A DNA stretch of 64,000 nt from positions 3,038,001-3,102,000 of the forward strand of contig NZ_CP058334.1 of assembly GCF_013391085.1 (NCBI RefSeq), written 5' to 3'. The notes beneath the pieces are model-generated. The model was given only the letters and a program-made list of their open reading frames with translations, was not told the origin of the DNA and made no database searches. Positions 1 to 64,000 of this stretch are shown here, piece after piece (within the stretch, counting starts at the first letter, position 1; each line of letters opens with the position of its first letter). Source of the DNA: Natronomonas halophila. Lineage in GTDB: Archaea; Halobacteriota; Halobacteria; Halobacteriales; Haloarculaceae. The position numbers and the translations under genes were made by a program.

Positions 1-2
1 AA

Positions 3-263
3 CGGGTCGCCGACCTCACCGGCCGCGAACCCGGTGAGGAGATTCAACCCGAAGACGTCGTCACCGTGCTCACCCATGAGAACGGCGGCCTGAAGGACGT
101 TCCCGAGGACGCGCGCGTGGTCGCTCTCTTGAATATGGTCGACGACGAACCCCTCGAAGCGACAGCACGCGAAATTACCGACGAGGTTCTCGCTCACCCG
201 CGCATCGACCGGGTCGTCCTCGGTCGAATGGACCTCCGAAAGGTCGTCGACGTCGTGGCGTAG
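3..263 (+). CDS. yqeC: YqeC-like molybdo-hydroxylase accessory protein (5' truncated)
   Basis: Only the C-terminal 86 or so residues are in the window; the reading frame is open from base 3 and ends at TAG 261-263. The visible part has the YqeC tail pattern: a 'VLTHENGGLKDVP' stretch, then 'VVALLNMVDDE', then 'HPRIDRVVLG'. YqeC proteins are GTPase-like accessory factors associated with selenium-dependent molybdenum hydroxylases. The setting fits a molybdenum-enzyme role, because MobA and a formate dehydrogenase lie a few kb downstream, though on the opposite strand. The family call rests on the tail only, so the N-terminal nucleotide-binding region cannot be checked. Confidence 0.72.
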   Translation, partial: RVADLTGREPGEEIQPEDVVTVLTHENGGLKDVPEDARVVALLNMVDDEPLEATAREITDEVLAHPRIDRVVLGRMDLRKVVDVVA

Positions 264-268
264 CGCGG

Positions 269-895
269 CTATTCGTCCACCAGTTCGAACGTCGCTTCGA
301 CGGTTGCAGTTACCTCGATGGGGTCCGGTTCGAAGCCGTCCGGGCCTTCTGCCAACGCGTCGTCGACGATGCTCTCGAAGCCGTCCGACCCCCCGGTCGT
401 CGTCACGTCTAGCAACTCGCCGACAGCGAGTCCCTCCGGCGCGGCGATGGCCTCCGCGTCCTCGCGGGCCGTCGTCATCGCATCCCTGAGTGCCTCGCGA
501 CGGAGTTTCGCTTGGGTGTCCTCGCTCACTTTGAAAAAGACGTCCCGGATGCCCGTCCCCGTGGCGGCGTCCGTGACCGTCGTCACGACATCGCCGGCCG
601 TCTCGGGCCGACAGTCGACGGTCATCTCCACCAACGCGCGGTGGTCCGGGTCGCTTTCGTTCACGCCGAAGGCGTCGTCCTGATTCTCGATTCGAGCGCT
701 CGTCGTTCGGATCTCTTCGGGGTCGATTTCCTCGTTCTGCAGCGCGTCACGGACCGAGGCCTCGGCATCTCGCGCCCGGTTGCGAGCGTGCGTTGCGCTG
801 TCGGCCCGCCCCTCGACCCACACCTCGACCGCGGCGAACGTCGCCGTCGCGGTCGCACGCCCCTCACCGTCGACCGTCACCGTTCGGTCGGTCAT
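269..895 (-). CDS. SIMPL (DUF541) domain protein
   Basis: A 208-residue protein of the SIMPL/DUF541 family. It starts with 'MTDRTVTVDGEGRATATA', the usual first strand of the domain, and the rest has the family's alternating strands, an Ala/Arg-rich helix and a closing beta-rich tail ending in 'ATVEATFELVDE'. Bacterial relatives (YggE, BP26) are envelope or stress proteins of unclear mechanism; this one has no signal peptide or membrane segment, so a cytoplasmic location is inferred. It is convergent with the yqeC-like gene, with only 5 bp between the stops, and stands alone in transcription. The molecular function is unknown. Confidence 0.8.
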   Translation of the reverse strand: MTDRTVTVDGEGRATATATFAAVEVWVEGRADSATHARNRARDAEASVRDALQNEEIDPEEIRTTSARIENQDDAFGVNESDPDHRALVEMTVDCRPETAGDVVTTVTDAATGTGIRDVFFKVSEDTQAKLRREALRDAMTTAREDAEAIAAPEGLAVGELLDVTTTGGSDGFESIVDDALAEGPDGFEPDPIEVTATVEATFELVDE

Positions 896-947
896 GGCCC
901 AATCGAGGTGCGGCCAGCGTATAATTCCTTGTCAGACGGTGACGTGC

Positions 948-1649
948 TTAGAACTCCTCGACGTGCGGGCGCAAATCGAGTTCCAGTGTCCACGCCGAGC
1001 GGTCCTGCTCGACGAGATACCAGTAGTTGTCGGCAATGGCATCTGGGTCGAGGTACTCCTCAGAGTCGTCGGGGTCGCTACCCGGCGGCAGGATGCCGCC
1101 GTCGATGACGACGTGGGCGACGTGGACGCCTTCCGGGCCCAACTCGCGGGCCATCGATTCGGCGAGGCCGCGGCAGGCGAACTTGGCGGCACTGAATCCC
1201 ACGGCGCCCTCACGACCCCGGACCGACGTCGTCGCGCCGGTGAAGATTACGGTCCCGCCATCGCCCTCGACCATATCGGGGACGGCCTCCTGTGAGCAGT
1301 GCAGTGCCGATTCCGGGCCGACCGCCAGTGCCTGCCGAAAGTCCTCGGGGTCCTGTTCCAGCAGGCCGTCCCACGACGCCGCGCTGGCGTGATTGACGAG
1401 GATATCGACCGCGCCAAAGCGCTCGCGCGTCCGCTCGAAGGCCGCCTCGATGTCGTCGCTATCGGTGAGGTCCGTCGGAATGGCTGTCGCATTGCCCGGC
1501 GTTTGGTCCCGCAGTCGGTCCGCGAGTGAGTTGAGATACGATTCCGAGCGCGCAAGCAGGGCGACCGAACAGCCCTCCTCGGCGAACCGCTCGGCGATGG
1601 ACTCTCCCAGTCCCGGTCCGACCCCAGCGATGACTGCCGTTCGTGACAT
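948..1649 (-). CDS. SDR-family protein with Phe in place of the catalytic Tyr
   Basis: A 233-residue short-chain dehydrogenase/reductase fold. The cofactor motif 'AGVGPGLGESIA' lies near residues 8-19 and 'DILVNHAS' follows in the middle. The usual YxxxK active site reads 'GFSAAK', so the catalytic Tyr is Phe while the Lys is kept; later 'HVVIDGG' is typical of the F-type subgroup. The ATG at 1649 was chosen because upstream codons add only a non-conserved 'MALASDGSL' extension. It ends in an acidic Asp/Glu-rich tail. It may act as a reductase by an altered mechanism, or only bind NAD(P). The substrate is unknown. Confidence 0.82.
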   Translation of the reverse strand: MSRTAVIAGVGPGLGESIAERFAEEGCSVALLARSESYLNSLADRLRDQTPGNATAIPTDLTDSDDIEAAFERTRERFGAVDILVNHASAASWDGLLEQDPEDFRQALAVGPESALHCSQEAVPDMVEGDGGTVIFTGATTSVRGREGAVGFSAAKFACRGLAESMARELGPEGVHVAHVVIDGGILPPGSDPDDSEEYLDPDAIADNYWYLVEQDRSAWTLELDLRPHVEEF

Positions 1650-1694
1650 GAGGGAGCCATCGGACGCCAGCGCCAAGAAATGCCACCCAGAACT

Positions 1695-2306
1695 CTACAA
1701 CTGCTCGCTTGCCCACGCCAAATCTTCGGGCGTATCCACGCTCTCGAAACTGTTGAGCGAGCCGTGGTCGATCAGGTCGGCCCGCTCGACGATGTCGTAG
1801 TCCAGCGAGAACAGGGGTTCGATGATGCGCGTGTCCTCCTCTTCGAGGGCCTCTTCGCAAGCGTCGGCCATTGGCTCGGGGCGATAGACCGCATGGAGCG
1901 GTTCGAACCAGTCGCCTGGTCGGGGGACGGCGGCGTCGTGGCCGTCCGCGCGCTCGAAGAGATAGTCGAAGAGGTCGGGGTCCAAAAGTGGCATATCCGC
2001 CGCGGCGATGGCGGCGTACTCCGTCTCGGCGGCGCGGAGGCCTTCCGCGATACCGCCGACGGGCCCGCGGTCGGGTTCCTCGTCGATGGCGAAGACGGGG
2101 TCGAGGTCCGACAGCGCGTCGGCGATGGCTTCGCGTTGGTCCTCCCGGCAGTTGACTACGAGTTCGTCCGTCGCGTCGAGCAGGCGCTCGGCGGTGTGTC
2201 TGATGACCGGTTTGCCGGCCAGGTCGGCGACCACCTTGTCCGTGCCGCCGAACCGGACCGACCGCCCGCCGCCGACGATGACGCCCGCTCTTGGTCCGTC
2301 TGTCAT
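1695..2306 (-). CDS. mobA: Molybdenum cofactor guanylyltransferase MobA
   Basis: A 203-residue nucleotidyltransferase that links GMP to molybdopterin to make MGD, the form used by DMSO-reductase-family enzymes. The N-terminus 'VIVGGGRSVRFGG' followed by 'DK' is the GTP-binding loop of MobA. 'AAADMPLLDPDLFDYL' carries the metal-binding Asp of the family, and the 'AVPRPGDWFEPLHAVY' segment contains the conserved late motif. The length is standard for MobA. It lies just downstream of the formate dehydrogenase alpha gene (63 bp gap, same strand), whose active site needs exactly this cofactor, so co-expression is likely. FrhB- or GlmU-like nucleotidyltransferases are less likely because of the 'PLHAVY' ending. 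Confidence 0.9.
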   Translation of the reverse strand: MTDGPRAGVIVGGGRSVRFGGTDKVVADLAGKPVIRHTAERLLDATDELVVNCREDQREAIADALSDLDPVFAIDEEPDRGPVGGIAEGLRAAETEYAAIAAADMPLLDPDLFDYLFERADGHDAAVPRPGDWFEPLHAVYRPEPMADACEEALEEEDTRIIEPLFSLDYDIVERADLIDHGSLNSFESVDTPEDLAWASEQL

Positions 2307-2369
2307 TGCGTGACCCTTGGTTCGGGTTCGGTTATAAACCCTCGATGGGTGGCGGACGGACGCGACCGT

Positions 2370-5300
2370 TCAGTCGTCGGTCCGTGCCGCGGCCGAGTCG
2401 GGGATTTCCTTCGCGTCATCCAGCGGCGAGACGCGAACGCTCGCGACCTTGTACTCGGGAATCCCGCTTGTGGGGTCGTAATACTCGCCGGTCAACTCGT
2501 TTGCCGCCCCATCCGCGAAGTGCATGGGAATGAAGACGACGCCCTTGCCGGGCCGGTCGGTCACCTGTGCGCGTACCTCGATACTGCCCCGAGGGGAATC
2601 CACGCGGACGTACTGCCCGTCGGAAATCCCGAGGTCGGCGGCCGTCTCGGGGTGAACCTCGACGAAACTCTCGGCGACGTGGTCCGTGAGGGCGTCGACC
2701 CGCCGGGTCAGCGTCCCGGTGTGGAAGTGATACAGCACGCGCCCGGTCGTCAGCGTGAGGGGGTATTCCTCGTCGGGCAACTCGCCGGGTTCGCCCATGT
2801 CGGCGGGGACGAACCGGGCTTTGCCGTCCTCGAAATTGAAGCCGTCCTCGTAGAGGAACTTGGTACCGGGGTCCTCGGCGTTCGTGCAAGGCCATTGCAG
2901 GCCCCCTTCGTCTTCGAGCCGGTCGTGGCTGATGCCGCCGTAGATGGGTGCTACACGAGCGATTTCATCCATGACTTCGGCCGGGTCGTCGTAATCCCAG
3001 TCGGCGCCCATCCGGTTGGCGAGTTGCTGGACGACGCGCCAGTCGGCGCGGGCCTCGCCCGGCGGGTCGACGACGGGATTGACCTTCTGGACGCGGCGTT
3101 CGGTGTTGGTGAAGGTACCCGATTTCTCGGCGAAGGAGGCGGCGGGCAAAATTACGTCAGCGTACTCGGTCGTTTCGGTCGGGAAGATATCGAGGACGGC
3201 GAGGAACTCCAGTTCGTCGAGGGCCTCTTCGGCGTGGCTGATGTCGGGTTCGGACATCGCCGGGTTCTCGCCCATGACGAACAGGCCGCGAACGTCGTCG
3301 TTGTGGATGGCTTCGAAGACCTCCGTTACTTTGAGGCCGACCTCCTCGGGCGGGCGAACGCCCCAGACGTCCTCGTAGCGGTCGACGGTTTCGGGGTCGG
3401 TCACGTCGCCGTAGCCCGGGAGTTTGTTGGGGAGGGTACCCATGTCGCCGCCCCCGCCCTGGACGTTGTTGTGGCCGCGGAACGGCGAGAGGCCGGCGTT
3501 CGGCTTGCCGACGTTGCCTGTCAGCAGCGCGAGGTTCGCCATCGCCAGCACGTTGTTCGTCCCGTGGCTGTGCTGGGTGAGGCCCATCGCCCACCCGAAG
3601 ACGACCGAGTCGGCCTCGGCGATGGTTTCGGCGGCCTGTGTCAGTTCGTCGGGGGCGATACCCGCGAGTCGCTCGACTTCCTCGGGCGTGAACGGGTCGA
3701 CTTTCTCCCGCAACTCCTCGAAGTTGTGGACGTGCTCTTCGACGAACGCCTCGTCGTAGAGGTCCTCCTCGATGAGATACCGGGCCATCCCGTTCATCCA
3801 CGCCACGTCGTAACCGGGGTTCGACCGGAGGTACTGGTCGGCGTGTTCGGCGACGCCGACCTTCCGCGGGTCGACGACGACGAGGTCGGCGCCGTCCCGG
3901 ACGTTGCGCTTGATCTTCGTCGCCAGCACGGGGTGGGATTCGGTCGTGTTGGTCCCCGAGAGCAGGTAGGCGTCGGCGTTGGCCACGTCGTCGATGCTGT
4001 TGGACATCGCGCCGTAGCCGACCGACTGGAGCAGTGCGGCGACCGTCGAGGAGTGACAGAGGCGCGCGCAGTTGTCGACGTTCGGCGTCTCCAGCACCGT
4101 CCGCGCGAACTTCTGGAGGAGGTAGTCGTCCTCGTTGGTACACTTCGAGGAGGCGAAGGCGGCGACCGAATCGGGGCCGCCCGCTTCGCGAATTTCGCCC
4201 AACTCAGAGGCAATCCGCTCCAGGGCTTCGTCCCACGAGGCTTCGCGCAATTCGCCGTCCTCGCGAATCTGGGGCGATTCGAGGCGGTCCTCGCGGTCGA
4301 CGAATCCGTAGCCGAACTTGCCCTTCACGCAGGTCGAGAAGTCGTTGGCTGGCGCGGCGTCTGGGTCGGTCGCGCGCACGCCGAGGATATCGTCGTCCTT
4401 CGAGTGGACGTCGAACCGACAGCCGACAGCGCAGTAGCCGCAGGTGGTTTCGGTCACGTCCATTTGCTTCATCCGGGCATCTCCGACCTGTTTCGCGATG
4501 CCGAAGAGGATACCCTCCGAGAAGACGCTCGCAGCGACGTCCTCGGCGGCGTGCTCGCCGGCCTTCACCGCGCGGTCGCCAACCGATTTCGCGCCCGATT
4601 TGGCCTTCCGCTTGGCGCGGTCCATGAAGCCAGCGACGCCTGCTTCGGCGGCTTCACCGCGTGCAGGTTCGTCGCTGTCGGGGATGCTCTTGGTTCCGCG
4701 GTCGTCGCGTTCCAGCACCTCGCCGACGGAATTGCGCTGGGTGAATCCGGGGAACGGAAGCGTCGTCGCGTCGACCAGTCCTTCCTCGACCAGACTCCCG
4801 GTCGGACAGACGGTCGCGCAATGGCCGCAGGTGACGCAGGTCGAATCGGCCATCGTCTCTGCGCCGGTCTGGAAGCCGATGCGGGCGTCCTCGCCCGTTC
4901 CATCGACGCGGAGGACGCCTTCGACCTGCACGTCGTTGCAGGCCTCGACGCATCGGTTGCACATGATGCACTTGTTGCGGTCGATGTGGATGGGCGAGGA
5001 GGCATCGAGCGGTTCGTACTCGCTTCGGTCGTCGAGGACGCCGTATCGCGGGTGGGTGACGTCCTGTTCGATGGACGTGTCCTGCAGTTCACAGCGGCCG
5101 TTCTTCCCGCAGGTCGTACACCGGAGGTTGTGGTTCGAGAGGACGAGGTCGAGATTGACGCTTCGGGCCTCTTCGGCCTCGGGCGCGTCCGTCTCGACGG
5201 TCAACCCGTCCTCGACGGGCGTCGAGCAGGAGGCCACGAGGCCCTCGTCGGTTTCGACGACGCAGGTCCGGCAGGTCGACCGCGGGCCGATTTCCTCGGC

Positions 5301-5579
5301 GGCCTCGGTGTCGCGGTCGTAGTGACACAGCGCGGCCACGTCGCTGCCGGCGGCCTCGACGGCATCGAGTAGGGAGGCGTCCGCCGGGACGACGACGGTT
5401 TCGCCGTCGACGGTGAGGGAGACTGGTTCGCCGTCGTCGGAGGCTGTCTTCTCGGGTCGTGGGGGGTCGTTGGCGGTCCCCGTTCGGAAATCCTCCGTCA
5501 GCGGTGTTGAGGGACGGGGGTCCTCGATGTTGGGGACGCCGGGCGTCGGTTCAGAACTAGAGGAGTCGTCGGCACTCAT
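2370..5579 (-). CDS. fdhA: NAD-linked formate dehydrogenase alpha subunit (NuoG-FdhF type)
   Basis: A 1069-residue molybdopterin oxidoreductase that would oxidise formate to CO2 and pass electrons to the adjacent NuoF-like subunit. Domains in order: an acidic extension of about 50 residues; a NuoG-like [2Fe-2S] domain (Cys85, 103, 106, 118); a His/Cys [4Fe-4S] site (His150, Cys154, 157, 163); two ferredoxin [4Fe-4S] motifs (Cys204-214 and 248-258); then the Mo-bis-MGD domain with its own cluster (Cys380, 383, 387, 417). 'ARLCHSS' near residue 508 supplies a Cys ligand where some homologues carry selenocysteine. An Ala/Lys/Glu-rich linker of about 75 residues separates the ferredoxin and Mo parts. 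The ATG at 5579 overlaps the upstream stop as ATGA, so the genes are probably translationally coupled. Confidence 0.92.
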   Translation of the reverse strand: MSADDSSSSEPTPGVPNIEDPRPSTPLTEDFRTGTANDPPRPEKTASDDGEPVSLTVDGETVVVPADASLLDAVEAAGSDVAALCHYDRDTEAAEEIGPRSTCRTCVVETDEGLVASCSTPVEDGLTVETDAPEAEEARSVNLDLVLSNHNLRCTTCGKNGRCELQDTSIEQDVTHPRYGVLDDRSEYEPLDASSPIHIDRNKCIMCNRCVEACNDVQVEGVLRVDGTGEDARIGFQTGAETMADSTCVTCGHCATVCPTGSLVEEGLVDATTLPFPGFTQRNSVGEVLERDDRGTKSIPDSDEPARGEAAEAGVAGFMDRAKRKAKSGAKSVGDRAVKAGEHAAEDVAASVFSEGILFGIAKQVGDARMKQMDVTETTCGYCAVGCRFDVHSKDDDILGVRATDPDAAPANDFSTCVKGKFGYGFVDREDRLESPQIREDGELREASWDEALERIASELGEIREAGGPDSVAAFASSKCTNEDDYLLQKFARTVLETPNVDNCARLCHSSTVAALLQSVGYGAMSNSIDDVANADAYLLSGTNTTESHPVLATKIKRNVRDGADLVVVDPRKVGVAEHADQYLRSNPGYDVAWMNGMARYLIEEDLYDEAFVEEHVHNFEELREKVDPFTPEEVERLAGIAPDELTQAAETIAEADSVVFGWAMGLTQHSHGTNNVLAMANLALLTGNVGKPNAGLSPFRGHNNVQGGGGDMGTLPNKLPGYGDVTDPETVDRYEDVWGVRPPEEVGLKVTEVFEAIHNDDVRGLFVMGENPAMSEPDISHAEEALDELEFLAVLDIFPTETTEYADVILPAASFAEKSGTFTNTERRVQKVNPVVDPPGEARADWRVVQQLANRMGADWDYDDPAEVMDEIARVAPIYGGISHDRLEDEGGLQWPCTNAEDPGTKFLYEDGFNFEDGKARFVPADMGEPGELPDEEYPLTLTTGRVLYHFHTGTLTRRVDALTDHVAESFVEVHPETAADLGISDGQYVRVDSPRGSIEVRAQVTDRPGKGVVFIPMHFADGAANELTGEYYDPTSGIPEYKVASVRVSPLDDAKEIPDSAAARTDD

Positions 5580-7054
5580 TGCATCCCTCCGCAGGCGCCG
5601 GCCGGACACCGGCCCTTGGCGTGAGCGCGAAACTCGCTTTCGAACTCCGAGAGCGCCGTCTTGACGGGCCGGGCGGCCGCCTCGCCGAACGCACAGAGGC
5701 TGGTCGTCCGCATCGTCCGGGCCAACTCACGGATGTCACCAGCGTCAAAAGTACCGTCGTAGACCCCCCGAAGTGATTCGTGGAGTTGTTTTGACCCTTC
5801 GCGGCACGGCACACACCTCCCGCAGTTCTCCTCGCGGGCGAAGGCTGCCCGCTCGCCAACCGTCGCGACGATACAGCGGTCGGTGCTCAGTACCTCGATT
5901 GCGCCCTCGGTGCCGAGGCCGGCGCCCGTCATCGCCGGCGCGCTCGCGGGGGTGTCGAGGTTCCGGGTCAGGCCACCGAAGCGCCCGCCGACGGCGTAGC
6001 GGGCCGCGTCAGGCGTTTCGACGGCATCGAGCGCACGGGAAAGCGGCGCTCCGGTCGATAGTTCGACGGTTGCGGGTTCCGGTACGTCCCCGCCGATGGT
6101 GACGAGGCGCGTTCCGGGGTCCGCGGCTTCGGCGTCAAAGGCGTCGGGGTTCTGCCACAGTTCCGCGAGTTGGAGAAGCGTCCGGGGTGTGTGGACCAGC
6201 GTGGGTCGGCCGTAGAGGCCCCATTCTTCCGGTCCCGGCGGACGGCGGCGGGCCTCGATGCGGTCGTTGCCTTCCAGGGCTTCCAGCGCCATCGTCGGTT
6301 CGCCGACTCGGAACGAGGAATCGGCGCGGGCGACTTGCCACTCGCCGACGGCTTCGAGTCGGTCCGCAAGCAAATCGTCCTCCGCGGGCGCGAAGGCGAC
6401 GATGTCCTCTGCCCCGACAATTTCGGCGACGGCGCTTGCAGCGCCCCACACGCGACCGGCCGCCGAAACGCCACAGAGGCGGTCCGCACCAGTTTCAGGG
6501 TCGGCGTCGTTCGCGTGGACGACAAGCATCGGGTCGCCGTCGGCGTCTCGGGTTCGGTTCCAGTATTCGGCGAGCGGTTCGTCGCCGGCGACGTCGGCGC
6601 GGCCGCGACCACGGAGGTCGACGCGTTCGACGGTCCTTATGGCGTCGTCGGGGTCCTCGCGTACCTCCGGTGCGATGGGGTTCGGAATCGCGTCGGGTGC
6701 GTGCCAGCCGAAGCCGTCGAGCACGCGCGGTGTGCCCACGGTGAGCGACCCCGATTCGGGCGTCGGTGGCTCCTCGCCGACCGCCATCGCTTCGGCCTCG
6801 CCGGTCAGCAATCGACCGTCCTCGGCGGCCGAGACGATGCGCTCGATAGTCGTCTCGGTGACGGCACCGTAGAGCGCGGTTCGGCCGTCGACGGTCGCGT
6901 AGACGTGCGGGCCGCCGGGCGCGCCGGTCGGTCCGGTTTCCAGCACGCGCGTCCGGTCGGCGAACTGGCGTGCGACCGCGAGTACGTCGGCGTCCCGTCC
7001 CGCTACGTCGCCGACCGCGACCCTGACGGTCGGCGTGTCGGGGCTGTCGTTCAT
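5576..7054 (-). CDS. Formate dehydrogenase beta subunit, NuoF-like NADH-binding protein
   Basis: A 492-residue homologue of the 51-kDa NADH-binding subunit of complex I (NuoF/HoxF). The C-terminal [4Fe-4S] domain is clear: 'ENCGRCVPCREGSKQL' near residue 405 and 'TSLCAFGEAA' near 450, giving the CxxCxxC plus distal Cys ligands. The FMN/NADH Rossmann part is more diverged: a glycine-rich loop reading 'RGRGRADVAG' stands where family members have GRGGAGFPTG. The C-terminus 'GRCPAGACGGMQ' adds two further Cys. It overlaps fdhA by 4 bp (ATGA), so the two form an operon coding for a soluble NAD-dependent formate dehydrogenase. The likely electron route is formate, Mo, FeS chain, FMN, NAD+. Confidence 0.87.
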   Translation of the reverse strand: MNDSPDTPTVRVAVGDVAGRDADVLAVARQFADRTRVLETGPTGAPGGPHVYATVDGRTALYGAVTETTIERIVSAAEDGRLLTGEAEAMAVGEEPPTPESGSLTVGTPRVLDGFGWHAPDAIPNPIAPEVREDPDDAIRTVERVDLRGRGRADVAGDEPLAEYWNRTRDADGDPMLVVHANDADPETGADRLCGVSAAGRVWGAASAVAEIVGAEDIVAFAPAEDDLLADRLEAVGEWQVARADSSFRVGEPTMALEALEGNDRIEARRRPPGPEEWGLYGRPTLVHTPRTLLQLAELWQNPDAFDAEAADPGTRLVTIGGDVPEPATVELSTGAPLSRALDAVETPDAARYAVGGRFGGLTRNLDTPASAPAMTGAGLGTEGAIEVLSTDRCIVATVGERAAFAREENCGRCVPCREGSKQLHESLRGVYDGTFDAGDIRELARTMRTTSLCAFGEAAARPVKTALSEFESEFRAHAKGRCPAGACGGMQ

Positions 7055-7118
7055 TTCGTGTACGGTGGGACGATTGCCTCAAAAACGTTGCCGCGGGACG
7101 CGAGAGATGGACGCCTAC

Positions 7119-7126
7119 TTAAGATA
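7119..7126 (+). promoter_or_regulatory. TATA box for hisC operon
   Basis: TTAAGATA is centred about 25 nt upstream of the ATG at 7147. That spacing is typical of haloarchaeal leaderless transcripts and decides the hisC start over the earlier in-frame ATG at 7126, which lies inside the box. Confidence 0.7.
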
Positions 7127-7146
7127 TGGCGCCCAGAGGGTCGTAT

Positions 7147-8214
7147 ATGGAACCACGGGACCTCTCGTCGCATATCGCCTACGAGGCGGGTCGAGGGGTC
7201 GAGGAGGTGGCCCGCGAACTCGGACTCGATTCCGACGAGTTGGTGAAACTCTCCTCGAACGAGAACCCCTTCGGTCCCTCGCCACAGGCCGCAGCGGCGA
7301 TTCGCGATTACGCGCCGAAAGTCCACACCTATCCGAAATCCTCGGCGACGGACCTCCGGGAACGACTCGCCGAGCAGTGGGCCGTCACGAAATCCCAGAT
7401 ATGGCTCGCCAACGGCGGGGACGGCGCGCTGGATTACCTCGCCCGCGCGATGCTCGAACCGGACGACGAAGTGCTCGTCCCCGACCCCGGATTCGCCTAC
7501 TACGGGATGAGCGCCCGCTACCACCACGGCGAAGTCAACGAATACCCCATCCGAAAGGAGGAGGGCTTCGCCCAGACGGCCGATGCCGTCCTCCCGCACT
7601 ACGACGGCGAGCGCATCGTCTACCTCACCAGCCCCCACAACCCGACCGGCAGCGAGGTGTCGCTGTCGGCCGTCGAGGAAATCGCAGACGAGACGGGCGA
7701 GGACACACTCGTCGTCGTCGACGAGGCCTACGGCGAGTTCTCCGATTCGCCCTCCGCTATCGCACTGGTCGAGGAACGCGAAGACGTGGCCGTCCTCCGG
7801 ACGTTCTCGAAGGCCTACGGCCTCGCCGGCGTCCGCCTCGGCTATGCTATCGTCCCCGGCGAGTGGGCCGACGCCTACGCCCGGGTGAACACGCCCTTTG
7901 CAGCCTCGGAAATCGCCTGCCGTGCCGGCCTCGCCGCGCTCGGCGACGATTCCCACGTCGAACAGACCGTCCAGGCCACCAAGTGGGCACGGGAGTACAT
8001 GTACAACAACCTCGATTGCCACACCTGGGAAAGCGCCGGTAACTTCGTGCTGTGTGAGGTCGGCGACGGCAGCGAGGTTGCCGAGGCGGCCCAGAAGGAA
8101 GGCGTCATCGTTCGGGATACGACCTCCTTCGGCCTACCCGAGTGCGTCCGGGTTACCTGCGGCACCCGCGACGAAACCGAACGCGCTGTGGAGGTGCTGA
8201 ACGACCTCCTATGA
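7147..8214 (+). CDS. hisC: Histidinol-phosphate aminotransferase
   Basis: A 355-residue fold-type I PLP aminotransferase that converts imidazole-acetol phosphate to histidinol phosphate in histidine synthesis. 'KLSSNENPFGPSP' near the N-terminus is the HisC signature, 'SPHNPTGSEV' and 'VVVDEAYGEF' hold the PLP-contacting Asn and Asp, and 'TFSKAYGLAGVRLGY' carries the PLP Lys with the following phosphate-binding Arg. The start at 7147 fits the TATA spacing and removes a non-conserved seven-residue extension. It is first in a three-gene operon with adenylate kinase and a phosphatidyltransferase, each overlapping by 4 bp. No other his genes are nearby. Confidence 0.93.
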   Translation: MEPRDLSSHIAYEAGRGVEEVARELGLDSDELVKLSSNENPFGPSPQAAAAIRDYAPKVHTYPKSSATDLRERLAEQWAVTKSQIWLANGGDGALDYLARAMLEPDDEVLVPDPGFAYYGMSARYHHGEVNEYPIRKEEGFAQTADAVLPHYDGERIVYLTSPHNPTGSEVSLSAVEEIADETGEDTLVVVDEAYGEFSDSPSAIALVEEREDVAVLRTFSKAYGLAGVRLGYAIVPGEWADAYARVNTPFAASEIACRAGLAALGDDSHVEQTVQATKWAREYMYNNLDCHTWESAGNFVLCEVGDGSEVAEAAQKEGVIVRDTTSFGLPECVRVTCGTRDETERAVEVLNDLL

Positions 8215-8717
8215 GAGTCGTCGTCACCGGCACTCCCGGCACGGGCAAGACCACCGCGACCGAGCACGTCGAGACGGACCTCGACGTTATCCATCTCAAC
8301 GACCTCATCCGCGAGGAGGGCCTTGACGAGGGCGAAGACCCCGAACGCGGCAGTCTCATCGCCGACATCGACGCCCTTCAGGAGCGTCTCGCCGACCGCG
8401 ATGACGTCCTCATCGAATCCCACCTCGCCCACCATCTCGATGCGGACCGCGTGGTCGTCCTTCGCTGTCATCCACGCACGTTGCGCGAACGGCTGCTCGA
8501 CCGCGGCGAGGACGGTGCGAAAGCAGCGGAAAACGCGGAAGCCGAAGCCCTCGACGTCATCCTCTCGGAGGCCGTCAACGCCCACGGTATCGAGAACGTC
8601 TACGAAATCGACACGACCGACCGTTCGCCGGAGGCCGTCGCCGAGGACATCGAGGAAGTCATCGACGGCGACCGGGACCCCTCCGCTGGAGAGGCGGACT
8701 TCATCGATTACCTATGA
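8211..8717 (+). CDS. Archaeal AK6-type adenylate kinase
   Basis: A 168-residue P-loop kinase related to archaeal and eukaryotic AK6 (Fap7/hCINAP). The Walker A motif is 'GTPGTGKTT' at residues 6-14. 'ESHLAHHLDADRVVVLRC' matches the AK6 'E-x-H...' substrate segment, 'LRERLLDRG' provides the lid Arg residues, and 'EIDTTDRSPEAVA' follows. AK6 proteins have adenylate kinase activity and, in eukaryotes and some archaea, a part in small-subunit ribosome maturation; which applies here cannot be told from sequence. The ATG at 8211 overlaps the hisC stop (ATGA) and its own stop region overlaps the next gene, so it is co-translated in the operon. Confidence 0.88.
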   Translation: MRVVVTGTPGTGKTTATEHVETDLDVIHLNDLIREEGLDEGEDPERGSLIADIDALQERLADRDDVLIESHLAHHLDADRVVVLRCHPRTLRERLLDRGEDGAKAAENAEAEALDVILSEAVNAHGIENVYEIDTTDRSPEAVAEDIEEVIDGDRDPSAGEADFIDYL

Positions 8718-9343
8718 CGCTCGATAAGTTCCGTCACGTCGCCGACCGCTTCCTCGAACCCTTCGTCACCGCCGCCGACCGGGTCGGTCTCACCCCGGAC
8801 GGCGTCAGCATCATCGCCTTCGGCTTCGCCGTCCTTGCCGGGATCGCCTACGCTCTGGTCGGCCACGCCGTCGGCCCCATCGAACCGACGCCGCTGCTGT
8901 ACGCTGCCGGTGCCGCCTTCGTCTTCCTGAACGGCTGGATGGACCTGCTGGACGGTTCGCTCGCCCGCCGGCAGGGCGTCGCCTCGAAAGCCGGCGACCT
9001 GCTGGACCACGTACTGGACCGCTACGCCGACATCGTCATCATCGCCGGCCTCGCCGCTGGCACGACCCAGTACCTGCTTGGCCTGCTCGCGATTACGGGC
9101 GTGCTGATGACCTCCTATCTCGGCACGCAGGCCCAGGCCGTCGGCCTCGACCGCGTCTACGGCGGCCTCGTCGGGCGCGCGGACCGCCTCGCCATTATCG
9201 GCATCGTGACGCTGGTTGCCGCCTTTTATACCAGCGCGCTCTATGGCCTCACGCTCGTCGGATGGCTGCTGGTCTTCTTTGCCGTCGTGGGGCACTTTAC
9301 TGCACTCCAGCGGTTCTACTACGCGATGGCCGCTTTGGATTGA
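8714..9343 (+). CDS. CDP-alcohol phosphatidyltransferase family protein (archaetidylinositol-phosphate-synthase-like)
   Basis: A 209-residue integral membrane enzyme with five or six hydrophobic helices. The family motif is intact: 'DLLDGSLARRQG', then 'KAGDLLDHVLDRYAD', giving DGxxAR, eight residues, GxxxD and xxxD near residues 79-102. These Asp residues hold the divalent metals that activate the CDP-lipid. In haloarchaea this gene type is usually assigned to archaetidylinositol phosphate or archaetidylglycerol phosphate synthesis; the head group cannot be decided from sequence. It is the last gene of the hisC operon, overlapping the kinase gene by 4 bp. Its 3' end abuts the tRNA-derived repeats that start four bases after the stop. 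Confidence 0.87.
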   Translation: MTLDKFRHVADRFLEPFVTAADRVGLTPDGVSIIAFGFAVLAGIAYALVGHAVGPIEPTPLLYAAGAAFVFLNGWMDLLDGSLARRQGVASKAGDLLDHVLDRYADIVIIAGLAAGTTQYLLGLLAITGVLMTSYLGTQAQAVGLDRVYGGLVGRADRLAIIGIVTLVAAFYTSALYGLTLVGWLLVFFAVVGHFTALQRFYYAMAALD

Positions 9344-9346
9344 GAC

Positions 9347-9500
9347 GGGCCGAGAGGGATTTGAACTGGAGCAAGACGGTCGGCCTCGCTTCGCTCGTCT
9401 CGCGTGGTTCAAATACCCCTGCCGTTTTCCTCGTCGTGAATGCCCGAGGAGCGCTCCGCTGATGCTCCGCGCTACTCGGTGTAATACTCCTCGGAAAAGC
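9347..9500. repeat. tRNA-Lys 3'-end cassette 1 (tRNA fragment plus inverted repeats)
   Basis: The first 20 bases (9347-9366) are identical to the 3' end of the tRNA-Lys gene at 9629-9702. An inverted, imperfect copy of part of it (GTTCAAATaCCCC, 9407-9419) follows, so the first 73 bases can fold back. The rest of the cassette contains an 11-bp inverted repeat with one mismatch (9444-9454 with 9469-9479) framed by TTTTCC (9425-9430) and GGAAAA (9493-9498). The cassette runs 154 bp to the next tRNA fragment. It encodes no credible protein. Confidence 0.75.
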
Positions 9501-9628
9501 GGGCCGAGAGGGATTTGAACTGAAGAAAGACGTGCTCACTCGCTACGCTCGCTGCGCGCGCCTTTCAGAGTTCAAATCCTCTCTTGGCTATTCCTCGCGC
9601 TCACGAGATAGTTCGCGCGAGGAAGTAG
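9501..9628. repeat. tRNA-Lys 3'-end cassette 2 (tRNA fragment plus inverted repeats)
   Basis: This is the second tandem unit. Bases 9501-9520 repeat the same 20-base tRNA 3' end. An inverted arm at 9569-9583 (AGTTCAAATCCTCTC) pairs with the start of the unit, with one extra G. A perfect 10-bp hairpin follows: TTCCTCGCGC at 9591-9600 with GCGCGAGGAA at 9615-9624. The unit then runs directly into the real tRNA-Lys gene. The two cassettes differ in internal sequence but share the same plan. Confidence 0.75.
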
Positions 9629-9702
9629 CGGGCCGAGAGGGATTTGAACCCTCGACCGACGGCTTAAGAGGCCGTCGCTCTCCCTGACTGAGCTATCGGC
9701 CC
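9629..9702 (-). tRNA. tRNA-Lys (anticodon CTT)
   Basis: Read on the minus strand, the acceptor GGGCCGA (from 9702) pairs with TCGGCCC, the D arm is GCTC/GAGC, the anticodon stem is ACGGC/GCCGT with loop CTCTTAA (anticodon CTT), and the T arm is GAGGG-TTCAAAT-CCCTC. It is 74 nt with a G discriminator, has no encoded CCA and no intron. Its 3' half is the parent of the two tandem fragments on its downstream side. Confidence 0.95.
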
Positions 9703-9791
9703 TGCGACTCATGGTAACCGCGGTTCATTCAAATAGGTTGCGTTCCGGCCGTCCATCGGGACGACGTCGCACGGTTCGGACAGTACGGTCC

Positions 9792-9800
9792 TATTAAGTA
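9792..9800 (+). promoter_or_regulatory. TATA box for the RCK-DHH gene
   Basis: TATTAAGTA is centred about 30 nt upstream of the ATG at 9826. It supports that start as the 5' end of a leaderless or near-leaderless transcript. Confidence 0.6.
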
Positions 9801-9825
9801 CGCTGCGACCCTCGGCACGGCTACC

Positions 9826-11286
9826 ATGAGCAGCGCCATCTCGATGGCCTCGATGTCGACATATGCGATTCTCGGCTGCGGCAGCGTCGGCCATGCCGTC
9901 GCCGAGGAACTCGTCGCGGAGGGGAAGGACGTCCTCATCCTCGACCGCGACGAGGGTCGTGTCGAGGCGCTTCGGGACCAGGACCTCGATGCGCGGACCG
10001 CAGACATCGCTGAGGAAACGGTCGCCGAGGCCGTCGCGGACCGCGACGTCGTCCTCATCCTCTCGCCGAACGTCGAGGCCAACAAGAAGGCCCTCGAAAA
10101 CATCCGCGAGCGGGGCGAAGAACAGTTCATCATCGTCCGCGCCTCGGACCCCGTCACCGCCGACGAACTCTCCGATGCGGGCGCCGATGTCGTTATCAAC
10201 CCCTCGGCGGTCATCGCGGATTCGGCGCTGCGCGCGCTCGAACAGGGCGAACTCGAGTACAAGGCCGCCCAACTGGCGGACGTTCTCGACGACGCAGAGG
10301 AACTCGCGATTCTCGCCCACCGGTCGCCGGGACCGGACTCCATCGCCTCGGCCGTCGCGCTGAAGGCCATCGCCGCGGCCTACGATGTCGAGGCCGACAT
10401 TCTCTATCGCGGCGAAATCGGCCATCAGGAGAACCGGGCGTTCGTCAATTTGCTCGGTATCGAACTGACGCCGTTCTCGGAGGCCGACCTCGCAGGCTAC
10501 GACACCATCGCGCTGGTCGACTGCGCGAAGGCCTCCGAACCGGTCGTCGACCGCGACGTCGACATCTTCATCGACCACTTCGAATCCGAAGTCGAATACA
10601 ACGCCGAATTTACCGATATCCGGCCGAACGTCTCCTCTACCTCGACGATTCTGACGAAGTACATTCAGGAGTTCGACCTCAGTCTTCCGGAGGAGGTCGC
10701 CACGGCGCTGCTCTACGGGATTCGCGCGGAGACGCTGGACTTCAAGCGGGATACCACACCCGCGGACCTGACGGCAGCGGCGTACCTGTATCCGTTCGCG
10801 AACCACGACACGCTCGAACAGGTCGAATCGCCGTCGATGAGCCCCGAGACGCTGGATGTCCTCGCCGAAGCCATCCGGAACCGCGAGGTCAAGGGCAGCC
10901 ACCTCGTCTCGAACGCAGGGTTCATCCGCGACCGGGACGCCCTCTCGCAGGCGGCCCAGCACCTCCTGAATCTGGAGGGTATCACCACCTCGGCCGTCTT
11001 CGCCATCGCCGACGACACCATCTACCTCGCGGCGCGTTCGAAGGACATCCGGATGAACATCGGCAACGTGCTACAGGAGGCCTTCGACGAAATCGGCGAA
11101 GTCGTCGGCCACTCGACGGACGCCTCGGCGGAAATTCCGCTGGGCATCTTCACGGGACTGGAGATTACGGGGGACAACCGCGAGACGCTGCTGCAGTTGA
11201 CCGAGGAAGCGGTGCGGTCGAAACTGTTCCAGGCCCTCGGCGTCGAGGGCGGCAGCAGCGGCGGCGAGAGTTCGAACGGGAGTTAG
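9826..11286 (+). CDS. RCK (TrkA-N) plus DHH-family phosphoesterase
   Basis: A 486-residue two-domain protein. Residues 10-130 form a TrkA-N/RCK Rossmann domain: 'YAILGCGSVGHAVAEEL' carries the GxGxxG nucleotide loop, followed by 'DVLILDRDEGRV' with the acidic residue that binds NAD ribose. The rest is a DHH/DHHA1 phosphoesterase of the RecJ/GdpP/NrnA group: 'AHRSPGPDSIASA', 'ALVDCAKASEP' and 'DIFIDHFESE', then DHHA1 with a glycine-rich 'GIFTGLEITG' end. The eponymous DHH reads DHF here, so the second His is missing, as noted by eye. The family cleaves cyclic dinucleotides or nanoRNA. An NAD-sensing or c-di-AMP-related role is a guess from the domain pairing. The tail is Ser/Gly-rich. Confidence 0.85.
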   Translation: MSSAISMASMSTYAILGCGSVGHAVAEELVAEGKDVLILDRDEGRVEALRDQDLDARTADIAEETVAEAVADRDVVLILSPNVEANKKALENIRERGEEQFIIVRASDPVTADELSDAGADVVINPSAVIADSALRALEQGELEYKAAQLADVLDDAEELAILAHRSPGPDSIASAVALKAIAAAYDVEADILYRGEIGHQENRAFVNLLGIELTPFSEADLAGYDTIALVDCAKASEPVVDRDVDIFIDHFESEVEYNAEFTDIRPNVSSTSTILTKYIQEFDLSLPEEVATALLYGIRAETLDFKRDTTPADLTAAAYLYPFANHDTLEQVESPSMSPETLDVLAEAIRNREVKGSHLVSNAGFIRDRDALSQAAQHLLNLEGITTSAVFAIADDTIYLAARSKDIRMNIGNVLQEAFDEIGEVVGHSTDASAEIPLGIFTGLEITGDNRETLLQLTEEAVRSKLFQALGVEGGSSGGESSNGS

Positions 11287-11576
11287 GCGGGCGCTTCTTC
11301 TTCGTCGGGCTGTCGGAGCCGTTCGACGACTTCGTTGACGAGGACTATGTCGCCGACGGCGCGGACCCAGCGATACGGGATGATGACGCCGTTCGATTCG
11401 CCGACGCGTGCGTCGAACAGGTCGCGGTTGACCTCGCCCAACGCGAGGCCGGTGACGAGTTCCTGGTCGACGTCGAGTTGGATGTCCTCGACTTCGCCGA
11501 CGAAGACGCCGTTGTTCGAATATACTTCACGCCCGACAAGCGCGGTAATCTCCTGAGGGACGGACTCCGGTTCCAT
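11283..11576 (-). CDS. PRC-barrel domain protein
   Basis: A 97-residue single PRC-barrel domain. 'ALVGREVYSNNGVFVGEVED' is the barrel's first strand-turn-strand, followed by 'VTGLALGEVNRDLF' and 'VIIPYRWVRAVGDIVLV', the usual closing strands. PRC barrels act as protein- or RNA-binding adaptors (RimM C-domain, photosynthetic reaction centre H subunit), and archaeal stand-alone forms have been linked to cell division as partners of tubulin-like proteins. This one has no partner domain. It is convergent with the DHH gene and shares 4 bp with its 3' end. A cytoplasmic, probably structural or regulatory role is inferred. Confidence 0.85.
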   Translation of the reverse strand: MEPESVPQEITALVGREVYSNNGVFVGEVEDIQLDVDQELVTGLALGEVNRDLFDARVGESNGVIIPYRWVRAVGDIVLVNEVVERLRQPDEEEAPA

Positions 11577-11727
11577 AGCGGGCGGTGGAGTGGCCAGCCC
11601 TTAACTGTTGCCGGTACCTGCCGTCGCGAGACGCCCAAATAGACACCGTCTGGCTACCGACACTCCCCATGCGCGGCTCGTGCACCTGCCCAAAGGAGTT
11701 AACGTCGCCTATCCACTATCGGCTTCC

Positions 11728-12117
11728 ATGAGCGACGCAGAGGATATCGAGGACATCCGCGAACAGAAAAAAGAGCAACTGCAGGCGACCGCAGGCTCGC
11801 CGGGCGAGCCGATTCACATCGAAAGCACGGACCACCTCGAAGAGGTCCTCGCGGAGAACCACGTCGTCCTCGTGGACTTCTATGCCGACTGGTGTGGCCC
11901 CTGTAAGATGCTGGCACCGACCGTCGAGGAGATCGCGGCCGAAACCGACGCCGCGGTCGCGAAGGTCGACATCGACGAACTCCAGAACCTCGCGCGCGAG
12001 TATCAGGTGCAGGGCGTCCCGACGCTGTACCTGTTCGTCGACGGCGAAACCGCAGACCGGATGGTCGGCGTTCAGGACAAGGCGACGCTCGTCGAGAAGA
12101 TCGACGCCAACGCCTGA
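11728..12117 (+). CDS. trxA: Thioredoxin
   Basis: A 129-residue thioredoxin. The active site 'YADWCGPCKM' places the redox Cys at residues 56 and 59, preceded by 'VVLVDF' and followed by 'VQGVPTLYLFVDG' with the cis-Pro loop. A charged N-terminal extension of about 30 residues ('DAEDIEDIREQKKEQL') is longer than in E. coli thioredoxin and looks helical; short versions are common in haloarchaeal thioredoxins. The ATG at 11728 was chosen because the open frame before it codes a basic, non-conserved stretch. It is a cytosolic disulfide reductase, transcribed alone, and followed by T-rich termination sequence. Confidence 0.93.
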   Translation: MSDAEDIEDIREQKKEQLQATAGSPGEPIHIESTDHLEEVLAENHVVLVDFYADWCGPCKMLAPTVEEIAAETDAAVAKVDIDELQNLAREYQVQGVPTLYLFVDGETADRMVGVQDKATLVEKIDANA

Positions 12118-12145
12118 TTACTCGGGCTTTTCTCGCTTTTTGACG
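12118..12145 (+). terminator. T-rich terminator after trxA
   Basis: Right after the trxA stop come two T-tracts (TTTT and TTTTT) in a GC-rich setting and with no strong hairpin, the usual archaeal transcription stop. There is no gene on this strand for the next 100 bases. Confidence 0.5.
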
Positions 12146-12203
12146 GATAGCGACTGTTTGGGCGAGCAGCGTAGCCCTTCGTTGAACACGAGTCCCCAGT
12201 AGA

Positions 12204-12209
12204 TTTATT
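12204..12209 (+). promoter_or_regulatory. TATA box for the biotin operon
   Basis: TTTATT sits in 'AGATTTATTTGGC', centred 27 nt upstream of the GTG at 12234. It favours that codon over the GTG at 12225 as the leaderless bioB start. Confidence 0.6.
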
Positions 12210-12233
12210 TGGCTGTAAACTGCTGTGGCTAGC

Positions 12234-13346
12234 GTGGTTTACGAGACAGGTAACGAAACGGTCGACGACGCGGTCCGGCGGGTACTCGACGGCGAAACCT
12301 TAGACCGGACCGATGGGCTGGCGCTTATCGCCCAACCGGCGGAGGCGCTGGCTGCGGGCGCCGATATCGTGCGCCGCCACTACTCGGACGGCACGGTCGA
12401 CGCTTGCAGTATCGTCAACGCCAAAGCGGGCGATTGCGCGGAGGACTGCGGGTTCTGTGCGCAGTCGGCCCATTTCGACACCGGCATCGACACCTACGGC
12501 TTCCTCGGCCCGGAGAAGGTACTCGAAGCCGCAAAGCGAGCAGAAGCCGACGGTGCCCAGCGGTTCGGCATCGTCGTCGCTGAAAAGGGCGTCTCGAAGG
12601 AACACCGCCCCGACGAGTGGGCCGAAATCGTCGAGGCGATTCGCCTCGTTCGCGACGAAACCGATGTCGAGGTCGACGCCTCGCTCGGCCTGCTCACACA
12701 GGCGGAGGCTGAGGAACTCGCTGCTGAGGGACTCAACCACTACAATCACAACATCGAGACCTCCCGTCGGTACTTCCCGGAGGTCGTCGGCACCCACTCC
12801 TTCGAGGACCGCCTGAAGACGCTTCGCCGCGCGAAGAACGCGGGCATGGACCTCTGTGCCGGCGTCATCCTCGGGATGGGCGAATCGCCGACCGACCGCG
12901 TCGACGCTGCCATCGAACTGCAGGATATCGGCGTCTCGTCGCTGCCGGTCAACATTCTCAATCCCGTCGAGGGAACGCCGATGGGCGACGCCGACCACGC
13001 TGACATCTCGAAGACGGAGGTGCTCAAGACCATCGCCGTCTACCGCTTTTTACATCCCGATTCGCGGGTGCGACTGACGGGCGGCCGCGAGGTCAACCTC
13101 GCACCGGACGAACAGCACCTGCCCTTCGAGGCCGGTGCGGACGGCCTCCTGACAGGCGATTACCTCACGACGGAGGGCCAGGACCCCGGCGACGACATCG
13201 ACATCATGCAGCGGGCCGGCCTGGAACCGAACCGCGAGGTGAACGAGTTCGACCCCGACGAGGTGAAAGAGCGGCACCGCGAACCGGCGCCTGATACCGC
13301 CGTCGGAACCGCAACGAGCAACGCACAGAGCGAACTGGACGACTGA
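12234..13346 (+). CDS. bioB: Biotin synthase
   Basis: A 370-residue radical SAM enzyme that inserts sulfur into dethiobiotin to make biotin, the last step of the pathway. The radical SAM cluster motif is CxxxCxxC at Cys68, 72 and 75 ('AGDCAEDCGFCAQS'). 'NILNPVEGTPM' and 'VRLTGGREVNL' match BioB motifs; the Arg in 'VRLTGGRE' is the unusual [2Fe-2S] ligand of the family. The GTG start at 12234 is set by the TATA spacing; the GTG at 12225 would add three residues. It is the first gene of a four-gene biotin operon. The C-terminus is low-complexity and acidic, as in other haloarchaeal BioB. Confidence 0.93.
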   Translation: MVYETGNETVDDAVRRVLDGETLDRTDGLALIAQPAEALAAGADIVRRHYSDGTVDACSIVNAKAGDCAEDCGFCAQSAHFDTGIDTYGFLGPEKVLEAAKRAEADGAQRFGIVVAEKGVSKEHRPDEWAEIVEAIRLVRDETDVEVDASLGLLTQAEAEELAAEGLNHYNHNIETSRRYFPEVVGTHSFEDRLKTLRRAKNAGMDLCAGVILGMGESPTDRVDAAIELQDIGVSSLPVNILNPVEGTPMGDADHADISKTEVLKTIAVYRFLHPDSRVRLTGGREVNLAPDEQHLPFEAGADGLLTGDYLTTEGQDPGDDIDIMQRAGLEPNREVNEFDPDEVKERHREPAPDTAVGTATSNAQSELDD

Positions 13347-13358
13347 CACGATACATCT

Positions 13359-14441
13359 ATGGACGACATCAACTTCGCCGTTCTCGGCACCGGTGGCATC
13401 GGCCGACGAGCACTCGACTACTCCACGCGGAAGGACCATCTCACCCCCGTCGCGGCGTGTGACCGCCACGGCGTCGCCGTCGACCACGACGGTCTCGACG
13501 TCGAGGAACTGCTGGCTGCGACGGAAGGCAACATAGCAAGCGAGGGGCGACGCCCCTCGGAAGAAGCGAGCGGCGACCATCGTGAGCCGCGAGCAGATGG
13601 TGGTACGCAAGCGGTCAAACAATCCGGCGCGATGAAAGGCGTCGCGGCCTCCGTACAGGCCGAACCCACGGAAACGCCGATTGACGACATCATCGCCGAA
13701 TCGGACACCATCGACGCCGTCCTCATCGCCCTGCCGAACCTCGAACACGACTTCATCCCGAACGTCGGCGAGCGCTTCGCCGAGGCCGATTACGAGGGCG
13801 TTCTCGTGGACGTGCTCAAGCGCTCCCGCGTCATCGACATCCTCGACGAGCGCGAAGAAACCTACGAGGATTCGGGTATCACTTTCGTCTGTGGCGCGGG
13901 TGCAACGCCGGGCTTCCTGACGGGCGCCGCGGCGCTCGCCGCCCAGTCCTTCGTCGAAATCGAGGCGGTCGAAATCCACTGGGGCGTCGGCCTCAAATCG
14001 GGCTACGAGGACAACCGTGGCACCGTCCGGGAGGATATCGCCCATCTCGATGGCTACGACATCGAGACCGCGCGCAATCTCACCGACGAGGAAATCGAGG
14101 AAATCGTCGCCGAACACGACGGCCGAATCGAGTTCACCGACATGGAACACGCCGACGACGTCCTGCTGGAACGCGCCGGTATCTGCGATGCCGAGGACGT
14201 CACCGTCGGCGGGGTCCTTGACGTCCGCTCCGACGAGAAGCCCACGACGACCACCGTCCGCGTGACCGGGCGCACGTTCGACGGCGAGCGCGGGACGAAC
14301 ACGTTCCAACTCGACGACGCGACGAGCATGGAGGCCAACGTCAACGGCCCCGCACTCGGTTATCTGAAGGCCGGCGTCCGCCGGAACCGCGCCGGCGAAT
14401 ACGGCGTCTTCGGGCCCGCCGACCTGATGCCCGGATTTTAA
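13359..14441 (+). CDS. bioU: BioU-like NAD(P)-binding protein of the biotin operon
   Basis: A 360-residue Rossmann oxidoreductase ('FAVLGTGGIGRRALDY' at the N-terminus) resembling the saccharopine-dehydrogenase/ASADH fold. It sits between bioB and bioF, 12 bp after bioB and directly abutting bioF, and no bioA gene is present here. In cyanobacteria BioU (Slr0355) replaces BioA, turning 8-amino-7-oxononanoate into diaminopelargonic acid with a lysine side chain as amino donor; haloarchaeal bio clusters carry a homologue. 'DVLKRSRVID' has Lys154, and removing an insertion of about 30 residues would put it near position 124, the reported suicide lysine. That correspondence is inferred without an alignment. 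Residues about 60-90 come from an in-frame palindromic insertion. Confidence 0.7.
   Translation: MDDINFAVLGTGGIGRRALDYSTRKDHLTPVAACDRHGVAVDHDGLDVEELLAATEGNIASEGRRPSEEASGDHREPRADGGTQAVKQSGAMKGVAASVQAEPTETPIDDIIAESDTIDAVLIALPNLEHDFIPNVGERFAEADYEGVLVDVLKRSRVIDILDEREETYEDSGITFVCGAGATPGFLTGAAALAAQSFVEIEAVEIHWGVGLKSGYEDNRGTVREDIAHLDGYDIETARNLTDEEIEEIVAEHDGRIEFTDMEHADDVLLERAGICDAEDVTVGGVLDVRSDEKPTTTTVRVTGRTFDGERGTNTFQLDDATSMEANVNGPALGYLKAGVRRNRAGEYGVFGPADLMPGF
13541..13601. repeat. Palindromic insertion inside the BioU-like gene
   Basis: CGAGGGGCG and CGCCCCTCG (13541-13549 and 13551-13559) make a near-perfect 19-bp palindrome. It is followed by nested arms ACCATC/GATGGT (13576-13581, 13596-13601) and GCGGC/GCCGC (13570-13574, 13586-13590). 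It is read through in frame as a hydrophilic Arg/Glu/Ser-rich segment between two well-structured parts of the protein. It looks like a mobile palindrome that preserved the frame. Confidence 0.6.
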
Positions 14442-15641
14442 ATGAGCCTCCAGCACGCCCACGGATTCGACCTCGAAGCACGCCTCCGTGAGCGCGAACG
14501 GCAGGGCCTCCGCCGGTCGCTGGACCCAGTCGAGGAGGTTGCTGGCCGCGCTCGCGTCGCCGAGGACCCGAACGGCGACGCGCCGGCCTTCGGCGAGGAG
14601 CGTCTGGTCTTCGCCGCGAACAACTACCTCGGACTGGCGGGCGACGAGCGCGTGGCGGCCGCCGCAGCGAAGGCGGCCCGCGAAATTGGCACCGGTGCCG
14701 GCGCCTCCCGACTCGTCGTCGGCGATACGCCCGCGCACCGCTCGCTCGAACGCCGACTGGCCGCAGAGAAGGACGCCGAGCGCGCGCTGGCGTTCTCGTC
14801 GGGATACGCGGCAAACGTCGGGACGATTACCGCACTCGACCCCGACGTCATCTTCTCCGACGAACTGAACCACGCAAGCATCGTCGACGGCGCGCGGCTC
14901 TCGGGCGCTGCTATCGAGGTCTACGACCACTGCGATGCGAGCGCACTCGCCGACGCGATGGCTGACCGGGCGGAGACGGCTGCACCCGGAGAATCGTGGC
15001 TCGTCGTCACCGACTCGGTCTTCTCGATGGACGGCGACGTGGCACCGCTGGAAACCATCTGCGACGTTGCTGACGAATACGGCGCGTGGACGATGGTCGA
15101 CGAGGCTCACGCTACGGGCGTCTACGAGGGCGGCATTGTCGGCAAGCGTGGCCTGACCGACCGCGTGGACGTCCAGTTGGGCACGCTATCGAAAGCCCTC
15201 GGCGCGCAGGGCGGGTTCGTCGCCGGAGACGAGACGCTCATCGAGCACCTGCTCAACGCCGCCCGGTCGTTCGTCTTCTCGACGGGACTGGCACCACCCG
15301 CGGCGGCCGCGGCCGAACGCGCGCTGGAACTGGCGTCCGAGCGGCGCGATGCGTTAAAAACGAACGTCGAACGCCTCCGCGAGGGCCTCGACGCGCTCGG
15401 CTACGAGGTGTGGGGCGATACCCACATCCTGCCTGTCGTTGTCGGTGACCGCGACGACGCGCTCGCGCTGGACGAGCGCCTGCGGGAGGCCGGCATCGTC
15501 GCCCCGGCAATCCGTCCGCCGACGGTCCCTGAGGGCACGAGTCGGATTCGACTCGCGCCGCAGGCGACCCACACGACGGCCGATATCGACCGCTGTCTGG
15601 CGGCGTTCGAGGCCGCCGACGAGGAGGCCGGTCTGCTGTGA
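14442..15641 (+). CDS. bioF: 8-amino-7-oxononanoate synthase
   Basis: A 399-residue PLP enzyme of the alpha-oxoamine synthase family that condenses pimeloyl-thioester with alanine. 'LVFAANNYLGLAGDERV' is the family's N-terminal signature, 'GTGAGASRLVVGDTPAH' binds substrate, 'MVDEAHATGVYEG' has the Asp that contacts the PLP pyridine, and 'GTLSKALGAQGGFVAG' carries the PLP Lys. KBL and serine palmitoyltransferase share the fold, but the biotin operon context decides for BioF. It starts at the base after the bioU-like stop, and its stop overlaps the bioD start. No bioC/bioH/bioW pimeloyl supply genes are in view. Confidence 0.92.
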   Translation: MSLQHAHGFDLEARLRERERQGLRRSLDPVEEVAGRARVAEDPNGDAPAFGEERLVFAANNYLGLAGDERVAAAAAKAAREIGTGAGASRLVVGDTPAHRSLERRLAAEKDAERALAFSSGYAANVGTITALDPDVIFSDELNHASIVDGARLSGAAIEVYDHCDASALADAMADRAETAAPGESWLVVTDSVFSMDGDVAPLETICDVADEYGAWTMVDEAHATGVYEGGIVGKRGLTDRVDVQLGTLSKALGAQGGFVAGDETLIEHLLNAARSFVFSTGLAPPAAAAAERALELASERRDALKTNVERLREGLDALGYEVWGDTHILPVVVGDRDDALALDERLREAGIVAPAIRPPTVPEGTSRIRLAPQATHTTADIDRCLAAFEAADEEAGLL

Positions 15642-16306
15642 ACCTTGCCGTCGTCGGCACGGATACGGGTGTCGGCAAGACCGTCGTGACGGCGGCGCTG
15701 GTCGCTCGCCTGCGAGCGGAGGGCACCGACGCCAGCGCCGTCAAGCCCGCCCAGACCGGCTTTCCGGAGGACGACGACGCCGACTACGTCCGGTGGGCCT
15801 GCGGGGACGAGGCGGCGGCCACCCGGCTGCGCACTTTCGGCGAACCGCTGGCACCCGCCGTGGCAGCGCGGCGGGCCGACGACCCCATCGCCTACGAGTC
15901 GCTCCTCGCGGATACCCGCGATGCGATGGCTGACGCCGAGGTCAGCGTCATCGAGGGCGCTGGCGGGCTTCGCGTCCCGCTGTCGAACGACCCGCGGAAG
16001 GAAATCGTCGACCTCGTTTCGGACCTCGACGTGCCGGCGCTCGTCGTCGCACGGTCGGGCTTGGGCACGCTGAACCACACGGCTTTGACCGTCGAGGCGC
16101 TTCGGAATCGTGGCGTATCGGTCCTCGGAGTCGTGCTGAACCGCTACGAGGGCGCGTCGGTCGCCGAACGCACCAATCCCGACGAACTCGAACGGATGTG
16201 TGACTGTCCGGTGTGGACACTGCCGGAGTCGAAACTGGAGACGCCTGAAGCCGTCCGAAAACTCGCCGATAACCTGCCGCCGGTCCACAGACAGATGGGG
16301 GAGTGA
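15638..16306 (+). CDS. bioD: Dethiobiotin synthetase
   Basis: A 222-residue ATP-dependent ligase that closes the ureido ring of dethiobiotin from diaminopelargonic acid and CO2. 'VVGTDTGVGKTVVTAAL' is the BioD P-loop, 'VKPAQTGF' holds the substrate-binding Lys and Thr, and 'VIEGAGGLRVPL' is the Walker B-like motif. The GTG start at 15638 overlaps the bioF stop (GTGA). The length and motifs are standard. It is the last gene of the operon; two inverted repeats before the convergent RNase H gene may end transcription. Confidence 0.93.
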   Translation: MNLAVVGTDTGVGKTVVTAALVARLRAEGTDASAVKPAQTGFPEDDDADYVRWACGDEAAATRLRTFGEPLAPAVAARRADDPIAYESLLADTRDAMADAEVSVIEGAGGLRVPLSNDPRKEIVDLVSDLDVPALVVARSGLGTLNHTALTVEALRNRGVSVLGVVLNRYEGASVAERTNPDELERMCDCPVWTLPESKLETPEAVRKLADNLPPVHRQMGE

Positions 16307-16324
16307 CCCCCCGTGTGACACTAC

Positions 16325-16369
16325 GGAGCCCGTTCGGCTCCACCCGTTAGTATGGTTGGACGTACCATA
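16325..16369. terminator. Inverted repeats between convergent bioD and RNase H genes
   Basis: GGAGCC-5 nt-GGCTCC (16325-16341) and TATGGT-7 nt-ACCATA (16351-16369) lie between two converging 3' ends. They could act as a two-way transcription barrier; this is inferred from position only. Confidence 0.4.
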
Positions 16370-16421
16370 ATTCTGTGGCTAGGTCCGTGAGCGGTCGGTT
16401 CTGGGCGGCGGCACGCTACCA

Positions 16422-17072
16422 TCAGGGGCCGAAGGCTGCGATATCGGCTCCGACCGTCGCCAGCGCGTCGGCGGGGTTCGGGTCGCTGTCGGCCAGATGC
16501 GTGTACTGGTGGTCCGGGATGTTCGATAGTGCCGCTCCGACAGCCTCGCTGTACGTCTCGACGCCCGGTTCCGTCGGGTCCTCGCCGCCCCAGACGTCTC
16601 GGATAACCGTCATCGAATCGATACGCACTTCCAGCCTGTGTGGCTCGTAGCGAGCCACCAGTTCGGCGAGGCCGAGCTGGAGGGCGACGTACTCGGCGGT
16701 GTTGTTCCCCGCCCGGGAGCCGACGGGCCGACAGAGCCGGGCGAGTTCGTCCTCCGCGGCGTCCATGATGACGGCGCCCGCACCTGCGGGGCCGGGATTG
16801 CCGCGTGAACTGCCGTCGACGTAGAGGACGAAGGTATCGCTCGTCACCTCGGGGACGGGCGGCCGAGAGAGCCCCGACGCCAGCAGACTTTCGAGCGCGG
16901 AACGCAACTCGTCCGGCGTGGTTTCGGGGTCGAATAGGCCGCCATACCCGGGGACTGCGCCGTCGATGGCGTCGGTGGCGGCGGCCACCTCGTAGCCGAC
17001 GCCCGCGAGTACGTCGTCGACGAGCGTGGCGAGCGGCGAGAGGTGTTCGGCGGGGAGGGGGTCGTCGGTCAC
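16422..17072 (-). CDS. RNase HI-family protein
   Basis: A protein of about 216 residues with a non-conserved acidic N-terminal region (about 75 residues) and a C-terminal RNase H domain. 'LYVDGSSRGNPGPAGAG' carries the first catalytic Asp, 'NNTAEYVAL' the Glu, 'VRIDSMTVI' the second Asp and 'NPADALA' the last Asp, so the DEDD set is complete. It would cleave the RNA of RNA:DNA hybrids; archaeal versions can also act on junction ribonucleotides. The GTG at 17072 was chosen because it begins the acidic region; a GTG at 17105 is possible. A much longer open frame reaches 18203, but it runs over the methyltransferase gene and is not real. Confidence 0.82.
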   Translation of the reverse strand: MTDDPLPAEHLSPLATLVDDVLAGVGYEVAAATDAIDGAVPGYGGLFDPETTPDELRSALESLLASGLSRPPVPEVTSDTFVLYVDGSSRGNPGPAGAGAVIMDAAEDELARLCRPVGSRAGNNTAEYVALQLGLAELVARYEPHRLEVRIDSMTVIRDVWGGEDPTEPGVETYSEAVGAALSNIPDHQYTHLADSDPNPADALATVGADIAAFGP

Positions 17073-17167
17073 GCCACTCCCACCTTCGGCTTCCGTTCGG
17101 GGCACTCGCTCCCGGATGGGTCCGTTGGCTGGTCGCGCCACTCCATATACATACTCGGTAGTCAAGC

Positions 17168-17207
17168 GGGATAATCCCTTCAGGTAGTGCGCTACCGGGA
17201 TATCCCG
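17168..17207. promoter_or_regulatory. Cluster of three palindromes upstream of the RNase H gene
   Basis: GGGATAATCCC (17168-17178, near-palindrome), GGTAGTGCGCTACC (17183-17196, arms GGTAG/CTACC) and CGGGATATCCCG (17196-17207, a perfect 12-bp palindrome) follow each other. They lie in the non-coding gap between the methyltransferase and the RNase H gene, upstream of an AT-rich TATATA element at 17144-17150. Confidence 0.5.
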
Positions 17208-17257
17208 TCGGACGGCATACGCACACCGTTCCTCCAGACAATCGAGACGGTTCGCCC

Positions 17258-17968
17258 CTATCGGTCCAACACCAGGAAGTAGCGCGCGCCGTCGCCTTCG
17301 ATGACTTCCGTCACCGACCACGCGGTCGGCACAACGGCCTCGCGAGCGGCCTCGGGGGTCAGACACAACAAATCGAGCCACGGCCCAACGAGGTCGCGGT
17401 ATTCGGTCCGCATCCGTCGGTGCGCGATACCGGCCCGGGTGTCGAACTCCCGGAGTTCTTCCCTGCCCGCGACGTGATTGTCGGCGACTGCGAAGGGGTC
17501 CTTGAGGTCCCCGACGACGCGACCCCCGGGTTCGGTCGTGGCCGCGAGCGCATCGAGCGTCTCCTGAAACGCTTCGACGGTGCCGCCGAGGCCGAACTGC
17601 GTCCCGGCGAGAAAGACGCAGTCGGCGACGGCTGGAAGCGATTGCAGGTCCGCTCGTGCGATGCGGTCGACGCCCCGCTCGTCGGCGACGCGGAGCGCTC
17701 CCTCGCTGACGTCGGTTGCGAGCACGTCGGCCCCACTGCGCTGGAGGGTCAGCGCGTGCGAGCCGGCCCCGCAACCGGCGTCGACGACCAGTCCCTCGGT
17801 CTCGCGGACGCGGTCCAGTGCGGCCTCTGTTTCGGCCGGGAACGACTCGCTGAAATACCACTCGGGATGGCCGTCCCTCGTTTCGCCGGTGTGACTCCGA
17901 TAGCGACCGCTGCCGTCGTAGGCGTCGCGGTGGTAATCCCGGACCATCGCACCGAAGGCGTCGTCCAT
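17258..17968 (-). CDS. Class I SAM-dependent methyltransferase
   Basis: A 236-residue methyltransferase. 'LVVDAGCGAGSHALTL' near residue 60 is SAM motif I, 'DVLATDVSEGALRVA' is motif II with the acidic ribose ligand, and 'ARADLQSLPAVADCVF' is the post-II region. 'MVRDYHRDAYDG' and 'GHPEWYFSESFPAE' form the N-terminal cap. The substrate is unknown; small-molecule methylation is the default guess for a stand-alone enzyme of this size. It is transcribed leftward, 60 bp from the start of the DRTGG gene, whose transcript it may share. Confidence 0.83.
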   Translation of the reverse strand: MDDAFGAMVRDYHRDAYDGSGRYRSHTGETRDGHPEWYFSESFPAETEAALDRVRETEGLVVDAGCGAGSHALTLQRSGADVLATDVSEGALRVADERGVDRIARADLQSLPAVADCVFLAGTQFGLGGTVEAFQETLDALAATTEPGGRVVGDLKDPFAVADNHVAGREELREFDTRAGIAHRRMRTEYRDLVGPWLDLLCLTPEAAREAVVPTAWSVTEVIEGDGARYFLVLDR

Positions 17969-18027
17969 GCCCGGAGATGTGACCGGCGGATAAATGTGCC
18001 TTATTGTGACACGGTACCGACCACCGC

Positions 18028-19089
18028 TCAGCGCGGAGCGAGCATCGCATCGACGTCGGCGTAATCACGGAGCAACTCGCCCATCCTATCGACGGTGGCC
18101 GTCTCGCGGGTCCGTCCCGAACGGAGGACTCGCTTCGCGCGGTCGAGGGTCGTTTTCGTATCTGTCCGCGCGAGGAGCACGGGCACGCCGGCCGATTCGG
18201 CACGTTCGAGGACGGCGTCGGGCGGGCGGATGCCCCCAGTCAAGAGCAGACAGCGGACGCCGGAGGCCTCCAGAACGGTCGTCTGGATGTCCGCCCGGTC
18301 GCCCCCGGTGACCAGCGCGGCGTCCCGGACCCCGCTGAGCCTTTCGAGCGCCTCGTTCGCGGTCATCGCGCCGACGACGAACCGCTGGACGAGTGCGTCG
18401 GTGCCCGACACGTCGGTCAAGGCTTCGGCGCCCAACTCATCGGCGAGGTCCGCAACGGAGACGCCGGCGAGGTCGGCCTGATACGGGATAGTGCCGTAGA
18501 CGCGGACGCCACGTGCTTCGAGGAACGGGACGACGTCACTGGCGAGGTCGTCGAAGGCCGCGTCGGGGACGGCGTTGAAGAGGACGCCGCCGAGCCGGTC
18601 GCCGAAGCGGTCGGCCGCGGCGAGGATATCGTCGATGTCGGCGGGTTCCTCGTAGTGTGCGACGAGGATGACCGTCGCATCGAGTTTCTCGGCGAGGTCG
18701 GCGTCAGTCAGGCCGATACTGGCGCCGCTCGCGGGCGAGCCACTGCCTTCGACGACCACGCGGTCATGCTCGTCTTCGAGGCGCTCGAAGGCCGACCCGA
18801 CGCGCTCGCGGAGCGTTTCGGGGGCCTCGTTCCCGCGGACGACCTCCTGCAGGAAGGCCGGCGAGTAGACGAGCGGTTCCATCTCGCTGGTGGCGGCATC
18901 GAGGTCCAGCACCTCACGGGCGAGCAGCGGGTCCGAATCGAGCGTCTCGTCGACGGCTGACCCGAGGCGTGTCCCCTTCGGCTTCATGTAACCGACGCGT
19001 TCGCCGCGCTCTTCGGCCGCGGTGGCCAGCGCCAGCGCGACGGCGGTCTTGCCGGCGCTCGGTTCCGTGGAGGTGACGAGACACGACAT
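18028..19089 (-). CDS. BioD-like P-loop plus DRTGG domain protein
   Basis: A 353-residue protein. Its N-terminal half is a dethiobiotin-synthetase-like ATPase domain: 'LVTSTEPSAGKTAVALAL' is a deviant Walker A, then 'VGYMKPKGTRLG', 'VVVEGSGSPASG' and 'GVLFNAVPDAAFDDL'. The C-terminal half is a DRTGG domain ('ALVTGGDRADIQTTVLEA') like the regulatory region of large phosphotransacetylases. This is the common archaeal 'phosphotransacetylase family' protein without the Pta catalytic domain. The function is unsettled; acetyl-CoA or metal sensing has been suggested for relatives. It lies 3 bp after the metal-transport permease gene, so it is likely part of that operon. Confidence 0.83.
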   Translation of the reverse strand: MSCLVTSTEPSAGKTAVALALATAAEERGERVGYMKPKGTRLGSAVDETLDSDPLLAREVLDLDAATSEMEPLVYSPAFLQEVVRGNEAPETLRERVGSAFERLEDEHDRVVVEGSGSPASGASIGLTDADLAEKLDATVILVAHYEEPADIDDILAAADRFGDRLGGVLFNAVPDAAFDDLASDVVPFLEARGVRVYGTIPYQADLAGVSVADLADELGAEALTDVSGTDALVQRFVVGAMTANEALERLSGVRDAALVTGGDRADIQTTVLEASGVRCLLLTGGIRPPDAVLERAESAGVPVLLARTDTKTTLDRAKRVLRSGRTRETATVDRMGELLRDYADVDAMLAPR

Positions 19090-19092
19090 GAA

Positions 19093-20145
19093 TTAGCGGG
19101 TCGCAAGCGGGTTGGACCGACCGGCGAGGCCGATAGCCAGCAGGTACAGCGCGATGGCGACGATGACGATGGAGCCACCGGAGGGCAGCCCCTGATGGAC
19201 CGAGATGGCGAAGCCGCCGATGATGGCGAGTTGACCGAAGATGATGGAGAGATACAGCGTCTCCCGGAAGCTCCGGGCCAGTTGGGTCGCGGTCGCGACG
19301 GGGATGACCAACATCGCGGCGACGAGGATGATACCGAGGACCTGCATCGCGCCGACGACGACCACGGCGGTCATGACGATAAGCAGGGTGTTGTACCACG
19401 TCACGTCGAGGCGAGCGACGCGGGCGGCCTGCTCGTCGAAGGTGATGAAGAGCATCTGCTTGTAGGTCGCGGCGATAATGCCAACGACGATGACGCTGAG
19501 GATGGCCATCAGGCGGGCGCCCTCGACGGTGACGACAGCGAGGCTCCCGAAGAGGTAGCTCTCGATGTTAATGCCCGTGTAGCCGCGGCCGTAGCTGATG
19601 AGCAGCGTCCCGACCGCGAAACTCCCGGTGAGCATGATGGCGATGGGGACGTCGCCGTAGGTGTCGGTGTGTTCGGCGAGCCATTCGACGCCGAGGGCAC
19701 CGAGGACGGCGACGACCAGCGCCGACAGCAGGACGGGCACGTCCCAGCCGGTGACGCCGCCGACGAGGAAGCCGACGGCGACGCCGGCGAAGGCGGTATG
19801 GGCCAGCGTCTCGCCGATGAGCGCCATCTCGCGGTGGACGAGATAGGTGCCGACAAGCGGCGCGACGATACCGACGAAGACGCCCGTCGACATCGACTGC
19901 CACATGAACGGATGCCGGAAGACGTTCGTCCCGAGGGCGGCGTCCATCAGGCGGCCGAAGGCTCGATACTGCTCGTAGAGGCCGCTTGCGACCGGGAAAT
20001 CCTGCAGCCAGTAGAGGACGATGAAGCCGAGCATGACTAGCGCAAGCAACGCGGTCGCGGCGATGCCGGCGTGCTCGATGGCGCGTCTGCTGGGGAGGAT
20101 TCCCATCGCGGCTGTCCCGTCGGCTTCGGTCTCTTTCCCCGACAT
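19093..20145 (-). CDS. znuB: Metal ABC transporter permease (ABC-3 family)
   Basis: A 350-residue integral membrane permease with about eight or nine hydrophobic helices. 'HREMALIGETLAHTAFAGVA' is the conserved cytoplasmic coupling segment of ABC-3 permeases. 'DVTWYNTLLIVMTAVVVVGA' and 'GIILVAAMLVIPVATATQLA' are the typical late helices, the latter with the 'LLVxAMLxxPAATA' signature. The family imports Zn2+ or Mn2+. The N-terminus is extended by about 25 acidic residues before the first helix. It overlaps the ATPase gene by one base, so the two are coupled. The metal cannot be fixed from the permease alone; the His-rich binding protein argues for zinc. Confidence 0.88.
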   Translation of the reverse strand: MSGKETEADGTAAMGILPSRRAIEHAGIAATALLALVMLGFIVLYWLQDFPVASGLYEQYRAFGRLMDAALGTNVFRHPFMWQSMSTGVFVGIVAPLVGTYLVHREMALIGETLAHTAFAGVAVGFLVGGVTGWDVPVLLSALVVAVLGALGVEWLAEHTDTYGDVPIAIMLTGSFAVGTLLISYGRGYTGINIESYLFGSLAVVTVEGARLMAILSVIVVGIIAATYKQMLFITFDEQAARVARLDVTWYNTLLIVMTAVVVVGAMQVLGIILVAAMLVIPVATATQLARSFRETLYLSIIFGQLAIIGGFAISVHQGLPSGGSIVIVAIALYLLAIGLAGRSNPLATR

Positions 20146-20957
20146 CAGTGGTGGTGGTGGAGGACCTGACCGCTGGTTCCGTAGGCCTCTTCGAGTGCGT
20201 TGCTTTCGACGAACGATTCGGTGTCGCCGTGGTGGTAGAGTTCGCGGTTGATACAGGCGATGTGGTCCGCACAGTCGGTGACGACGCCGATGTCGTGTTC
20301 GATGAGGATGATGGTGATGCCGTCGTCGTTCAGCGAATCCAGCAAGTGATAGAAGGCGTCACGGGATTCGGCGTCGACGCCGACGGTCGGCTCGTCGAGC
20401 GCGAGCAGGTCGGCCTCAGAGGCCAGCGCGCGGGCGATGTAAGCCCGCTGGCGCTGGCCGCCCGAGAGCTGGTTGATGCGGCGGTCGGCGAGGTCGGTGA
20501 TGCCGACCGTATCGAGAGCCTCGGTGACGGCGGCCTCGTCGGCGTCGGTAAGGCGGCCGATTCCGGCGTGGGCAAAGCGGCCCATCGTCACGACTTCGCG
20601 GACGGTGACGGGCATAGTCGAGCCCTTCTCGGTCGCCTGCTGAGAGACGTAGCCGATGCGCTCGCCGGCCTCGAACTCGTCAACGGGTTCGCCGAAGAGT
20701 TCGATGGTGCCCTCGTCGGGCGAGTTGAGGCCGAGCATCAGATGCAAAAGCGTCGTCTTCCCGGAGCCGTTCGGGCCGACCAGCCCGAGGAAATCGCCCT
20801 GCTCGACGGTGAGGGTGACGTCCTCGACGGCCGGCTGGTCGCCGTAGGCGAACGTGACGTTCTCGAGGGAGACGGCAGGAGGCACGGTAGCTGTCTCTCG
20901 GTCGGTGCCGCTCGGATTTATGTTTTCCACATCAGTGGTCGTCTCAGTTTCGGACAT
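20145..20957 (-). CDS. znuC: Metal ABC transporter ATP-binding protein
   Basis: A 270-residue ABC ATPase. Walker A is 'GLVGPNGSGKTTLLHLMLG', the Q-loop is 'IGYVSQQ', the signature is 'INQLSGGQRQRAYIARALA', Walker B is 'LLALDEPTVGVD' and the H-loop is 'IILIEHDIGVV'. It energises the neighbouring ABC-3 permease. The ATG at 20957 gives a short acidic leader ('MSETETTTDVEN'); an upstream in-frame extension to 21044 overlaps the binding-protein gene and is not supported. The C-terminus ends in four consecutive His residues, plausibly a metal-sensing or metal-binding tail. Confidence 0.9.
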   Translation of the reverse strand: MSETETTTDVENINPSGTDRETATVPPAVSLENVTFAYGDQPAVEDVTLTVEQGDFLGLVGPNGSGKTTLLHLMLGLNSPDEGTIELFGEPVDEFEAGERIGYVSQQATEKGSTMPVTVREVVTMGRFAHAGIGRLTDADEAAVTEALDTVGITDLADRRINQLSGGQRQRAYIARALASEADLLALDEPTVGVDAESRDAFYHLLDSLNDDGITIILIEHDIGVVTDCADHIACINRELYHHGDTESFVESNALEEAYGTSGQVLHHHH

Positions 20958-20959
20958 CG

Positions 20960-21973
20960 TTATGCGGCGCCCAGCGCCTCCCGGAAGGCGGGCAGGTTCA
21001 GTTCGGTCATCTGGTCGAGATACCCCCAGTCGCGGTCGTTCCACTCCGGCGTGGTGCCCGCGGCGGGGCTGACCGCGCGGGTCTTCTCGGCGTTGCTGTT
21101 CTCGACGATGGTTTCGGCGAGGTTCGGCGACTCGAAGCGGTCATAGAGGATGACGTCGATTGCGTTGTCGTCGACGAACGCGATGGTGTCGGCGATGTCA
21201 GACTGGCTCGGCTGGGCCTTCGGGGAGATGGCGACCGGCGTGTGAAGCTCGAATCCGTAGCGGGCTTCGAGATACTGAAAGGAGTTGTGACCGGCGAGAA
21301 CGGCGGTCTCGCGGTCGGCCTCCGAAACCATCGTCTCGAAAGACTCATCGAGGGCTTCGAGGTCCGACTGATACGCATCGGCGTTCTCCTGAAAGGCCGT
21401 CTCGTGTTCGGGGTCGGCGGCCGCGAGACCATCGGCGATGTTGCCGACCATCTCCCCTGCGAGGACGGGGTCCGTCCAGACGTGGGGGTCGAACGCACCC
21501 TCGTCGTGGCTTTCCGTATCGGTTGCCTCGTGGTCGTCCTCGGTGTGGTTCTCCTCGTGGCCGTCTTCTCCGTTCCCGTGTTCGTGGTCGCCCCTGATGA
21601 GTCGGTCTTCGAGGCCGGCCAGCGCGTCGATGACGGCGACGTTCTCGTAGTCGGCCTCCAGCGTCGCGGCGACGTCCTGTGCCCAGCCGAATTCCGGGGA
21701 ATCGAGATAGACGAAGGCGTCAGTTGCAGCGATATCGGCGGTGATGTTGCCCGTCGGCTCCCAGCCGTGGCCCATCTGGCCGACGTCGACGGGGTCCTCG
21801 AAACTCGCGATATCGTCGCTGACCGCCTCCGCCCACTCGTGGAGGGTGAAGAAGGCAGCATAGCCCGACTCGACGCCCTCGCCGCCCTGTGTGGACGTGT
21901 CCAGACACCCCGCGGCGCTGGCGGCGAGAAGGCCCGCCCCACTCTGCAGCAACGACCGACGTGTCGGTGACAT
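20960..21973 (-). CDS. znuA: Metal ABC transporter substrate-binding lipoprotein (ZnuA-like)
   Basis: A 337-residue cluster A-I binding protein. The N-terminus is a Tat lipoprotein signal: 'SPTRRSLLQSGAGLLAASAAGC' spans RR and the lipobox ending at Cys23 (shown here as separate parts: 'SPTRRSLLQ' and 'AASAAGC'). A His/Asp/Glu-rich loop lies near residues 128-160 ('DHEHGNGEDGHEENHTED'), followed by 'DPHVWTDPVLAGEMV', the metal-site region, and 'VLAGHNSFQYL'. Such His-rich loops mark zinc-type ZnuA proteins. Lipid anchoring outside the cell membrane is inferred. It is the first gene of the transporter operon, with a candidate metal-responsive operator upstream. Confidence 0.88.
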   Translation of the reverse strand: MSPTRRSLLQSGAGLLAASAAGCLDTSTQGGEGVESGYAAFFTLHEWAEAVSDDIASFEDPVDVGQMGHGWEPTGNITADIAATDAFVYLDSPEFGWAQDVAATLEADYENVAVIDALAGLEDRLIRGDHEHGNGEDGHEENHTEDDHEATDTESHDEGAFDPHVWTDPVLAGEMVGNIADGLAAADPEHETAFQENADAYQSDLEALDESFETMVSEADRETAVLAGHNSFQYLEARYGFELHTPVAISPKAQPSQSDIADTIAFVDDNAIDVILYDRFESPNLAETIVENSNAEKTRAVSPAAGTTPEWNDRDWGYLDQMTELNLPAFREALGAA

Positions 21974-21982
21974 ACACGCCCC

Positions 21983-22008
21983 TAACCCGTCGTCGACTAA
22001 AAGGGTTA
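21983..22008. promoter_or_regulatory. Inverted repeat in the znuA promoter
   Basis: TAACCC and GGGTTA (21983-21988 and 22003-22008) are 6-bp arms around a GTCGAC centre (21992-21997). They lie between a TTTAAT-like TATA element near 22024-22032 and the znuA start, so a bound regulator would block transcription. A DtxR/SirR-type metalloregulator is the natural candidate, but no such gene is in the window. Confidence 0.45.
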
Positions 22009-22078
22009 TTATGAGGAGGATGTGATTTAATAATCTTGGTCGTATAGGCGGGGTCAGTTACTAGACGCGCCGGTGGAG

Positions 22079-22555
22079 TCAGTCGGCAACGTCGGCGACC
22101 TTCGCTCCCGAGAGTTCCCGGAGCATCTCGGGCGTGATGGGGAAGACGGCCTCCGGCGTTCCGGCGGCGCCCCACACCTCCTCGAACTCGGTTAGCGTTT
22201 CGTCCATAAATATCGGCACGGAGGTATCGTGACAGAAGGGCGGCACGCCGCCGATGGACCAGCCGAGCGTCTCCTTGATGCGGCCGGCGTCGGCCATCGA
22301 GACTTCGCTTTCGTCGACGTCGAGCAGGTCGGCCAGTTTCGGCTCGTTGACGCGGTTGGCGCCGCTGGTTACGACTACGACGAGGTCGCCGGCCGCGTCG
22401 AACGCCAGCGAACTGGCTATCTGGGCGACGTCACAGCCGATGGCCTCGGCGGCGTCGGCCGCGGTCTTCGTCCCCTCCGGAAACTCGTGGACCTCGACGT
22501 CGAAGTCGTACTCCTCGGCGGCACGCTCGCTGAACTCCTCGGCGCGTGGGTGCAT
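22079..22555 (-). CDS. YbaK/EbsC-type aminoacyl-tRNA deacylase
   Basis: A 158-residue YbaK/ProRS-INS domain protein. 'EFPEGTKTAADAAEAIGCDV' is the family's N-terminal part and 'QIASSLAF' has the Ser/Leu of 'QIVKSLLF'. 'VVTSGANRVNEPKLADLL' carries the usual Gly and Asn, and 'GWSIGGVPPFCHDTSVPIFMD' (residues shown in two parts: 'GWSIGGVPPFCH' and 'TSVPIFMD') has the GxxPxG/H substrate loop. These enzymes hydrolyse mis-charged tRNAs such as Ala- or Cys-tRNA-Pro. The start at 22555 ('MHPRAEEFSE') is favoured over 22603 because the family begins there. It is transcribed alone, divergent from the lipoprotein gene. Confidence 0.85.
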   Translation of the reverse strand: MHPRAEEFSERAAEEYDFDVEVHEFPEGTKTAADAAEAIGCDVAQIASSLAFDAAGDLVVVVTSGANRVNEPKLADLLDVDESEVSMADAGRIKETLGWSIGGVPPFCHDTSVPIFMDETLTEFEEVWGAAGTPEAVFPITPEMLRELSGAKVADVAD

Positions 22556-22629
22556 GCGAGCGTGGTGGACCCGCCGGGTCAAGAAACTCTCGCCGTATGT
22601 CAAAGGCCCGTTTGAACGTCCGGCATCCC

Positions 22630-22637
22630 TTTTATAT
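22630..22637 (+). promoter_or_regulatory. TATA box of the lipoprotein gene
   Basis: TTTTATAT is centred 24 nt upstream of the ATG at 22658. A purine-rich GGGAGGT also lies directly before the ATG, but it abuts it and is too close to act as a ribosome binding site. Confidence 0.6.
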
Positions 22638-22657
22638 CACCCGTGGAAGAGGGAGGT

Positions 22658-23206
22658 ATGAAGCGACGTGCCCTCCTCGCGGCCGCCGCGGCCGCGACGA
22701 CGACCGGTGTTGCTGGCTGTCTGCGAAACAGCGGTATCGGCGACTCGAATCCCGACGAAAACGAAGACGACGCTCCCGACGAATCGACCCCCGAAGGGAC
22801 GCACCTCGTCGACCAGTCCTTCGAGGTCGAACGCATCGAATGTGGTGAGGACTACGGCAGCCACGACGTGACGACCGAAGACCAGACGGTCACCGTCGAG
22901 GGGGTCATCGACGGTAACAACACCTGCTATACGGCCGAACTCGTCCGCAGCGAGTACGTCACCGACGAAGACACGCTCTACGTCGAAGTCGAGAGCGTCG
23001 ACGACGCCGACGAAAACGAGGTGTGTAGCACCTGCATCGTCGAAATAGAGTACATGGCGACCTTCGAGTTCGCGAACGGGACTCCCGACACGATTCGCGT
23101 CGACCAGCGCGGCCAGATGTCGGGGTCCAGTTCGGCGAGCGGGAGCGCCAGCGCCACCCCGCCGAGCGAAACAGAGACGGCGACGCCCGAATCGACCGAC
23201 GACTAA
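22658..23206 (+). CDS. Tat lipoprotein of unknown function
   Basis: A 182-residue secreted lipoprotein. 'MKRRALLAAAAAATTTGVAGC' is split here as 'MKRRALLAA' and 'TTTGVAGC': an RR-led signal with the lipobox ending at Cys21. The mature part starts with an acidic linker, then a compact domain with five Cys, arranged as 'IECGEDYG', 'NNTCYTAEL' and 'VCSTCIVE', suggesting disulfides or a metal site. It ends in a Ser/Thr/Glu-rich tail. I do not recognise a family. The ATG at 22658 fits the TATA spacing. It is convergent with the HMGCS-like gene, overlapping by 4 bp. Confidence 0.75.
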   Translation: MKRRALLAAAAAATTTGVAGCLRNSGIGDSNPDENEDDAPDESTPEGTHLVDQSFEVERIECGEDYGSHDVTTEDQTVTVEGVIDGNNTCYTAELVRSEYVTDEDTLYVEVESVDDADENEVCSTCIVEIEYMATFEFANGTPDTIRVDQRGQMSGSSSASGSASATPPSETETATPESTDD

Positions 23207-24582
23207 TCCTGCGGTAGCGCCTTGAGGCCGTACCGCGGGACGCCTTCCTCGACGTAGACGCGTCGTGGCACCGCGCGAACGGTGTCCCCGACGTCGACGC
23301 TTTCGGTGGCCTGCATCGGCAGGGATACCTCACCGTCGCCGGCCGCAAAGCGGACGATAGCCGCGCCGAAGGCCCCCTGTTGGGCCTGCTGTTCGGCGAA
23401 CTCCGGCGGGGCGCCGCCCTGACCGATGGTCGTCGCAGCGTCGACGGTGCCGTTCAGTTCGGGGCGTACCGGTTCGAAATCCACGAGCGACCGGCAGTCG
23501 GGACAGGCGCCGGCCGGCGGGAAGGCGACGGCACCGCACTCGGGACAGCGGCCCGCCTCGTGGCGGTGTCGCTGTGCGACGCTTCGCTGCCAGGTCGGTA
23601 CCGAGACGTGGGCCGCGCCGCCGTCGGGTTTCTCGCCGACGATATCGCCACGCCGTCGGAGGTAGGCGGGATAATCGAGTTCGCGGTCGCCCTCCAGGTC
23701 CGTCTCGACGGGCGCGACGCCCTCGACGACGAAGGCCGTCGAACCGGCGCCCGATCCCCACGCGACGGCCAGCGTCCGGTCGTGGCCTTCGGCGAAGGCC
23801 GTAGCCAGCGACAGCGGGACGCTCGCGGCCGCGGTATCGCCCAACTCCGAGACCGTCTCGACCGCCGCGATGGCCTCGTTGTCGAGGCTGGTCCGGTAGG
23901 GGAGTTTGCCGTTCGGCGCCTGCACCGCGACGGCGTCGGCCTCGGTCTCGGCCGACAGCGCGTCGACGGCCGCCTCGATGGGTTCGCAAAAGGCTGCCCG
24001 GCCGTAGGTCCCGGTATCGAGCCCCGACACGTCGCTCTCGCCGTGGCCGCGGAACCGAGTTCCGGGTCGGACCTCGGTTTCGGTCGCGCGGTCGGCAACG
24101 GTCGCGGGCGCGTCTTCGCCGACGACGAAGGCGACGGCGCCGGCCCCGGCGGCGTGTTCGCGGCTGTCGTCCGGTTCGCCCTCGGGGCAATCGGACACGA
24201 CGACCAGCGCGGTGCCGTCCGTCTCGAGGGCCTCGAAGAGGGCATCGACGCCCGCGCGGGTGCTGCCCGTGTGAACCCGGCGACTCGCTGAGTCGGGAAC
24301 GCCGAGGTACGACCCCAGTCGTGGCGTCTGGTCTTCCTCCGCCAGCGGCGGGTTCGTCGTCGCGAAGGCGAGGTGGTCGATGGCCTCCCCGTCGGCGTCG
24401 CCGGCCGACAGTGCCCGTCGGGCCGCCTGTACGCCCATCGTCAGGGCGTCCTCGTCGCCGTCGGGGACGGCCTTCGTCTCGACGCCCGGCGCGTCGAAAC
24501 TGCCCCAGGCGTCCTCGAAGGCCTCGGCCGGAACGCGGTTTTCGGGGGCGTAGGCGCCGACCGCGAGGATACCGCGGCTCAT
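23203..24582 (-). CDS. Diverged HMG-CoA-synthase-like domain fused to DUF35 (OB-fold acyl-CoA-binding)
   Basis: A 459-residue fusion. Residues 1-320 follow the archaeal HMG-CoA synthase fold: 'GILAVGAYAPENRVPAEAFE' at the start and 'AVQAPNGKLPYRTS' later. Residues 335-459 are a DUF35 protein: a zinc ribbon ('CPECGA' and 'CPDCRS') and an OB-fold acyl-CoA-binding region. The catalytic residues appear to be lost: the Cys of 'ACKAG' is Thr ('STRAG'), the His before 'PNGK' is Gln, and the acidic residue near 'ATTNPPL' is missing. The 4-bp overlap with the thiolase gene fits the thiolase/HMGCS/DUF35 complex known in archaea. It is probably a scaffold or an altered condensing enzyme. Confidence 0.78.
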   Translation of the reverse strand: MSRGILAVGAYAPENRVPAEAFEDAWGSFDAPGVETKAVPDGDEDALTMGVQAARRALSAGDADGEAIDHLAFATTNPPLAEEDQTPRLGSYLGVPDSASRRVHTGSTRAGVDALFEALETDGTALVVVSDCPEGEPDDSREHAAGAGAVAFVVGEDAPATVADRATETEVRPGTRFRGHGESDVSGLDTGTYGRAAFCEPIEAAVDALSAETEADAVAVQAPNGKLPYRTSLDNEAIAAVETVSELGDTAAASVPLSLATAFAEGHDRTLAVAWGSGAGSTAFVVEGVAPVETDLEGDRELDYPAYLRRRGDIVGEKPDGGAAHVSVPTWQRSVAQRHRHEAGRCPECGAVAFPPAGACPDCRSLVDFEPVRPELNGTVDAATTIGQGGAPPEFAEQQAQQGAFGAAIVRFAAGDGEVSLPMQATESVDVGDTVRAVPRRVYVEEGVPRYGLKALPQD

Positions 24583-25763
24583 GCGTCCACCTCCTCGACG
24601 TCTTCCTTCTCAAAGACGTGGACGACGGCCGCCCCGCCGGAACCGCCGACGTTGTGGGTCAGGCCGACCTGCGGGTCGTCGAGTTGCCGCTCGCCGGCCC
24701 GGCCCTTCAGTTGGTCGAAGGCTTCGACGACCTGTCCGGCACCCGTCGCGCCGATGGGGTGGCCCTTCGATTTCAGGCCGCCGGAGGTGTTGACGGGCAG
24801 TTCGCCGTCCGGCCGGGTAGCGCCCGATTCGATGTAGGGGCCGGCCTCGCCGCGTTCGCAGAAGCCCAAATCCTCGTAGGCCATCAGTTCCGCGATGGCG
24901 AAACAGTCGTGCACCTCGGCGAAATCGAGGTCTTCGGGGCTGACGCCGGCTTCCTCGTAGGCCTCGTCGCCGGCCTTCTTCGAGGCGGGCACGGAGTTGT
25001 AGGTATCGCGCTGGAAGAGGCCGACGCGGTCGGAGGCGGCGCCGACGCCCGCAACGCGGATGGGGTCGTCGGTGTACTCCTCGACGACGTCCTCGCTGAC
25101 GACGAGGGCAGTGGCGGCGCCGTCGGTCGTCGGACAGCAGTGATAGAGGTTCAGGGGTTCGGCGACGTCCGGTGCGTTGACCGCATCTTCGAGGGTACAA
25201 CTGAAGCCGAGATGCGCCTTCGGGTTCTTCGCGCCGTTGTCGTGGTTCTTGACCGCGACGTGGGAAAGTTGCTCTTTCGTGGTTCCGTACTCGCGCATGT
25301 GCGCGGAGGCCATCTGGGCGTAGACGCCGGCGAAGGTGGTACCGGACATCCGCTCCCACTCGGTTTCCCCGGAGACGCCGAGCCAGTAGCGGACGGCGTC
25401 GCCGGAGAGGTCGGTCATCACTTCGACGCCGCCCGCCAGCGCGACGTCGGCCATCCCCGAGCGGACGGCCATGACGGCCTGTCTGAAGGCGTATCCCGAG
25501 GCCGCACAGGCGTTTTCGACGCGGGTGACGGGGACACCGTGGAGGCCGACGTGTTCGGTGACTGCGGGCCCGGGCAACCCGAGTTGTCGGCCGCCGACAC
25601 CGAGGGTGCCGACGTAGGCCTCGTCGATGTCGTCGATGTCCGCACCGTCGTCGACGCTATCCAGTGTGTTCTCGACCGCCGTACCGAACAGCGACCGATA
25701 GCTCTCGTCGGGGAAGGAGCCGTACTTCGATTGGCCCGCCCCAATGACGTAGGCATCTCGCAT
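24579..25763 (-). CDS. Thiolase family protein (archaeal SCP2/acetoacetyl-CoA thiolase type)
   Basis: A 394-residue thiolase. 'RVENACAASGYAFRQAV' carries the nucleophilic Cys near residue 86, 'EVHDCFAIAELMAYEDLGF' (given in two parts: 'EVHDCFAIAEL' and 'AYEDLGF') has the first His, and 'GGLKSKGHPIGATGAGQ' the second. 'THNVGGSGGAAVVHVF' closes the fold, without the second catalytic Cys found in bacterial thiolases, as is usual for archaeal thiolases. It may condense or cleave acyl-CoAs. It is upstream of and overlapping the HMGCS-like/DUF35 gene, so a stable complex with direct acyl transfer is likely. The pathway could be acetoacetyl-CoA formation or beta-oxidation. Confidence 0.88.
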   Translation of the reverse strand: MRDAYVIGAGQSKYGSFPDESYRSLFGTAVENTLDSVDDGADIDDIDEAYVGTLGVGGRQLGLPGPAVTEHVGLHGVPVTRVENACAASGYAFRQAVMAVRSGMADVALAGGVEVMTDLSGDAVRYWLGVSGETEWERMSGTTFAGVYAQMASAHMREYGTTKEQLSHVAVKNHDNGAKNPKAHLGFSCTLEDAVNAPDVAEPLNLYHCCPTTDGAATALVVSEDVVEEYTDDPIRVAGVGAASDRVGLFQRDTYNSVPASKKAGDEAYEEAGVSPEDLDFAEVHDCFAIAELMAYEDLGFCERGEAGPYIESGATRPDGELPVNTSGGLKSKGHPIGATGAGQVVEAFDQLKGRAGERQLDDPQVGLTHNVGGSGGAAVVHVFEKEDVEEVDA

Positions 25764-25893
25764 GGTCGGTGGGTCGATACCTCGACGTATAAACGCGACG
25801 ACAACGGCAGAAGTGTTTCCCGGTGCGTAGCACTCGGTTCGCGTCGTGTATCGGCATCAACAGTTATCAGGCGTTACGGTGAACCGAACGGCG

Positions 25894-27078
25894 ATGGCCC
25901 TCCACAATACCCGTCGACGGTTTCTCGGCGGTCTCGCTGCCGGAACGCTCGTCGGCACCGCCGGCTGTCTTCGTCAGACTCAGGAACGACTCACCAGCGT
26001 CGATGCGCCGGATGCCGGCCCGCCGACCTACCGCCGGTGGCTGCCCGCACCCGAGGCGCTCCCCGGTGACGATGACGAATACGGCGTCCATTACCTTCGG
26101 ATGTCCGACGTTCGGGGGGACGAAACGACCGTACAGGCGGGCGTCAGCCTGCGGAACCTCCACGCTCGGACTGGGAGAGACCCCGTCGGTATCGACGCGG
26201 GAGCCATCGAGGAGGTCGTCAAGGTCGGCCTCGTCCGGGCGACGGTGCTTATCGGCGCCTTCGACACCGAGTCGGTCGCCGAAGGCGCGGTCGAGGCCGG
26301 CTACGAACCGACGACGACCGACGGCGAGTTCACCATCTACGAACGGTCGAACCCTGACCGGGCCATCGCTGTGGCCGAGGAGACCGTCGTGCATTCTCAC
26401 GACCGCGAGGACCCGAGGGCGGCCCTCGGCGCGGTGCTCGATGCCCGACGGGGTGAGGCCGACCGATACCACGAGGTCGATTCGACCATCGAGAATCTGA
26501 CGGCCGCTGCCGGCGCTCCGACGTTCGTCTGGCTGCTCACCGGTGGCGGGCCTGAATCCATCGACGGTGTGACCGATACCGTCTCGGCGATGCAGTTCGA
26601 CGGCGACCGGGCCGTCTACGCCATTTATTACCTCTTCGAGAGCGAGGACGCGGTCTCGACCGACGCCGTCCGCGAACAGGCGACCCAGGGCGCCCTCCCG
26701 CGGACCGCACCGCTCGATATCGAAGCCGACGGACGAACGGTCACCGTCGAATACGCCCGTTCACTCGCCGACCTCGCCGACGAGGGGTACGCGTTGCGCC
26801 CGCTCATCGCCTGGGACTTCTCCTACGACGCCGAAACCGGGGACCTAACGATCACCCACCGCGCCGGGGACGAAGCCGATGCCGAGGCGCTGACCGTCGA
26901 GGCCGGTGCGCCGGATGTGTCCCTCGAGGCGCAGTTCGCCGACGAACACGACGTCGTGGGACCGGGCGATTCGATTACCATCTCCGTCGAACCGGGAACG
27001 AACGTCCGAATCAGGTGGCAGCGCGGCGATTACGGGAGTCAGGTCGGCCGCTATCGGGTCGAATCGAGCGAAGAATGA
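25894..27078 (+). CDS. Tat lipoprotein of unknown function
   Basis: A 394-residue secreted protein. Its start 'MALHNTRRRFLGGLAAG', followed by 'VGTAGCL', is a Tat signal with a lipobox. The mature part is acidic, starts with an 'APEALPGDDDEYGVHYL' stretch and contains a central alpha/beta region, then a beta-rich C-terminus from about residue 300 with 'ITISVEPGTNVRIRW'. I do not recognise a family. The start at 25894 fits a weak AGTTATC element near 25862; the longer form from 25846 would hide the Tat motif behind a hydrophilic leader. The gene stands alone, and membrane anchoring on the outer face is inferred. Confidence 0.72.
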   Translation: MALHNTRRRFLGGLAAGTLVGTAGCLRQTQERLTSVDAPDAGPPTYRRWLPAPEALPGDDDEYGVHYLRMSDVRGDETTVQAGVSLRNLHARTGRDPVGIDAGAIEEVVKVGLVRATVLIGAFDTESVAEGAVEAGYEPTTTDGEFTIYERSNPDRAIAVAEETVVHSHDREDPRAALGAVLDARRGEADRYHEVDSTIENLTAAAGAPTFVWLLTGGGPESIDGVTDTVSAMQFDGDRAVYAIYYLFESEDAVSTDAVREQATQGALPRTAPLDIEADGRTVTVEYARSLADLADEGYALRPLIAWDFSYDAETGDLTITHRAGDEADAEALTVEAGAPDVSLEAQFADEHDVVGPGDSITISVEPGTNVRIRWQRGDYGSQVGRYRVESSEE

Positions 27079-27135
27079 GCACGAGCGGGAGCGGCGTTAC
27101 TGGTCGGTCGAGGGGCGTAACGGCAGTCCGTCGTT

Positions 27136-27567
27136 TCAGCGCGACCAGACGGTCTCGTTACGCATGTCGAAGACCGTGTCACCGTCCACCGTCGCGGTCC
27201 GTCGCGTCGTCACCAGCCCCTTGCCGCCCTCGGTGACGTCCGTCCCGAGGATTTCCAGTTCGACGTGGAGGGTATCGCCCGGCCGGACGGGCGCGGGCAG
27301 TCGAACGTCGTCGATGTGTCTGGCGGCGACGAGGTCGGAGTCGTCGTAGAACGCCTCGACGACTAGTGGTTGGGTCAGCGCGAAGGTATGGATACCGCTG
27401 GCGATGAGGCCGCCGAAGGGTGAATCCGCGGCCGCCTCGGGGTCGGTGTGAATGTCGAGGGGGTCGAACTCCCCGCCGAAGGAGACGATGTCCTCCCGCG
27501 TCACCGTGGTCGTTCCGCAGTCGATCGTCTCGCCGACGGTCAGGTCCTCGAACGTGCGGTGACTCAT
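27136..27567 (-). CDS. MaoC-like dehydratase (hot-dog fold)
   Basis: A 143-residue single hot-dog domain. 'FEDLTVGETIDCGTTTVTRE' is the entry strand of MaoC proteins. 'FGGEFDPLDIHTDPEAAADS' holds the hydratase-2 Asp/His pair ('DPLDIHTD'), with 'PFGGLIASGIHTFAL' after it. It then has 'RPGDTLHVELEI' and 'VFDMRNETVWSR'. These proteins hydrate 2-enoyl-CoAs, including crotonyl-like substrates. It lies upstream of the guaB 3' end on the same strand, with no clear partner. Beta-oxidation or polyhydroxyalkanoate-related roles are possible; the substrate chain length is unknown. Confidence 0.87.
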   Translation of the reverse strand: MSHRTFEDLTVGETIDCGTTTVTREDIVSFGGEFDPLDIHTDPEAAADSPFGGLIASGIHTFALTQPLVVEAFYDDSDLVAARHIDDVRLPAPVRPGDTLHVELEILGTDVTEGGKGLVTTRRTATVDGDTVFDMRNETVWSR

Positions 27568-27698
27568 GGTCCGGGATGACGACCCCGAGCGCGAAAGCTC
27601 TATTGTGGTGGGCGGTACCGAGCCGCAGGAATGACCCGGCGTGTAGGGATCGGAAAACGAGGGTGGTCGAAATCCGTGGCCGTGAGTTACGCGTCCCG

Positions 27699-29177
27699 TC
27701 AGGTATCGGGGCTGTAGTTCGGCGCTTCGTCGGTAATGACGACGTCGTGGGCGTGGCTTTCGGTCTGGCCGGCCGCGGAGACGCGGACGAACTCCGAGCG
27801 TTCCTTGAACTCCGGAATCGTCTGGGCACCGACGTAGCCCATCCCGGACTGCATGCCGCCGACGAGCTGGTGGAGTTCGGAGGACAGCGAGCCCTTGTAG
27901 GGGGTCGCGGCCTCGACGCCTTCGGGGACGAACTCCTCGTTTTCTTCCTCGTCCTTCAGGTAGCGTTCGCCGCCGCCGTCATTCATCGCGCCGACCGAAC
28001 CCATGCCGCGGTACTGCTTGTAGCGCTTGCCGTTGCGGGTGATGACGCGGCCGGGCGCTTCCTCGGTCCCGGCGAAGTACGAACCGAGCATGACGGCATC
28101 GGCGCCGGCAGCGATGGCCTTGATGGCGTCACCGGAGTAGCGGATGCCACCGTCGGCGATGACGGGCACGTCGTGTTGGGTGGCCACGTCGGCCACCTCG
28201 GCGACGGCCGTAATCTGGGGCATGCCGGACCCGGAGACGATGCGGGTCGTACAGATAGAGCCCGGACCGATACCGACCTTGATGCCGTCCGCGAAGTCGA
28301 CGATTTCCTCGGCAGCCTCGCGGGTACCGACGTTCCCGACGACGACGTCGGCGTCGACTTCTTCCTTGATTGCGCGGGCCGAGTCGATGACGTCGAGGTT
28401 GTGCGCGTGGGCGCAGTCGATGAAGACGATATCGACGCCGGCCTCGTCGGCCGCCTGTGCGCGGTCGGCTTCGAAGGGGCCGACGGCGACGCCGACGACG
28501 AGCGAGCCGTCCTCGTCGCGGGCGGCGTTGTCGTATTCGCGTCGGGCGAGGATGCCGGCCATGGTGACGAGGCCGGTGAGGTGGTTCTCGTCGTCGACGA
28601 TGGGCACGCGCTCGATTTTGTGTTCGTACATGAGTTCGAGCGCCTGCCGGGGGGTGACGTCCTCGTGGGCGGTGATGACCTCGTCGGTCATTGCCTCCTC
28701 GACGAGGTCGCTTTCGCCGACTTCGAGGTACGGGCGGATGTCGGTGCCCGAGATGATGCCGAGAACGGTCCCCTCGTCGTCGACGACGGGCGCACCGGAG
28801 ACGCCTTCGTGGTCCATCATCGCGTCGACCTCGCGGACGGTCTGGTCCGGCGAGGCGGTCACGACGTCGCGAATGATGAGTTCGTCGGCGCGTTTGACCT
28901 CCTCGACTTCCTCGACCATCTGCTCGACGTTCATGTTCCGGTGGAGGACGCCGAGGCCGCCCTGTCGGGCCATCTCGGTCGCGAGGTCGGCCTCGGTGAC
29001 GGTGTCCATCGCCGCCGAGAGCACCGGAATGTTCAGCGTCACGTTCGTCGAGACGCGGGTGGTCATGTCGGCGTCGTCCGGCTCGACGCGGCTTTCCTTC
29101 GGCCGTAGAAGAACGTCGTCGAACGTCAATGCCTCTGGTACGCGGAGTTTCTCCGAGAACGGCTCGTCGCTCGCCAT
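27699..29177 (-). CDS. guaB: IMP dehydrogenase
   Basis: A 492-residue NAD-dependent enzyme making XMP from IMP, the committed step of GMP synthesis. The TIM-barrel start 'EALTFDDVLLRPKESRVEP' is followed by a tandem CBS (Bateman) insertion (about residues 95-215; 'GVSGAPVVDDEGTVLGIIS', 'IERVPIVDDENHLTGLVT'). The catalytic loop 'GIGPGSICTTRIVSGSGMPQ' carries the active Cys, and the flap has 'YKQYRGMGSVGAM'. The ATG at 29177 matches the usual IMPDH start; the frame is open to 29351 but codes a basic, non-conserved stretch. It is transcribed alone. Confidence 0.94.
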   Translation of the reverse strand: MASDEPFSEKLRVPEALTFDDVLLRPKESRVEPDDADMTTRVSTNVTLNIPVLSAAMDTVTEADLATEMARQGGLGVLHRNMNVEQMVEEVEEVKRADELIIRDVVTASPDQTVREVDAMMDHEGVSGAPVVDDEGTVLGIISGTDIRPYLEVGESDLVEEAMTDEVITAHEDVTPRQALELMYEHKIERVPIVDDENHLTGLVTMAGILARREYDNAARDEDGSLVVGVAVGPFEADRAQAADEAGVDIVFIDCAHAHNLDVIDSARAIKEEVDADVVVGNVGTREAAEEIVDFADGIKVGIGPGSICTTRIVSGSGMPQITAVAEVADVATQHDVPVIADGGIRYSGDAIKAIAAGADAVMLGSYFAGTEEAPGRVITRNGKRYKQYRGMGSVGAMNDGGGERYLKDEEENEEFVPEGVEAATPYKGSLSSELHQLVGGMQSGMGYVGAQTIPEFKERSEFVRVSAAGQTESHAHDVVITDEAPNYSPDT

Positions 29178-29631
29178 GTAAACGGTCAGGCGTCCCCGCC
29201 CAAAAACGTTGCGAGAGTCCCGTTCGCCCGGTATGTGACCCCACGACGGGGGTCGGCCGTCCAGACCCCTCCATCGGTGACGTAATCTGTACGCCGCCGC
29301 CCACCGATGGATGTCCGTTCGCTTATTCGCCGCGGTTCGTCGGTTCGTCAACCCCTGGGTCGGATGGGTGGGTGTTCGTCCGGTGTGTGGGGACGTGTTT
29401 CACACAACACTTATGCTTCGGTCAATTGTTTCATCATGTATGGACTCCGCTAGTCCCATCGCGCAGCGCATCGCCGGCCAGACCAGCTTCGCCACCGGCA
29501 TTACATTTAAATTTGCGATTGGGACAAATAAAGCGGAGAACGCCGCGCGAAATTGGCTCTCCCTTCGTTCGAGAGGGTATCGCGGCGATTACCACCGTTT
29601 GTCCCACGGTGAGGGTCAGCCTGCCTGACGC
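29178..29631. other. 454-bp non-coding gap between divergent guaB and DUF5794-type genes
   Basis: No convincing gene. It holds the guaB promoter side, a CTTATG element near 29411 followed about 25 nt later by two overlapping ATGs (29436, 29440), and a strong TTTAAAT box near 29505-29512. The ATG at 29440 opens a 62-codon frame ending at 29628 that is basic and low in Asp/Glu, unlike real genes here. The TTTAAAT box probably drives the gene at 29632 with a leader of roughly 95 nt, or a small RNA. Confidence 0.5.
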
Positions 29632-30552
29632 ATGAGTGCCTCACGACACCCGATAGCCTTACGCCTTGAGCGGCAGGTCGGTGAGGGCACGCGCCTGCTG
29701 GCGACGGTCATGGCGCTGCCCCTTCTGGACGGTATCTTCGCGGCGCTCATCATCGCCGGGGCTGTCTCCGACATCCTCGGGATGGTCGAGGTCGGACTGC
29801 TCATCTTCGGCGGGAGCGCGACCCTCGCGGTCGTCCTCGCCGAGATGGAGGGCAGCCGAACCCACCGCGCCAAGAACATCCTGCTCGTGGGTGCGGTCGT
29901 CGTCCCCGCCGCGGCCCTGCAGGCCGCCATCGCGCCGACCATCGAGTCGCTGCTGAACCTCGTCATCTTCGAGCGCTTCGCCGCGCTTGTCATCCTCGCT
30001 ATCGCGGCGAAGACCGCCAGCGCGACCATCGGTGAATACCTGCCGAACCCCAGCGTCATCATCGGCCTCGGACTCGTGGCGAGTTTCCGTCCCGGCGGCT
30101 TCGAGCTCGCGTTCGTCTCGGAGCCGATGTACGTCGCCTACGGCACGGGCGCGGCCCTCATCGGCGTCTCCTTCGCCCTCGCGGTCGCGATGTTCGGCCC
30201 GTGGCTCCGCGGTAACGTCGACATCGACCGCTTCCGCTTCGGCAGCGCGGTCGCCCTCGGCGTCCTCCCGCTGAGCATCCTCCAGATCGGGCCCATAACG
30301 GGCGAGGAACCGCTGGCGCTCGTCGTCCTCGGCATCACCGGCCTGCTGGCGTTCAACCCCGAAGGGGCCATGGACGCCGAGGCCGTCGAGACGGCCACCG
30401 AGACGCCCGCGGCGGCCGACGGCGGCAACGCCGAATCCCTCGCCGACTCCGACGTTGAGGGCCCGCTCCCCGAGGAGGCCACCGAGGACGCCCAGCGCTC
30501 CGAGGAGAGTTCTCCGGGCATCGAGGACGGCGACCGCGCGCCCTGGCTGTAG
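29632..30552 (+). CDS. DUF5794-type haloarchaeal membrane protein
   Basis: A 306-residue protein with about seven or eight hydrophobic helices between residues 25 and 245, followed by a soluble acidic tail of about 60 residues, Ala/Glu/Thr-rich and probably disordered. 'LLDGIFAALIIAGAVSDIL' opens the membrane part and 'RFAALVILAIAAKTASATIG' is another helix. I recall this as a DUF5794-like family limited to haloarchaea; the function is unknown. There is no transporter signature. It precedes the zinc-ribbon DUF5795-type gene by 44 bp on the same strand, a pairing that may be an operon. Confidence 0.75.
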   Translation: MSASRHPIALRLERQVGEGTRLLATVMALPLLDGIFAALIIAGAVSDILGMVEVGLLIFGGSATLAVVLAEMEGSRTHRAKNILLVGAVVVPAAALQAAIAPTIESLLNLVIFERFAALVILAIAAKTASATIGEYLPNPSVIIGLGLVASFRPGGFELAFVSEPMYVAYGTGAALIGVSFALAVAMFGPWLRGNVDIDRFRFGSAVALGVLPLSILQIGPITGEEPLALVVLGITGLLAFNPEGAMDAEAVETATETPAAADGGNAESLADSDVEGPLPEEATEDAQRSEESSPGIEDGDRAPWL

Positions 30553-30596
30553 GGCCGCATCGCTGCAATTAGGTTTCTCCGCCACCGTCTACCGGT

Positions 30597-30821
30597 ATGG
30601 CCGACAATCGCGTCGTCGAGGGCCGTATGGTCACGCCGGGCAAACTCGCCGAACTCATCGAGGGCGAATCCGTCATGGACGCCGAGGACATCGAAGAAGC
30701 CGACCGAGAGTGTCCCGACTGCGGTGGCGACGTCCTCAAAGTAGGCTACATGCCCAGCGTGACGGAGTTTATTACAGGGTATAAATGTCAAGACTGCTCG
30801 TGGTCCGAGACGGACCGCTGA
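30597..30821 (+). CDS. DUF5795-type small zinc-ribbon protein
   Basis: A 74-residue protein with one zinc ribbon: 'CPDCGGDVLKVGYMPSV' supplies the first CxxC knuckle and 'YKCQDCSWSETDR' the second. The N-terminal 40 residues are a conserved helix-like part ('VVEGRMVTPGKLAELIEGES'). I recall it as the haloarchaeal DUF5795 family; the function is unknown, with nucleic-acid or protein binding plausible for a ribbon of this kind. It follows the membrane-protein gene on the same strand. The tRNA-Trp 3' fragment begins 15 bases after its stop. Confidence 0.82.
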   Translation: MADNRVVEGRMVTPGKLAELIEGESVMDAEDIEEADRECPDCGGDVLKVGYMPSVTEFITGYKCQDCSWSETDR

Positions 30822-30836
30822 CTTCGGACTTTAGGA

Positions 30837-30873
30837 CATCAGTCAATCGGGGATTCAAATCCCTCCGTCCCTG
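30837..30873 (+). repeat. Orphan tRNA-Trp 3'-half fragment
   Basis: These 37 bases match the 3' exon of the tRNA-Trp gene (31083-31119 region) at all but four or so positions, including ATCAGT, ATCGGGG and TTCAAATCCCTCCGTCCC. No 5' half is present. It lies 65 bp upstream of the intact tRNA-Trp in the same orientation, so it is a tRNA remnant rather than a gene. Confidence 0.72.
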
Positions 30874-30938
30874 CCCGCCCTCGGCATAATACTGCGAATC
30901 GAAACCCCTTTAGGGAAACCCGAAATAGGAGTACGCGA

Positions 30939-31120
30939 GGGGACGTGGCCAAGCCAGGCATGGCGGCTGACTCCAGAGGCCACGCGCCCGGTGACGAGAC
31001 TCCAGACTGATATACCGAGCGGACGGCTGATCACCGCTTCCGCGTTGACGACCCTCTGGAGACCCGAGGCGCTACACCGGAGATATCAGTAGATCGGGGG
31101 TTCAAATCCCTCCGTCCCCA
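30939..31120 (+). tRNA. tRNA-Trp (anticodon CCA) with intron
   Basis: Exon 1 is 30939-30976 (GGGGACG acceptor strand, D arm, anticodon loop CTCCAG with CCA at positions 34-36) and exon 2 is 31085-31120 (from A38 through T arm GGGGG-TTCAAAT-CCCTC to acceptor CGTCCCC, A discriminator). The intron is 108 nt, between positions 37 and 38, as in Haloferax volcanii tRNA-Trp. Splicing would be by the archaeal bulge-helix-bulge endonuclease. The mature tRNA is 74 nt. Confidence 0.93.
30977..31084 (+). ncRNA. tRNA-Trp intron containing a box C/D guide RNA
   Basis: The intron carries C box GTGACGA (30991-30997), a D'-type CCGA (31015-31018), a C'-like TTGACGA (31045-31051) and a D-type CCGA (31064-31067). 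CTGGAG (31056-31061) pairs with CTCCAG of exon 1, putting C34 opposite G31059, exactly five bases upstream of the D box. ACTGATAT (31006-31013) pairs with ATATCAGT at the exon-2 junction, putting U39 opposite A31010, five bases upstream of the D' box. Both targets equal the 2'-O-methylation sites guided by the H. volcanii intron. Confidence 0.8.
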
Positions 31121-31276
31121 CTTCTCGCGTTTCACACTCGAACAGATACTATACGGTCTCTCTACGCTCCTTCCGTCCGTTTCCGTTAGGAGCCGAGTAT
31201 CGAACCGGAGGCGCTGGTCCAGTGGCCACTAGGATGGCCCTAACAATACCTTCCGAGTGTGACCGTGCGTTCGGGA

Positions 31277-32254
31277 ATGCCACCGAGAACAAACCGCGAG
31301 TATAGTTTCGCACTCTGTCTGTCCCATGACGTGGATCGGATTTACAAAACGTATCAGTACGTCTGGAACGCCGCTCAGGGATTGGACCTCCGGGAACTCG
31401 CAGGGGTCCTCTCGTCGAAGAACCCGTACTGGACCTTCGACCGGATCATGGATATCGAAGCCTCGCTGGGTGTTCGGTCGTCTTTCAACGTCCTCGACGA
31501 GATGCGACTCTCGGAGCGTCCGAAATCCGAATGGCTCACCAAGACGGGCTGGAAGCTGTTCGCCGGCCGCTACGATATCGACGACCCGGACGTTGCAGCC
31601 ACGCTACGCGTTCTCGACGCGTTCGGCTGGGAAATCGGATTGCATGGGTCCTACACCTCTTCGGAGAACCCGGAGCGGTTCGAATACGAGAAGGACCGCA
31701 TCGAGTCGGTGGTCGACACGGAGATAATCGGCAATCGGCAGCACTACTGGAACCTCTCGCGGCCGGAAACGTGGCGACACCTCAGCAAGGCTGGCATCAA
31801 GTACGACACGTCGCTCGGCAGTTCGACCGACATCGACTTCCAGCACGGCTACGACCTCGTCCGTCCGTTCGACGACGAGTTCGTGGTGTTCCCCTGGTCG
31901 TTGATGGACGGGGCGGTGATGAACTCCGGTGAGACGACGGAGGAGATTCTGGCGAATTGCCGAGACGTCCTTGCGGCTGCTCGCCACCACCGGAGTGTCC
32001 TGGTTCTCGACTGGCATGCGGGAGACGTGTTCTCCGATACTGACTATCCCGGATGGGGCGACGTCTACGAACGGGTAATCGAGGAGGCTCTCGATATGGG
32101 TGCATGGGTCGGACCACCGGGGGAGTTCTACGAAGCGGTTTCGCATCCGGATGGGACCGTCGAGGGGGCACTCGAGAGCCTCGCTCAGCGGGAGAAACCA
32201 GCCTCCGGCGCTGAAGTCCCTGCGGTTTCGGAGGGTGGCGTCACGGATGACTGA
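31277..32254 (+). CDS. Polysaccharide deacetylase family (NodB-like) protein
   Basis: A 325-residue carbohydrate-esterase-4-like protein. 'FALCLSHDVDRIYKTYQ' is the first motif with the catalytic and metal-binding Asp residues, 'GWEIGLHGSYTSSENPERF' holds the H-x3-S/T metal motif, 'NRQHYWNLSRPETWRHL' the substrate Arg region, and 'SVLVLDWHAGDVFSDTDYPG' the last His motif (given as 'LVLDWHAGDVF'). It would remove acetyl groups from a glycan. The ATG at 31277 was chosen; a GTG at 31259 would add six residues. It overlaps the formyltransferase gene by 8 bp, so the two are coupled and likely work on the same sugar. Confidence 0.8.
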   Translation: MPPRTNREYSFALCLSHDVDRIYKTYQYVWNAAQGLDLRELAGVLSSKNPYWTFDRIMDIEASLGVRSSFNVLDEMRLSERPKSEWLTKTGWKLFAGRYDIDDPDVAATLRVLDAFGWEIGLHGSYTSSENPERFEYEKDRIESVVDTEIIGNRQHYWNLSRPETWRHLSKAGIKYDTSLGSSTDIDFQHGYDLVRPFDDEFVVFPWSLMDGAVMNSGETTEEILANCRDVLAAARHHRSVLVLDWHAGDVFSDTDYPGWGDVYERVIEEALDMGAWVGPPGEFYEAVSHPDGTVEGALESLAQREKPASGAEVPAVSEGGVTDD

Positions 32255-33107
32255 CTCGTTTTCCCGAATGGGTGTCCTGACCGACCCCTACCTGACGGAG
32301 ACGCAGGTTCGTTCGCTCTCCCATGCGGTTTCGGAAGCGGACGTCGAGATACCGCTCGTGGTCGTGAACGCGACTGACGAGCCAGATTACGACCCGGACC
32401 TCGAAGCCGAAGCGGTCAACGGGGGGCTCGGGCTCGGGACCGCACGGCTGTTTCTCGACGTACTGCGTCGGGAGCGGGCCTGGGGGCTGGTTATCGCCGA
32501 GAAAAAACTGGGGGAACTAGCGGGGTCGGATGCAGCGGCGTCCCGGCAGATACCGGTCGAAGACGTGGAATGTCTCTCCGAAGCGGAGTTCCGTTACGTG
32601 GCGCCCCACATGGACGGCAACTGGTCGGAACTCCCGTCGGAGACCGTCGAGGAGGTTCGGGAATCCTGCGATGTCGTCGTCAGATACGGGTTCGGCCTTC
32701 TCAAAGGCGAGGTCCTTGATGCACCCGAATACGGGGTATTGAGTTTTCACCCCGCGGATATTCGCCAGTACAGGGGTCTGGGACCGCCGCAGGCATACCT
32801 CGACGGGCGTCAGAAGATGGGCGTTACCCTGCAACGGATCACCGAAGACATCGACGGTGGGGAACTCGTTGCCTACGCCGAAACCGACGTGAGCGACTGC
32901 GCCACGCTGTGGGAGATTTACGACCGCCTCGACGACTTGCAGGTCGAACTTCTGACGGAGGGAATCCGAAATCTCAGGGACCCTTCGATGGAGATAACGA
33001 CGCCCGATTCGCTCGGGGAGTACTACTCGACGACGTCACGTCGGACGCCGTCGTTCGCGGGCAGAATCCTTCTCAAGAATATTACCGGTCGTCTCGGCCT
33101 CCGCTGA
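32247..33107 (+). CDS. Formyltransferase-fold protein
   Basis: A 286-residue homologue of methionyl-tRNA/sugar formyltransferases (Fmt, ArnA, VioF type). 'YGVLSFHPADIRQYRGLGPP' carries the catalytic His near residue 170, with Ser in place of the usual Asn (NxHxSxLPxYRG reads SFHPADIRQYRG). 'RITEDIDGGELVAYAETDV' supplies the Asp of the active site. The N-terminal 130 residues are diverged from THF-binding families. The ATG at 32247 overlaps the deacetylase gene. Beside a polysaccharide deacetylase, an N-formylated sugar of a surface glycan or exopolysaccharide is the best guess. THF is inferred as formyl donor. Confidence 0.78.
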   Translation: MTDSFSRMGVLTDPYLTETQVRSLSHAVSEADVEIPLVVVNATDEPDYDPDLEAEAVNGGLGLGTARLFLDVLRRERAWGLVIAEKKLGELAGSDAAASRQIPVEDVECLSEAEFRYVAPHMDGNWSELPSETVEEVRESCDVVVRYGFGLLKGEVLDAPEYGVLSFHPADIRQYRGLGPPQAYLDGRQKMGVTLQRITEDIDGGELVAYAETDVSDCATLWEIYDRLDDLQVELLTEGIRNLRDPSMEITTPDSLGEYYSTTSRRTPSFAGRILLKNITGRLGLR

Positions 33108-33203
33108 GGAACGATTCGAGGCGATTCGCTGGCATCGGTGGCCGCTGGACACCGTCGTTTCTGGACGGGCGGTCGGTCCCTCCTCGCACCCCGGACGGGA
33201 ATC

Positions 33204-33338
33204 TCAGACGTCGGTCATCGGGACGACTTCGCAGTCGTGTTTCGTCTCGTCGATGTGGGTATCCGCGCGGGACTTCGCGCCGACACGGGAGGGGTGGAAA
33301 CCGATTCGGCCACAATCTGCGCAGTTTATCTCGTACAT
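33204..33338 (-). CDS. 44-residue zinc-finger-like haloarchaeal protein
   Basis: A short gene not long enough for standard ORF cut-offs. ATG at 33338 is preceded by GGGAGG (33345-33350, 6-nt spacing) and an AT-rich TATA region (33356-33378). The product begins 'MYEINCADCGRIGFHPSRV' and ends 'HIDETKHDCEVVPMTDV': a CxxC knuckle followed by an HxxxxxHxC pattern, a mixed Cys/His zinc site. Small zinc proteins of this kind are abundant in haloarchaea and many have unknown roles. The sequence is acidic-neutral and uses normal codons. It lies convergent to the formyltransferase gene. Confidence 0.68.
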   Translation of the reverse strand: MYEINCADCGRIGFHPSRVGAKSRADTHIDETKHDCEVVPMTDV

Positions 33339-33458
33339 CTGTGGCCTCCCGTTCTTTTTTATCACTATTAATTATTATATCTATACCGGCCGAACTCGGG
33401 CGGTAAGGAGTGTATTCGACTCCGCGGTCAGGGGGATTCGGGCGTGGGGAGCTACCAC

Positions 33459-33815
33459 TCAATCCAGCACGTCGACGCCGGTTTCGACCACGTCGGAGAC
33501 CGGAATCGAGCCGTCGCGGTCGTAGGAGACGAGCACGCCGTCGTAGCGGGAGGCGGGGAAGATGAAGGCGAGAACGTCCTCGAAGAAGAACTGCTGGGCT
33601 TTCAGGTCACCGTGGTCGACGGCCTGGCTGAAACTCGTAGAGGAGACCTGATTCGCGACGAGGTTCAGGTGGGCCTCGTTCAGTTCGTCGGTCGAAAAGG
33701 CGTCTTCGAGGTCCTCGCGGACGTACTGCATTTCGTATCGGGTCGCATCGTGGGTCGATATCATCCGCAGTTGGTTCTCCCCGAACGCTTTGAAGGCCTC
33801 GATGTAATCCCCCAT
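33459..33815 (-). CDS. Hypothetical haloarchaeal protein (118 aa)
   Basis: A 118-residue cytoplasmic protein with mixed helices and strands and no membrane segment. 'FKAFGENQLRMISTHDATRY' and 'YVREDLEDAFSTDELNEAHL' form the N-terminal half, 'RYDGVLVSYDRDGSIPVSDV' the end. It resembles haloarchaeal proteins in the DUF7522-like group that I recall but cannot verify; the function is unknown. On the minus strand, AATATTTACCC near 33848-33858 could be its TATA element. It is preceded by divergent transcription of the next gene. Confidence in the gene is good, in any function none. Confidence 0.75.
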   Translation of the reverse strand: MGDYIEAFKAFGENQLRMISTHDATRYEMQYVREDLEDAFSTDELNEAHLNLVANQVSSTSFSQAVDHGDLKAQQFFFEDVLAFIFPASRYDGVLVSYDRDGSIPVSDVVETGVDVLD

Positions 33816-33970
33816 AGCGAAGAAGGCCCCTACCCGTGCAAAAGTCTAGGGTAAATATTCCACAATATGTTCGCGATAGTAGGTCTCCCCCAGGAAACGA
33901 ATCGAACGTGAATACTCCTGGGAGCCTCGAACCTTGCGTGCTGGCTGCCGCACGGGCGATGCTTCCGTGA

Positions 33971-34717
33971 GTGGCCGATACCTCTTTCCGAGTCCGCTAT
34001 TTAAATAAGGCAATGACCCGGCGTGCGGCGGAGACGGGGCTGGAACGGTTCACCAATCGGACGATAGATGCCACCCACGAGGAGTTCAGCGTCGGCCGGA
34101 CGCTGGAGGGGACGACGCTGGGGCCGGGCGGTATGCTCGTCGACCGTCTCCGTGACAACACCGACCTGCTGGAGCGGCACGTCATCGAACCGGAACTCGA
34201 CGTCTATCGCGAGCGGACACTCAGGCAGTTCTCGATTCTGTTGGAATACGTCGAAAGCGGCGAGGACCTGACTGCCTTCGAGGACGAACTGCTCGCCAAC
34301 GACAACTACATGGACGCGCTCAAACCGGGCGTTTCAACGGCGACCCGCGACGGCGTCGCAGCGGCGACGCTGGACCGATTGCGGCGTCTCGCGGAGGGCA
34401 TCGCGCCCATCGTGGATAGTTCAAAAGACGAGTTCTGGCCGGCGGCGGAGGCGTCGCTGGACCGGGAGGCCGCGCTGACGCTCATCGACGACGCGGTCCG
34501 GTTTACGAGGCCGATACAGGAGTTCGAGGGATCGTTCGTCTTCGAGACGGGACTGGACCCCAACCAGATACTAACGAGTCGCCTGCTGCCGTCGCTGCCG
34601 ACGGTCACTGTCGACTACACCGACGAGGCGATTCGGTCGATGACCGCGGCCGAAGAGCAAATCGTCCGGGAACTGAAAGACGAGGTCGAGACGCGGTACG
34701 GCGCGGCGGGCGACTGA
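33971..34717 (+). CDS. Hypothetical haloarchaeal protein (248 aa)
   Basis: A 248-residue helical, acidic protein with no membrane segments. 'RYLNKAMTRRAAETGLERFT' and 'PGGMLVDRLRDNTDLLERHV' are near the start, 'LDRLRRLAEGIAPIVDSSKD' in the middle, and 'AAEEQIVRELKDEVETRYG' at the end, a probable coiled helix. I do not recognise a family. A TATTTAAATAAGG element at 33998-34008 lies inside the predicted start, so either the GTG at 33971 (chosen) uses an earlier promoter, or translation begins at a later in-frame codon. The start is therefore uncertain. The neighbours give no functional clue. Confidence 0.7.
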   Translation: MADTSFRVRYLNKAMTRRAAETGLERFTNRTIDATHEEFSVGRTLEGTTLGPGGMLVDRLRDNTDLLERHVIEPELDVYRERTLRQFSILLEYVESGEDLTAFEDELLANDNYMDALKPGVSTATRDGVAAATLDRLRRLAEGIAPIVDSSKDEFWPAAEASLDREAALTLIDDAVRFTRPIQEFEGSFVFETGLDPNQILTSRLLPSLPTVTVDYTDEAIRSMTAAEEQIVRELKDEVETRYGAAGD

Positions 34718-34724
34718 GGCGCCG

Positions 34725-35390
34725 TTATTCGAGCAGGCGCGGCAACCCTGCTAGCGTCTCGATTTCGTGGGTTGGGGCGACCGAGAGGTCGACGTCCCTG
34801 CTGTGCTCGCGGCGGACGAAGACCGAATCCAGCCCGGCGTTTTCGGCGGCCAGCACGTCGCTTTCGCTGTCGCCGACGTAGAGGGCGGCTTCGCCGCCGA
34901 GGTCCGCCATCGCCCGGTCGAGATAGTGGGTGTTCGGCTTCTTGCGCCGGAGGCTCTCGACGGTCTTCGGCCGGCCGTAGTAGGTCTCGAAGTGTGACCC
35001 GAGGTCGAAGTGGTCCAGTACGAACGCGACGGTGCTGTGGTGGTTGTTACTGACGACGCCACAGGGGTGGGTGAGGTCCGCGAGTACGTCGACGTCGTCG
35101 TAGATGTCGCGAGCACCGGCATGGAACTGCTCGAACTGGGATCGCTCGTCGTGGTGTTCGCGGGCGTCCCACAGCGCTTCGGGGTCGACGCCGTACGTTG
35201 CGCTGATGTCCCGGAGGGAATCGGGAGTGACGCCGCCGCAGATATCGGCGACGTGGTCGGGGTCGGGCGCGTCGACGCCGACGGCCCGGAAGGCGGTCCG
35301 GATGGCTGCCGCCTGCGTCTCGAAGGCCGGCGGTTCGACCAGCACGCCGTCGTTATCGAACAGGAGGGTATCGTAGTCGGGCACCGACAC
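34725..35390 (-). CDS. HAD-family hydrolase
   Basis: A 221-residue haloacid dehalogenase-like phosphatase. 'TLLFDNDGVLVEPPAFET' is motif I (DxDGV with the nucleophilic Asp near residue 11), 'CGVVSNNHHSTVAF' is motif II (Ser-Asn-Asn), 'RPKTVESLRRKKPNTHYL' contains the motif III Lys, and 'ALYVGDSESDVLAAENAGL' is motif IV with the metal-binding Asp pair. It looks like the phosphoglycolate phosphatase/beta-phosphoglucomutase branch with an alpha-helical cap at residues 20-85. The substrate is unknown. It is convergent with the preceding gene, 7 bp apart. Confidence 0.87.
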   Translation of the reverse strand: MSVPDYDTLLFDNDGVLVEPPAFETQAAAIRTAFRAVGVDAPDPDHVADICGGVTPDSLRDISATYGVDPEALWDAREHHDERSQFEQFHAGARDIYDDVDVLADLTHPCGVVSNNHHSTVAFVLDHFDLGSHFETYYGRPKTVESLRRKKPNTHYLDRAMADLGGEAALYVGDSESDVLAAENAGLDSVFVRREHSRDVDLSVAPTHEIETLAGLPRLLE

Positions 35391-35449
35391 CCCGTTGTGT
35401 GCCGTCCGAATTTATGATTTCGGTCGACTGTCAGTGGTTGAGTCTCCCT

Positions 35450-35818
35450 TCAGTCCTCGTCGAGCGGCCGGATTTCGAGCGTGTCGCCGTCCGGAAGGAC
35501 TTCCAGCGTGGCCGTCTCGGTTTCCAGAACCAGTCGGTCGGCTTCGAGGCGGCCCTCATCGTCGCCGCGGGCCCGAAGCAGTCGTTCGAGTTGCCCGAGG
35601 TCGCCGTCCGTGGCGTGGACCGTGCCCGTGCTGACGGACGTTTCCTCGGTCGACTCGGCGCTGGTGCTGTCGGCATCGGGGGCGGCGTCGGACCCGGACC
35701 GGGCCAATCCGAGGACGTTCCCGCAGTCCGCACATTCGAGGACGGGTACGCCATCACCGCTTTTGCGGACGGCCTCGCCGCCACAGCGGCTACAGCGTCT
35801 GTCGGCGTCGGGCGTCAT
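35450..35818 (-). CDS. Zinc-ribbon protein of unknown function
   Basis: A 122-residue protein. The N-terminus 'RRCSRCGGEAVRKSGDGVP', followed by 'LECADCGNVLGLA', is a zinc ribbon with two CxxC knuckles. An acidic Asp/Ser/Thr-rich linker follows (about residues 45-70). The C-terminal part 'GQLERLLRARGDD' and 'LEVLPDGDTLEIRPLDED' ends in a small beta region. I do not recognise a family. It may be a regulatory or RNA-binding adaptor. It lies directly upstream (in transcription order, 40 bp) of nothing obvious and downstream of the histidine kinase gene on the same strand, so it may share that transcript. Confidence 0.7.
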   Translation of the reverse strand: MTPDADRRCSRCGGEAVRKSGDGVPVLECADCGNVLGLARSGSDAAPDADSTSAESTEETSVSTGTVHATDGDLGQLERLLRARGDDEGRLEADRLVLETETATLEVLPDGDTLEIRPLDED

Positions 35819-35857
35819 CAGTCGGGGCTTGGGTCGGCACCAATAAAAGCGGTCGAT

Positions 35858-36940
35858 TCACACGGCGGGAAGTCGAATCCGGAAGACGGTTCCGGAGGGG
35901 TCGGCGTCCTCGACGGCGACGGTCCCGTCGCAGGTTTCGACCAGTTTGCGGACGAGATAGAGGCCGAGGCCGTCGCCCTCGCTTTCGGAACGACGGACCG
36001 CCGGTTCGAAGACGTCCTCGTGAATCGGGTCGGGTATCCCGGTTCCGTCGTCGGCGATAGTGATTTCGACCGCGTCGTCGACCCGTTCGGCGGTCACCGA
36101 AACGGTCAGCGTCGACGGGTCGTTGTGTTCGGCGGCGTTTTCGAGGACGTTCCAGAACACCTCGTCGATGAGTTCGCTGGCGTCGACCTGCAGGTCGTCC
36201 TCGATGTCGGTTTCGACGGTGAGGGCCGGATAGGAGGTCCGAACGACCGAGAGCTGTTCGCGGAGGATGGCCGACAGGTCGACGGGTTCGGTCGTCAACT
36301 GCCCCGTCTCGGATTCGATAATCGTGTCGGCGGTCTCCAGCAGGCGCTGGGCGGAGTCGGCCCGCTCCTGAATCCGGTCGAGTTCCTCGGGGTCGGCGTC
36401 GAAACGGCCCTCCAGACGGTCGGCGAATCCGGCGATGACGACGAGGTCGTTTTTGATGTCGTGGCGGATAAGTCGCAGGAGGAATCGGAGCGTCTCCCGC
36501 TGGTCGCGCGTATCCTCGACGAGGCGGGCGTTCTGGGCGGCCTGTCCGCGGTTCAGGCCGATGAGGACGCCCGCGGCGGCGCCGACCGACCCAACGACGA
36601 CGAACTGATTGGCGAAGGCAAGCGAGATGCCGCCGGCCTGTATCTCGGGGGCCGCGGCCCAGACGACGAAACTCGCCATGAAGAGGAAGCCGCCGGCACA
36701 CCACTTGGCGGCGACCAGACACTCCGAGACCGCGAGGTCGCTCCGGTATATCGTCACGCCCGACATCACGACGATGTAGCCGAACAGGACGTTGACGACG
36801 ATGCCGAGGACGACCTGATTGTACGTTCCGGCGTTCGGCAGCCCCCACGCGAACCAGAAGGTCAGGCCCGCGGCTGCCAGCGTCACTCCGAGGGTGACGA
36901 AAAGCGCCCCCCACCGCTTCCGACTGCCAGGCGTTGCCAC
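35858..36940 (-). CDS. Membrane histidine kinase
   Basis: A 360-residue sensor kinase. Four hydrophobic helices form the N-terminal 130 residues ('GALFVTLGVTLAAAGLTFWF' is the first), with no extracellular domain of size, so sensing is likely in or near the membrane. The H-box is 'LIRHDIKNDLVVIAGFADRL' with the phospho-His near residue 160, the N-box 'VFWNVLENAAEHND', G1 'DDGTGIP' and G2 'GDGLGLYLVRKL'. This is the HisKA/HATPase haloarchaeal type. No response regulator is adjacent, which is common in haloarchaea. It is transcribed before the zinc-ribbon gene. Confidence 0.88.
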   Translation of the reverse strand: MATPGSRKRWGALFVTLGVTLAAAGLTFWFAWGLPNAGTYNQVVLGIVVNVLFGYIVVMSGVTIYRSDLAVSECLVAAKWCAGGFLFMASFVVWAAAPEIQAGGISLAFANQFVVVGSVGAAAGVLIGLNRGQAAQNARLVEDTRDQRETLRFLLRLIRHDIKNDLVVIAGFADRLEGRFDADPEELDRIQERADSAQRLLETADTIIESETGQLTTEPVDLSAILREQLSVVRTSYPALTVETDIEDDLQVDASELIDEVFWNVLENAAEHNDPSTLTVSVTAERVDDAVEITIADDGTGIPDPIHEDVFEPAVRRSESEGDGLGLYLVRKLVETCDGTVAVEDADPSGTVFRIRLPAV

Positions 36941-37072
36941 AGTTCGTTCGTAGGCGTGCCCCGAAGTATAGGTGACGGCTGTAACGGACAGTGATGGCCG
37001 CTTATCCCCGCCCGTTTATGCCGTGGTGTAACATCGGGACGTCCCTACCTTTCGAAGTCGAAACCGTCTTTA

Positions 37073-37092
37073 TTGACTGAACAGTCAGTCAA
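37073..37092. promoter_or_regulatory. 20-bp palindromic operator of the MFS gene
   Basis: TTGACTGA-ACAG-TCAGTCAA has perfect 8-bp arms around a 4-base centre. It starts inside the TATA region (CTTTATT, 37068-37075) and ends 3 bases before the GTG start at 37096, covering the expected transcription start. This is the classic pattern and consensus of a TetR/AcrR-family operator. Confidence 0.8.
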
Positions 37093-37095
37093 CAC

Positions 37096-38400
37096 GTGAC
37101 TACGAGCGATGCCGAGGGGCTCCGGGCGCGCCTCCGGAGCGGTGACGGGAACGGAACCATCATCGCGACGGTCATCGCCAGTACCTTCTTCGTCGGGTTC
37201 GGCGGCGGCGTCATCTTCCCCATCCTGCCGAACCTCGGCAAGGTCCTCGGCATCTCGCCGTTCATGGTCGGCCTCATTCTCAGCGCCAACCGCTTTTCAC
37301 GGCTTTTCGCCAACGCGCCGGCCGGCCTGATCGTCGACCGGGTCGGTACCCGGACGCCGTTCGTCATCGGCCTTGCGATTCAGGGCGTCGGCACCGGGGG
37401 GTACATTGTCGCGATGTACTCCTCGCTGCCGTCAGCGTGGTTCCTCGCCGCGCGAATCGGCTGGGGCGTCGGCAGCGCCCTCGTCTTCGCGACGGCCTAC
37501 ACCATCGCCGCCGACCTCAGCGACGGCGAGTCCCGCGGGACGAACATGGGCCTCATCCGCGGCGGCGTCATCTTCGGCTTCCCGACGGGGCTGGTCGTCG
37601 GCGGCCTCGTCTCGGAACTCTACGGCACCGTCGCCGCCTTCGTCGTCGCCACCGCGTTCGCGCTTCTGGCCAGCGTCCTCGCGTACTTCGCGGTTCCCGA
37701 AACCCACGTCGAAGGCTCCGCCCGACAGTCGGTCAGCCCCTTCGACGTCGATACCTCGCTGCCCTCCGTCACCATCGGCCTCGTGAACTTCGCGGTCCTC
37801 TTCGCGTACATCGGCGTCCTCTTCGCGACGCTGGTCGTCTTTCTGGAGGAAAACGACATCGGCGTCTTCGGCCTCGACGCACAGGGCACCTCCGGGCTGT
37901 TCATGGCGGTCACGGTCATCGCCGCCGCGGTGTTCATGTTCCTCAGCGGCTACGTTAGCGACCGCCGCGGCTCGCGGATGCCCGCCCTGCTCTTCTTCCT
38001 CCTCATCACCTTCCTCGGCCTCGTCCTCTTCGCGTTCGCCCAGACGGTCCCGCTCCTGACGGTCGCCTGCCTGCTTATCGGTGCCGGACAGGGTGGCACG
38101 AGCGGCCCGCTGATGGCCCTGCTCGCGGATTTGACGCCTGAAGACCGGATGGGACGCGCGGTCGGCACCAACAACGTCTTCGGCGACATCGGCGGTGGTC
38201 TCGGACCGATGGTCTCGCTGCCGCTCGTCGAATTGGTCGGCTTCTGGCCGGTCTACATCGCCTGTGCGGTCCTGCCGCTGATTGCGGCGGTCATCCTTCT
38301 GTTCGGCGTTCGCCGCGAGACGGGGGAGTTCCTGCCGCTCGTCGGCGAGGGCGGAGCGGAGAACACGACGTCCGGTGGCGCCTCGGGCGTCGACGATTAG
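37096..38400 (+). CDS. MFS transporter
   Basis: A 434-residue major facilitator with 12 predicted helices. 'GLIVDRVGTRTPFVIGLAIQ' between helices 2 and 3 is the G-x3-D-R-x-G-R-R signature (here DRVGTR). 'ARIGWGVGSALVFATAY' in helix 4 and 'LIRGGVIFGFPTGLVVGG' in helix 5 resemble drug:H+ antiporters. 'GYVSDRRGSRMPALLFFLL' is the second-half repeat of the signature. The GTG start is set by the overlapping operator. A drug or metabolite exporter repressed by a TetR-type protein is the likely role; the regulator gene is not in the window. Confidence 0.87.
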   Translation: MTTSDAEGLRARLRSGDGNGTIIATVIASTFFVGFGGGVIFPILPNLGKVLGISPFMVGLILSANRFSRLFANAPAGLIVDRVGTRTPFVIGLAIQGVGTGGYIVAMYSSLPSAWFLAARIGWGVGSALVFATAYTIAADLSDGESRGTNMGLIRGGVIFGFPTGLVVGGLVSELYGTVAAFVVATAFALLASVLAYFAVPETHVEGSARQSVSPFDVDTSLPSVTIGLVNFAVLFAYIGVLFATLVVFLEENDIGVFGLDAQGTSGLFMAVTVIAAAVFMFLSGYVSDRRGSRMPALLFFLLITFLGLVLFAFAQTVPLLTVACLLIGAGQGGTSGPLMALLADLTPEDRMGRAVGTNNVFGDIGGGLGPMVSLPLVELVGFWPVYIACAVLPLIAAVILLFGVRRETGEFLPLVGEGGAENTTSGGASGVDD

Positions 38401-38409
38401 AGCCGCGGG

Positions 38410-38598
38410 CTACGACCGCGATTCGCGGAAGAGAACGAGCACACAGCCGACCAGACAGGCGATAGCGACGGCGTAGAGCCCCTGGTCAACGGCTGCCGGC
38501 GCGCCGAATTGCGCGGCGACGACGCGGACGACGAGGGCGGCAATCGCCGCGACGAGCAGGGTGGCGAGTTGTCGACGCGCCCGGTCTCCGGGCTGCAT
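38410..38598 (-). CDS. Small two-helix membrane protein
   Basis: A 62-residue protein with two hydrophobic helices ('LATLLVAAIAALVVRVVAA' and 'YAVAIACLVGCVLVLF') between basic ends ('QPGDRARRQ' and 'RESRS'). It follows the 100-residue membrane protein with a one-base overlap (TAATG), so the two are co-translated. I recognise no family. A two-subunit small membrane complex is possible. Confidence 0.66.
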   Translation of the reverse strand: MQPGDRARRQLATLLVAAIAALVVRVVAAQFGAPAAVDQGLYAVAIACLVGCVLVLFRESRS

Positions 38599-38900
38599 TA
38601 TGTATCGACCGTGGTCGCGGTTCGGGCGTCGAAAAGCGCGTAGTAGACGGTCAGCGCCGTCAGCGCGATGGCGCCGAGTTCGAGGCCGTGGGCACCGAGG
38701 TGGATCCATTCGGCGCCACCGAAGCCGACGGTTTCGATGAGCCCGCGCGTCCCCGCCGACAGCAGGGCCACGCCGGCGAGCGCGCCGACGCGGGACCAGC
38801 CGTCCCGTGTGAGGGCGATAGCCGCCGCGACCACGACGAGGGCCAGGGTAACGATGAGTATCGATTCGGCGTTTGGATGGCCGGAATGGAGCGGAAACAT
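38598..38900 (-). CDS. Small membrane protein (100 aa)
   Basis: A 100-residue protein with three hydrophobic helices ('ILIVTLALVVVAAAIAL', 'VGALAGVALLSAG', 'LGAIALTALTVYYALF'), separated by polar loops with one 'TRDGWSR' and one 'FGGAEWIHLGAHGLE' segment containing His and Glu. Start at 38900 ('MFPLHSGHPNAE'). It lies head-to-head with the FAD-linked oxidase gene and leads a two-gene unit with the 62-residue protein. I do not recognise a family. Confidence 0.68.
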   Translation of the reverse strand: MFPLHSGHPNAESILIVTLALVVVAAAIALTRDGWSRVGALAGVALLSAGTRGLIETVGFGGAEWIHLGAHGLELGAIALTALTVYYALFDARTATTVDT

Positions 38901-39038
38901 GAGTATATCCCGACGTGGGACGGTGCCGATACAACGTTTTCCCTTCGCTCTGACCGCAGGGGCGACACCGACCGCCGACCGACCCGGGCGTCGATGACCG
39001 GCACCAACGTTTTGTGCGTTTACTGTTCACACGACTCT

Positions 39039-40652
39039 ATGAGCGAGGACCGACGGCGGAGTTTCTGGGCGTGGGGGTACGAGGACCGCCTTCCCGACGA
39101 CGAGGACCGACGGGAGATGAAGGCCCAACTCGAAACCCTGCTCGGCTTTCCCGAACTACCGGTGATGGAATACCCGACGCTGGCGGACATCGACATCCCC
39201 GAGCCACGCATCGACGTGCCCGACGAACTGGCGGACTTCGCGACGGCCGACCGCCGGGCACGCGCCAGCAGAACCTACGGCAAGGCCTATCGCGACCTCG
39301 TCCGCGGCTTCCACGGCGACTTCTCGAAGGCGCCGGATATCGTCGCCACACCACGAAACGAGAGCGACGTCGAGGCTGCTATCGCGTGGGCCACGGAGGC
39401 GAACGTCGCCGTCGTCCCGTTCGGCGGCGGCACCAGCGTCGTCGGCGGCGTCGAATGCGGCGGCGACAGCTACGCGGGCGTGCTCTGTCTGGATATGCGG
39501 GAGATGGACCGGGTACTGGAAGTCGACGAACACTCCCGAAGCGCGCGGATTCAGGCCGGCGCGACGGGTCCCGAGATTCAGGACCAACTCGCCGACCACG
39601 GCCTCCAGTTGCGCCACTACCCCCAGTCCTACGAATTTTCGACCTACGGCGGGTGGGTCGCGACCCGCGCCGGCGGCCACTTCGCGACGCGGTATACGCA
39701 TATCGACGATTTCGTCGAATCGGTGCGGGCGGTCACCCCCGCCGGCAGCCTCGAAACCCGGCGCTTGCCCGCCTCGGGCGCCGGCCCCGACCCGAACCGC
39801 TTCCTGCTCGGCAGCGAGGGCGCATTCGGCGTCATCACCGAGGGGTGGACGCAGGTCCAGCCTCGACCGCACCACCGCGCCCGCGCAACGATGTATTTCG
39901 ACGACTACTGGGACGCCGTCGAAGCGACCCGTGAAATCGTGCAGGCACGGCTCTATCCCGCCAACTGCCGCCTGCTGGACAGCAACGAGGCCATGCTGAA
40001 CGAACTGGCCTTCGACGGGAGCCACCTGCTCGTGTTGGGCTTCGAATCGACCGACCACCCGGTCGGTGACGACCTCGAACGCGCGATGGAAATCGCCGAA
40101 GACCACGGCGGGACCTGCCCGGAAGGCCCGACAATCGAGGACCGCTCGACCGGCGACGAGGAGTCGGACCGCGAGGACTCCTCGGAGGGGTCGTGGCGGG
40201 ATTCCTTCTTCGAGGCACCCTACCGGTTCAACGGCCTCGTCTCGATGGGCGTCCTCGTCGATACCTTCGAAACCGCGGTGACGTGGGACCAGTTCCCCGA
40301 CCTCCACGAGGCGCTACAGGAGAACGTCGTCGGCGCGATGGAGGACGAATGCGGCGCCGGCTTCATGTCCTGTCGGTTCACCCACGTCTACGAGGACGGC
40401 CCCGCGCCCTATTACACCCTCATCGCGCCCGCGGAAGTCGGCGAAGAACTCGACCAGTGGCGGACCATCAAGCAGGCCGCCTCCGATACGCTGATGGAGC
40501 ACGGCGCGACCATCACCCACCACCACGCCGTCGGTCGGGTTCATAAGGACCACTACCACGAGGAAGTCCCCGACAACTACCTCGACGCGCTCCAGTCGAT
40601 GAAGCGAACGTTGGACCCCGAGAGCATCATGAACCCCGGGGCGTTGCTCTGA
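39039..40652 (+). CDS. FAD-binding oxidase, alkyldihydroxyacetonephosphate-synthase-like
   Basis: A 537-residue flavoprotein of the VAO/FAD-oxidase-C class. 'VVPFGGGTSVVGGVECGG' is the FAD pyrophosphate loop; 'GATGPEIQDQLADHGLQLRH' and 'STYGGWVATRAGGHFATRYT' line the flavin. Late in the protein, 'ATITHHHAVGRVHKDHYHEE' reproduces the His-rich active-site tail of AGPS (alkylglycerone-phosphate synthase). True archaea do not make ether lipids by this route, so a related reaction on another acyl or hydroxy-acid substrate is more likely. It may equally be a D-lactate/glycolate-type dehydrogenase. The ATG at 39039 fits a TTTACTG element about 22 nt upstream. Confidence 0.83.
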   Translation: MSEDRRRSFWAWGYEDRLPDDEDRREMKAQLETLLGFPELPVMEYPTLADIDIPEPRIDVPDELADFATADRRARASRTYGKAYRDLVRGFHGDFSKAPDIVATPRNESDVEAAIAWATEANVAVVPFGGGTSVVGGVECGGDSYAGVLCLDMREMDRVLEVDEHSRSARIQAGATGPEIQDQLADHGLQLRHYPQSYEFSTYGGWVATRAGGHFATRYTHIDDFVESVRAVTPAGSLETRRLPASGAGPDPNRFLLGSEGAFGVITEGWTQVQPRPHHRARATMYFDDYWDAVEATREIVQARLYPANCRLLDSNEAMLNELAFDGSHLLVLGFESTDHPVGDDLERAMEIAEDHGGTCPEGPTIEDRSTGDEESDREDSSEGSWRDSFFEAPYRFNGLVSMGVLVDTFETAVTWDQFPDLHEALQENVVGAMEDECGAGFMSCRFTHVYEDGPAPYYTLIAPAEVGEELDQWRTIKQAASDTLMEHGATITHHHAVGRVHKDHYHEEVPDNYLDALQSMKRTLDPESIMNPGALL

Positions 40653-40715
40653 GACGGTCAAACGCCCGTTTGATGCTGAGATGGGTATTTACTGACGCCG
40701 AACGAGTCACAGTGT

Positions 40716-41150
40716 ATGAACCGTCGGATGCTCCTCGCATCGACCGGGGCCGCGCTTGCTGGCGCCCTCGCCGGGTGCTCTCTCGGGCGCAGCGTCGATA
40801 CGATATCGGTCACGGCGGCGACCGTCGAGCAAGGGGAGACGGCACGTCTCGACGTCGCGGCGCCGAACCTTTCGGGACTACATATCGACGCCTTTCCCGA
40901 GGCGTTCCGACTGGACGGGCCGCTGTCCCTCGGCGAGGCGAGGTTCGACCCGGCGCCGGATGTCGTCTGGCAGGCACACCCGCCTCACTGGTCGTTTTCG
41001 GGGCAGGATACCGAGGGAACCGTGCCGATTCGAACGGCTCCGGAAACGCCGCCCGAGACCTATCGGTTCGGCTTCGCGTTCGATATCGCTGGAAAGGACG
41101 GGACTCGCTACGAGGAGACGACGGTGACGGTCGAAGACGGCTCGGGATGA
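40716..41150 (+). CDS. Small Tat lipoprotein of unknown function
   Basis: A 144-residue lipoprotein. 'MNRRMLLASTGAALAGALAG', followed by Cys21, is a Tat-type signal with a lipobox (RR at 3-4). The mature 120 residues form an acidic, beta-rich domain ('DTISVTAATVEQGETARLDV' at the start, 'TVEDGSG' at the end), similar in build to an immunoglobulin- or CARDB-like module, though I see no motif that proves this. It is convergent with the acyl-CoA dehydrogenase gene. Function unknown. Confidence 0.74.
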   Translation: MNRRMLLASTGAALAGALAGCSLGRSVDTISVTAATVEQGETARLDVAAPNLSGLHIDAFPEAFRLDGPLSLGEARFDPAPDVVWQAHPPHWSFSGQDTEGTVPIRTAPETPPETYRFGFAFDIAGKDGTRYEETTVTVEDGSG

Positions 41151-41166
41151 GACTATCGCGCCGTCG

Positions 41167-42321
41167 TCACATCCCCTTGCCCTGCAGTTCGCGGGCGATG
41201 ACGTTCTTCTGAATCTCGGTGGTGCCCTCGTAAATCTGGGTGATCTTGGCGTCCCGATAGAGCCGTTCGGCGTCGAAGTCGTCGACGTAGCCGGAGCCAC
41301 CGTGAATCTGGACGCATTCGTTGGCGTTCCGGACGGCGATTTGGGAGGCGTACTCCTTGGCCATCGAGGCCAGCATCGTCAACTGTTCGTCCTTGTGGTC
41401 GACCGACCACGCCGATTTATAGGTCAGTTGACGGGCGGCTTCGGCCTCGGTGTGCATGTCGGCGAGTTTGTGCTGGATGGCCTGGAAATCGCCGATAGGC
41501 TGGCCGAACTGTTCGCGTTCTTGAGCGTAGTCGAGAGCGCGCTCGGCAGCGCCCTTGGCGATGCCAACGCCCTGGGCGGCCACCTGTGTTCGGGTCTCGT
41601 CGAAGAACTGCATCTGCTGGAGGAAGCCGGCGCCGCGAGTCCCGACGAGGTTCTCCTCGGGGACCCGCACGTCGTCGAAGATGAGTTCGGCGGTGTCGGA
41701 TGCGCGGATACCCATCTTTCCAGTTATTTTGTCGGACTCGAAGCCGTCGCGGTCCGACTCGACGACGATTTGCGAAAAGCCGTTGTAGCGGCCCTCAGCG
41801 TCGGGGTCGGTCTTGCAGAGGACGACGAAGAAATCGCCGATGGAACCGTTGGTAATCCACATCTTGTTGCCGTTGATAACCCACTCGTCGTCGCCCTTCT
41901 CCGCGCGGGTCGAAATCGAGGCCACGTCGCTTCCGGCGTGGGGTTCGGAGATGGCCGACCCACAGATGGCGTCGCCTGTTGCGAGGTCCGGCAGCCAGCG
42001 GTCCTTCTGGTCGTCGGTGCCGAAGGCGATGATGGCCTCGCTGCCGAAGGCGGTGCCGAGGATGCTGCCGGCGATTCCGGGGTCGGCCGCATAGAGTTCT
42101 TCGACGACCAGCGCGACGTCGAGGGTATCGTAGCCGGCGCCGCCGTAGTCGACGGGAATCTGGGCGCCGGTCAGGCCCATCTCGGCGCCCTTCTCGATGA
42201 GGTCGAGGGGGGCTTTCTCCTCGCGGTCGTACTCCTTGGCGACCGGCCGAATCTCGTTTTCGGCGAAGCGGCGGACCTCCTCACGGATGTGTTGCTGTTC
42301 GTCGGAGAGTTCGAAATCCAT
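41167..42321 (-). CDS. Acyl-CoA dehydrogenase
   Basis: A 384-residue flavoenzyme. 'DGNKMWITNG'-like 'INGNKMWITNGSIGDFFVVL' is the FAD region, 'AISEPHAGSDVASISTRAEK' the ACAD signature 1, and 'QIHGGSGYVDDFDAERLYRD' signature 2; the catalytic Glu lies in 'QIYEGTTEIQKNVIARELQG' near residue 367. Length and motifs are standard for short- to medium-chain enzymes. It would oxidise acyl-CoA to enoyl-CoA, passing electrons to ETF. No ETF genes are adjacent. It may serve beta-oxidation or branched-chain amino acid breakdown. Confidence 0.92.
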   Translation of the reverse strand: MDFELSDEQQHIREEVRRFAENEIRPVAKEYDREEKAPLDLIEKGAEMGLTGAQIPVDYGGAGYDTLDVALVVEELYAADPGIAGSILGTAFGSEAIIAFGTDDQKDRWLPDLATGDAICGSAISEPHAGSDVASISTRAEKGDDEWVINGNKMWITNGSIGDFFVVLCKTDPDAEGRYNGFSQIVVESDRDGFESDKITGKMGIRASDTAELIFDDVRVPEENLVGTRGAGFLQQMQFFDETRTQVAAQGVGIAKGAAERALDYAQEREQFGQPIGDFQAIQHKLADMHTEAEAARQLTYKSAWSVDHKDEQLTMLASMAKEYASQIAVRNANECVQIHGGSGYVDDFDAERLYRDAKITQIYEGTTEIQKNVIARELQGKGM

Positions 42322-42382
42322 ACCCCTCCCTAGAAAGGAATCGGAATAAAATTCGGGGACGGTGAGAGGCTCGTTTGCGGGC

Positions 42383-42817
42383 CTATTCCCACTCGCCGTC
42401 GACGATGTCGGGTTCGGCCTGATGGGCCATACTGACCTGATAATCCGGGAGGTGGAGCGCGAGGTCGGTCGTGGTGATGATGCCGACAGCGGCGCCGTCC
42501 TCGACGACGGGGAGTTTCTTGACGCCGTTGTGGCCCATCCGCTCGGCGGCGACCTGCAGGGACTCGCTTCGCTGAATCGTGACCACGGGGTCGGACATAA
42601 TCTCCGAAATCTGTCGTGAGGGGTCCATCTCCTCGGCGACGGCCTCGACGATATCGGATTCGGTTACGATGCCGGTCACCTGCTCGTCGCCGACGACGAG
42701 CGATCCGATGCCCTTCGAGGCGAGTACCTGTGCGGCCTCCGCGATGGTCGCACTCGGGGCGATGGTCTCGACGGGCGAACTCATCAGGCTCTCCACGTTC
42801 GCATCTCGTTCGGCCAT
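42383..42817 (-). CDS. Two-CBS-domain protein
   Basis: A 144-residue protein consisting of two CBS motifs: 'SSPVETIAPSATIAEAAQVL' begins the first and 'SDPVVTIQRSESLQVAAERM' the second, each followed by the 'VxxxxSLVVG/KLPVVED' and 'GIVTESDIVE/GIITTTDLAL' strands that bind adenine nucleotides. It forms a Bateman pair on its own. Such proteins sense AMP, ATP or SAM and modulate partners; which partner is unknown. It is transcribed leftward, 61 bp before the acyl-CoA dehydrogenase gene, and could share a transcript with it. Confidence 0.88.
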   Translation of the reverse strand: MAERDANVESLMSSPVETIAPSATIAEAAQVLASKGIGSLVVGDEQVTGIVTESDIVEAVAEEMDPSRQISEIMSDPVVTIQRSESLQVAAERMGHNGVKKLPVVEDGAAVGIITTTDLALHLPDYQVSMAHQAEPDIVDGEWE

Positions 42818-42847
42818 ACCTCGATATGTGGGCGGGGTCGCAAAAGC

Positions 42848-43285
42848 CTAGGCGTCACCCGAGACGGCGTCCTTGCGCCCGCCACGGCGGGCGCGTTTCG
42901 CGAGTTTTCGCCGGGCGCGGCGTTTCAGAAGCACGCCACAGCCGTAGGCGATCCCGCTGAAGAGGACGAACACGAGGGCCGGGCCGAACGCCTTCGTGGC
43001 GAAGCCGACCGGTGACAGGTCGGCCCCATCGACCAACGCCGGCAGGTACGGCGCGGCCGGCGCGAGGACCACGAGGGCCGCACCGAACTGGAGGGCTGCC
43101 CCCATCGCCTCGGAGGGGAGTCGCTTCCGCGAGAGGTAGGCGGCGAAGCCGACCCAGCCGACGACCGCACCCCAGACCGGCGCGCCGGCCGCAGCCAGCG
43201 CCCAGGCGATGCCGCCGGCGAGAGCGACCGCGAGCACCTGCGCGGTGACGTAGACGGTCATCGGTCGGTCGGCGGTCCGGAACAT
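42848..43285 (-). CDS. Small membrane protein (145 aa) with basic tail
   Basis: A 145-residue protein with three or four hydrophobic helices ('VYVTAQVLAVALAGGIAWAL', 'VWGAVVGWVGFAAYLS', 'LQFGAALVVLAPAAPYLPAL', 'PALVFVLFSGIAYGCGVLL') and a strongly basic C-terminal tail 'KRRARRKLAKRARRGGRKD', unusual in an acidic proteome and likely on the cytoplasmic side near membrane lipid or nucleic acid. The ATG at 43285 is about 28 nt from a CTTATCTA element on the minus strand. I do not recognise a family. Confidence 0.72.
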   Translation of the reverse strand: MFRTADRPMTVYVTAQVLAVALAGGIAWALAAAGAPVWGAVVGWVGFAAYLSRKRLPSEAMGAALQFGAALVVLAPAAPYLPALVDGADLSPVGFATKAFGPALVFVLFSGIAYGCGVLLKRRARRKLAKRARRGGRKDAVSGDA

Positions 43286-43349
43286 CGATGGGTGGCATAC
43301 ACCCGGGGAGTAGATAAGAGTTCTAGGTGAAAAACGCCGAAAGCAGCGG

Positions 43350-43538
43350 TCAGGCGTCGGGGCTCCACTCGCCGCGACAGTCCTCCGAGCAGAAATGGGC
43401 AGTCCGAACGCCCCCGTCTTCGACCCACGTAATGACGCGGTGTGTCGTCTCGTTTACTATCGGGTCGGCACATACCTCACAACGCGGCGCGTCGTCCTCG
43501 GTGACGTCCTCACCGAGTTCCGAAGTCGGGTCTACCAT
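43350..43538 (-). CDS. Small treble-clef zinc protein (62 aa)
   Basis: A 62-residue protein with one zinc site: 'PRCEVCADPIVNETTHRV' gives the first CxxC, and 'VRTAHFCSEDCRGEWSPDA' the second CxxxC, the typical MYM/treble-clef 'HFCSEDC' ending. The N-terminal 18 residues are acidic. It resembles the DUF7576-like haloarchaeal family I recall but cannot verify. Function unknown; protein-protein or nucleic-acid contact is plausible. Confidence 0.78.
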   Translation of the reverse strand: MVDPTSELGEDVTEDDAPRCEVCADPIVNETTHRVITWVEDGGVRTAHFCSEDCRGEWSPDA

Positions 43539-43616
43539 TTACTGATACCCTTAGTTGGAACCCATATGAACGATTATATTCACGCAGGCGGTGCCGGCCG
43601 CCGCGGCAGGACTCGT

Positions 43617-44480
43617 CTACTCCGGCCGCTCGTAGTCGGGGTCGAACATCTGGGCGGACATCGGCGCCGGGTCACCCTCGGTGAGGTTGTACTGTGAGAA
43701 GTCCTCGACGCCGCATTCCCGCAGGAGTTCCTCGTCGTAGACGGCGTTGCCCGAATACGAGGTGGGGTCCCGCGAGAGGATTTCGAGGACGGTATCCGAG
43801 ACGATTTCTGGGGTTCGCCAGTCGTCTTCGGTCCCCATCCCGAAGTACCGCGTCGCGCGGGTGTCGATGGCCGTGACGGGCCAGAAGGAATTACAGCCGA
43901 CACCGTGGCCGCTGAGTTCCGTATCCAGCGACAGCGTCAGGAACGACATGCCCATCTTCGACCACGCGTAGGGCGCCTCGCCCGGCGCTCGGTCGACGTT
44001 CACGGGCGGGGCGTTCGTCAGCAGCCACGCGTTGTCGACCTCCTTGAGGTGGTCGAGGAAGGCCCGCGAGACCAGATACGTGCCGCGGACGTTGACGTCC
44101 GTCAACAGGTCGAAGCGGTTGGCCGGCAGGTCCTCGACGTTCGCAATCTGGATAGCGCTGGCGTTGTTGATGACGATGTTGACCTCGCCGAAGTGGTCGA
44201 TGGCCTCCTGAACTGCGGCCTCGACGTTGTCCTCGTCGCGGACGTTCAACTGGATGGGCAGCGCCTCGACGCCCTTCTCCTCGCATTCGCGGGCGGTCTG
44301 CTCGATGGTGCCTTCGAGGTCCTTGTCCTCGCCGTAGTCGTCGTTCTCGCTGGTTTTGCCGGTCGAGACGATGTTACAGCCCTGCTCGGCGAGCGCGAGC
44401 GCGATTGCCTTCCCGATGCCACGGGTCGTGCCCGTGATGAACGCAGTCTGTCCCGAGAGGTCGGGCTTGCTGAGCGTCAT
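43617..44480 (-). CDS. SDR-family oxidoreductase (HSDL2-like)
   Basis: A 287-residue short-chain dehydrogenase. 'TAFITGTTRGIGKAIALAL' is the NAD(P) loop, 'DIVINNASAIQ'-like 'VNIVINNASAIQIANVEDLP' the NNAG-type motif, and 'APYAWSKMGMSFLTLSLDTE' the YxxxK active site (Tyr and Lys both present). It follows the architecture of the N-terminal half of human HSDL2 and lacks the SCP2 tail. The substrate could be a 3-hydroxyacyl-CoA or a steroid-like alcohol. It lies alone, with no obvious operon. Confidence 0.88.
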   Translation of the reverse strand: MTLSKPDLSGQTAFITGTTRGIGKAIALALAEQGCNIVSTGKTSENDDYGEDKDLEGTIEQTARECEEKGVEALPIQLNVRDEDNVEAAVQEAIDHFGEVNIVINNASAIQIANVEDLPANRFDLLTDVNVRGTYLVSRAFLDHLKEVDNAWLLTNAPPVNVDRAPGEAPYAWSKMGMSFLTLSLDTELSGHGVGCNSFWPVTAIDTRATRYFGMGTEDDWRTPEIVSDTVLEILSRDPTSYSGNAVYDEELLRECGVEDFSQYNLTEGDPAPMSAQMFDPDYERPE

Positions 44481-44587
44481 GTCCCCCTCATTCGAGGCAG
44501 GACCCTTAAATCCGCCCGCGTTCCCGCGAAGGTATCATTTGAGGACCACGACGACGGAGGTGTCGCGTTCGTAGAAGGTTGGTAAGG

Positions 44588-45775
44588 TCAGCGGTCCCGG
44601 TCGACGGATTCGCCCGGGTTCGTCGTCGCGTTTTCCGACAGCACTACGCCGGGCGCGAGGCTGGTGTTGATGCCGGTCTTGGCGCGCGGCCCGGCGACGA
44701 CGCCGTATTTCCGGCGGCCCGTCGAGACGCGCTCGCCCTTGACGGTCTGTTTGACGTCGCCCTCGTCGTGCCGGAGATTGGCCACCTGCGTGCCCGCCCC
44801 GAGGTTGACGTCGGTGCCGAGCAGGCTATCGCCGACGTAGGAGAGATGGGGGACGTTCGCCCCCGCCATCAGCACGGAGTTTTTGAGTTCGACGCCGTGG
44901 CCGACGTGGCAGTCCTCGCCGATGAGCGTCGCGCCGCGGACGTAGGCGTTCGGTCCGACGTCGGCGCCCGAGCGAATCAGCGCCGGCCCTTCGACGACGA
45001 CGCCGGGTTCGACGACAGCGCCCTCCTCGATGACCACGTCGCCGCGGAGTTCGGCGTCGCCACGCACGTCGCCGTCGATGCGCCGGTCGAGGTCGCCGAG
45101 TTTCCATTCGTTTGCTTCCAGCAGTTCCCACGGCCGGCCGACGTCGAGCCACCGCGAGAGGGTCACGGGCGACACGTCGTATTCCTCGATGACGCGGGCG
45201 ACGACGTCGGTGATTTCGTATTCGCCGCGCTCGCTCTTTTCGACATCCAGCCAGTCGCGCGCTTCCGCCGGGAAGGCGTAGGCGCCCGCGTTGGCGAGGT
45301 TCGACGGTGGCTCTGCGGGTTTCTCGACGATTTTCGTTACCCGAGTGCCGCCCTCGTCCGCTGAGAGGACGCCGTAGTTCCGCGGGTCCTCGACCTCGAT
45401 GGCACCGATTGCAGGGGCAGACTCGAACAGTTCCGCGACGCCCGCCGGGTCATAGAGGTTGTCGCCGTTGAGGACGGCGAAGGCCTCGTCGAGGTGCTTG
45501 CGGGCCGCCCGGACGGCGTGGGCGGTGCCGAGTTGTTCCTCCTGGGCCGCATAGGAGACGGGGACGCCCCGGTATTCGGCGCCGAAGTAGGACTTGACCG
45601 CGTCGGCCTCGTAGCCGACGACGAAGACGAGTTCGGAGGCGCCGGCCTCGACGGCCGCGTCGGCCGTGTGGGCACACAGCGGCCGGTCGGCGACGGGGAG
45701 CATCGGCTTCGGGACGGTCTCGGTCAGGGGCCGCATACGGGTCCCCTGGCCCGCGGCGAGAACAACGGTTTGCAT
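44588..45775 (-). CDS. Bifunctional sugar-1-phosphate nucleotidylyltransferase/acetyltransferase (GlmU-like)
   Basis: A 395-residue two-domain enzyme. The N-terminal nucleotidyltransferase starts 'TVVLAAGQGTRMRPLTET' (G-x-G-T-R-M-R-P-L-T loop) and continues with 'VLNGDNLYDP' (metal Asp) and 'IVEKPAEPPSNLANAGAYAF'. From about residue 250 the hexapeptide repeats of a left-handed beta helix appear ('GDAELRGDVVIEEGAVVEPG'). 'NLRHDEGDVKQTVKGE' and 'KYGVVAGPRAKTGINTSLAP' match archaeal ST0452-type GlmU. It would make UDP-GlcNAc or dTDP-sugar precursors for S-layer N-glycosylation. The ATG at 45775 fits the 'MQTVVLAAG' start. Confidence 0.88.
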   Translation of the reverse strand: MQTVVLAAGQGTRMRPLTETVPKPMLPVADRPLCAHTADAAVEAGASELVFVVGYEADAVKSYFGAEYRGVPVSYAAQEEQLGTAHAVRAARKHLDEAFAVLNGDNLYDPAGVAELFESAPAIGAIEVEDPRNYGVLSADEGGTRVTKIVEKPAEPPSNLANAGAYAFPAEARDWLDVEKSERGEYEITDVVARVIEEYDVSPVTLSRWLDVGRPWELLEANEWKLGDLDRRIDGDVRGDAELRGDVVIEEGAVVEPGVVVEGPALIRSGADVGPNAYVRGATLIGEDCHVGHGVELKNSVLMAGANVPHLSYVGDSLLGTDVNLGAGTQVANLRHDEGDVKQTVKGERVSTGRRKYGVVAGPRAKTGINTSLAPGVVLSENATTNPGESVDRDR

Positions 45776-45840
45776 ACTCGCTGAGTCGGGCGGCGCCCTC
45801 AAAAGGAGCAGGGTCGGAGCGCCCCACTTGGGTCCGCCGG

Positions 45841-47190
45841 TTATTCTTCGAGCGTCGCGTCGGCGCCGATGGCCGCCGGTTCGTCCTCGTCGGCCTGCTT
45901 GCGCACGTCGACGTGGTAGTCACCGAGGATGTCACGGCCGAGCAGGAGGGGATACTCCATGTGGCTGCGGTCCTCGACGCTGGCGGTGACGGTGTGCTGT
46001 CGGCCGCCGATACCGACGACGACGTCGACGACGGGCCGGGATTTGCCCTTCTTGACGCTGCCCGATTTGATTTTCACGATGTCCTTGATTGGGCCGGTTC
46101 CGATATCGGCGGCGAGGCGGGCGTCGATGCTCGTCCGCGTCGCGCCGGTGTCGGATTTCGCGAGGACGCTCTTCTGGCCGGTCGTCCCCATGACGACGAC
46201 TTCCTCGATGTAGCCGATAATGAGTGGTTCGCCGGCCTGAACCTTCTGTTTTTTTGGCATACACGCCGGCCGGGAGTCGTCGAGGTTCGCCGTGAGTTCG
46301 CGGACGCGCTCGCGCTCGACGTCCCCGCCCGCTCGCTCGATGGCGAGGGCGGCGATGTGCGGGGCCGGCGAGCGGCCGGTTGCCTTATAAAGGCCGCGGA
46401 ACCCGGCGGTCGGGTTGACTTCGAGGACGTAGTAGCCGTCCTCACCCTGCACGATGTCGACGCCGGCGTAATCGAGGCCGATGACGTCGGCGGCGCGCTT
46501 GGCCATCGTGATGACTTCCTCGGGCAGGTTCTCGGTGGCGTCCTCGACTTCGCCGCCCAGTGCGACGTTGGTCCGCCATTCGCCTTCGGCGGCGTAGCGG
46601 TTCATCGCGCCGACGACCTGCTCGCCGACGACGTAGATACGGAGGTCGTGATGCCGTTTCTCGTCGTGTTCGATGAGTTCCTGTAAGAACGCCTGTCGGG
46701 AGCCGACCATCGGATTGATCTGGTCGTCGGTGTCGAGTTTCCAGGTACCGCCGCCGTGGGTGCCGATGGCCGTCTTGTAGACGACCTCGTCGGCGAAGCG
46801 GTCGCGGTTGGCGTTGAGCGTGTCCGCCGAAAGCGCCATGAACGCGTCCGGGACGGGCACGCCGGCCTCCGCGAGGGCCGTCCCGCTGGCGAACTTGTGG
46901 ATGGCCGTCATCGTCGTGGTCGGCGTGTTCAGCATGGGCACCATCCGGTCGAGCATCGTCGCGAGACCGAGCGCCTCCGCGGGCTGTTCTTCCTTCGAGA
47001 GCAGCAGCCGGTTGACGACGATGTCCACGTCGGGTTCGAGGGTTACTTCCCCGTCCTCGATGCCGATGGAGGTGTTCTCCGCCCGGAGCCACTCGGTATC
47101 GTAGCCGAGGGCGTCGGCGGCGTTGAGGATGGCCTTCGATTCCTTGGAACTGTGAAGGCTCAACACGCCGACAGTAATATCGGAAGACAT
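45841..47190 (-). CDS. RimK-type ATP-grasp ligase fused to RimB-like retropepsin domain
   Basis: A 449-residue protein. Residues 1-305 are an ATP-grasp ligase of the RimK group: 'FASGTALAEAGVPVPDAFMA' begins the ATP domain, 'VVYKTAIGTHGGGTWKLDTD' is the Gly-rich loop, 'QELIEHDEKRHHDLRIYVVG' the middle, and 'DIVQGEDGYYVLEVNPTAGF' the Mg site (ENPT). Residues 325-449 match the RimB zinc-protease/aspartic-type family: 'VLAKSDTGATRTSID' with DTGA, then 'SHMEYPLLLGRDILGDYHVD'. RimK adds Glu to a protein and RimB cleaves it. The fusion suggests one enzyme setting glutamate-chain length. It is divergent from an AstE-like gene, 125 bp apart. Confidence 0.85.
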   Translation of the reverse strand: MSSDITVGVLSLHSSKESKAILNAADALGYDTEWLRAENTSIGIEDGEVTLEPDVDIVVNRLLLSKEEQPAEALGLATMLDRMVPMLNTPTTTMTAIHKFASGTALAEAGVPVPDAFMALSADTLNANRDRFADEVVYKTAIGTHGGGTWKLDTDDQINPMVGSRQAFLQELIEHDEKRHHDLRIYVVGEQVVGAMNRYAAEGEWRTNVALGGEVEDATENLPEEVITMAKRAADVIGLDYAGVDIVQGEDGYYVLEVNPTAGFRGLYKATGRSPAPHIAALAIERAGGDVERERVRELTANLDDSRPACMPKKQKVQAGEPLIIGYIEEVVVMGTTGQKSVLAKSDTGATRTSIDARLAADIGTGPIKDIVKIKSGSVKKGKSRPVVDVVVGIGGRQHTVTASVEDRSHMEYPLLLGRDILGDYHVDVRKQADEDEPAAIGADATLEE

Positions 47191-47314
47191 ACTCCTATTG
47201 CGATGGGTTCGACCAAAACGCTACTGGAGGCTGTGTTCACAGATGCCACCGCCCCGCCGTGACGGCAGTCGTCATGGGGCAGGGCCTTATGTATCCATCT
47301 CATGACCCACTGCT

Positions 47315-48325
47315 ATGGGCGAGGCATTCACCTACGACGGCGGGTCGGTCGCTCCCGGAGAGACGGCCAACGTCCGCTATACGGTCAGCGAGACGTATAT
47401 GGGTGACCCGGTCCGCGTGCCGGTCACCATCGTCAACGGCGAACGCGACGGCCCGACGATGTTCCTCTCGGCGGCGGCACACGGCGACGAGTTGAACGGT
47501 ATCGAAATCGTCCGTGAGGTCGCCCACGAGTGGGACCACGAGAAACTAGCCGGTACGCTCGTCTGTCTGCCCGTCCTCAACGTGCCCGCCTTCATCGCAC
47601 AGGAACGGTACCTCCCCATCTACGACCGCGACCTCAACCGCTCGTTTCCCGGCAACGACTCGGGAACGAGCGCGAAACGCATCGCCGACCGCCTGTTCCG
47701 CAACTTCATCGACCCCTGCGACATCGGGCTGGATTTCCACACGTCGACGCGCGGCCGGACGAACATGCTCCATGTCCGTGCCGACACCGACGACGAGTCG
47801 GTCTCACGGGTCGCACACGCCTTCGCTTCGAACGTCATCATCTCCAGCGCGGGTCCCAGCGGGTCGCTCCGCCGGGAAGCCAGCGAGGCGGGCACGCCGA
47901 CCATCACCGTCGAACTCGGCGAGGCCCACCGCTTCCAGCGCGCGCTCATCGACAAAGCACTGGAGGGTGTGCTGTCGGTGATGGCGGAGTTCGGCATGCA
48001 GGAGACGAATACCGTCAAGTGGCCGGGCTGGCGAACCGTCATCAACGGCTCCGAGGAGAAGACGTGGCTGCGGGCCGACGCCGGCGGCCTCGTCGAGATG
48101 CACCACGACCGGGGGTCGCTCGTCGAGGAAGGCGACATCGTCTGTACCATCACGAACCCCTTTAAGACGGATACGACCGTCGTGGAGGCGCCTTTCACCG
48201 GCCTGCTCGTCGGCGTCCTCGAAAACCCGCTGGTGTATCCCGGTAACCCCCTGTGTCATCTCGTCGCGCTCGACGAGGTGACGATGCGGGCGATTCGCGG
48301 CCAGCAGACCGGCGACCGTTCTTAA
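47315..48325 (+). CDS. AstE/aspartoacylase-like zinc hydrolase
   Basis: A 336-residue M14-like amidohydrolase. 'MFLSAAAHGDELNGIEIV' gives the zinc-binding His-x2-Glu, 'CLPVLNVPAFIAQERYLP' and 'DRDLNRSFPGN' (Asn-Arg substrate region) are the succinylglutamate desuccinylase/aspartoacylase signature, and 'GLDFHTSTRGRTNML' the third zinc His. 'TITVELGEAHRFQRALIDK' carries the catalytic Glu. A beta-barrel C-terminal domain follows ('GGLVEMHHDRGSLVEEGD'). It would remove an acyl or a terminal acidic residue. Divergent pairing with a RimK-RimB fusion suggests it trims glutamylated or N-acylated products. Confidence 0.83.
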   Translation: MGEAFTYDGGSVAPGETANVRYTVSETYMGDPVRVPVTIVNGERDGPTMFLSAAAHGDELNGIEIVREVAHEWDHEKLAGTLVCLPVLNVPAFIAQERYLPIYDRDLNRSFPGNDSGTSAKRIADRLFRNFIDPCDIGLDFHTSTRGRTNMLHVRADTDDESVSRVAHAFASNVIISSAGPSGSLRREASEAGTPTITVELGEAHRFQRALIDKALEGVLSVMAEFGMQETNTVKWPGWRTVINGSEEKTWLRADAGGLVEMHHDRGSLVEEGDIVCTITNPFKTDTTVVEAPFTGLLVGVLENPLVYPGNPLCHLVALDEVTMRAIRGQQTGDRS

Positions 48326-48372
48326 ATCCCCCTCACACCGCGTCCGCTCGGGAGCGCCTCGGCAGTCGCGGG

Positions 48373-48382
48373 ATTTTATAAG
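48373..48382 (+). promoter_or_regulatory. Orphan TATA-like element before sdhC
   Basis: ATTTTATAA in 'GGGATTTTATAAGCC' lies about 130 nt upstream of sdhC. No gene starts 25-35 nt downstream. It could be a second, longer-leader promoter of the sdh operon or a promoter for a small RNA. Confidence 0.35.
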
Positions 48383-48471
48383 CCGCTCCGAAACGTCCGT
48401 GCATCCGTTCGCCCGTCGTCCCCCGGTAAATCCCGCCGCTTCGTGCCTGTGACACGTTCGCAGATAGTTAC

Positions 48472-48479
48472 TACTATAC
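48472..48479 (+). promoter_or_regulatory. TATA box for sdhCDBA
   Basis: TACTATAC, centred about 29 nt upstream of the sdhC ATG at 48505, gives a leaderless transcript, the common haloarchaeal arrangement. Confidence 0.6.
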
Positions 48480-48504
48480 CGGCGGGGTACTGACTCTCCT
48501 GTGC

Positions 48505-48894
48505 ATGAGTCAATCGTACGACCGAGGTCTGATAGAGGACTTCGGGCGGTGGCAGGAGTTCTCCGCCGGCATGTGGGCTTGGGTTTTCCACAAGTTCACC
48601 GGCTGGGTGCTCATCGGCTACCTGTTTACACACATCGCCGTGTTGAGTACCGCCACGGTGGATGCCGGGATGTACACGACGACGCTGCAGAACCTCGAGA
48701 GCTTCCTGATTGTTCGTATCCTCGAGGTCGGACTGCTTGCCGTCGCCGTGTTCCACATCCTCAACGGCGTCCGCCTGCTCTTCGTCGACCTCGGTGTCGG
48801 GCTAGAGGCACAGGACAAGGCGTTCTACGCTGCACTAATCATCTCGGCGGCCATTACGGTCGCGAGTATCCCCACGTTCCTCGGAGGTCTCTAA
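48505..48894 (+). CDS. sdhC: Succinate dehydrogenase membrane subunit C
   Basis: A 129-residue cytochrome-b-type anchor with three helices: '[20 protein letters not shown]' carries two His residues including a heme-ligand candidate, then '[20 protein letters not shown]', and '[19 protein letters not shown]'. The middle '[15 protein letters not shown]' is the family's short loop. It is the first gene of sdhCDBA; the product, with SdhD, would bind heme and quinone (menaquinone in haloarchaea). The stop and the sdhD start are one base apart, so translation is coupled. Confidence 0.9.
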
Positions 48895-48895
48895 G

Positions 48896-49261
48896 ATGGC
48901 GGAACACTACTCCTCGTTCGACCGGAACGGCACAGGCTGGCTGCTCCAGCGGATTACGGCCGCCTTCCTCGTGGCCGTGCTGGCGTATCACTTCCTGATG
49001 CTGCACTTCGTCAACCACGCAGCCGAAATCACCTTCGCCGGAACGCAGGCCCGGATGAGTCAGGTCGGCTACTTCCTGACGATGGTGCTGTTCCTCATCG
49101 CGGCCACGTTCCACGGCGTCAACGGCGTCTACAACGCCCTCGTCAATCAGGGTCTCGACGGGACCCCGAAAACCGCCGTCAAATGGCTACTCGTCGTCGC
49201 GAGCCTCGTCCTCATCGCACAGGGCTTCCGCGTCGCAGCCGCCATGACCAACCTCGTCTGA
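48896..49261 (+). CDS. sdhD: Succinate dehydrogenase membrane subunit D
   Basis: A 121-residue membrane anchor with three helices. 'LQRITAAFLVAVLAYHFLML' ends with His residues, 'HFVNHAAEI' adds more, and 'YFLTMVLFLIAATFHGVNGV' holds the third helix with a His. The 'GTGWLLQRITA' start is typical of SdhD. It forms the heme-quinone site with SdhC. It sits 1 bp after sdhC and 2 bp before sdhB. Confidence 0.9.
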   Translation: MAEHYSSFDRNGTGWLLQRITAAFLVAVLAYHFLMLHFVNHAAEITFAGTQARMSQVGYFLTMVLFLIAATFHGVNGVYNALVNQGLDGTPKTAVKWLLVVASLVLIAQGFRVAAAMTNLV

Positions 49262-49263
49262 CC

Positions 49264-50124
49264 ATGAGTACGCAAGTCACCGAACAAGAAACCGAGACGG
49301 AACCGGAGACCGAAACCGACCATCAGGAGCGCCGAATGGCTGAAAAGCGCGAACGCGCCGACATGCGTGAACGCGCCGAGGAGGAACTTGACGACACCGA
49401 GGAGACGGTGAAAATCAAGGTCTTCCGCTATGACCCAGAGGTCGAGGGCAAGAAGGACCCGCGCTTCGACACCTTCCGTGTCCCCTTCACGAAGGGGATG
49501 ACGGTGCTGGACGCGCTCATCTACGCGCGGGACCACTTCGACTCCAGCCTCACCTTCCGTCACTCCTGCCGACAGGCCATCTGTGGCTCGGACGCCCTCT
49601 TTATCAACGGCTCGCAGCGCCTCGGCTGTAAGACCCAGATGTCCGAACTCGAGTGGCCCGTCCGTATCGAACCGCTTCCGCACTCCGATGTCGTCAAGGA
49701 CCTCGTCGTCGACATGGAGCACTTCTACGACCAGATGGAGGCCGTCGAACCGTACTTCCAGACTAACGACCTCCCCGCGGCCGACGAGGAACAGCGACAG
49801 TCCCGCGAGAACCGCGAGAAGGTCAAGATGTCCACGCGCTGTATCTGGTGTAGCGCGTGTATGTCCTCCTGTAACATCGCTGCGGGCGACAACGAGTATC
49901 TCGGCCCCGCCGCGATTAACAAGGCCTACCGCTTCGCGATGGACAAGCGGGAAGGCGAGGACATGAAGGAACACCGCCTCAACATCATCGAGCAGGAACA
50001 CGGCGTCTGGCGATGTCAGACCCAGTTCTCCTGTACCGAGGTCTGTCCGAAGGACATCCCGCTGACCGAGCACATTCAGGAACTCAAGCGGGAAGCCGTC
50101 AAGAGCAACCTCAAGTTCTGGTAA
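49264..50124 (+). CDS. sdhB: Succinate dehydrogenase iron-sulfur subunit
   Basis: A 286-residue protein. After an acidic N-terminus of about 55 residues (longer than in bacteria) comes the plant-type ferredoxin domain: 'HSCRQAICGSDALFINGSQR', with 'LGC' giving the [2Fe-2S] Cys set (the third position is Asp, as in E. coli). The second half has 'TRCIWCSACMSSCN' and 'FSCTEVCPKDI', the Cys motifs for the [4Fe-4S] and [3Fe-4S] clusters. It transfers electrons from SdhA FAD to the quinone site. The ATG at 49264 was chosen over an internal upstream start that would overlap sdhD. Confidence 0.93.
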   Translation: MSTQVTEQETETEPETETDHQERRMAEKRERADMRERAEEELDDTEETVKIKVFRYDPEVEGKKDPRFDTFRVPFTKGMTVLDALIYARDHFDSSLTFRHSCRQAICGSDALFINGSQRLGCKTQMSELEWPVRIEPLPHSDVVKDLVVDMEHFYDQMEAVEPYFQTNDLPAADEEQRQSRENREKVKMSTRCIWCSACMSSCNIAAGDNEYLGPAAINKAYRFAMDKREGEDMKEHRLNIIEQEHGVWRCQTQFSCTEVCPKDIPLTEHIQELKREAVKSNLKFW

Positions 50125-50161
50125 CCGTACGCTAAAGACTTTCAAATACTAACTACAGACA

Positions 50162-51997
50162 ATGACGATACACGAACACGACGTGATCGTGGTCGGCGCC
50201 GGCGGTGCCGGTCTCCGTGCGGCCATCGCGGCCCACGAGGAAGGCGCCGACGTCGCCATGGTCACGAAGTTGCATCCGGTCCGTTCCCACACCGGCGCTG
50301 CGGAAGGCGGCATCAACGCCGCCCTCCGCGACGGCGACGACTGGGAACTCCACGCGTACGACACGATGAAGGGGTCCGACTACCTCGGTGACGCCCCCGC
50401 CATCGAAACACTCGCCCAGGACGCTCCCGACGAGGTCATCCAACTCGAACACTGGGGGATGCCGTTCTCCCGTGAGGACGATGGCCGCGTCTCCCAGCGA
50501 CCCTTCGGTGGTCTCTCCTTCCCGCGAACCACCTACGCCGGTGCCGAAACCGGCCACCACCTGCTGCATACGATGTACGAGCAGGTCGTCAAACGGGGCA
50601 TTCAGGTCTACGACGAATACTACGTCTCCCAGCTCGCGGTCACCGACCACGACGACCCCACCGAACGGGAGTGTCACGGCGTCGTCGCCTACGACATCAA
50701 GGGCGGCGAAATCGTCGGCTTCCAGGCCCGCAACGGCGTCGTCCTCGCCACCGGTGGCGACGGGCAGGTCTTCGACCACACGACCAACGCCGTCGCCAAC
50801 ACCGGCGACGGGGCCGCGATGGCCTACCGCGCCGGCGTCCCCGTCGAGGACATGGAGTTCGTCCAGTTCCACCCCACCACGCTCCCGAGTACGGGCGTCC
50901 TCATCTCCGAGGGTGTCCGTGGCGAAGGTGGCATCCTCTACAACAGCGAGGGTGAGCGATTCATGTTCGAATACGGCTACGCGAACAACGCCGGCGAACT
51001 CGCCTCGCGTGACGTCGTCGCCCGCGCGGAACTGACCGAGGTCAACAACGGCCGCGGCATCAACGACGAGTACGTCTACCTCGACATGCGCCACCTCGGC
51101 GAGGAGCGTATTTACGACCGACTGGAGAACATCATCCACCTCGCGGAGGACTTCGAAGGCGTCGACCCCGCCGAGGAACCGATGCCCGTCAAGCCCGGCC
51201 AGCACTACCACATGGGCGGCATCGAGACCAACGAGCACGGTCAGACCTGCATCGACGGCCTCTATGCGGCCGGCGAGTGTGCCTGTGCGTCGGTCCACGG
51301 CTCGAACCGCCTCGGCGGCAACGCGCTGCCGGAACTCATCGTCTTCGGGGCCCGCGCCGGCCGCCACGCCGCCGGCAAGGACCTCGGCGAGGCCGAAGTC
51401 CCGACCGGCCCATCCGCCAAGAGCGAGGACGAGGACAGCCTCGATACGCCCGTCGAACCCGGCGCCGTCGGCACGAGCGACGAGGACGTCGCGGCCGACG
51501 GTGCGATGGTCGACGCCGAAAACGTCGTTCAGGCCGCCGTCGACGCCGAACAGCGCCGTATCGACGACCTCCTCGAACGCGAGGGCACGAACCACGCCGA
51601 AATCCGCGAGGACCTCCAGAAGGCGATGACCGAGAACGTCAACGTCTTCCGCAACAAGGAGAGCCTCAAGGACGCCCTTGAAACCATCCGGGAATGCCGC
51701 GAGCGCTACCAGCACGTCGCGGTATCGGACCCCTCCCGGACGTTCAACACCGACCTCATCCACACCATCGAGACGCGCAACCTCATCGACGTCGCCGAGA
51801 CCATCACCCTCGGCGCACTCGCCCGCAACGAGTTCCGTGGCGCCCACTGGCGGCAGGAACACCAGGAGCGGAAGGACGACGAGTGGCTCAAGCACACGAT
51901 GATCGCCTGGAACGACGGCACGCCCGACCTCTACTACAAGCCCGTCATCCTCGAAGGCGAAGAGAAGGAATACGAACCGAAGGTTCGGTCCTACTAA
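50162..51997 (+). CDS. sdhA: Succinate dehydrogenase flavoprotein subunit
   Basis: A 611-residue flavoprotein. 'HDVIVVGAGGAGLRAAIAAH' is the FAD Rossmann loop, and 'RSHTGAAEGGINAALRDGDD' holds the His that covalently binds FAD. The active-site region includes 'HPTTLPSTGVLISEGVRGEG' and 'HYHMGGIETNEHGQTC'. 'GSNRLGGNALPELIVFGARA' is the second FAD motif. An acidic insert of roughly 50 residues follows it ('SAKSEDEDSLDTPVEPGAV'). It oxidises succinate to fumarate in the TCA cycle as complex II. It is the last gene of sdhCDBA, 37 bp after sdhB. Confidence 0.94.
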   Translation: MTIHEHDVIVVGAGGAGLRAAIAAHEEGADVAMVTKLHPVRSHTGAAEGGINAALRDGDDWELHAYDTMKGSDYLGDAPAIETLAQDAPDEVIQLEHWGMPFSREDDGRVSQRPFGGLSFPRTTYAGAETGHHLLHTMYEQVVKRGIQVYDEYYVSQLAVTDHDDPTERECHGVVAYDIKGGEIVGFQARNGVVLATGGDGQVFDHTTNAVANTGDGAAMAYRAGVPVEDMEFVQFHPTTLPSTGVLISEGVRGEGGILYNSEGERFMFEYGYANNAGELASRDVVARAELTEVNNGRGINDEYVYLDMRHLGEERIYDRLENIIHLAEDFEGVDPAEEPMPVKPGQHYHMGGIETNEHGQTCIDGLYAAGECACASVHGSNRLGGNALPELIVFGARAGRHAAGKDLGEAEVPTGPSAKSEDEDSLDTPVEPGAVGTSDEDVAADGAMVDAENVVQAAVDAEQRRIDDLLEREGTNHAEIREDLQKAMTENVNVFRNKESLKDALETIRECRERYQHVAVSDPSRTFNTDLIHTIETRNLIDVAETITLGALARNEFRGAHWRQEHQERKDDEWLKHTMIAWNDGTPDLYYKPVILEGEEKEYEPKVRSY

Positions 51998-52006
51998 CGA
52001 CGTCTC

Positions 52007-52015
52007 GCCTTTTTC
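52007..52015 (+). terminator. T-run after sdhA
   Basis: TCGCCTTTTTCGCC (five T) lies 12 bases after the sdhA stop and is the likely archaeal terminator of sdhCDBA. Confidence 0.5.
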
Positions 52016-52042
52016 GCCGTTCGACGCCTCACCGACCAGCCG

Positions 52043-52050
52043 TTTATATA
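52043..52050 (+). promoter_or_regulatory. Orphan TATA box upstream of DUF5799-type gene
   Basis: TTTATATA in 'CCGTTTATATACCAGC' is a strong TATA box, but only ATG-CGC-TGA (52073) follows at the expected distance, and the next gene has its own box at 52159-52165. It may drive a short non-coding RNA ending before 52150. Confidence 0.4.
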
Positions 52051-52158
52051 CCAGCACGCAGCCAGACGGCCCATGCGCTGACCAGTTGCCGGCCATCCGC
52101 CGAGGCGGGAGCGCGGGGTTCGGATGGTCGGGCCGGTGGCCCGCCTGCTCGCCACGCC

Positions 52159-52165
52159 ATATAAG
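52159..52165 (+). promoter_or_regulatory. TATA box for the DUF5799-type gene
   Basis: ATATAAG is centred about 28 nt upstream of the ATG at 52190 and selects it over the earlier in-frame ATG at 52124. Confidence 0.6.
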
Positions 52166-52189
52166 CCCCCCCAGTCCCTACGCCGGGGT

Positions 52190-52657
52190 ATGAGTGATTG
52201 GCAGGATATGCTGGTCGGCGACCGGATGGCCGTCGACAACGAGTTCAGCCGCCGCGTCGAGCAGTCCCAGTTCTCCCGACAGGAGTGGGGCCTCATCATG
52301 ACGGCCACCTCCTTCGATATCGAGAATCCCGACGACGAGGAGAGCGCTCGGCTCGTCGCCGACACCTCCGAACTGCCGGCGATTATCCCCGAACTGGAGA
52401 ACGTCGCCAACATGGGGCCGATGGGCATGCCCGCCGATGACAACAGCGGGTCCGGCGGTGGCCTCATCGATTCGTTGCTCGGGACGCTCGGACTCAGTAG
52501 CAACGGCAAGAAAAGCGACGACGGCCCCGACGAGGAGAAAATCGAGGCCGCCGAGCGACTGGTGACGGCCTACGCTCAGGAGCTTCAGGCCCACCTCGAA
52601 GAAAACGGCCGCTGGCACGAAGTACGGACCGCCGCTGCGGAAGCGACGGAGGAATAG
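52190..52657 (+). CDS. DUF5799-type haloarchaeal protein
   Basis: A 155-residue cytoplasmic protein. 'SDWQDMLVGDRMAVDNEFSR' opens, 'QFSRQEWGLIMTATSFDIEN' follows, then 'LPAIIPELENVANMGPMGM', a low-complexity Gly/Ser linker ('ADDNSGSGGGLIDSLLGTLG'), and a helical C-terminus 'ERLVTAYAQELQAHLEENGR'. I recall this as DUF5799, conserved in haloarchaea, of unknown function. Start at 52190 fits the TATA spacing. It is convergent with leuB, separated by 6 bp. Confidence 0.78.
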   Translation: MSDWQDMLVGDRMAVDNEFSRRVEQSQFSRQEWGLIMTATSFDIENPDDEESARLVADTSELPAIIPELENVANMGPMGMPADDNSGSGGGLIDSLLGTLGLSSNGKKSDDGPDEEKIEAAERLVTAYAQELQAHLEENGRWHEVRTAAAEATEE

Positions 52658-52663
52658 GGGCCG

Positions 52664-53641
52664 TTACAGCCGGTCGACGATGGCCGCCGTAACGTCTTCC
52701 GTCGACGCCGAGCCACCGAGGTCCGGCGTTCGCGGACCGTCCGCGAGGACCGACTCGACGGAACTGCGGACGTTCGCTGCTTCCTCGCCGTAACCGAGAT
52801 GCTCCAGTAGCATCGCCCCGGACAGAATCGTCGCCGCGGGATTTGCGACTCCCTGTCCGGCGATGTCCGGCGCGGAGCCGTGGACCGGCTCGAACAGCGC
52901 GTTGTCCTCGCCGACGTTGGCGCTCGGCAGCAGGCCGAGGCCGCCGACGAGGCCGGCTGCGAGGTCCGAGAGCATGTCGCCCGCGAGGTTCGGACAGATG
53001 ACGACGCCGTACTCCTCCGGAGTCAGGAGGAGATGCATCGCCAGCGCGTCCATCAGCGCTTCCTCGTAGTCGGCGCCGCGTTCCTCGGCGACCGCCTCGA
53101 CCGAATCGAGGAACTGGCCGTCGGTCGTCCGCATCACGTTGGCCTTGTGGGCAACCGTGACGTCGTCGTAGCCGTTCTCGTCTGCGTATTCGAAGCCGTA
53201 ATCGGCGATCTTCCGCGAGGCGCGGTCGGTGATGACGCGGGTGAGTGTCGTCACACCCTCGTCGATTTCCGACTCGATGCCCTTGTAGACGCCTTCGGTG
53301 TTCTCCCGGACGAACACGAGGTCCGTCTCGGGCCGCAGCGCGTCGACGCCGGGATAGGCTCGGGCCGGCCGGATGTTCGCGAAGGAATCGACCGCCTGCC
53401 GCAGCGGCAGTATGACATCGGCGGCCGTCTCGCCGGCAGCGCCGAACAGCGTCGCATCGGCCTCGGTCGCCAGTCGGCGCGTTTCCTCCGGCAGTGCCTC
53501 GCCGGTCTCCTCCTTGACGTGGTCGCCGGCCTCGGCCTCGACGAACTCGAAGTCGGCGACGGCGTCGAGTACCTCGACGGCTGCGGGGACGACTTCCTGG
53601 CCGATGCCGTCGCCGGGGACGACCAGTACCGTCTCAGTCAT
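52664..53641 (-). CDS. leuB: 3-isopropylmalate dehydrogenase
   Basis: A 325-residue NAD-dependent beta-decarboxylating dehydrogenase. '[20 protein letters not shown]' is the N-terminal loop, '[20 protein letters not shown]' holds the substrate Arg region, '[20 protein letters not shown]' the active-site loop, and '[20 protein letters not shown]' the metal Asp motif. '[20 protein letters not shown]' is the NAD(P)-adenine motif; the acidic Asp in 'DIAG' favours NAD. It performs the third leucine step. It is the last gene of the cluster, overlapping leuD by 8 bp. Confidence 0.93.
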
Positions 53642-54278
53642 CGGCGTGTCCCTTCCGCGCTTCGGGGTCCTCGATGTACGGCAGCGACGCGGCGGTGTCG
53701 GCGATGGCCTCGGTGTTGGATTTCATCAGGGCCGTCGTGTCCCAGATGCCGTCGACCAGCGCCTTCCGCTGGGCGTCGTCGACGTCGACTTCGACGACAC
53801 GGTCGTCGTAGGAGACCGTCTCCGCTTCGACGTCGATTTCGATTTCGCTGTCGGGGTACTTCTCGACGTAGTCCTGCAGTTCGCGGATGGTCTCGGTGTC
53901 GGCAGTGACGGTCGGCACACCCAGCGCGAGACAGTTACCCGCGAAAATCTCGGCGAAGGACTCGCCGATGATGGCATCGATACCCCAGCGGACCAGCGCC
54001 TGCGGGGCGTGTTCACGGGAGGAGCCACAGCCGAAGTTGGAGTTGACGACCAGGACGTTGGCGTCCTGATACTGCTCCTCGTTGAACGGGTGGTCCTTCT
54101 CGTTGTCCTCGTCGTCGAACCGCTGGTCGAAGAAGGCGAACTCCCCGAGGCCGTCGAAGGTGACGACCTTCATGAAGCGCGCCGGGATGATCTGGTCGGT
54201 GTCGATGTCGTTGCCGCGGACCGGAATGCCGGTCCCTTCGACGTGTTCGACGCTGGGGATCTCGGTTTCGTCGGCCAT
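53634..54278 (-). CDS. leuD: 3-isopropylmalate dehydratase small subunit
   Basis: A 214-residue aconitase-superfamily small subunit. '[20 protein letters not shown]' is the conserved start of the swivel domain, '[17 protein letters not shown]' the substrate motif with the GSSREH loop, and '[20 protein letters not shown]' the next conserved strand. It joins LeuC to isomerise 2- to 3-isopropylmalate. It overlaps the leuC stop by one base (TAATG) and leuB by 8 bp, so translation is tightly coupled. Confidence 0.94.
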
Positions 54279-55702
54279 TATGCCTCCACCTCCGCCTTCG
54301 GCAGTTCACGCACGTCCGTCACTTCGCCGGTGACCGCCGCGGCGGCGACCATCTCGGGGCTCATCAGGACGGTCCGGCCGTCCTTCGAACCTTGCCGGCC
54401 GACGAAGTTTCGGTTCGACGAGGAGGCACACGCCTCGTCGCCGACCAGTTGGTCGTCGTTCATGCCGAGACACATCGAACAGCCGGCCTCGCGCCAGTCG
54501 AAGCCGGCTTCCTTGAACACCTCGTCGAGGCCTTCGGCTTCGGCGGCGGCCTTGACGCGCTGGCTACCGGGGACGACCATCGCGCGGACCGAATCATGAA
54601 CCTCGCGGTCCTTGACGATTTCCGCCGCTGCTCGTAGGTCGGGCAGTCGGGCGTTCGTACAGGAACCGAGGAAAGCCACGTCGATGTTGTAGCCCTCCAT
54701 CGTCTCGCCGGGTTCGACGCGCATGTGTTCCTGTGCGCGACGGGCGGTGTCCTGTTTGTCCTCGCGGAGGTCCTCCGGTGCGGGAATCTCCTCGGTGATG
54801 CCGATACCCTGGCCGGGGGTGGTCCCCCACGTGACGACGGGTTCGATTTCGGAGCCGTCGATGGTGACGACGTCGTCGTATTCGGCGTTCTCGTCGGACT
54901 TGATGGACTCCCAGTAGGGCTTCAGTTCCTCGAAGCGCTCGGGGTCGTCCTCGAATTCGTCCGTCCCCTTCAGCCACTCGTAGGTGGTCTCGTCGGGGTT
55001 GACGTAGCCCGCGCGAGCGCCGCCCTCGATGGACATGTTACAGATGGACATCCGACCTTCCATCCCGAGGTTCTCGATGGCCTCGCCGGCGTACTCGTAG
55101 ACGTAGCCGACGCCGCCCTCGGTGCCCAGGCGGCGGATGATGGTCAGGATGATGTCCTTGGCGGTGACGCCCTCACCGAGTTCGCCGGTGACCTCGATTT
55201 TGCGGACCTTCTTTTTCTCCATCGCGACCGTCTGGGTCGCCAGCACGTCCCGAATCTGGGAGGTGCCGATACCGAACGCCAGCGCGCCGAAGGCGCCGTG
55301 GGTGGAGGTGTGGCTGTCACCGCAGACGATGGTCTTGCCGGGCTGGGTGATGCCCTGCTCCGGCCCGATGACGTGGACGATGCCCTGGTTGCCCGTCGTC
55401 GGGTCGTCCAGTTCGATGCCGGCCTCGCGGACGTTCTCCTCGAGTTCCGCCATCATCTCCTCGGCGGCGTCGTTGTCCAGCGGCCGCGACTGGTCGGCGG
55501 TCGGGACGATGTGGTCGACCGTCGCGTGGGTCAGGTCCGGACGGGCGACTTCGATGTCGCGTTCCCGGAGCATCCCGAAGGCCTGCGGGCTGGTGACCTC
55601 GTGGATGAGGTGAAGCCCGACGAACAGCTGGTCCTGCCCGTTCGGCAGCGTCGTGACCTTGTGTCGGTCCCAGACCTTGTCGTAGAGCGTGCCCTTGCTC
55701 AT
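54278..55702 (-). CDS. leuC: 3-isopropylmalate dehydratase large subunit
   Basis: A 474-residue aconitase-family protein. Its [4Fe-4S] ligands are Cys in '[20 protein letters not shown]' and the pair in '[20 protein letters not shown]'. '[20 protein letters not shown]' supplies active-site His and Ser. The start '[20 protein letters not shown]' is the standard LeuC opening. It works with LeuD. It overlaps the small unknown gene (ATG-TGA) upstream and leuD downstream. '[20 protein letters not shown]' near the end is the substrate Arg region. Confidence 0.94.
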
Positions 55703-55998
55703 CGGTCTGCTCCACGGTCGTAGGCGCGCTGTGCGCCGTCGTTTTCGCCCGGCGGCGTGTGGCTTACATCGCCCAGCGTCTCCGCCTCGGGGGCGCTGTC
55801 AGCCTCACCGCCGTCGGACGAGTCCGACGAGGATCGGCTTACTACGTTCGCCTCACCGCCGTCGGCGGCGATGGTTCGTCCGCGGCTATACGTCTGTGTG
55901 TCGCCGAACACCCGCCCCGTGTAGGGGTTGGTGTGGCTCATTTCGCCCAGTGTGTCTTCTGTCATGTCCTCGGAATCGTTCGCACCGTTGTTTCCCAT
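55699..55998 (-). CDS. Small unknown protein embedded in the ilv-leu cluster
   Basis: A 99-residue acidic protein of low complexity between ilvC and leuC, co-directional and touching both (starts one base after ilvC stops, overlaps leuC by 4 bp). It contains a repeated motif: '[14 protein letters not shown]' near residue 16 and '[15 protein letters not shown]' near residue 73, i.e. TLG-acid-hydrophobic-SHTxP twice, with a Ser/Asp-rich spacer between. '[20 protein letters not shown]' follows the first copy. No known domain. Translation coupling argues it is made in step with the amino-acid enzymes; a regulatory or assembly role is speculation. Confidence 0.7.
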
Positions 55999-56994
55999 CT
56001 ATTCCTCACCCCACGCGAACAGCGCGCGCAGGTCCTCGCCCACGTCCTCGATGTCGTGGTTCTTCTCGGCTTCTCGAAGCTGTTTGTAGCTCGGGCGGCC
56101 CGCCTGGTTCTCGTTGATCCACTCGCGGGCGAACTCGCCGTTCTGGACCTCTTCGAGAACCTCCTCCATCTGCTCGCGGGCGTGCTCGTCGACCACGCGG
56201 TCGCCGCGGGTCAGCCCGCCGTATTCGGCGGTGTCGGAGACGGAGTCCCACATCTCGCTGTTGCCGCCCTCGTACATGAGGTCGACAATCAGTTTCAGTT
56301 CGTTCAGGCACTCGAAGTAGGCCATCTCGCGGGAGTAACCGGCCTCGACGAGCGTCTCGTAGCCCTGCTTGACCAGCGAGGTGACGCCGCCACAGAGGAC
56401 GGCCTGCTCGCCGAAGAGGTCGGTTTCGGTCTCCTCGCGGAACGTCGTCTCGACGACGCCCGCGCGGGTACAGCCGATGGCCTTCGCGTAGGCGAGGCCG
56501 ACGTCGTGGGCCTCGCCGTTGGCGTCCTGATAGACCGCCAGCAGGCCGGGGGTCCCCTCGTCGTTCTCGTAGTTGCGGCGGACGAGGTGCCCCGGCGACT
56601 TCGGCGCGACCATCGTGACGTTGACGTCCTCGCTCGGTTCGATCTGTCCGTAGTGGATGTTGAACCCGTGGGCGAACTGCAGCGTGTCGCCCGGTTCGAG
56701 GACGGGTGCAATCTCCTCGTAGACGGCGGGCTGGACGGTGTCGGGGACCAGCACGCTCACGAGGTCGGCCTGCTCGGCGGCGTTGCGGGGCGTCGCCACG
56801 TCGAGGCCATCGGATTCGGCGGCGTCTCGCGAAGAGGAATCCTCGCGCAGGCCGACGACCACGTCGACCCCGGAATCGTCGAGGTTCTGTGCGTGGGCGT
56901 GGCCCTGACTCCCGTAACCGAGAACGGCTACGGTCTTGTCGTCGAGTGCGGTGCTGTCGGCGTCGTCGTCGTAGTAGATAGTCGCGTCAGTCAT
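55999..56994 (-). CDS. ilvC: Ketol-acid reductoisomerase
   Basis: A 331-residue class I KARI. '[20 protein letters not shown]' is the NADPH loop, '[20 protein letters not shown]' and '[20 protein letters not shown]' form the catalytic His/Lys region, and '[20 protein letters not shown]' (split: '[10 protein letters not shown]' and 'TSLVKQGYE') the metal-binding part. '[14 protein letters not shown]'-like '[20 protein letters not shown]' is the C-terminal knotted domain. It reduces acetolactate to dihydroxyisovalerate. It overlaps ilvN by 4 bp. Confidence 0.93.
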
Positions 56995-57623
56995 GTATGG
57001 GTCTCGTCAACGCGTGCGGTTTCCTCTTCGCCACGTGCCAGTGCTGCCTGCCCGGTCCGGGCGATTTCCCGGATACCGAACTGCTCGTAGGCGTCGATGG
57101 CGTCGTCGATCTTGCTCTCGTCGCCGGTAATCTGGACCGTCACGGTCCGGGGCCCGGCGTCCAGCGTCTGTCCGTCGTACATCTCCGTGATGGCCTGAAC
57201 CTTGTCCGGCTCGTCACCGTTGACCTTCAGAATGACCAGTTCGCGGGCCACCGGCTTGTTGTCCAGTTCGCGAACGTGGACGACCGGCAGCACTTTCTCG
57301 AGTTGTTTTTTCGCCTGGTCGATGCCCGGTTCGGGTTCCTCGATGACGAGGGTGATACGGGAGTAGCCCTCGTTCTGGGTCGGGCCGACGGTCAGCGATT
57401 CGATGTTGAACTGGCGGCGGTGGAACAGCCCGGAGACGCGAGCCAAGACGCCGGGTTCGTTCTCGACGTACGCGGAGATGATGGTCCGGCGGGGCTCGTG
57501 TTCCGCCTCGACCTCGGGGTCGACGCGGATACCCTGAGAGTTCCGGCGGCCGACCGGCCGCTTTCGCTCCTCGGGTTCGGGGCCTTCCAGGCCCTGTCGG
57601 CGGTCCTCGTCGCGTCGGCTCAT
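56991..57623 (-). CDS. ilvN: Acetolactate synthase small (regulatory) subunit
   Basis: A 210-residue regulatory subunit. After a basic-acidic extension of about 45 residues the ACT domain starts '[20 protein letters not shown]' and '[20 protein letters not shown]', the valine/isoleucine-binding part. The second half ('[20 protein letters not shown]') is the usual C-terminal domain. The ATG at 57623 overlaps the ilvB stop (ATGA), and 'DETHT' ends over the ilvC start. It likely stimulates and feedback-inhibits IlvB. Confidence 0.92.
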
Positions 57624-59368
57624 AGCTGGTCCTCCGCGAGGGCGAACAGGCCGTTGTCGCCGCCGCTCGGCACCATCGGATAGACGTTCTCGCCGGGGTC
57701 GATGTGCGCGTCGACGACGCTCGGGCCGTCGTACGCGAGGGCTTCTTCGACGACTTCGTCGACCTCCTCGTAGGTGTCGATGCGGAAGCCGCGTGCGCCG
57801 AAGGCCTCCGCGAGGGTGTCGAAGTCCGGCACCCACGGGTACTCCGAAGCCATGTGTCGCTCGCCGAAGAAGGCGTCCTGCCACTGGCGGACCATGCCGA
57901 TGGCAGCGTTGTTCAGCACGACGATGGTGATATCCAGGTCTTCACGGACGGCAACCGACAGCCCCTGACACGTCATCAAGAAGGAGCCGTCGCCGTCGAA
58001 GCAGACGACCTCCTGGTCGGGCGCCGCGATTTTCGCGCCGATGGCGGAGGGCACGCCGTAGCCCATCGCGCCGAGGCCGTGGGAGGACACCCACGTGCGC
58101 GGTTCCTTGTAGGTCCAGTACTGGCAGGCCCACATCTGGTGTTGACCGACGCCGGTCGTGACGATGGCGTCGTCGGCCGTCTCCTCGTCGAAGCGCTCGA
58201 CGATGTACTGCGGCTTGACCGGTTCGTCCTCGGGCGCCGAGTAGTCCATCGGGTACTCGGCTTTCCACTCCTGGACCTGCTCGCGCCAACTGTCTGCCTC
58301 CGGCGCGTGCGGCATCGCCGTCGACAGTTGTTTGACGACGGCCTTCGCGTCGCCGACCAGCGGGTAATCGGCCTCGACGTTCTTCGAAATCTCCGCGGGG
58401 TCGATGTCGACGTGGATGACCTCCGCGTCGGGGGCGAAGGTTTCGACGCCGCCGGTCAGGCGGTCGTCGAAGCGCGTCCCGATAGCCAGCATACAGTCGG
58501 TCAGCGTGATGGCCATGTTGGCGTAGCCAGTGCCGTGCATGCCGGCCATCTCTAAGGCGAGGTCGTGGTCCTCGGGGAACGCGCCGATGCCGGGCATCGT
58601 CGTGATGACCGGAATCTCGTGTTCCGTCGCGAACTCGCGCAGTTCCTCGCTGGCCTCGGCCTTGATGACGCCGCCGCCCGCCAGAATGACGGGCTTGTCG
58701 GCCTGTGCCAGCACGTCGGCCGCCTCGGAGACGGATTCGGGCTCGGCCGTCTCCGGCGGGTTGTACGTACTCGGGGTCTGGGGTTCGCCGGGGTCCTCGC
58801 TTGCCTCGCCTTTCGTCACGTCCTTCGGCAGGTCGACGAGCGTCGGGCCCTGCCGGCCACGTTTCGCGAGCGCGAAGGCGGTGCCGACGTCGGTGCCGAC
58901 TGCCTCGGAATCGTCGGCGAAGAAGTTGGCCTTCGTGATGGGGGTGGTGACGCCGACGGTGTCGGTCTCCTGGAAGGCGTCGCTGCCGACGAAATCCGTC
59001 GACACCTGGCCCGTCAGTGCGATGACGGGGTCCGAGTCCATGTTGGAGTCGGCCAATCCCGTCACGAGGTTGGTCGCGCCCGGCCCGGAAGTGGCCATAC
59101 AGACGCCCGGCTCGCCGGAGACGATGCCGTAGGCGTCGGCGGCGTGGGCCGCGCCCTGCTCGTGGCCCATCGTGATGTGTGTCATCTCGGAGTCGTACAG
59201 GGCGTCGTAAACCGGCATGATAGCGCCGCCCTGCACCCCGAAGAGGTGCTCAACGCCTGCGTTCTCGAGCGCGCGCACGACTGCGTCCGCGCCCGTCTCG
59301 ATGTCCTTGGGTCCCGTCTCGGCGTCCGCGTCGGAGTCCGAAGGGACCTGGGCCGGTTCGCCGCTCAT
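57620..59368 (-). CDS. ilvB: Acetolactate synthase large (catalytic) subunit
   Basis: A 582-residue ThDP enzyme. 'FGVQGGAIMPVYDALYDSEM' opens the Pyr domain, 'MGHEQGAAHAADAYGIVSGE' carries the catalytic Glu (HEQGA), and 'CFDGDGSFLMTCQGLSVAVR' with 'IVVLNN' is the GDG(x)nNN ThDP/Mg motif. 'CWQAQMWA'-type region is 'GVGQHQMWACQYWTYKEPRT'. It joins two pyruvates, or pyruvate and 2-ketobutyrate. The N-terminal 25 residues are an acidic extension. The 300-bp upstream gap holds three stem-loops that may regulate it. Confidence 0.93.
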   Translation of the reverse strand: MSGEPAQVPSDSDADAETGPKDIETGADAVVRALENAGVEHLFGVQGGAIMPVYDALYDSEMTHITMGHEQGAAHAADAYGIVSGEPGVCMATSGPGATNLVTGLADSNMDSDPVIALTGQVSTDFVGSDAFQETDTVGVTTPITKANFFADDSEAVGTDVGTAFALAKRGRQGPTLVDLPKDVTKGEASEDPGEPQTPSTYNPPETAEPESVSEAADVLAQADKPVILAGGGVIKAEASEELREFATEHEIPVITTMPGIGAFPEDHDLALEMAGMHGTGYANMAITLTDCMLAIGTRFDDRLTGGVETFAPDAEVIHVDIDPAEISKNVEADYPLVGDAKAVVKQLSTAMPHAPEADSWREQVQEWKAEYPMDYSAPEDEPVKPQYIVERFDEETADDAIVTTGVGQHQMWACQYWTYKEPRTWVSSHGLGAMGYGVPSAIGAKIAAPDQEVVCFDGDGSFLMTCQGLSVAVREDLDITIVVLNNAAIGMVRQWQDAFFGERHMASEYPWVPDFDTLAEAFGARGFRIDTYEEVDEVVEEALAYDGPSVVDAHIDPGENVYPMVPSGGDNGLFALAEDQL

Positions 59369-59666
59369 GGCGACCCACCCGCCGTGCGATACCGTCGATT
59401 GGAGTGCTGTGTGTACATGGTCCTGTCAGTCTGGTTGTCTGGAAACGATGCGAACCGCGGTGGAGAGAAAGGTAGTGTAGGGGCTAGGCCCCTACAATAA
59501 TCGCGACGCTGGCGAGAAGCGCGGGCGTGCGCCGGCCAGCGGTCGAAGGCCTCATCACTACGATGGTAGTGACGTGGACGGTAATAATGGTTCCGCGTTC
59601 CGCGAGCCTTGCCGCTCGCGTTCACCCGCCGCTGGGACGGGGAGCGAACTGCCGCGACGGACATCC
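59369..59666. promoter_or_regulatory. ilvB upstream region with three hairpins
   Basis: No gene. Stem-loops: TGTAGGGGC/GCCCCTACA (59476-59496, 9 bp, 3-nt loop), TCACTAC/GTAGTGA (59555-59572, 7 bp, 4-nt loop) and CGCGAGC/GCTCGCG (59601-59620, 7 bp, 6-nt loop). A minus-strand CCATTATTAC (59581-59590) could be the ilvB TATA box. The hairpins at 59555 and 59601 lie close behind leuA and may be terminators; the one at 59476 lies in the probable ilvB leader. Confidence 0.5.
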
Positions 59667-60882
59667 CTATACGCGAACCTCCTCGCGTTTGATGCCTACG
59701 TCGCGGGCGAACTCCTTGAGCCGCTCGAAGGTGACCTGCTCCTTCTGGGCGCCTTGCTCCTTGACGCGGCGGGTCACCTCGCGGACTTCGGCGTCGGTCG
59801 GCTCGAAGCCGGCGTCCTCCAGTCGCTCGCGGACCGAGTGTTTGCCGGTGTGTTTGCCCAACACCAGCTCTCGGGTCGCGCCGACCATCTCCGGCGTCAT
59901 GACGCCGGGTTCGAAGGTGTCGGCGTTCTCGATGACGCCGGCGGCGTGGATGCCCGACTCGTGGGAGAAGGCGTTGTCTCCCACGATGGGCTTGTTCGCC
60001 GGAATCGGGATGTCGCTTTTCTCCTCGACGATGCGGGCCAGTTCCGTGATGCGTTCGGTCTTAATGCCCGTGTCGACGTCGTAGAGCGACTCCAGCGACA
60101 TGACGACCTCCTCGTAGGCCGCGTTGCCGGCTCGTTCGCCGATACCGTTGACCGAAACCTGCGCCTGTGCGGCGCCGGCCTCGAAGCCCGACAGCGCGTT
60201 GGCCGACGCCAACCCGAAGTCGTCGTGGGTGTGAACGTCGACGTACGCGTCCGTGTGCGCACAGACGTTCTCCACCATGTCGTAGAACCGTCGGGGGGTG
60301 GCGACACCGCAGGTGTCGGGGATGTTGATCCAGTCCGTCCCGGCGTCGGAGACGGCCTCGATAACGTCAATCAAAAACTGTTCATCCGTTCGCGTGGCGT
60401 CCATCGGCGAGTACATGCAGGTAACGCCGGCGTCTTTGACGCGCTCGACGGCCTCGACGGACCGCTCCAGCGCCTCCTGCCGGGTGGCGTGCATCGAATC
60501 CTGCAGTTGGACGTCGCTCGTGGACGCGAACACGTGGATCATTTCGACGCCGGAATCGATGGCGGCGTCGATGTCCTTCTCTACGACGCGGGCGAGCCCG
60601 CAGACGGTCGTAGATGTCGCGTCGGCGATATCCGATACCGCTTCGAACTCCGCCTCGGAGTTCACGGGGAAGCCGGCCTCGATGACGTGCGTGCCCATGT
60701 CATCGAGGATTGCGGCTATCTCTCGTTTGTCCTCGTAGTCGAACGAGGTTCGCGGGGACTGTTCGCCGTCGCGCAGGGTCGTGTCGAAAATCCGGGCCTC
60801 ACTTATCTCTGAGGTACTATCTAGCGTGCCCTGGAAGAACTCGATCCGCCGACGAAGTCGACGTATCCTCGTGCTGTGTCAT
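59667..60882 (-). CDS. leuA: 2-isopropylmalate/citramalate synthase LeuA, frame-disrupted near codon 15
   Basis: A DRE-TIM enzyme of about 405 residues lacking the usual C-terminal allosteric domain. The body (from about 60840) reads 'ARIFDTTLRDGEQSPRTSFD' with the catalytic Arg and metal Asp, and continues through 'DVHTHDDFGLASANALSGF' and 'GERAGNAAYEEVVM' to the end. The only proper start is ATG 60882, 31 nt from a TTTTAAATA box; from it the frame reads 'MTQHEDTSTSSADR', then shifts and hits a stop. The true body frame has no ATG, GTG or TTG upstream of 60698. Loss of one CGAGT unit (GATCGAGTTC for GATCGAGTCGAGTTC) would explain this. So it is either a pseudogene, a sequence error or a +1 frameshift site. 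Confidence 0.8.
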
Positions 60883-61252
60883 AGCATTCGATTGGACGCC
60901 CTGCCAGGTATTTAAAACTGTCCTTGAGACAGATGTTGCACGGGGGTTGAAATACGCATCCTCGTCGACGGTACTGGAAACCGCACGACGTGAGCGCCTA
61001 GTATGTCTTAATACATCCTCCTACAATTGGGTACAGAACTGCCTCGAAGCCGTGTTTAAATAATCGTGTGACAGTTATTTTCCGAATCTGAGTTTAGAAT
61101 CTAGTACTTTCCCACCTCGCGCGCGGTCCGGAAGTTGACGAACATCCACTCCGGACTGACGGTATGGCCCCGAGGTTCGAACGCTTCAACGAGGGTCGGA
61201 AGCGACCGCCGGAGCGCGTACGTTTAACACGTCCCCGCGATTGGCCGACGGT
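60883..61252. other. 370-bp gap between leuA and the carbonic-anhydrase-like gene
   Basis: It begins with the minus-strand leuA TATA box TTTTAAATA (60909-60917) and ends with a plus-strand TTTAAC (61223-61228) about 27 nt before ATG 61253. Between them is a comparatively AT-rich stretch (about 60990-61110) with TTTAAATAA near 61052 and no credible ORF. It appears to be divergent promoter DNA. Confidence 0.55.
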
Positions 61253-61753
61253 ATGCTCCGAAGTTTCGACGGCGTCGAACCCGACGTCCACGAAGACGCC
61301 TACGTCGACCCGGCGGCCGTCGTCATCGGCGACGTGACTATCGAGAAGGACGCCAGCGTCTGGCCGAACGTCACCCTGCGTGGGGACCACGGTCCCATCG
61401 TCCTCCGAGAAGGCTCGAACGTCCAGGACAACTCCGTCCTCCACGAGGGCGCCGAGATCGGCCCCTACGCGACGGTCGGCCACACCGCAATCGTCCACAA
61501 CTCCGAGGTCGGCGAGCGTGCGCTGGTCGGGATGGGCGCGACCGTACTGGACCGCACCGTCGTCGGTGAGGAAGCGATGGTCGGGGCCAACAGCCTCGTG
61601 ACCGAGGACTCGGAAATCGAGCCGAACACGCTCTATGCCGGTAATCCCGCCGAGAAAATCAAGGAAGTCGAAGACTCACCGTGGGCCTATGCCGGCGACC
61701 GATACGTCGAACTCTCCCGGGAACACATCGAAAGCTCCGAACTCATCGAGTAA
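61253..61753 (+). CDS. Gamma-class carbonic anhydrase-like hexapeptide-repeat protein
   Basis: A 166-residue left-handed beta-helix protein. 'DPAAVVIGDVTIEKDASVWP' (in two parts: 'AAVVIGDVTIEKD' and 'ASVWPNVTLRGD') is the first repeat. 'ILREGSNVQDNSVLHEGA'-type 'VLREGSNVQDNSVLHEGAEI' and 'TVGHTAIVHNSEVGERALVG' carry the Cam-type His ligands (HE and HTAIVHNS), so three metal His are present. It could be a gamma-carbonic anhydrase or a related YrdA/PaaY-type protein. The Trp-containing 'SVWPNVTLRG' matches the YrdA group. It starts at 61253, fitting the TATA box. It is convergent with the PPOX-like gene. Confidence 0.85.
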   Translation: MLRSFDGVEPDVHEDAYVDPAAVVIGDVTIEKDASVWPNVTLRGDHGPIVLREGSNVQDNSVLHEGAEIGPYATVGHTAIVHNSEVGERALVGMGATVLDRTVVGEEAMVGANSLVTEDSEIEPNTLYAGNPAEKIKEVEDSPWAYAGDRYVELSREHIESSELIE

Positions 61754-61757
61754 TCCC

Positions 61758-62630
61758 TCACCCCTCGCGGTCCGCGAAGTACGCCCGCGTGCGCCGTTTT
61801 CCCTGCACGATGAACTTCAGTCGGTCCAGTAGCGTCTCGTTGCGCATCGAGAAGGTACTCGCGGGGTCGAAGGCTACTCGTCCCTCAGCGGAACGGACGC
61901 GCCCACGGAAGAGCCGTTGGCCGAGCTTATCCAGCCCTGGTGTGTGCCAGTGGGCGAGCAGACAGGCTGGTTGGCCGTCCTCGACCGACAGCGGCACGTC
62001 GAGGCGGGCGGTTTCGCCGTCGACATCGACTCCGTGAACGGCGTCGGTGCGTGGCCATCCGGCCTCGTCGACGGCGGTGAGCGTCACGCGGTCGTAGGAA
62101 GCGGCCTCCGCCGCATCGACGTCGTATGCGGGCCACGCTGGTAACGCACAGGCGTCCCCGGAGACCGATTCGATAGCAACCGGTTCGATTTCGACGAGGA
62201 TTCGGAGGGCATACCACCCGAACAGGAACCGGCCGAGACGGGAATCGAGCGTCCCGCTGGTTTTCGTGAAGGCGTCCCTTTTCGGGGAGGGCGGTTCGGC
62301 GGCGATGAGTTCCTGAAGGTATTCGGTGTTGGCTTCGAGGTCGTCGTCTCGGACGGTTGCCCGGCCGCGGAGCAGAAATGGGTCGTCGGCGTCGTAGAAC
62401 AGCAGCGAGAGCCGTGGGTTCTCCTTGACTGCCTCGATTTTGCCGGCGAAGGCGGGCGCGGAGGTGACGACGACCCGGTCGGTCGACTCGTCGTAGAAGG
62501 GACTCAACGGGAACGTCTGTGGCCGGCGGCCGGTCGCCGTCGCCACCTCGACGGCCGCCGAATCGTGGACGGCCTGCCGTATCCTGTCTCGGTCCGGCGC
62601 ACCGAGCAGGTCCTTGTCCGCCCTGGGCAT
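61758..62630 (-). CDS. Pyridoxamine-phosphate-oxidase-fold protein
   Basis: A 290-residue protein with a split-barrel FMN-binding fold. 'TFPLSPFYDESTDRVVVTSA' and 'LSLLFYDADDPFLLRGRATV' resemble PPOX/pyridoxamine 5'-phosphate oxidase-like strands, and a second half of equal size ('VTLTAVDEAGWPRTDAVHGV') probably repeats the barrel, as in two-domain PPOX-like proteins. It may bind flavin or F420. The ATG at 62630 lies 28 nt from a TTTAAG element on the minus strand (62655-62661). The function is unknown. It shares a divergent promoter region with glpK. Confidence 0.72.
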   Translation of the reverse strand: MPRADKDLLGAPDRDRIRQAVHDSAAVEVATATGRRPQTFPLSPFYDESTDRVVVTSAPAFAGKIEAVKENPRLSLLFYDADDPFLLRGRATVRDDDLEANTEYLQELIAAEPPSPKRDAFTKTSGTLDSRLGRFLFGWYALRILVEIEPVAIESVSGDACALPAWPAYDVDAAEAASYDRVTLTAVDEAGWPRTDAVHGVDVDGETARLDVPLSVEDGQPACLLAHWHTPGLDKLGQRLFRGRVRSAEGRVAFDPASTFSMRNETLLDRLKFIVQGKRRTRAYFADREG

Positions 62631-62686
62631 GGCTACCCTACCACCCGGCCCGCGCTTAAACCTTGGTCGCTCGTGCTCGCGAGTCA

Positions 62687-62693
62687 CTTATTT
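62687..62693 (+). promoter_or_regulatory. TATA box for glpK
   Basis: CTTATTT is centred about 28 nt upstream of ATG 62718 and suggests a leaderless glpK transcript. Confidence 0.6.
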
Positions 62694-62717
62694 GCCCCCG
62701 GCGGCCGCCTCGCCGGT

Positions 62718-64000
62718 ATGGCATACGTCGCGGCTATCGACCAGGGGACGACGGGCACCCGAAGCATGGTCTTCGACCGCGAAGGGCGGGTCCACGGGCA
62801 GGCCTACGAGACCCACGAGCAGCGCTATCCGGAACCGGGCTGGGTCGAACACGACCCCGAGGAGATCTACGATAACGCCGTTGCGACCCTGCAGGAAGCT
62901 ATCGATGTCGCCGGCGTCGACCCCGCCGAAATCGCGGCCCTCGGCGTAACGAACCAGCGGGAAACGACGGTCCTCTGGGATGCCGAAACGGGCGACCCGG
63001 TCCACGACGCCATCGTCTGGCAGGACCGCCGAACGACCGAACGCGTCGAACGACTCCGCGAGGAGGGCCGGGCGGCGGCCATCCGCCGAAAGACCGGCCT
63101 CCAACCGGACGCCTACTTCTCGGCGACGAAACTGGAGTGGCTGCTGGACAACGCGGACCCTATTGCACCCGACCGCGGCCGCGGTGCCGACGTCCGCGAG
63201 CGGGCCGAGGCCGGTGACCTGTGTTTCGGCACCATCGACTCGTGGCTCATCTGGAACCTCACCGGCGAGCACGTCACCGACGTGACCAACGCCTCCCGGA
63301 CCCTGCTTTTTGACATCCACGAGATGGCGTGGGACGAGGACCTGCTCGCGGAGTTCGACGTTCCCGAGGCCGTCCTTCCCGAAGTCAGACCCTCCAGCGA
63401 TGCCGAAATATACGGCTACACCGACCACGACACCTTCGGTGCCGAAATCCCCGTGACCGCCGCGCTCGGCGACCAGCAGGCGGCCCTCTTCGGACAGACC
63501 TGCTTCGATGCCGGCGACGCCAAGAACACCTACGGCACCGGTTCGTTCCTCCTCCTCAACACCGGCGAGGAGGCCGTCGATTCGGACCACGGCCTCCTGA
63601 CGACGGTGGCCTTCCAGCGCTCCGGCGAACCCGTCCAGTACGCGCTGGAGGGGTCGATTTTCGTCACTGGTGCAGCCATCGGCTGGCTCGAAGACGTCGA
63701 CCTCATCGACGATGCCGCGGAAACCGAGCGACTGGCTCGGGAGGTGGATTCGACCGACGGCGTCTACTTCGTGCCCGCCTTCACCGGCCTCGGCGCGCCA
63801 CACTGGGACCAGCGCGCACGCGGGACGATGGTCGGCCTGACCCGCGGGACCGAACGCGCCCACATCGTCCGAGCGACGCTGGAGGCCATCGCCTACCAGA
63901 CCCGCGACGTCGTCGAGGCGATGGTCGAGGACAGCGGCCTCGAACTCACCGACCTCCGGGTCGACGGCGGCGCCGTCAAGAACAACTTCCTCTGTGGGTT
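62718..64000 (+). CDS. glpK: Glycerol kinase (3' truncated by window edge)
   Basis: The first 427 residues of a FGGY-family kinase. 'AAIDQGTTGTRSMVFDREG' is the ATP-binding phosphate loop, 'ALGVTNQRETTVLWDAETGD' is the FGGY signature region, 'IVWQDRRTTERVERLREEG' follows, and 'TYGTGSFLLLNTGEEAVDSD' with 'PAFTGLGAPHWDQRARGTMV' completes the ATP and glycerol sites. It phosphorylates glycerol, the main carbon source in many haloarchaeal habitats. The gene runs off the window; the usual length is about 510 residues. No glpA genes are visible. Confidence 0.95.
   Translation, partial: MAYVAAIDQGTTGTRSMVFDREGRVHGQAYETHEQRYPEPGWVEHDPEEIYDNAVATLQEAIDVAGVDPAEIAALGVTNQRETTVLWDAETGDPVHDAIVWQDRRTTERVERLREEGRAAAIRRKTGLQPDAYFSATKLEWLLDNADPIAPDRGRGADVRERAEAGDLCFGTIDSWLIWNLTGEHVTDVTNASRTLLFDIHEMAWDEDLLAEFDVPEAVLPEVRPSSDAEIYGYTDHDTFGAEIPVTAALGDQQAALFGQTCFDAGDAKNTYGTGSFLLLNTGEEAVDSDHGLLTTVAFQRSGEPVQYALEGSIFVTGAAIGWLEDVDLIDDAAETERLAREVDSTDGVYFVPAFTGLGAPHWDQRARGTMVGLTRGTERAHIVRATLEAIAYQTRDVVEAMVEDSGLELTDLRVDGGAVKNNFLCG

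Follow-up and report, generated by a model that had tools for sequence, protein, structure and literature searches.

Gene-less hairpin units stacked behind haloarchaeal tRNA genes: a candidate family of tRNA-targeted integrative cassettes

The window, by which we mean the whole stretch of 64,000 nucleotides analysed, comes from a single-contig haloarchaeal genome of 3.21 Mb. It carries a tRNA-Lys(CTT) gene followed by two short units, whose features are collected in Table 1. The initial annotation had described the 3' end of this tRNA as present in three tandem direct copies, and this is what we find: the exact repeat GTTCAAATCCCTCTCGGCCCG starts at 9344, 9498 and 9627, and the unit lengths of 129 and 154 bp equal the start-to-start spacings of the exact copies. 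Three such 20-mers inside approximately 300 bp cannot be a product of chance. Read on the tRNA strand, the order is tRNA, hairpin H1, inverted T-loop (A'), loop hairpin (l2) and tail copy (A2). Each unit has a second hairpin of its own, the two are unlike inside (loop identity 38%), and the window holds no PF00589 match, all ten PF00589 matches of the genome lying elsewhere; on these three points, the last of them claimed as the absence of an integrase, the initial annotation was right. An inverted copy of the tRNA fragment, which it had also placed in each unit, is indeed present in both, though not as the whole 20-mer and reliably only for approximately positions 52-64. Folded as DNA, the 280-nt unit region beats 200 of 200 dinucleotide shuffles (z -3.7), and folded as RNA together with the tRNA it gives a z of -7.3. 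The motif GARCGNAGYGA, which corresponds to the GA-flanked triloop of the family described below, occurs twice in the whole window, once per unit, and shuffles give the same number.

Table 1. The tRNA-Lys(CTT) gene and its two units, in window coordinates. R1 and R2 are the covariance models described in the text.
Feature	Position	Strand	Evidence
Host gene, tRNA-Lys(CTT)	9629..9702	(-)	ARAGORN; Rfam RF00005, 71.6 bits
Copy A1, the tail (positions 52-73) of tRNA-Lys(CTT) itself	9629-9650	(-)	tRNA numbering
Unit 1, tRNA-proximal, 129 bp: H1, inverted T-loop, loop hairpin and tail copy	9500..9628	(-)	R1, 87.4 bits at 9505-9586
H1 hairpin of unit 1, CTTCCTCGCGC-GA-AC..GT-GA-GCGCGAGGAA	9590..9628	(-)	Sequence; predicted fold is a hairpin
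Inverted arm A' of unit 1, GCCAAGAGAGGATTTGAACT	9569..9588	(-)	Inverted repeat; predicted to pair with the tail copy
Conserved covarying loop hairpin (l2) of unit 1	9522..9568	(-)	R2, 48.5 bits at 9525-9566; covariation
Direct tRNA tail copy A2 of unit 1, 21/22 identical	9500..9521	(-)	Repeat search
Unit 2, distal, 154 bp, loop unlike that of unit 1	9346..9499	(-)	R1, 49.3 bits at 9351-9423
H1 of unit 2, long nested hairpin	9425..9499	(-)	Predicted folds
Inverted arm A' of unit 2, CGGCAGGGGTATTTGAACCA	9405..9424	(-)	Inverted repeat
Loop hairpin of unit 2, shorter divergent type with GAGCGAAGCGAG cap	9368..9404	(-)	
Direct tRNA tail copy A2 of unit 2, 21/22 identical	9346..9367	(-)	Repeat search

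Similar units lie behind other tRNAs of the same genome, as found by BLAST of this genome and by reading the 450 nt downstream of all its 41 tRNA genes. The tRNAs concerned are Lys(TTT), Lys(CTT) x2, Thr(CGT), Gly(TCC), Val(TAC) x2, Phe(GAA), Arg(CCT), Tyr(GTA) x2, Leu(TAA) and Leu(TAG). The ends of these units fit the local tRNA, and the middle is common to all. Nine of them were used for a covariance model, R1. Because R1 includes T-loop sequence and might be biased towards tRNAs, the loop alone served as the basis of a second model, R2, which has no tRNA sequence. R1 found units in 55 of 60 relatives, with up to 35 per genome. For R2, 29 of the 30 best matches in five genomes were located behind tRNAs, the 30th being a site between nuo genes. 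When 247 genomes of the phylum were scanned with R2, matches were obtained in 41 of the 45 genomes of the same order and in none of approximately 202 more distant ones, where unlisted genomes were counted as distant since the list runs by kinship. In a pattern scan of 84,980 species genomes, 79 of 80 loci among the matches listed were haloarchaeal. Judged from these sequence searches, the family is common among haloarchaea and, on the genomes covered, appears restricted to them. About 28 tRNA species act as hosts, and most copies lie on the tRNA-sense strand directly after the tRNA. A search for the same unit beside other haloarchaeal tRNA genes had been suggested in the initial annotation, which itself had overlooked the genome-wide and haloarchaea-wide extent of the family and the matching of the inverted arm to each host tRNA.

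Units of the family are approximately 100-160 bp long and carry no genes; the following statistics are based on about 190 parsed units. The borders of the tail copy are sharp, at tRNA positions 52/53 and 73 (189 units). Agreement with the host tRNA is 0.90-1.00 over positions 52 to 73 and falls to the shuffled level, or close to it, at positions 51 and +1; the duplicated block thus comprises 20-22 nt from the T-loop to the discriminator base. All 22 positions are identical in 138 of 191 units, from 28 tRNA species. Over positions 52-62, the inverted arm matches the reverse complement of the tRNA at 0.69-0.99. Arm position 57 fits its own tRNA in 95% of the units compared with 51% when shuffled (z 12.4), position 63 is also above shuffles (z 7.6), and in total this is the case for positions 52, 57, 59, 60 and 62-65 and not for the acceptor stem. 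By this comparison the arm evidently spans approximately positions 52-64 and changes along with the host tRNA. The possibility that the entire tRNA tail is present as an inverted copy was rejected, the match being limited to that stretch.

The loop has the consensus CTNNNAGTCGC ... CGTCTN'N'N'TCC, where NNN and N'N'N' are perfectly complementary in 104 of 153 distinct loops, and a C(GNA)G triloop flanked by GA/GA ends 90 of 182 distinct loops. The core sequence of the units is GGTTCRAATCC. In an alignment of 39 sequences we counted 94 doubly changed cells versus 30 in shuffles, none of 500 shuffles being as high, and two base pairs show three or four Watson-Crick types; the nine-sequence set from the own genome likewise covaries. 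No match above the gathering score except tRNA was found in Rfam 15. Loop similarity is set neither by the tRNA nor by the genome, as the mean identity is 0.57 for the same tRNA, 0.51 for the same genome and 0.54 for neither, and near-identical loops are found at different tRNAs in different genera. On these comparisons, loop cores assort freely among tRNAs and genomes. A single-stranded form with a preferred strand was also considered and rejected, as the folding energies, for RNA as for DNA, do not tell the two strands apart.

Behind the tRNA-Lys(CTT) of congeners there are 0, 1 or 2 units: none at loci L123, L130, L133, L136 and L137, and one or two at the others. Locus L122 has two tail copies 162 bp apart, its relative L123 only one. 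The zero-unit loci could have lost their units by recombination between tail copies, or could never have been filled. The insertion that is clearest is an off-target one in the own genome, where the segment ACACCCCCGGTGTCGAGCATGAGTAGATGAGTCGCAGCC..GGAACGTCTTATCGTA is located between two genes assigned as nuo by sequence reading. The segment is flanked by CTCATG(C)GAG and CTCATGGCGAG, approximately 11 bp are duplicated, and 11 congeners have the empty junction. Inside the segment is an inverted copy of the target, GAGCATGAG, even though the target is not a tRNA; this single case suggests that insertion is the step at which the inverted arm arises or is selected. Tail copies decay with distance from the tRNA. 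In 16 of 43 arrays the proximal copy is the better preserved one, in 3 the poorer one (p=0.004). Loops inside one array mostly differ. Because of this polarity and the differing loops, most tandem units look like separate events; near-identical adjacent units were found in the arrays L091, L204 and L164.

The hairpins also occur in other contexts. Halorubrum-like genomes carry the H1-H2 pair within a dispersed structured repeat away from tRNAs as well, approximately 400 bp long and present in at least 10 copies per genome, after a TTTATAA-like box (loci L299-L308 and L310-L317 in genomes G209, G264 and G119). This repeat contains the conserved blocks GACGAGGCTGGGGAGG, GGGACTCAAAGGGGCAG and GGCTGGGGCTTTGG and many variable hairpins, has no Rfam match, and is possibly an undescribed multicopy RNA. 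The occurrence of the pair away from tRNAs means that the hairpin is not solely an attachment site. A second non-tRNA context is found in Halorubrum halodurans (L159:280-420), where an H1-loop pair is inserted in the palindrome CAGTCGCGA..TCGCGACTG directly after a dispersed-repeat copy. Full units are present on plasmids of Natronorubrum bangense and Haloarcula halophila, both at tRNAs, and haloarchaeal plasmids elsewhere carry shorter 21-30-mers like the units. Given the dispersed repeat and these plasmid sequences, the hairpins may be general modules, maybe RNA. At L262, L263, L265 and L266 (near 2501-2530) a plasmid 30-mer, GCGCGCAGCGACCG..GAGCGAGCACG, resembles the unit loop; some copies are near TFB genes, and the hairpin context is unlike that of the units.

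Three further arrangements were observed. A plasmid of Haloarcula halophila carries at least 22 tRNA genes, and in one of these, a tRNA-Cys, the T-arm is interrupted by H1-A'-loop with no tail copy (L264:2427-2569); the gene for a TROVE-domain protein is located approximately 1 kb downstream. As read from the sequence, this supports the T-loop as entry point and shows that the tail is not restored in every case. In Halorubrum alkaliphilum (L198:2832-4784), 1.8 kb with an apparent MNT/HEPN gene pair lie between tRNA-Ala(GGC) and a unit. At L087 and L210 a unit follows a truncated tRNA-Gly(TCC) of which the part from about the anticodon onward is present; this arrangement probably marks the right end of a larger element that entered the gene at its anticodon when a unit was already in place.

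The sequences show the structure and distribution of the units, their match to the target, the copy borders, the polymorphism, one insertion and the polarity. We consider the units to be tiny gene-less integrative cassettes of haloarchaea that have the T-loop and 3' tail of tRNA genes as attachment site, with a probability of roughly 0.6. A review of archaeal tyrosine recombinases (PMC8371274) gives the T stem-loop and 3' end of tRNAs as regions that are used, and mentions that the att sites bound by PaXerA are stem-looped. The sharply bounded block that runs from the T-loop to the discriminator base favours a crossover in the T-loop, for which an incoming element has to supply the remainder of the tRNA, and the copy borders together with this literature favour short gene-less elements and a recombinase in trans. 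By analogy, integration probably occurs through a tyrosine recombinase acting in this manner. The chemistry, circular intermediate and enzyme that we infer are as follows. A circular or single-stranded copy carrying the tail would recombine at the T-loop (G53/T54). The incoming tail would rebuild the tRNA and the old tail would stay at the far end of the unit, and since new units would enter beside the tRNA, arrays would grow outward. The A'-loop-A2 hairpin would be the recognised site, comparable to a folded integron attC, with the recombinase supplied in trans and not by the unit.

The proposal of the initial annotation is supported in part. Repeated insertion with a tail copy left each time fits the sharp borders, the 0/1/2 polymorphism, the nuo insertion, the differing cores in one array and the decay of tail copies; the site-specific recombination in that proposal is deduced, and no enzyme was identified. 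The contrary result, a plain duplication of the tRNA region with relatives free of target-copy structure, was not found. More speculatively, the units may form a gene-less integron-like system of haloarchaea, in which a common hairpin would gain tRNA-complementary arms, or swap cores between tRNA-specific arms, and would stack at tRNA tails driven by a chromosomal recombinase; we hold this extended version only tentatively.

Every genome counted has some tyrosine recombinase. The number of units does not correlate with that of PF00589 proteins (Spearman -0.14, p 0.35), and the PF00589 counts pointed to no genome-specific candidate. The integron integrase TIGR02249 was not found over cut-off in 14 unit-rich haloarchaeal genomes. 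One integrase of the own genome is located directly downstream of tRNA-Arg(GCG). The unit hairpin as an end marker of integrase-bearing elements was rejected, as no R1 match was present at such a far end in the own genome. Virus-borne att sites were likewise rejected, the pattern scan of IMG/VR giving two chance matches only, inside a phage terminase-like gene. A phage collection gave tRNA-like matches or none, and no units, and no circular form or autonomous parent was found in IMG/VR or in this collection.

Several known systems share features with the units. The archaeal tRNA-targeting tyrosine-recombinase elements (SNJ2, SSV and pT26-2 families) also have the tRNA 3' part as target; the gene is restored by a tail copy, both ends carry direct repeats, and tandem occupation is possible. 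The units differ from these in having no genes, in being too short for an integrase (100-160 bp versus kilobases), in one covarying hairpin being fitted to about 28 tRNAs, and in the inverted T-loop arm. Casposons (Methanosarcina) insert at tRNA 3' ends with target duplication as well, but carry Cas1, and their terminal inverted repeats are not known to be matched to the target, whereas the units are gene-less with a target-matched arm. The core boxes of attC are GTTRRRY / RYYYAAC, compared with GTTCRAA in the units, where the fourth position is C. Gene cassettes of integrons, with their attC sites, have also been reported from archaea (PMC9668308). They resemble the units in forming arrays that grow at one fixed end, in that each unit ends in an imperfect, structurally conserved hairpin, and in having the crossover sequence in the hairpin stem; the units differ in that there is no cassette gene and, in the 14 genomes scanned, no integron integrase, and that the target is a tRNA gene instead of attI. 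The PATE, MITE and SMR repeats of Haloquadratum walsbyi are small, gene-less, palindromic and haloarchaeal, and the mobilisation of SMRs is unexplained as well (PMC3119063). They differ from the units in that the target is duplicated here and that tRNA-tail targeting is not described for them, a separation made by description and not by sequence. By analogy, the units would act most like tRNA-targeted integrative elements, with a folded site and polar arrays like integron cassettes; they fail the defining features of integrons, of PATE/SMR repeats and of autonomous integrative elements. In the open-access papers searched, tRNA-tail duplications appear only as traces that prophages or larger insertions leave (PMC3119063), and no description of the family was found; as the search covered open-access literature, novelty is provisional.

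An RNA role is the main rival, although we find it unlikely. The units would then be modules of structured RNA whose transcription accompanies or follows that of the tRNA, and would serve as a trailer or as processing, decay or regulatory RNA. Their arm would be antisense to the T-loop and pair with a decoy tail copy, and the covariation would reflect RNA function and not recombination. The strong covariation and compact conserved fold agree with this, as do the prevalence of tRNA-sense copies right behind the tRNA and the hairpin pair in the Halorubrum repeat following the TTTATAA-like box. On the other hand, units are found at different tRNAs per species and are missing at the same tRNA in congeners, one copy is inserted between nuo genes, there is no Rfam family, and we see no obvious RNA reason for an exact 22-nt tail copy. 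We consider it improbable that each unit is what remained of a larger ordinary integrative element after a deletion had removed its genes, with H1 and A'-loop as the two attachment arms. Direct repeats of the tRNA tail are what integrative elements leave (PMC8371274), and the MNT/HEPN-like pair in the 1.8 kb of L198 would suit such an origin. However, the H1-like hairpin there still adjoins A', which places the cargo outside the unit; moreover, nearly all units are tiny and follow one common plan, and in the own genome no R1 match lies at the far end of an integrase-bearing element.

Plain tandem duplication, by replication slippage or tail-copy recombination with hairpins arising by template switching, would account for the near-identical neighbours in L091, L204 and L164, but loops differ in most of the 43 arrays, the copy borders fall at defined tRNA positions, and slippage cannot yield a conserved foreign loop. 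As sole cause it is largely refuted and most improbable; it remains as a secondary process. Equally hard to credit is movement of MITE-like or PATE/SMR-like elements by a single-strand Y1 (IS200/IS605) transposase. Hairpins, small size and haloarchaeal hosts would fit, and the SMR-A of Haloquadratum is approximately 110 bp long and SMRs enter palindromes, but PATEs and SMRs have no target duplication (PMC3119063), compared with 20-22 bp duplicated here. Dependence on this transposase is not supported, since 17 of 41 unit-bearing genomes have no PF01797 match, where loss after insertion is possible, and a correlation is absent.

Genes for tRNAs are classic docking sites of mobile DNA, and to our knowledge the elements that dock there bring an integrase of their own and are each fitted to a single tRNA. 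In the present family one gene-less hairpin plan fits about 28 tRNA species across a whole archaeal class. If the insertion reading is true, there would be a mobilising enzyme to find, together with a way for an element to acquire its match to the target. If instead the RNA reading is true, a common undescribed RNA module would lie behind archaeal tRNAs. Either reading could be tested in Haloferax or Halorubrum.
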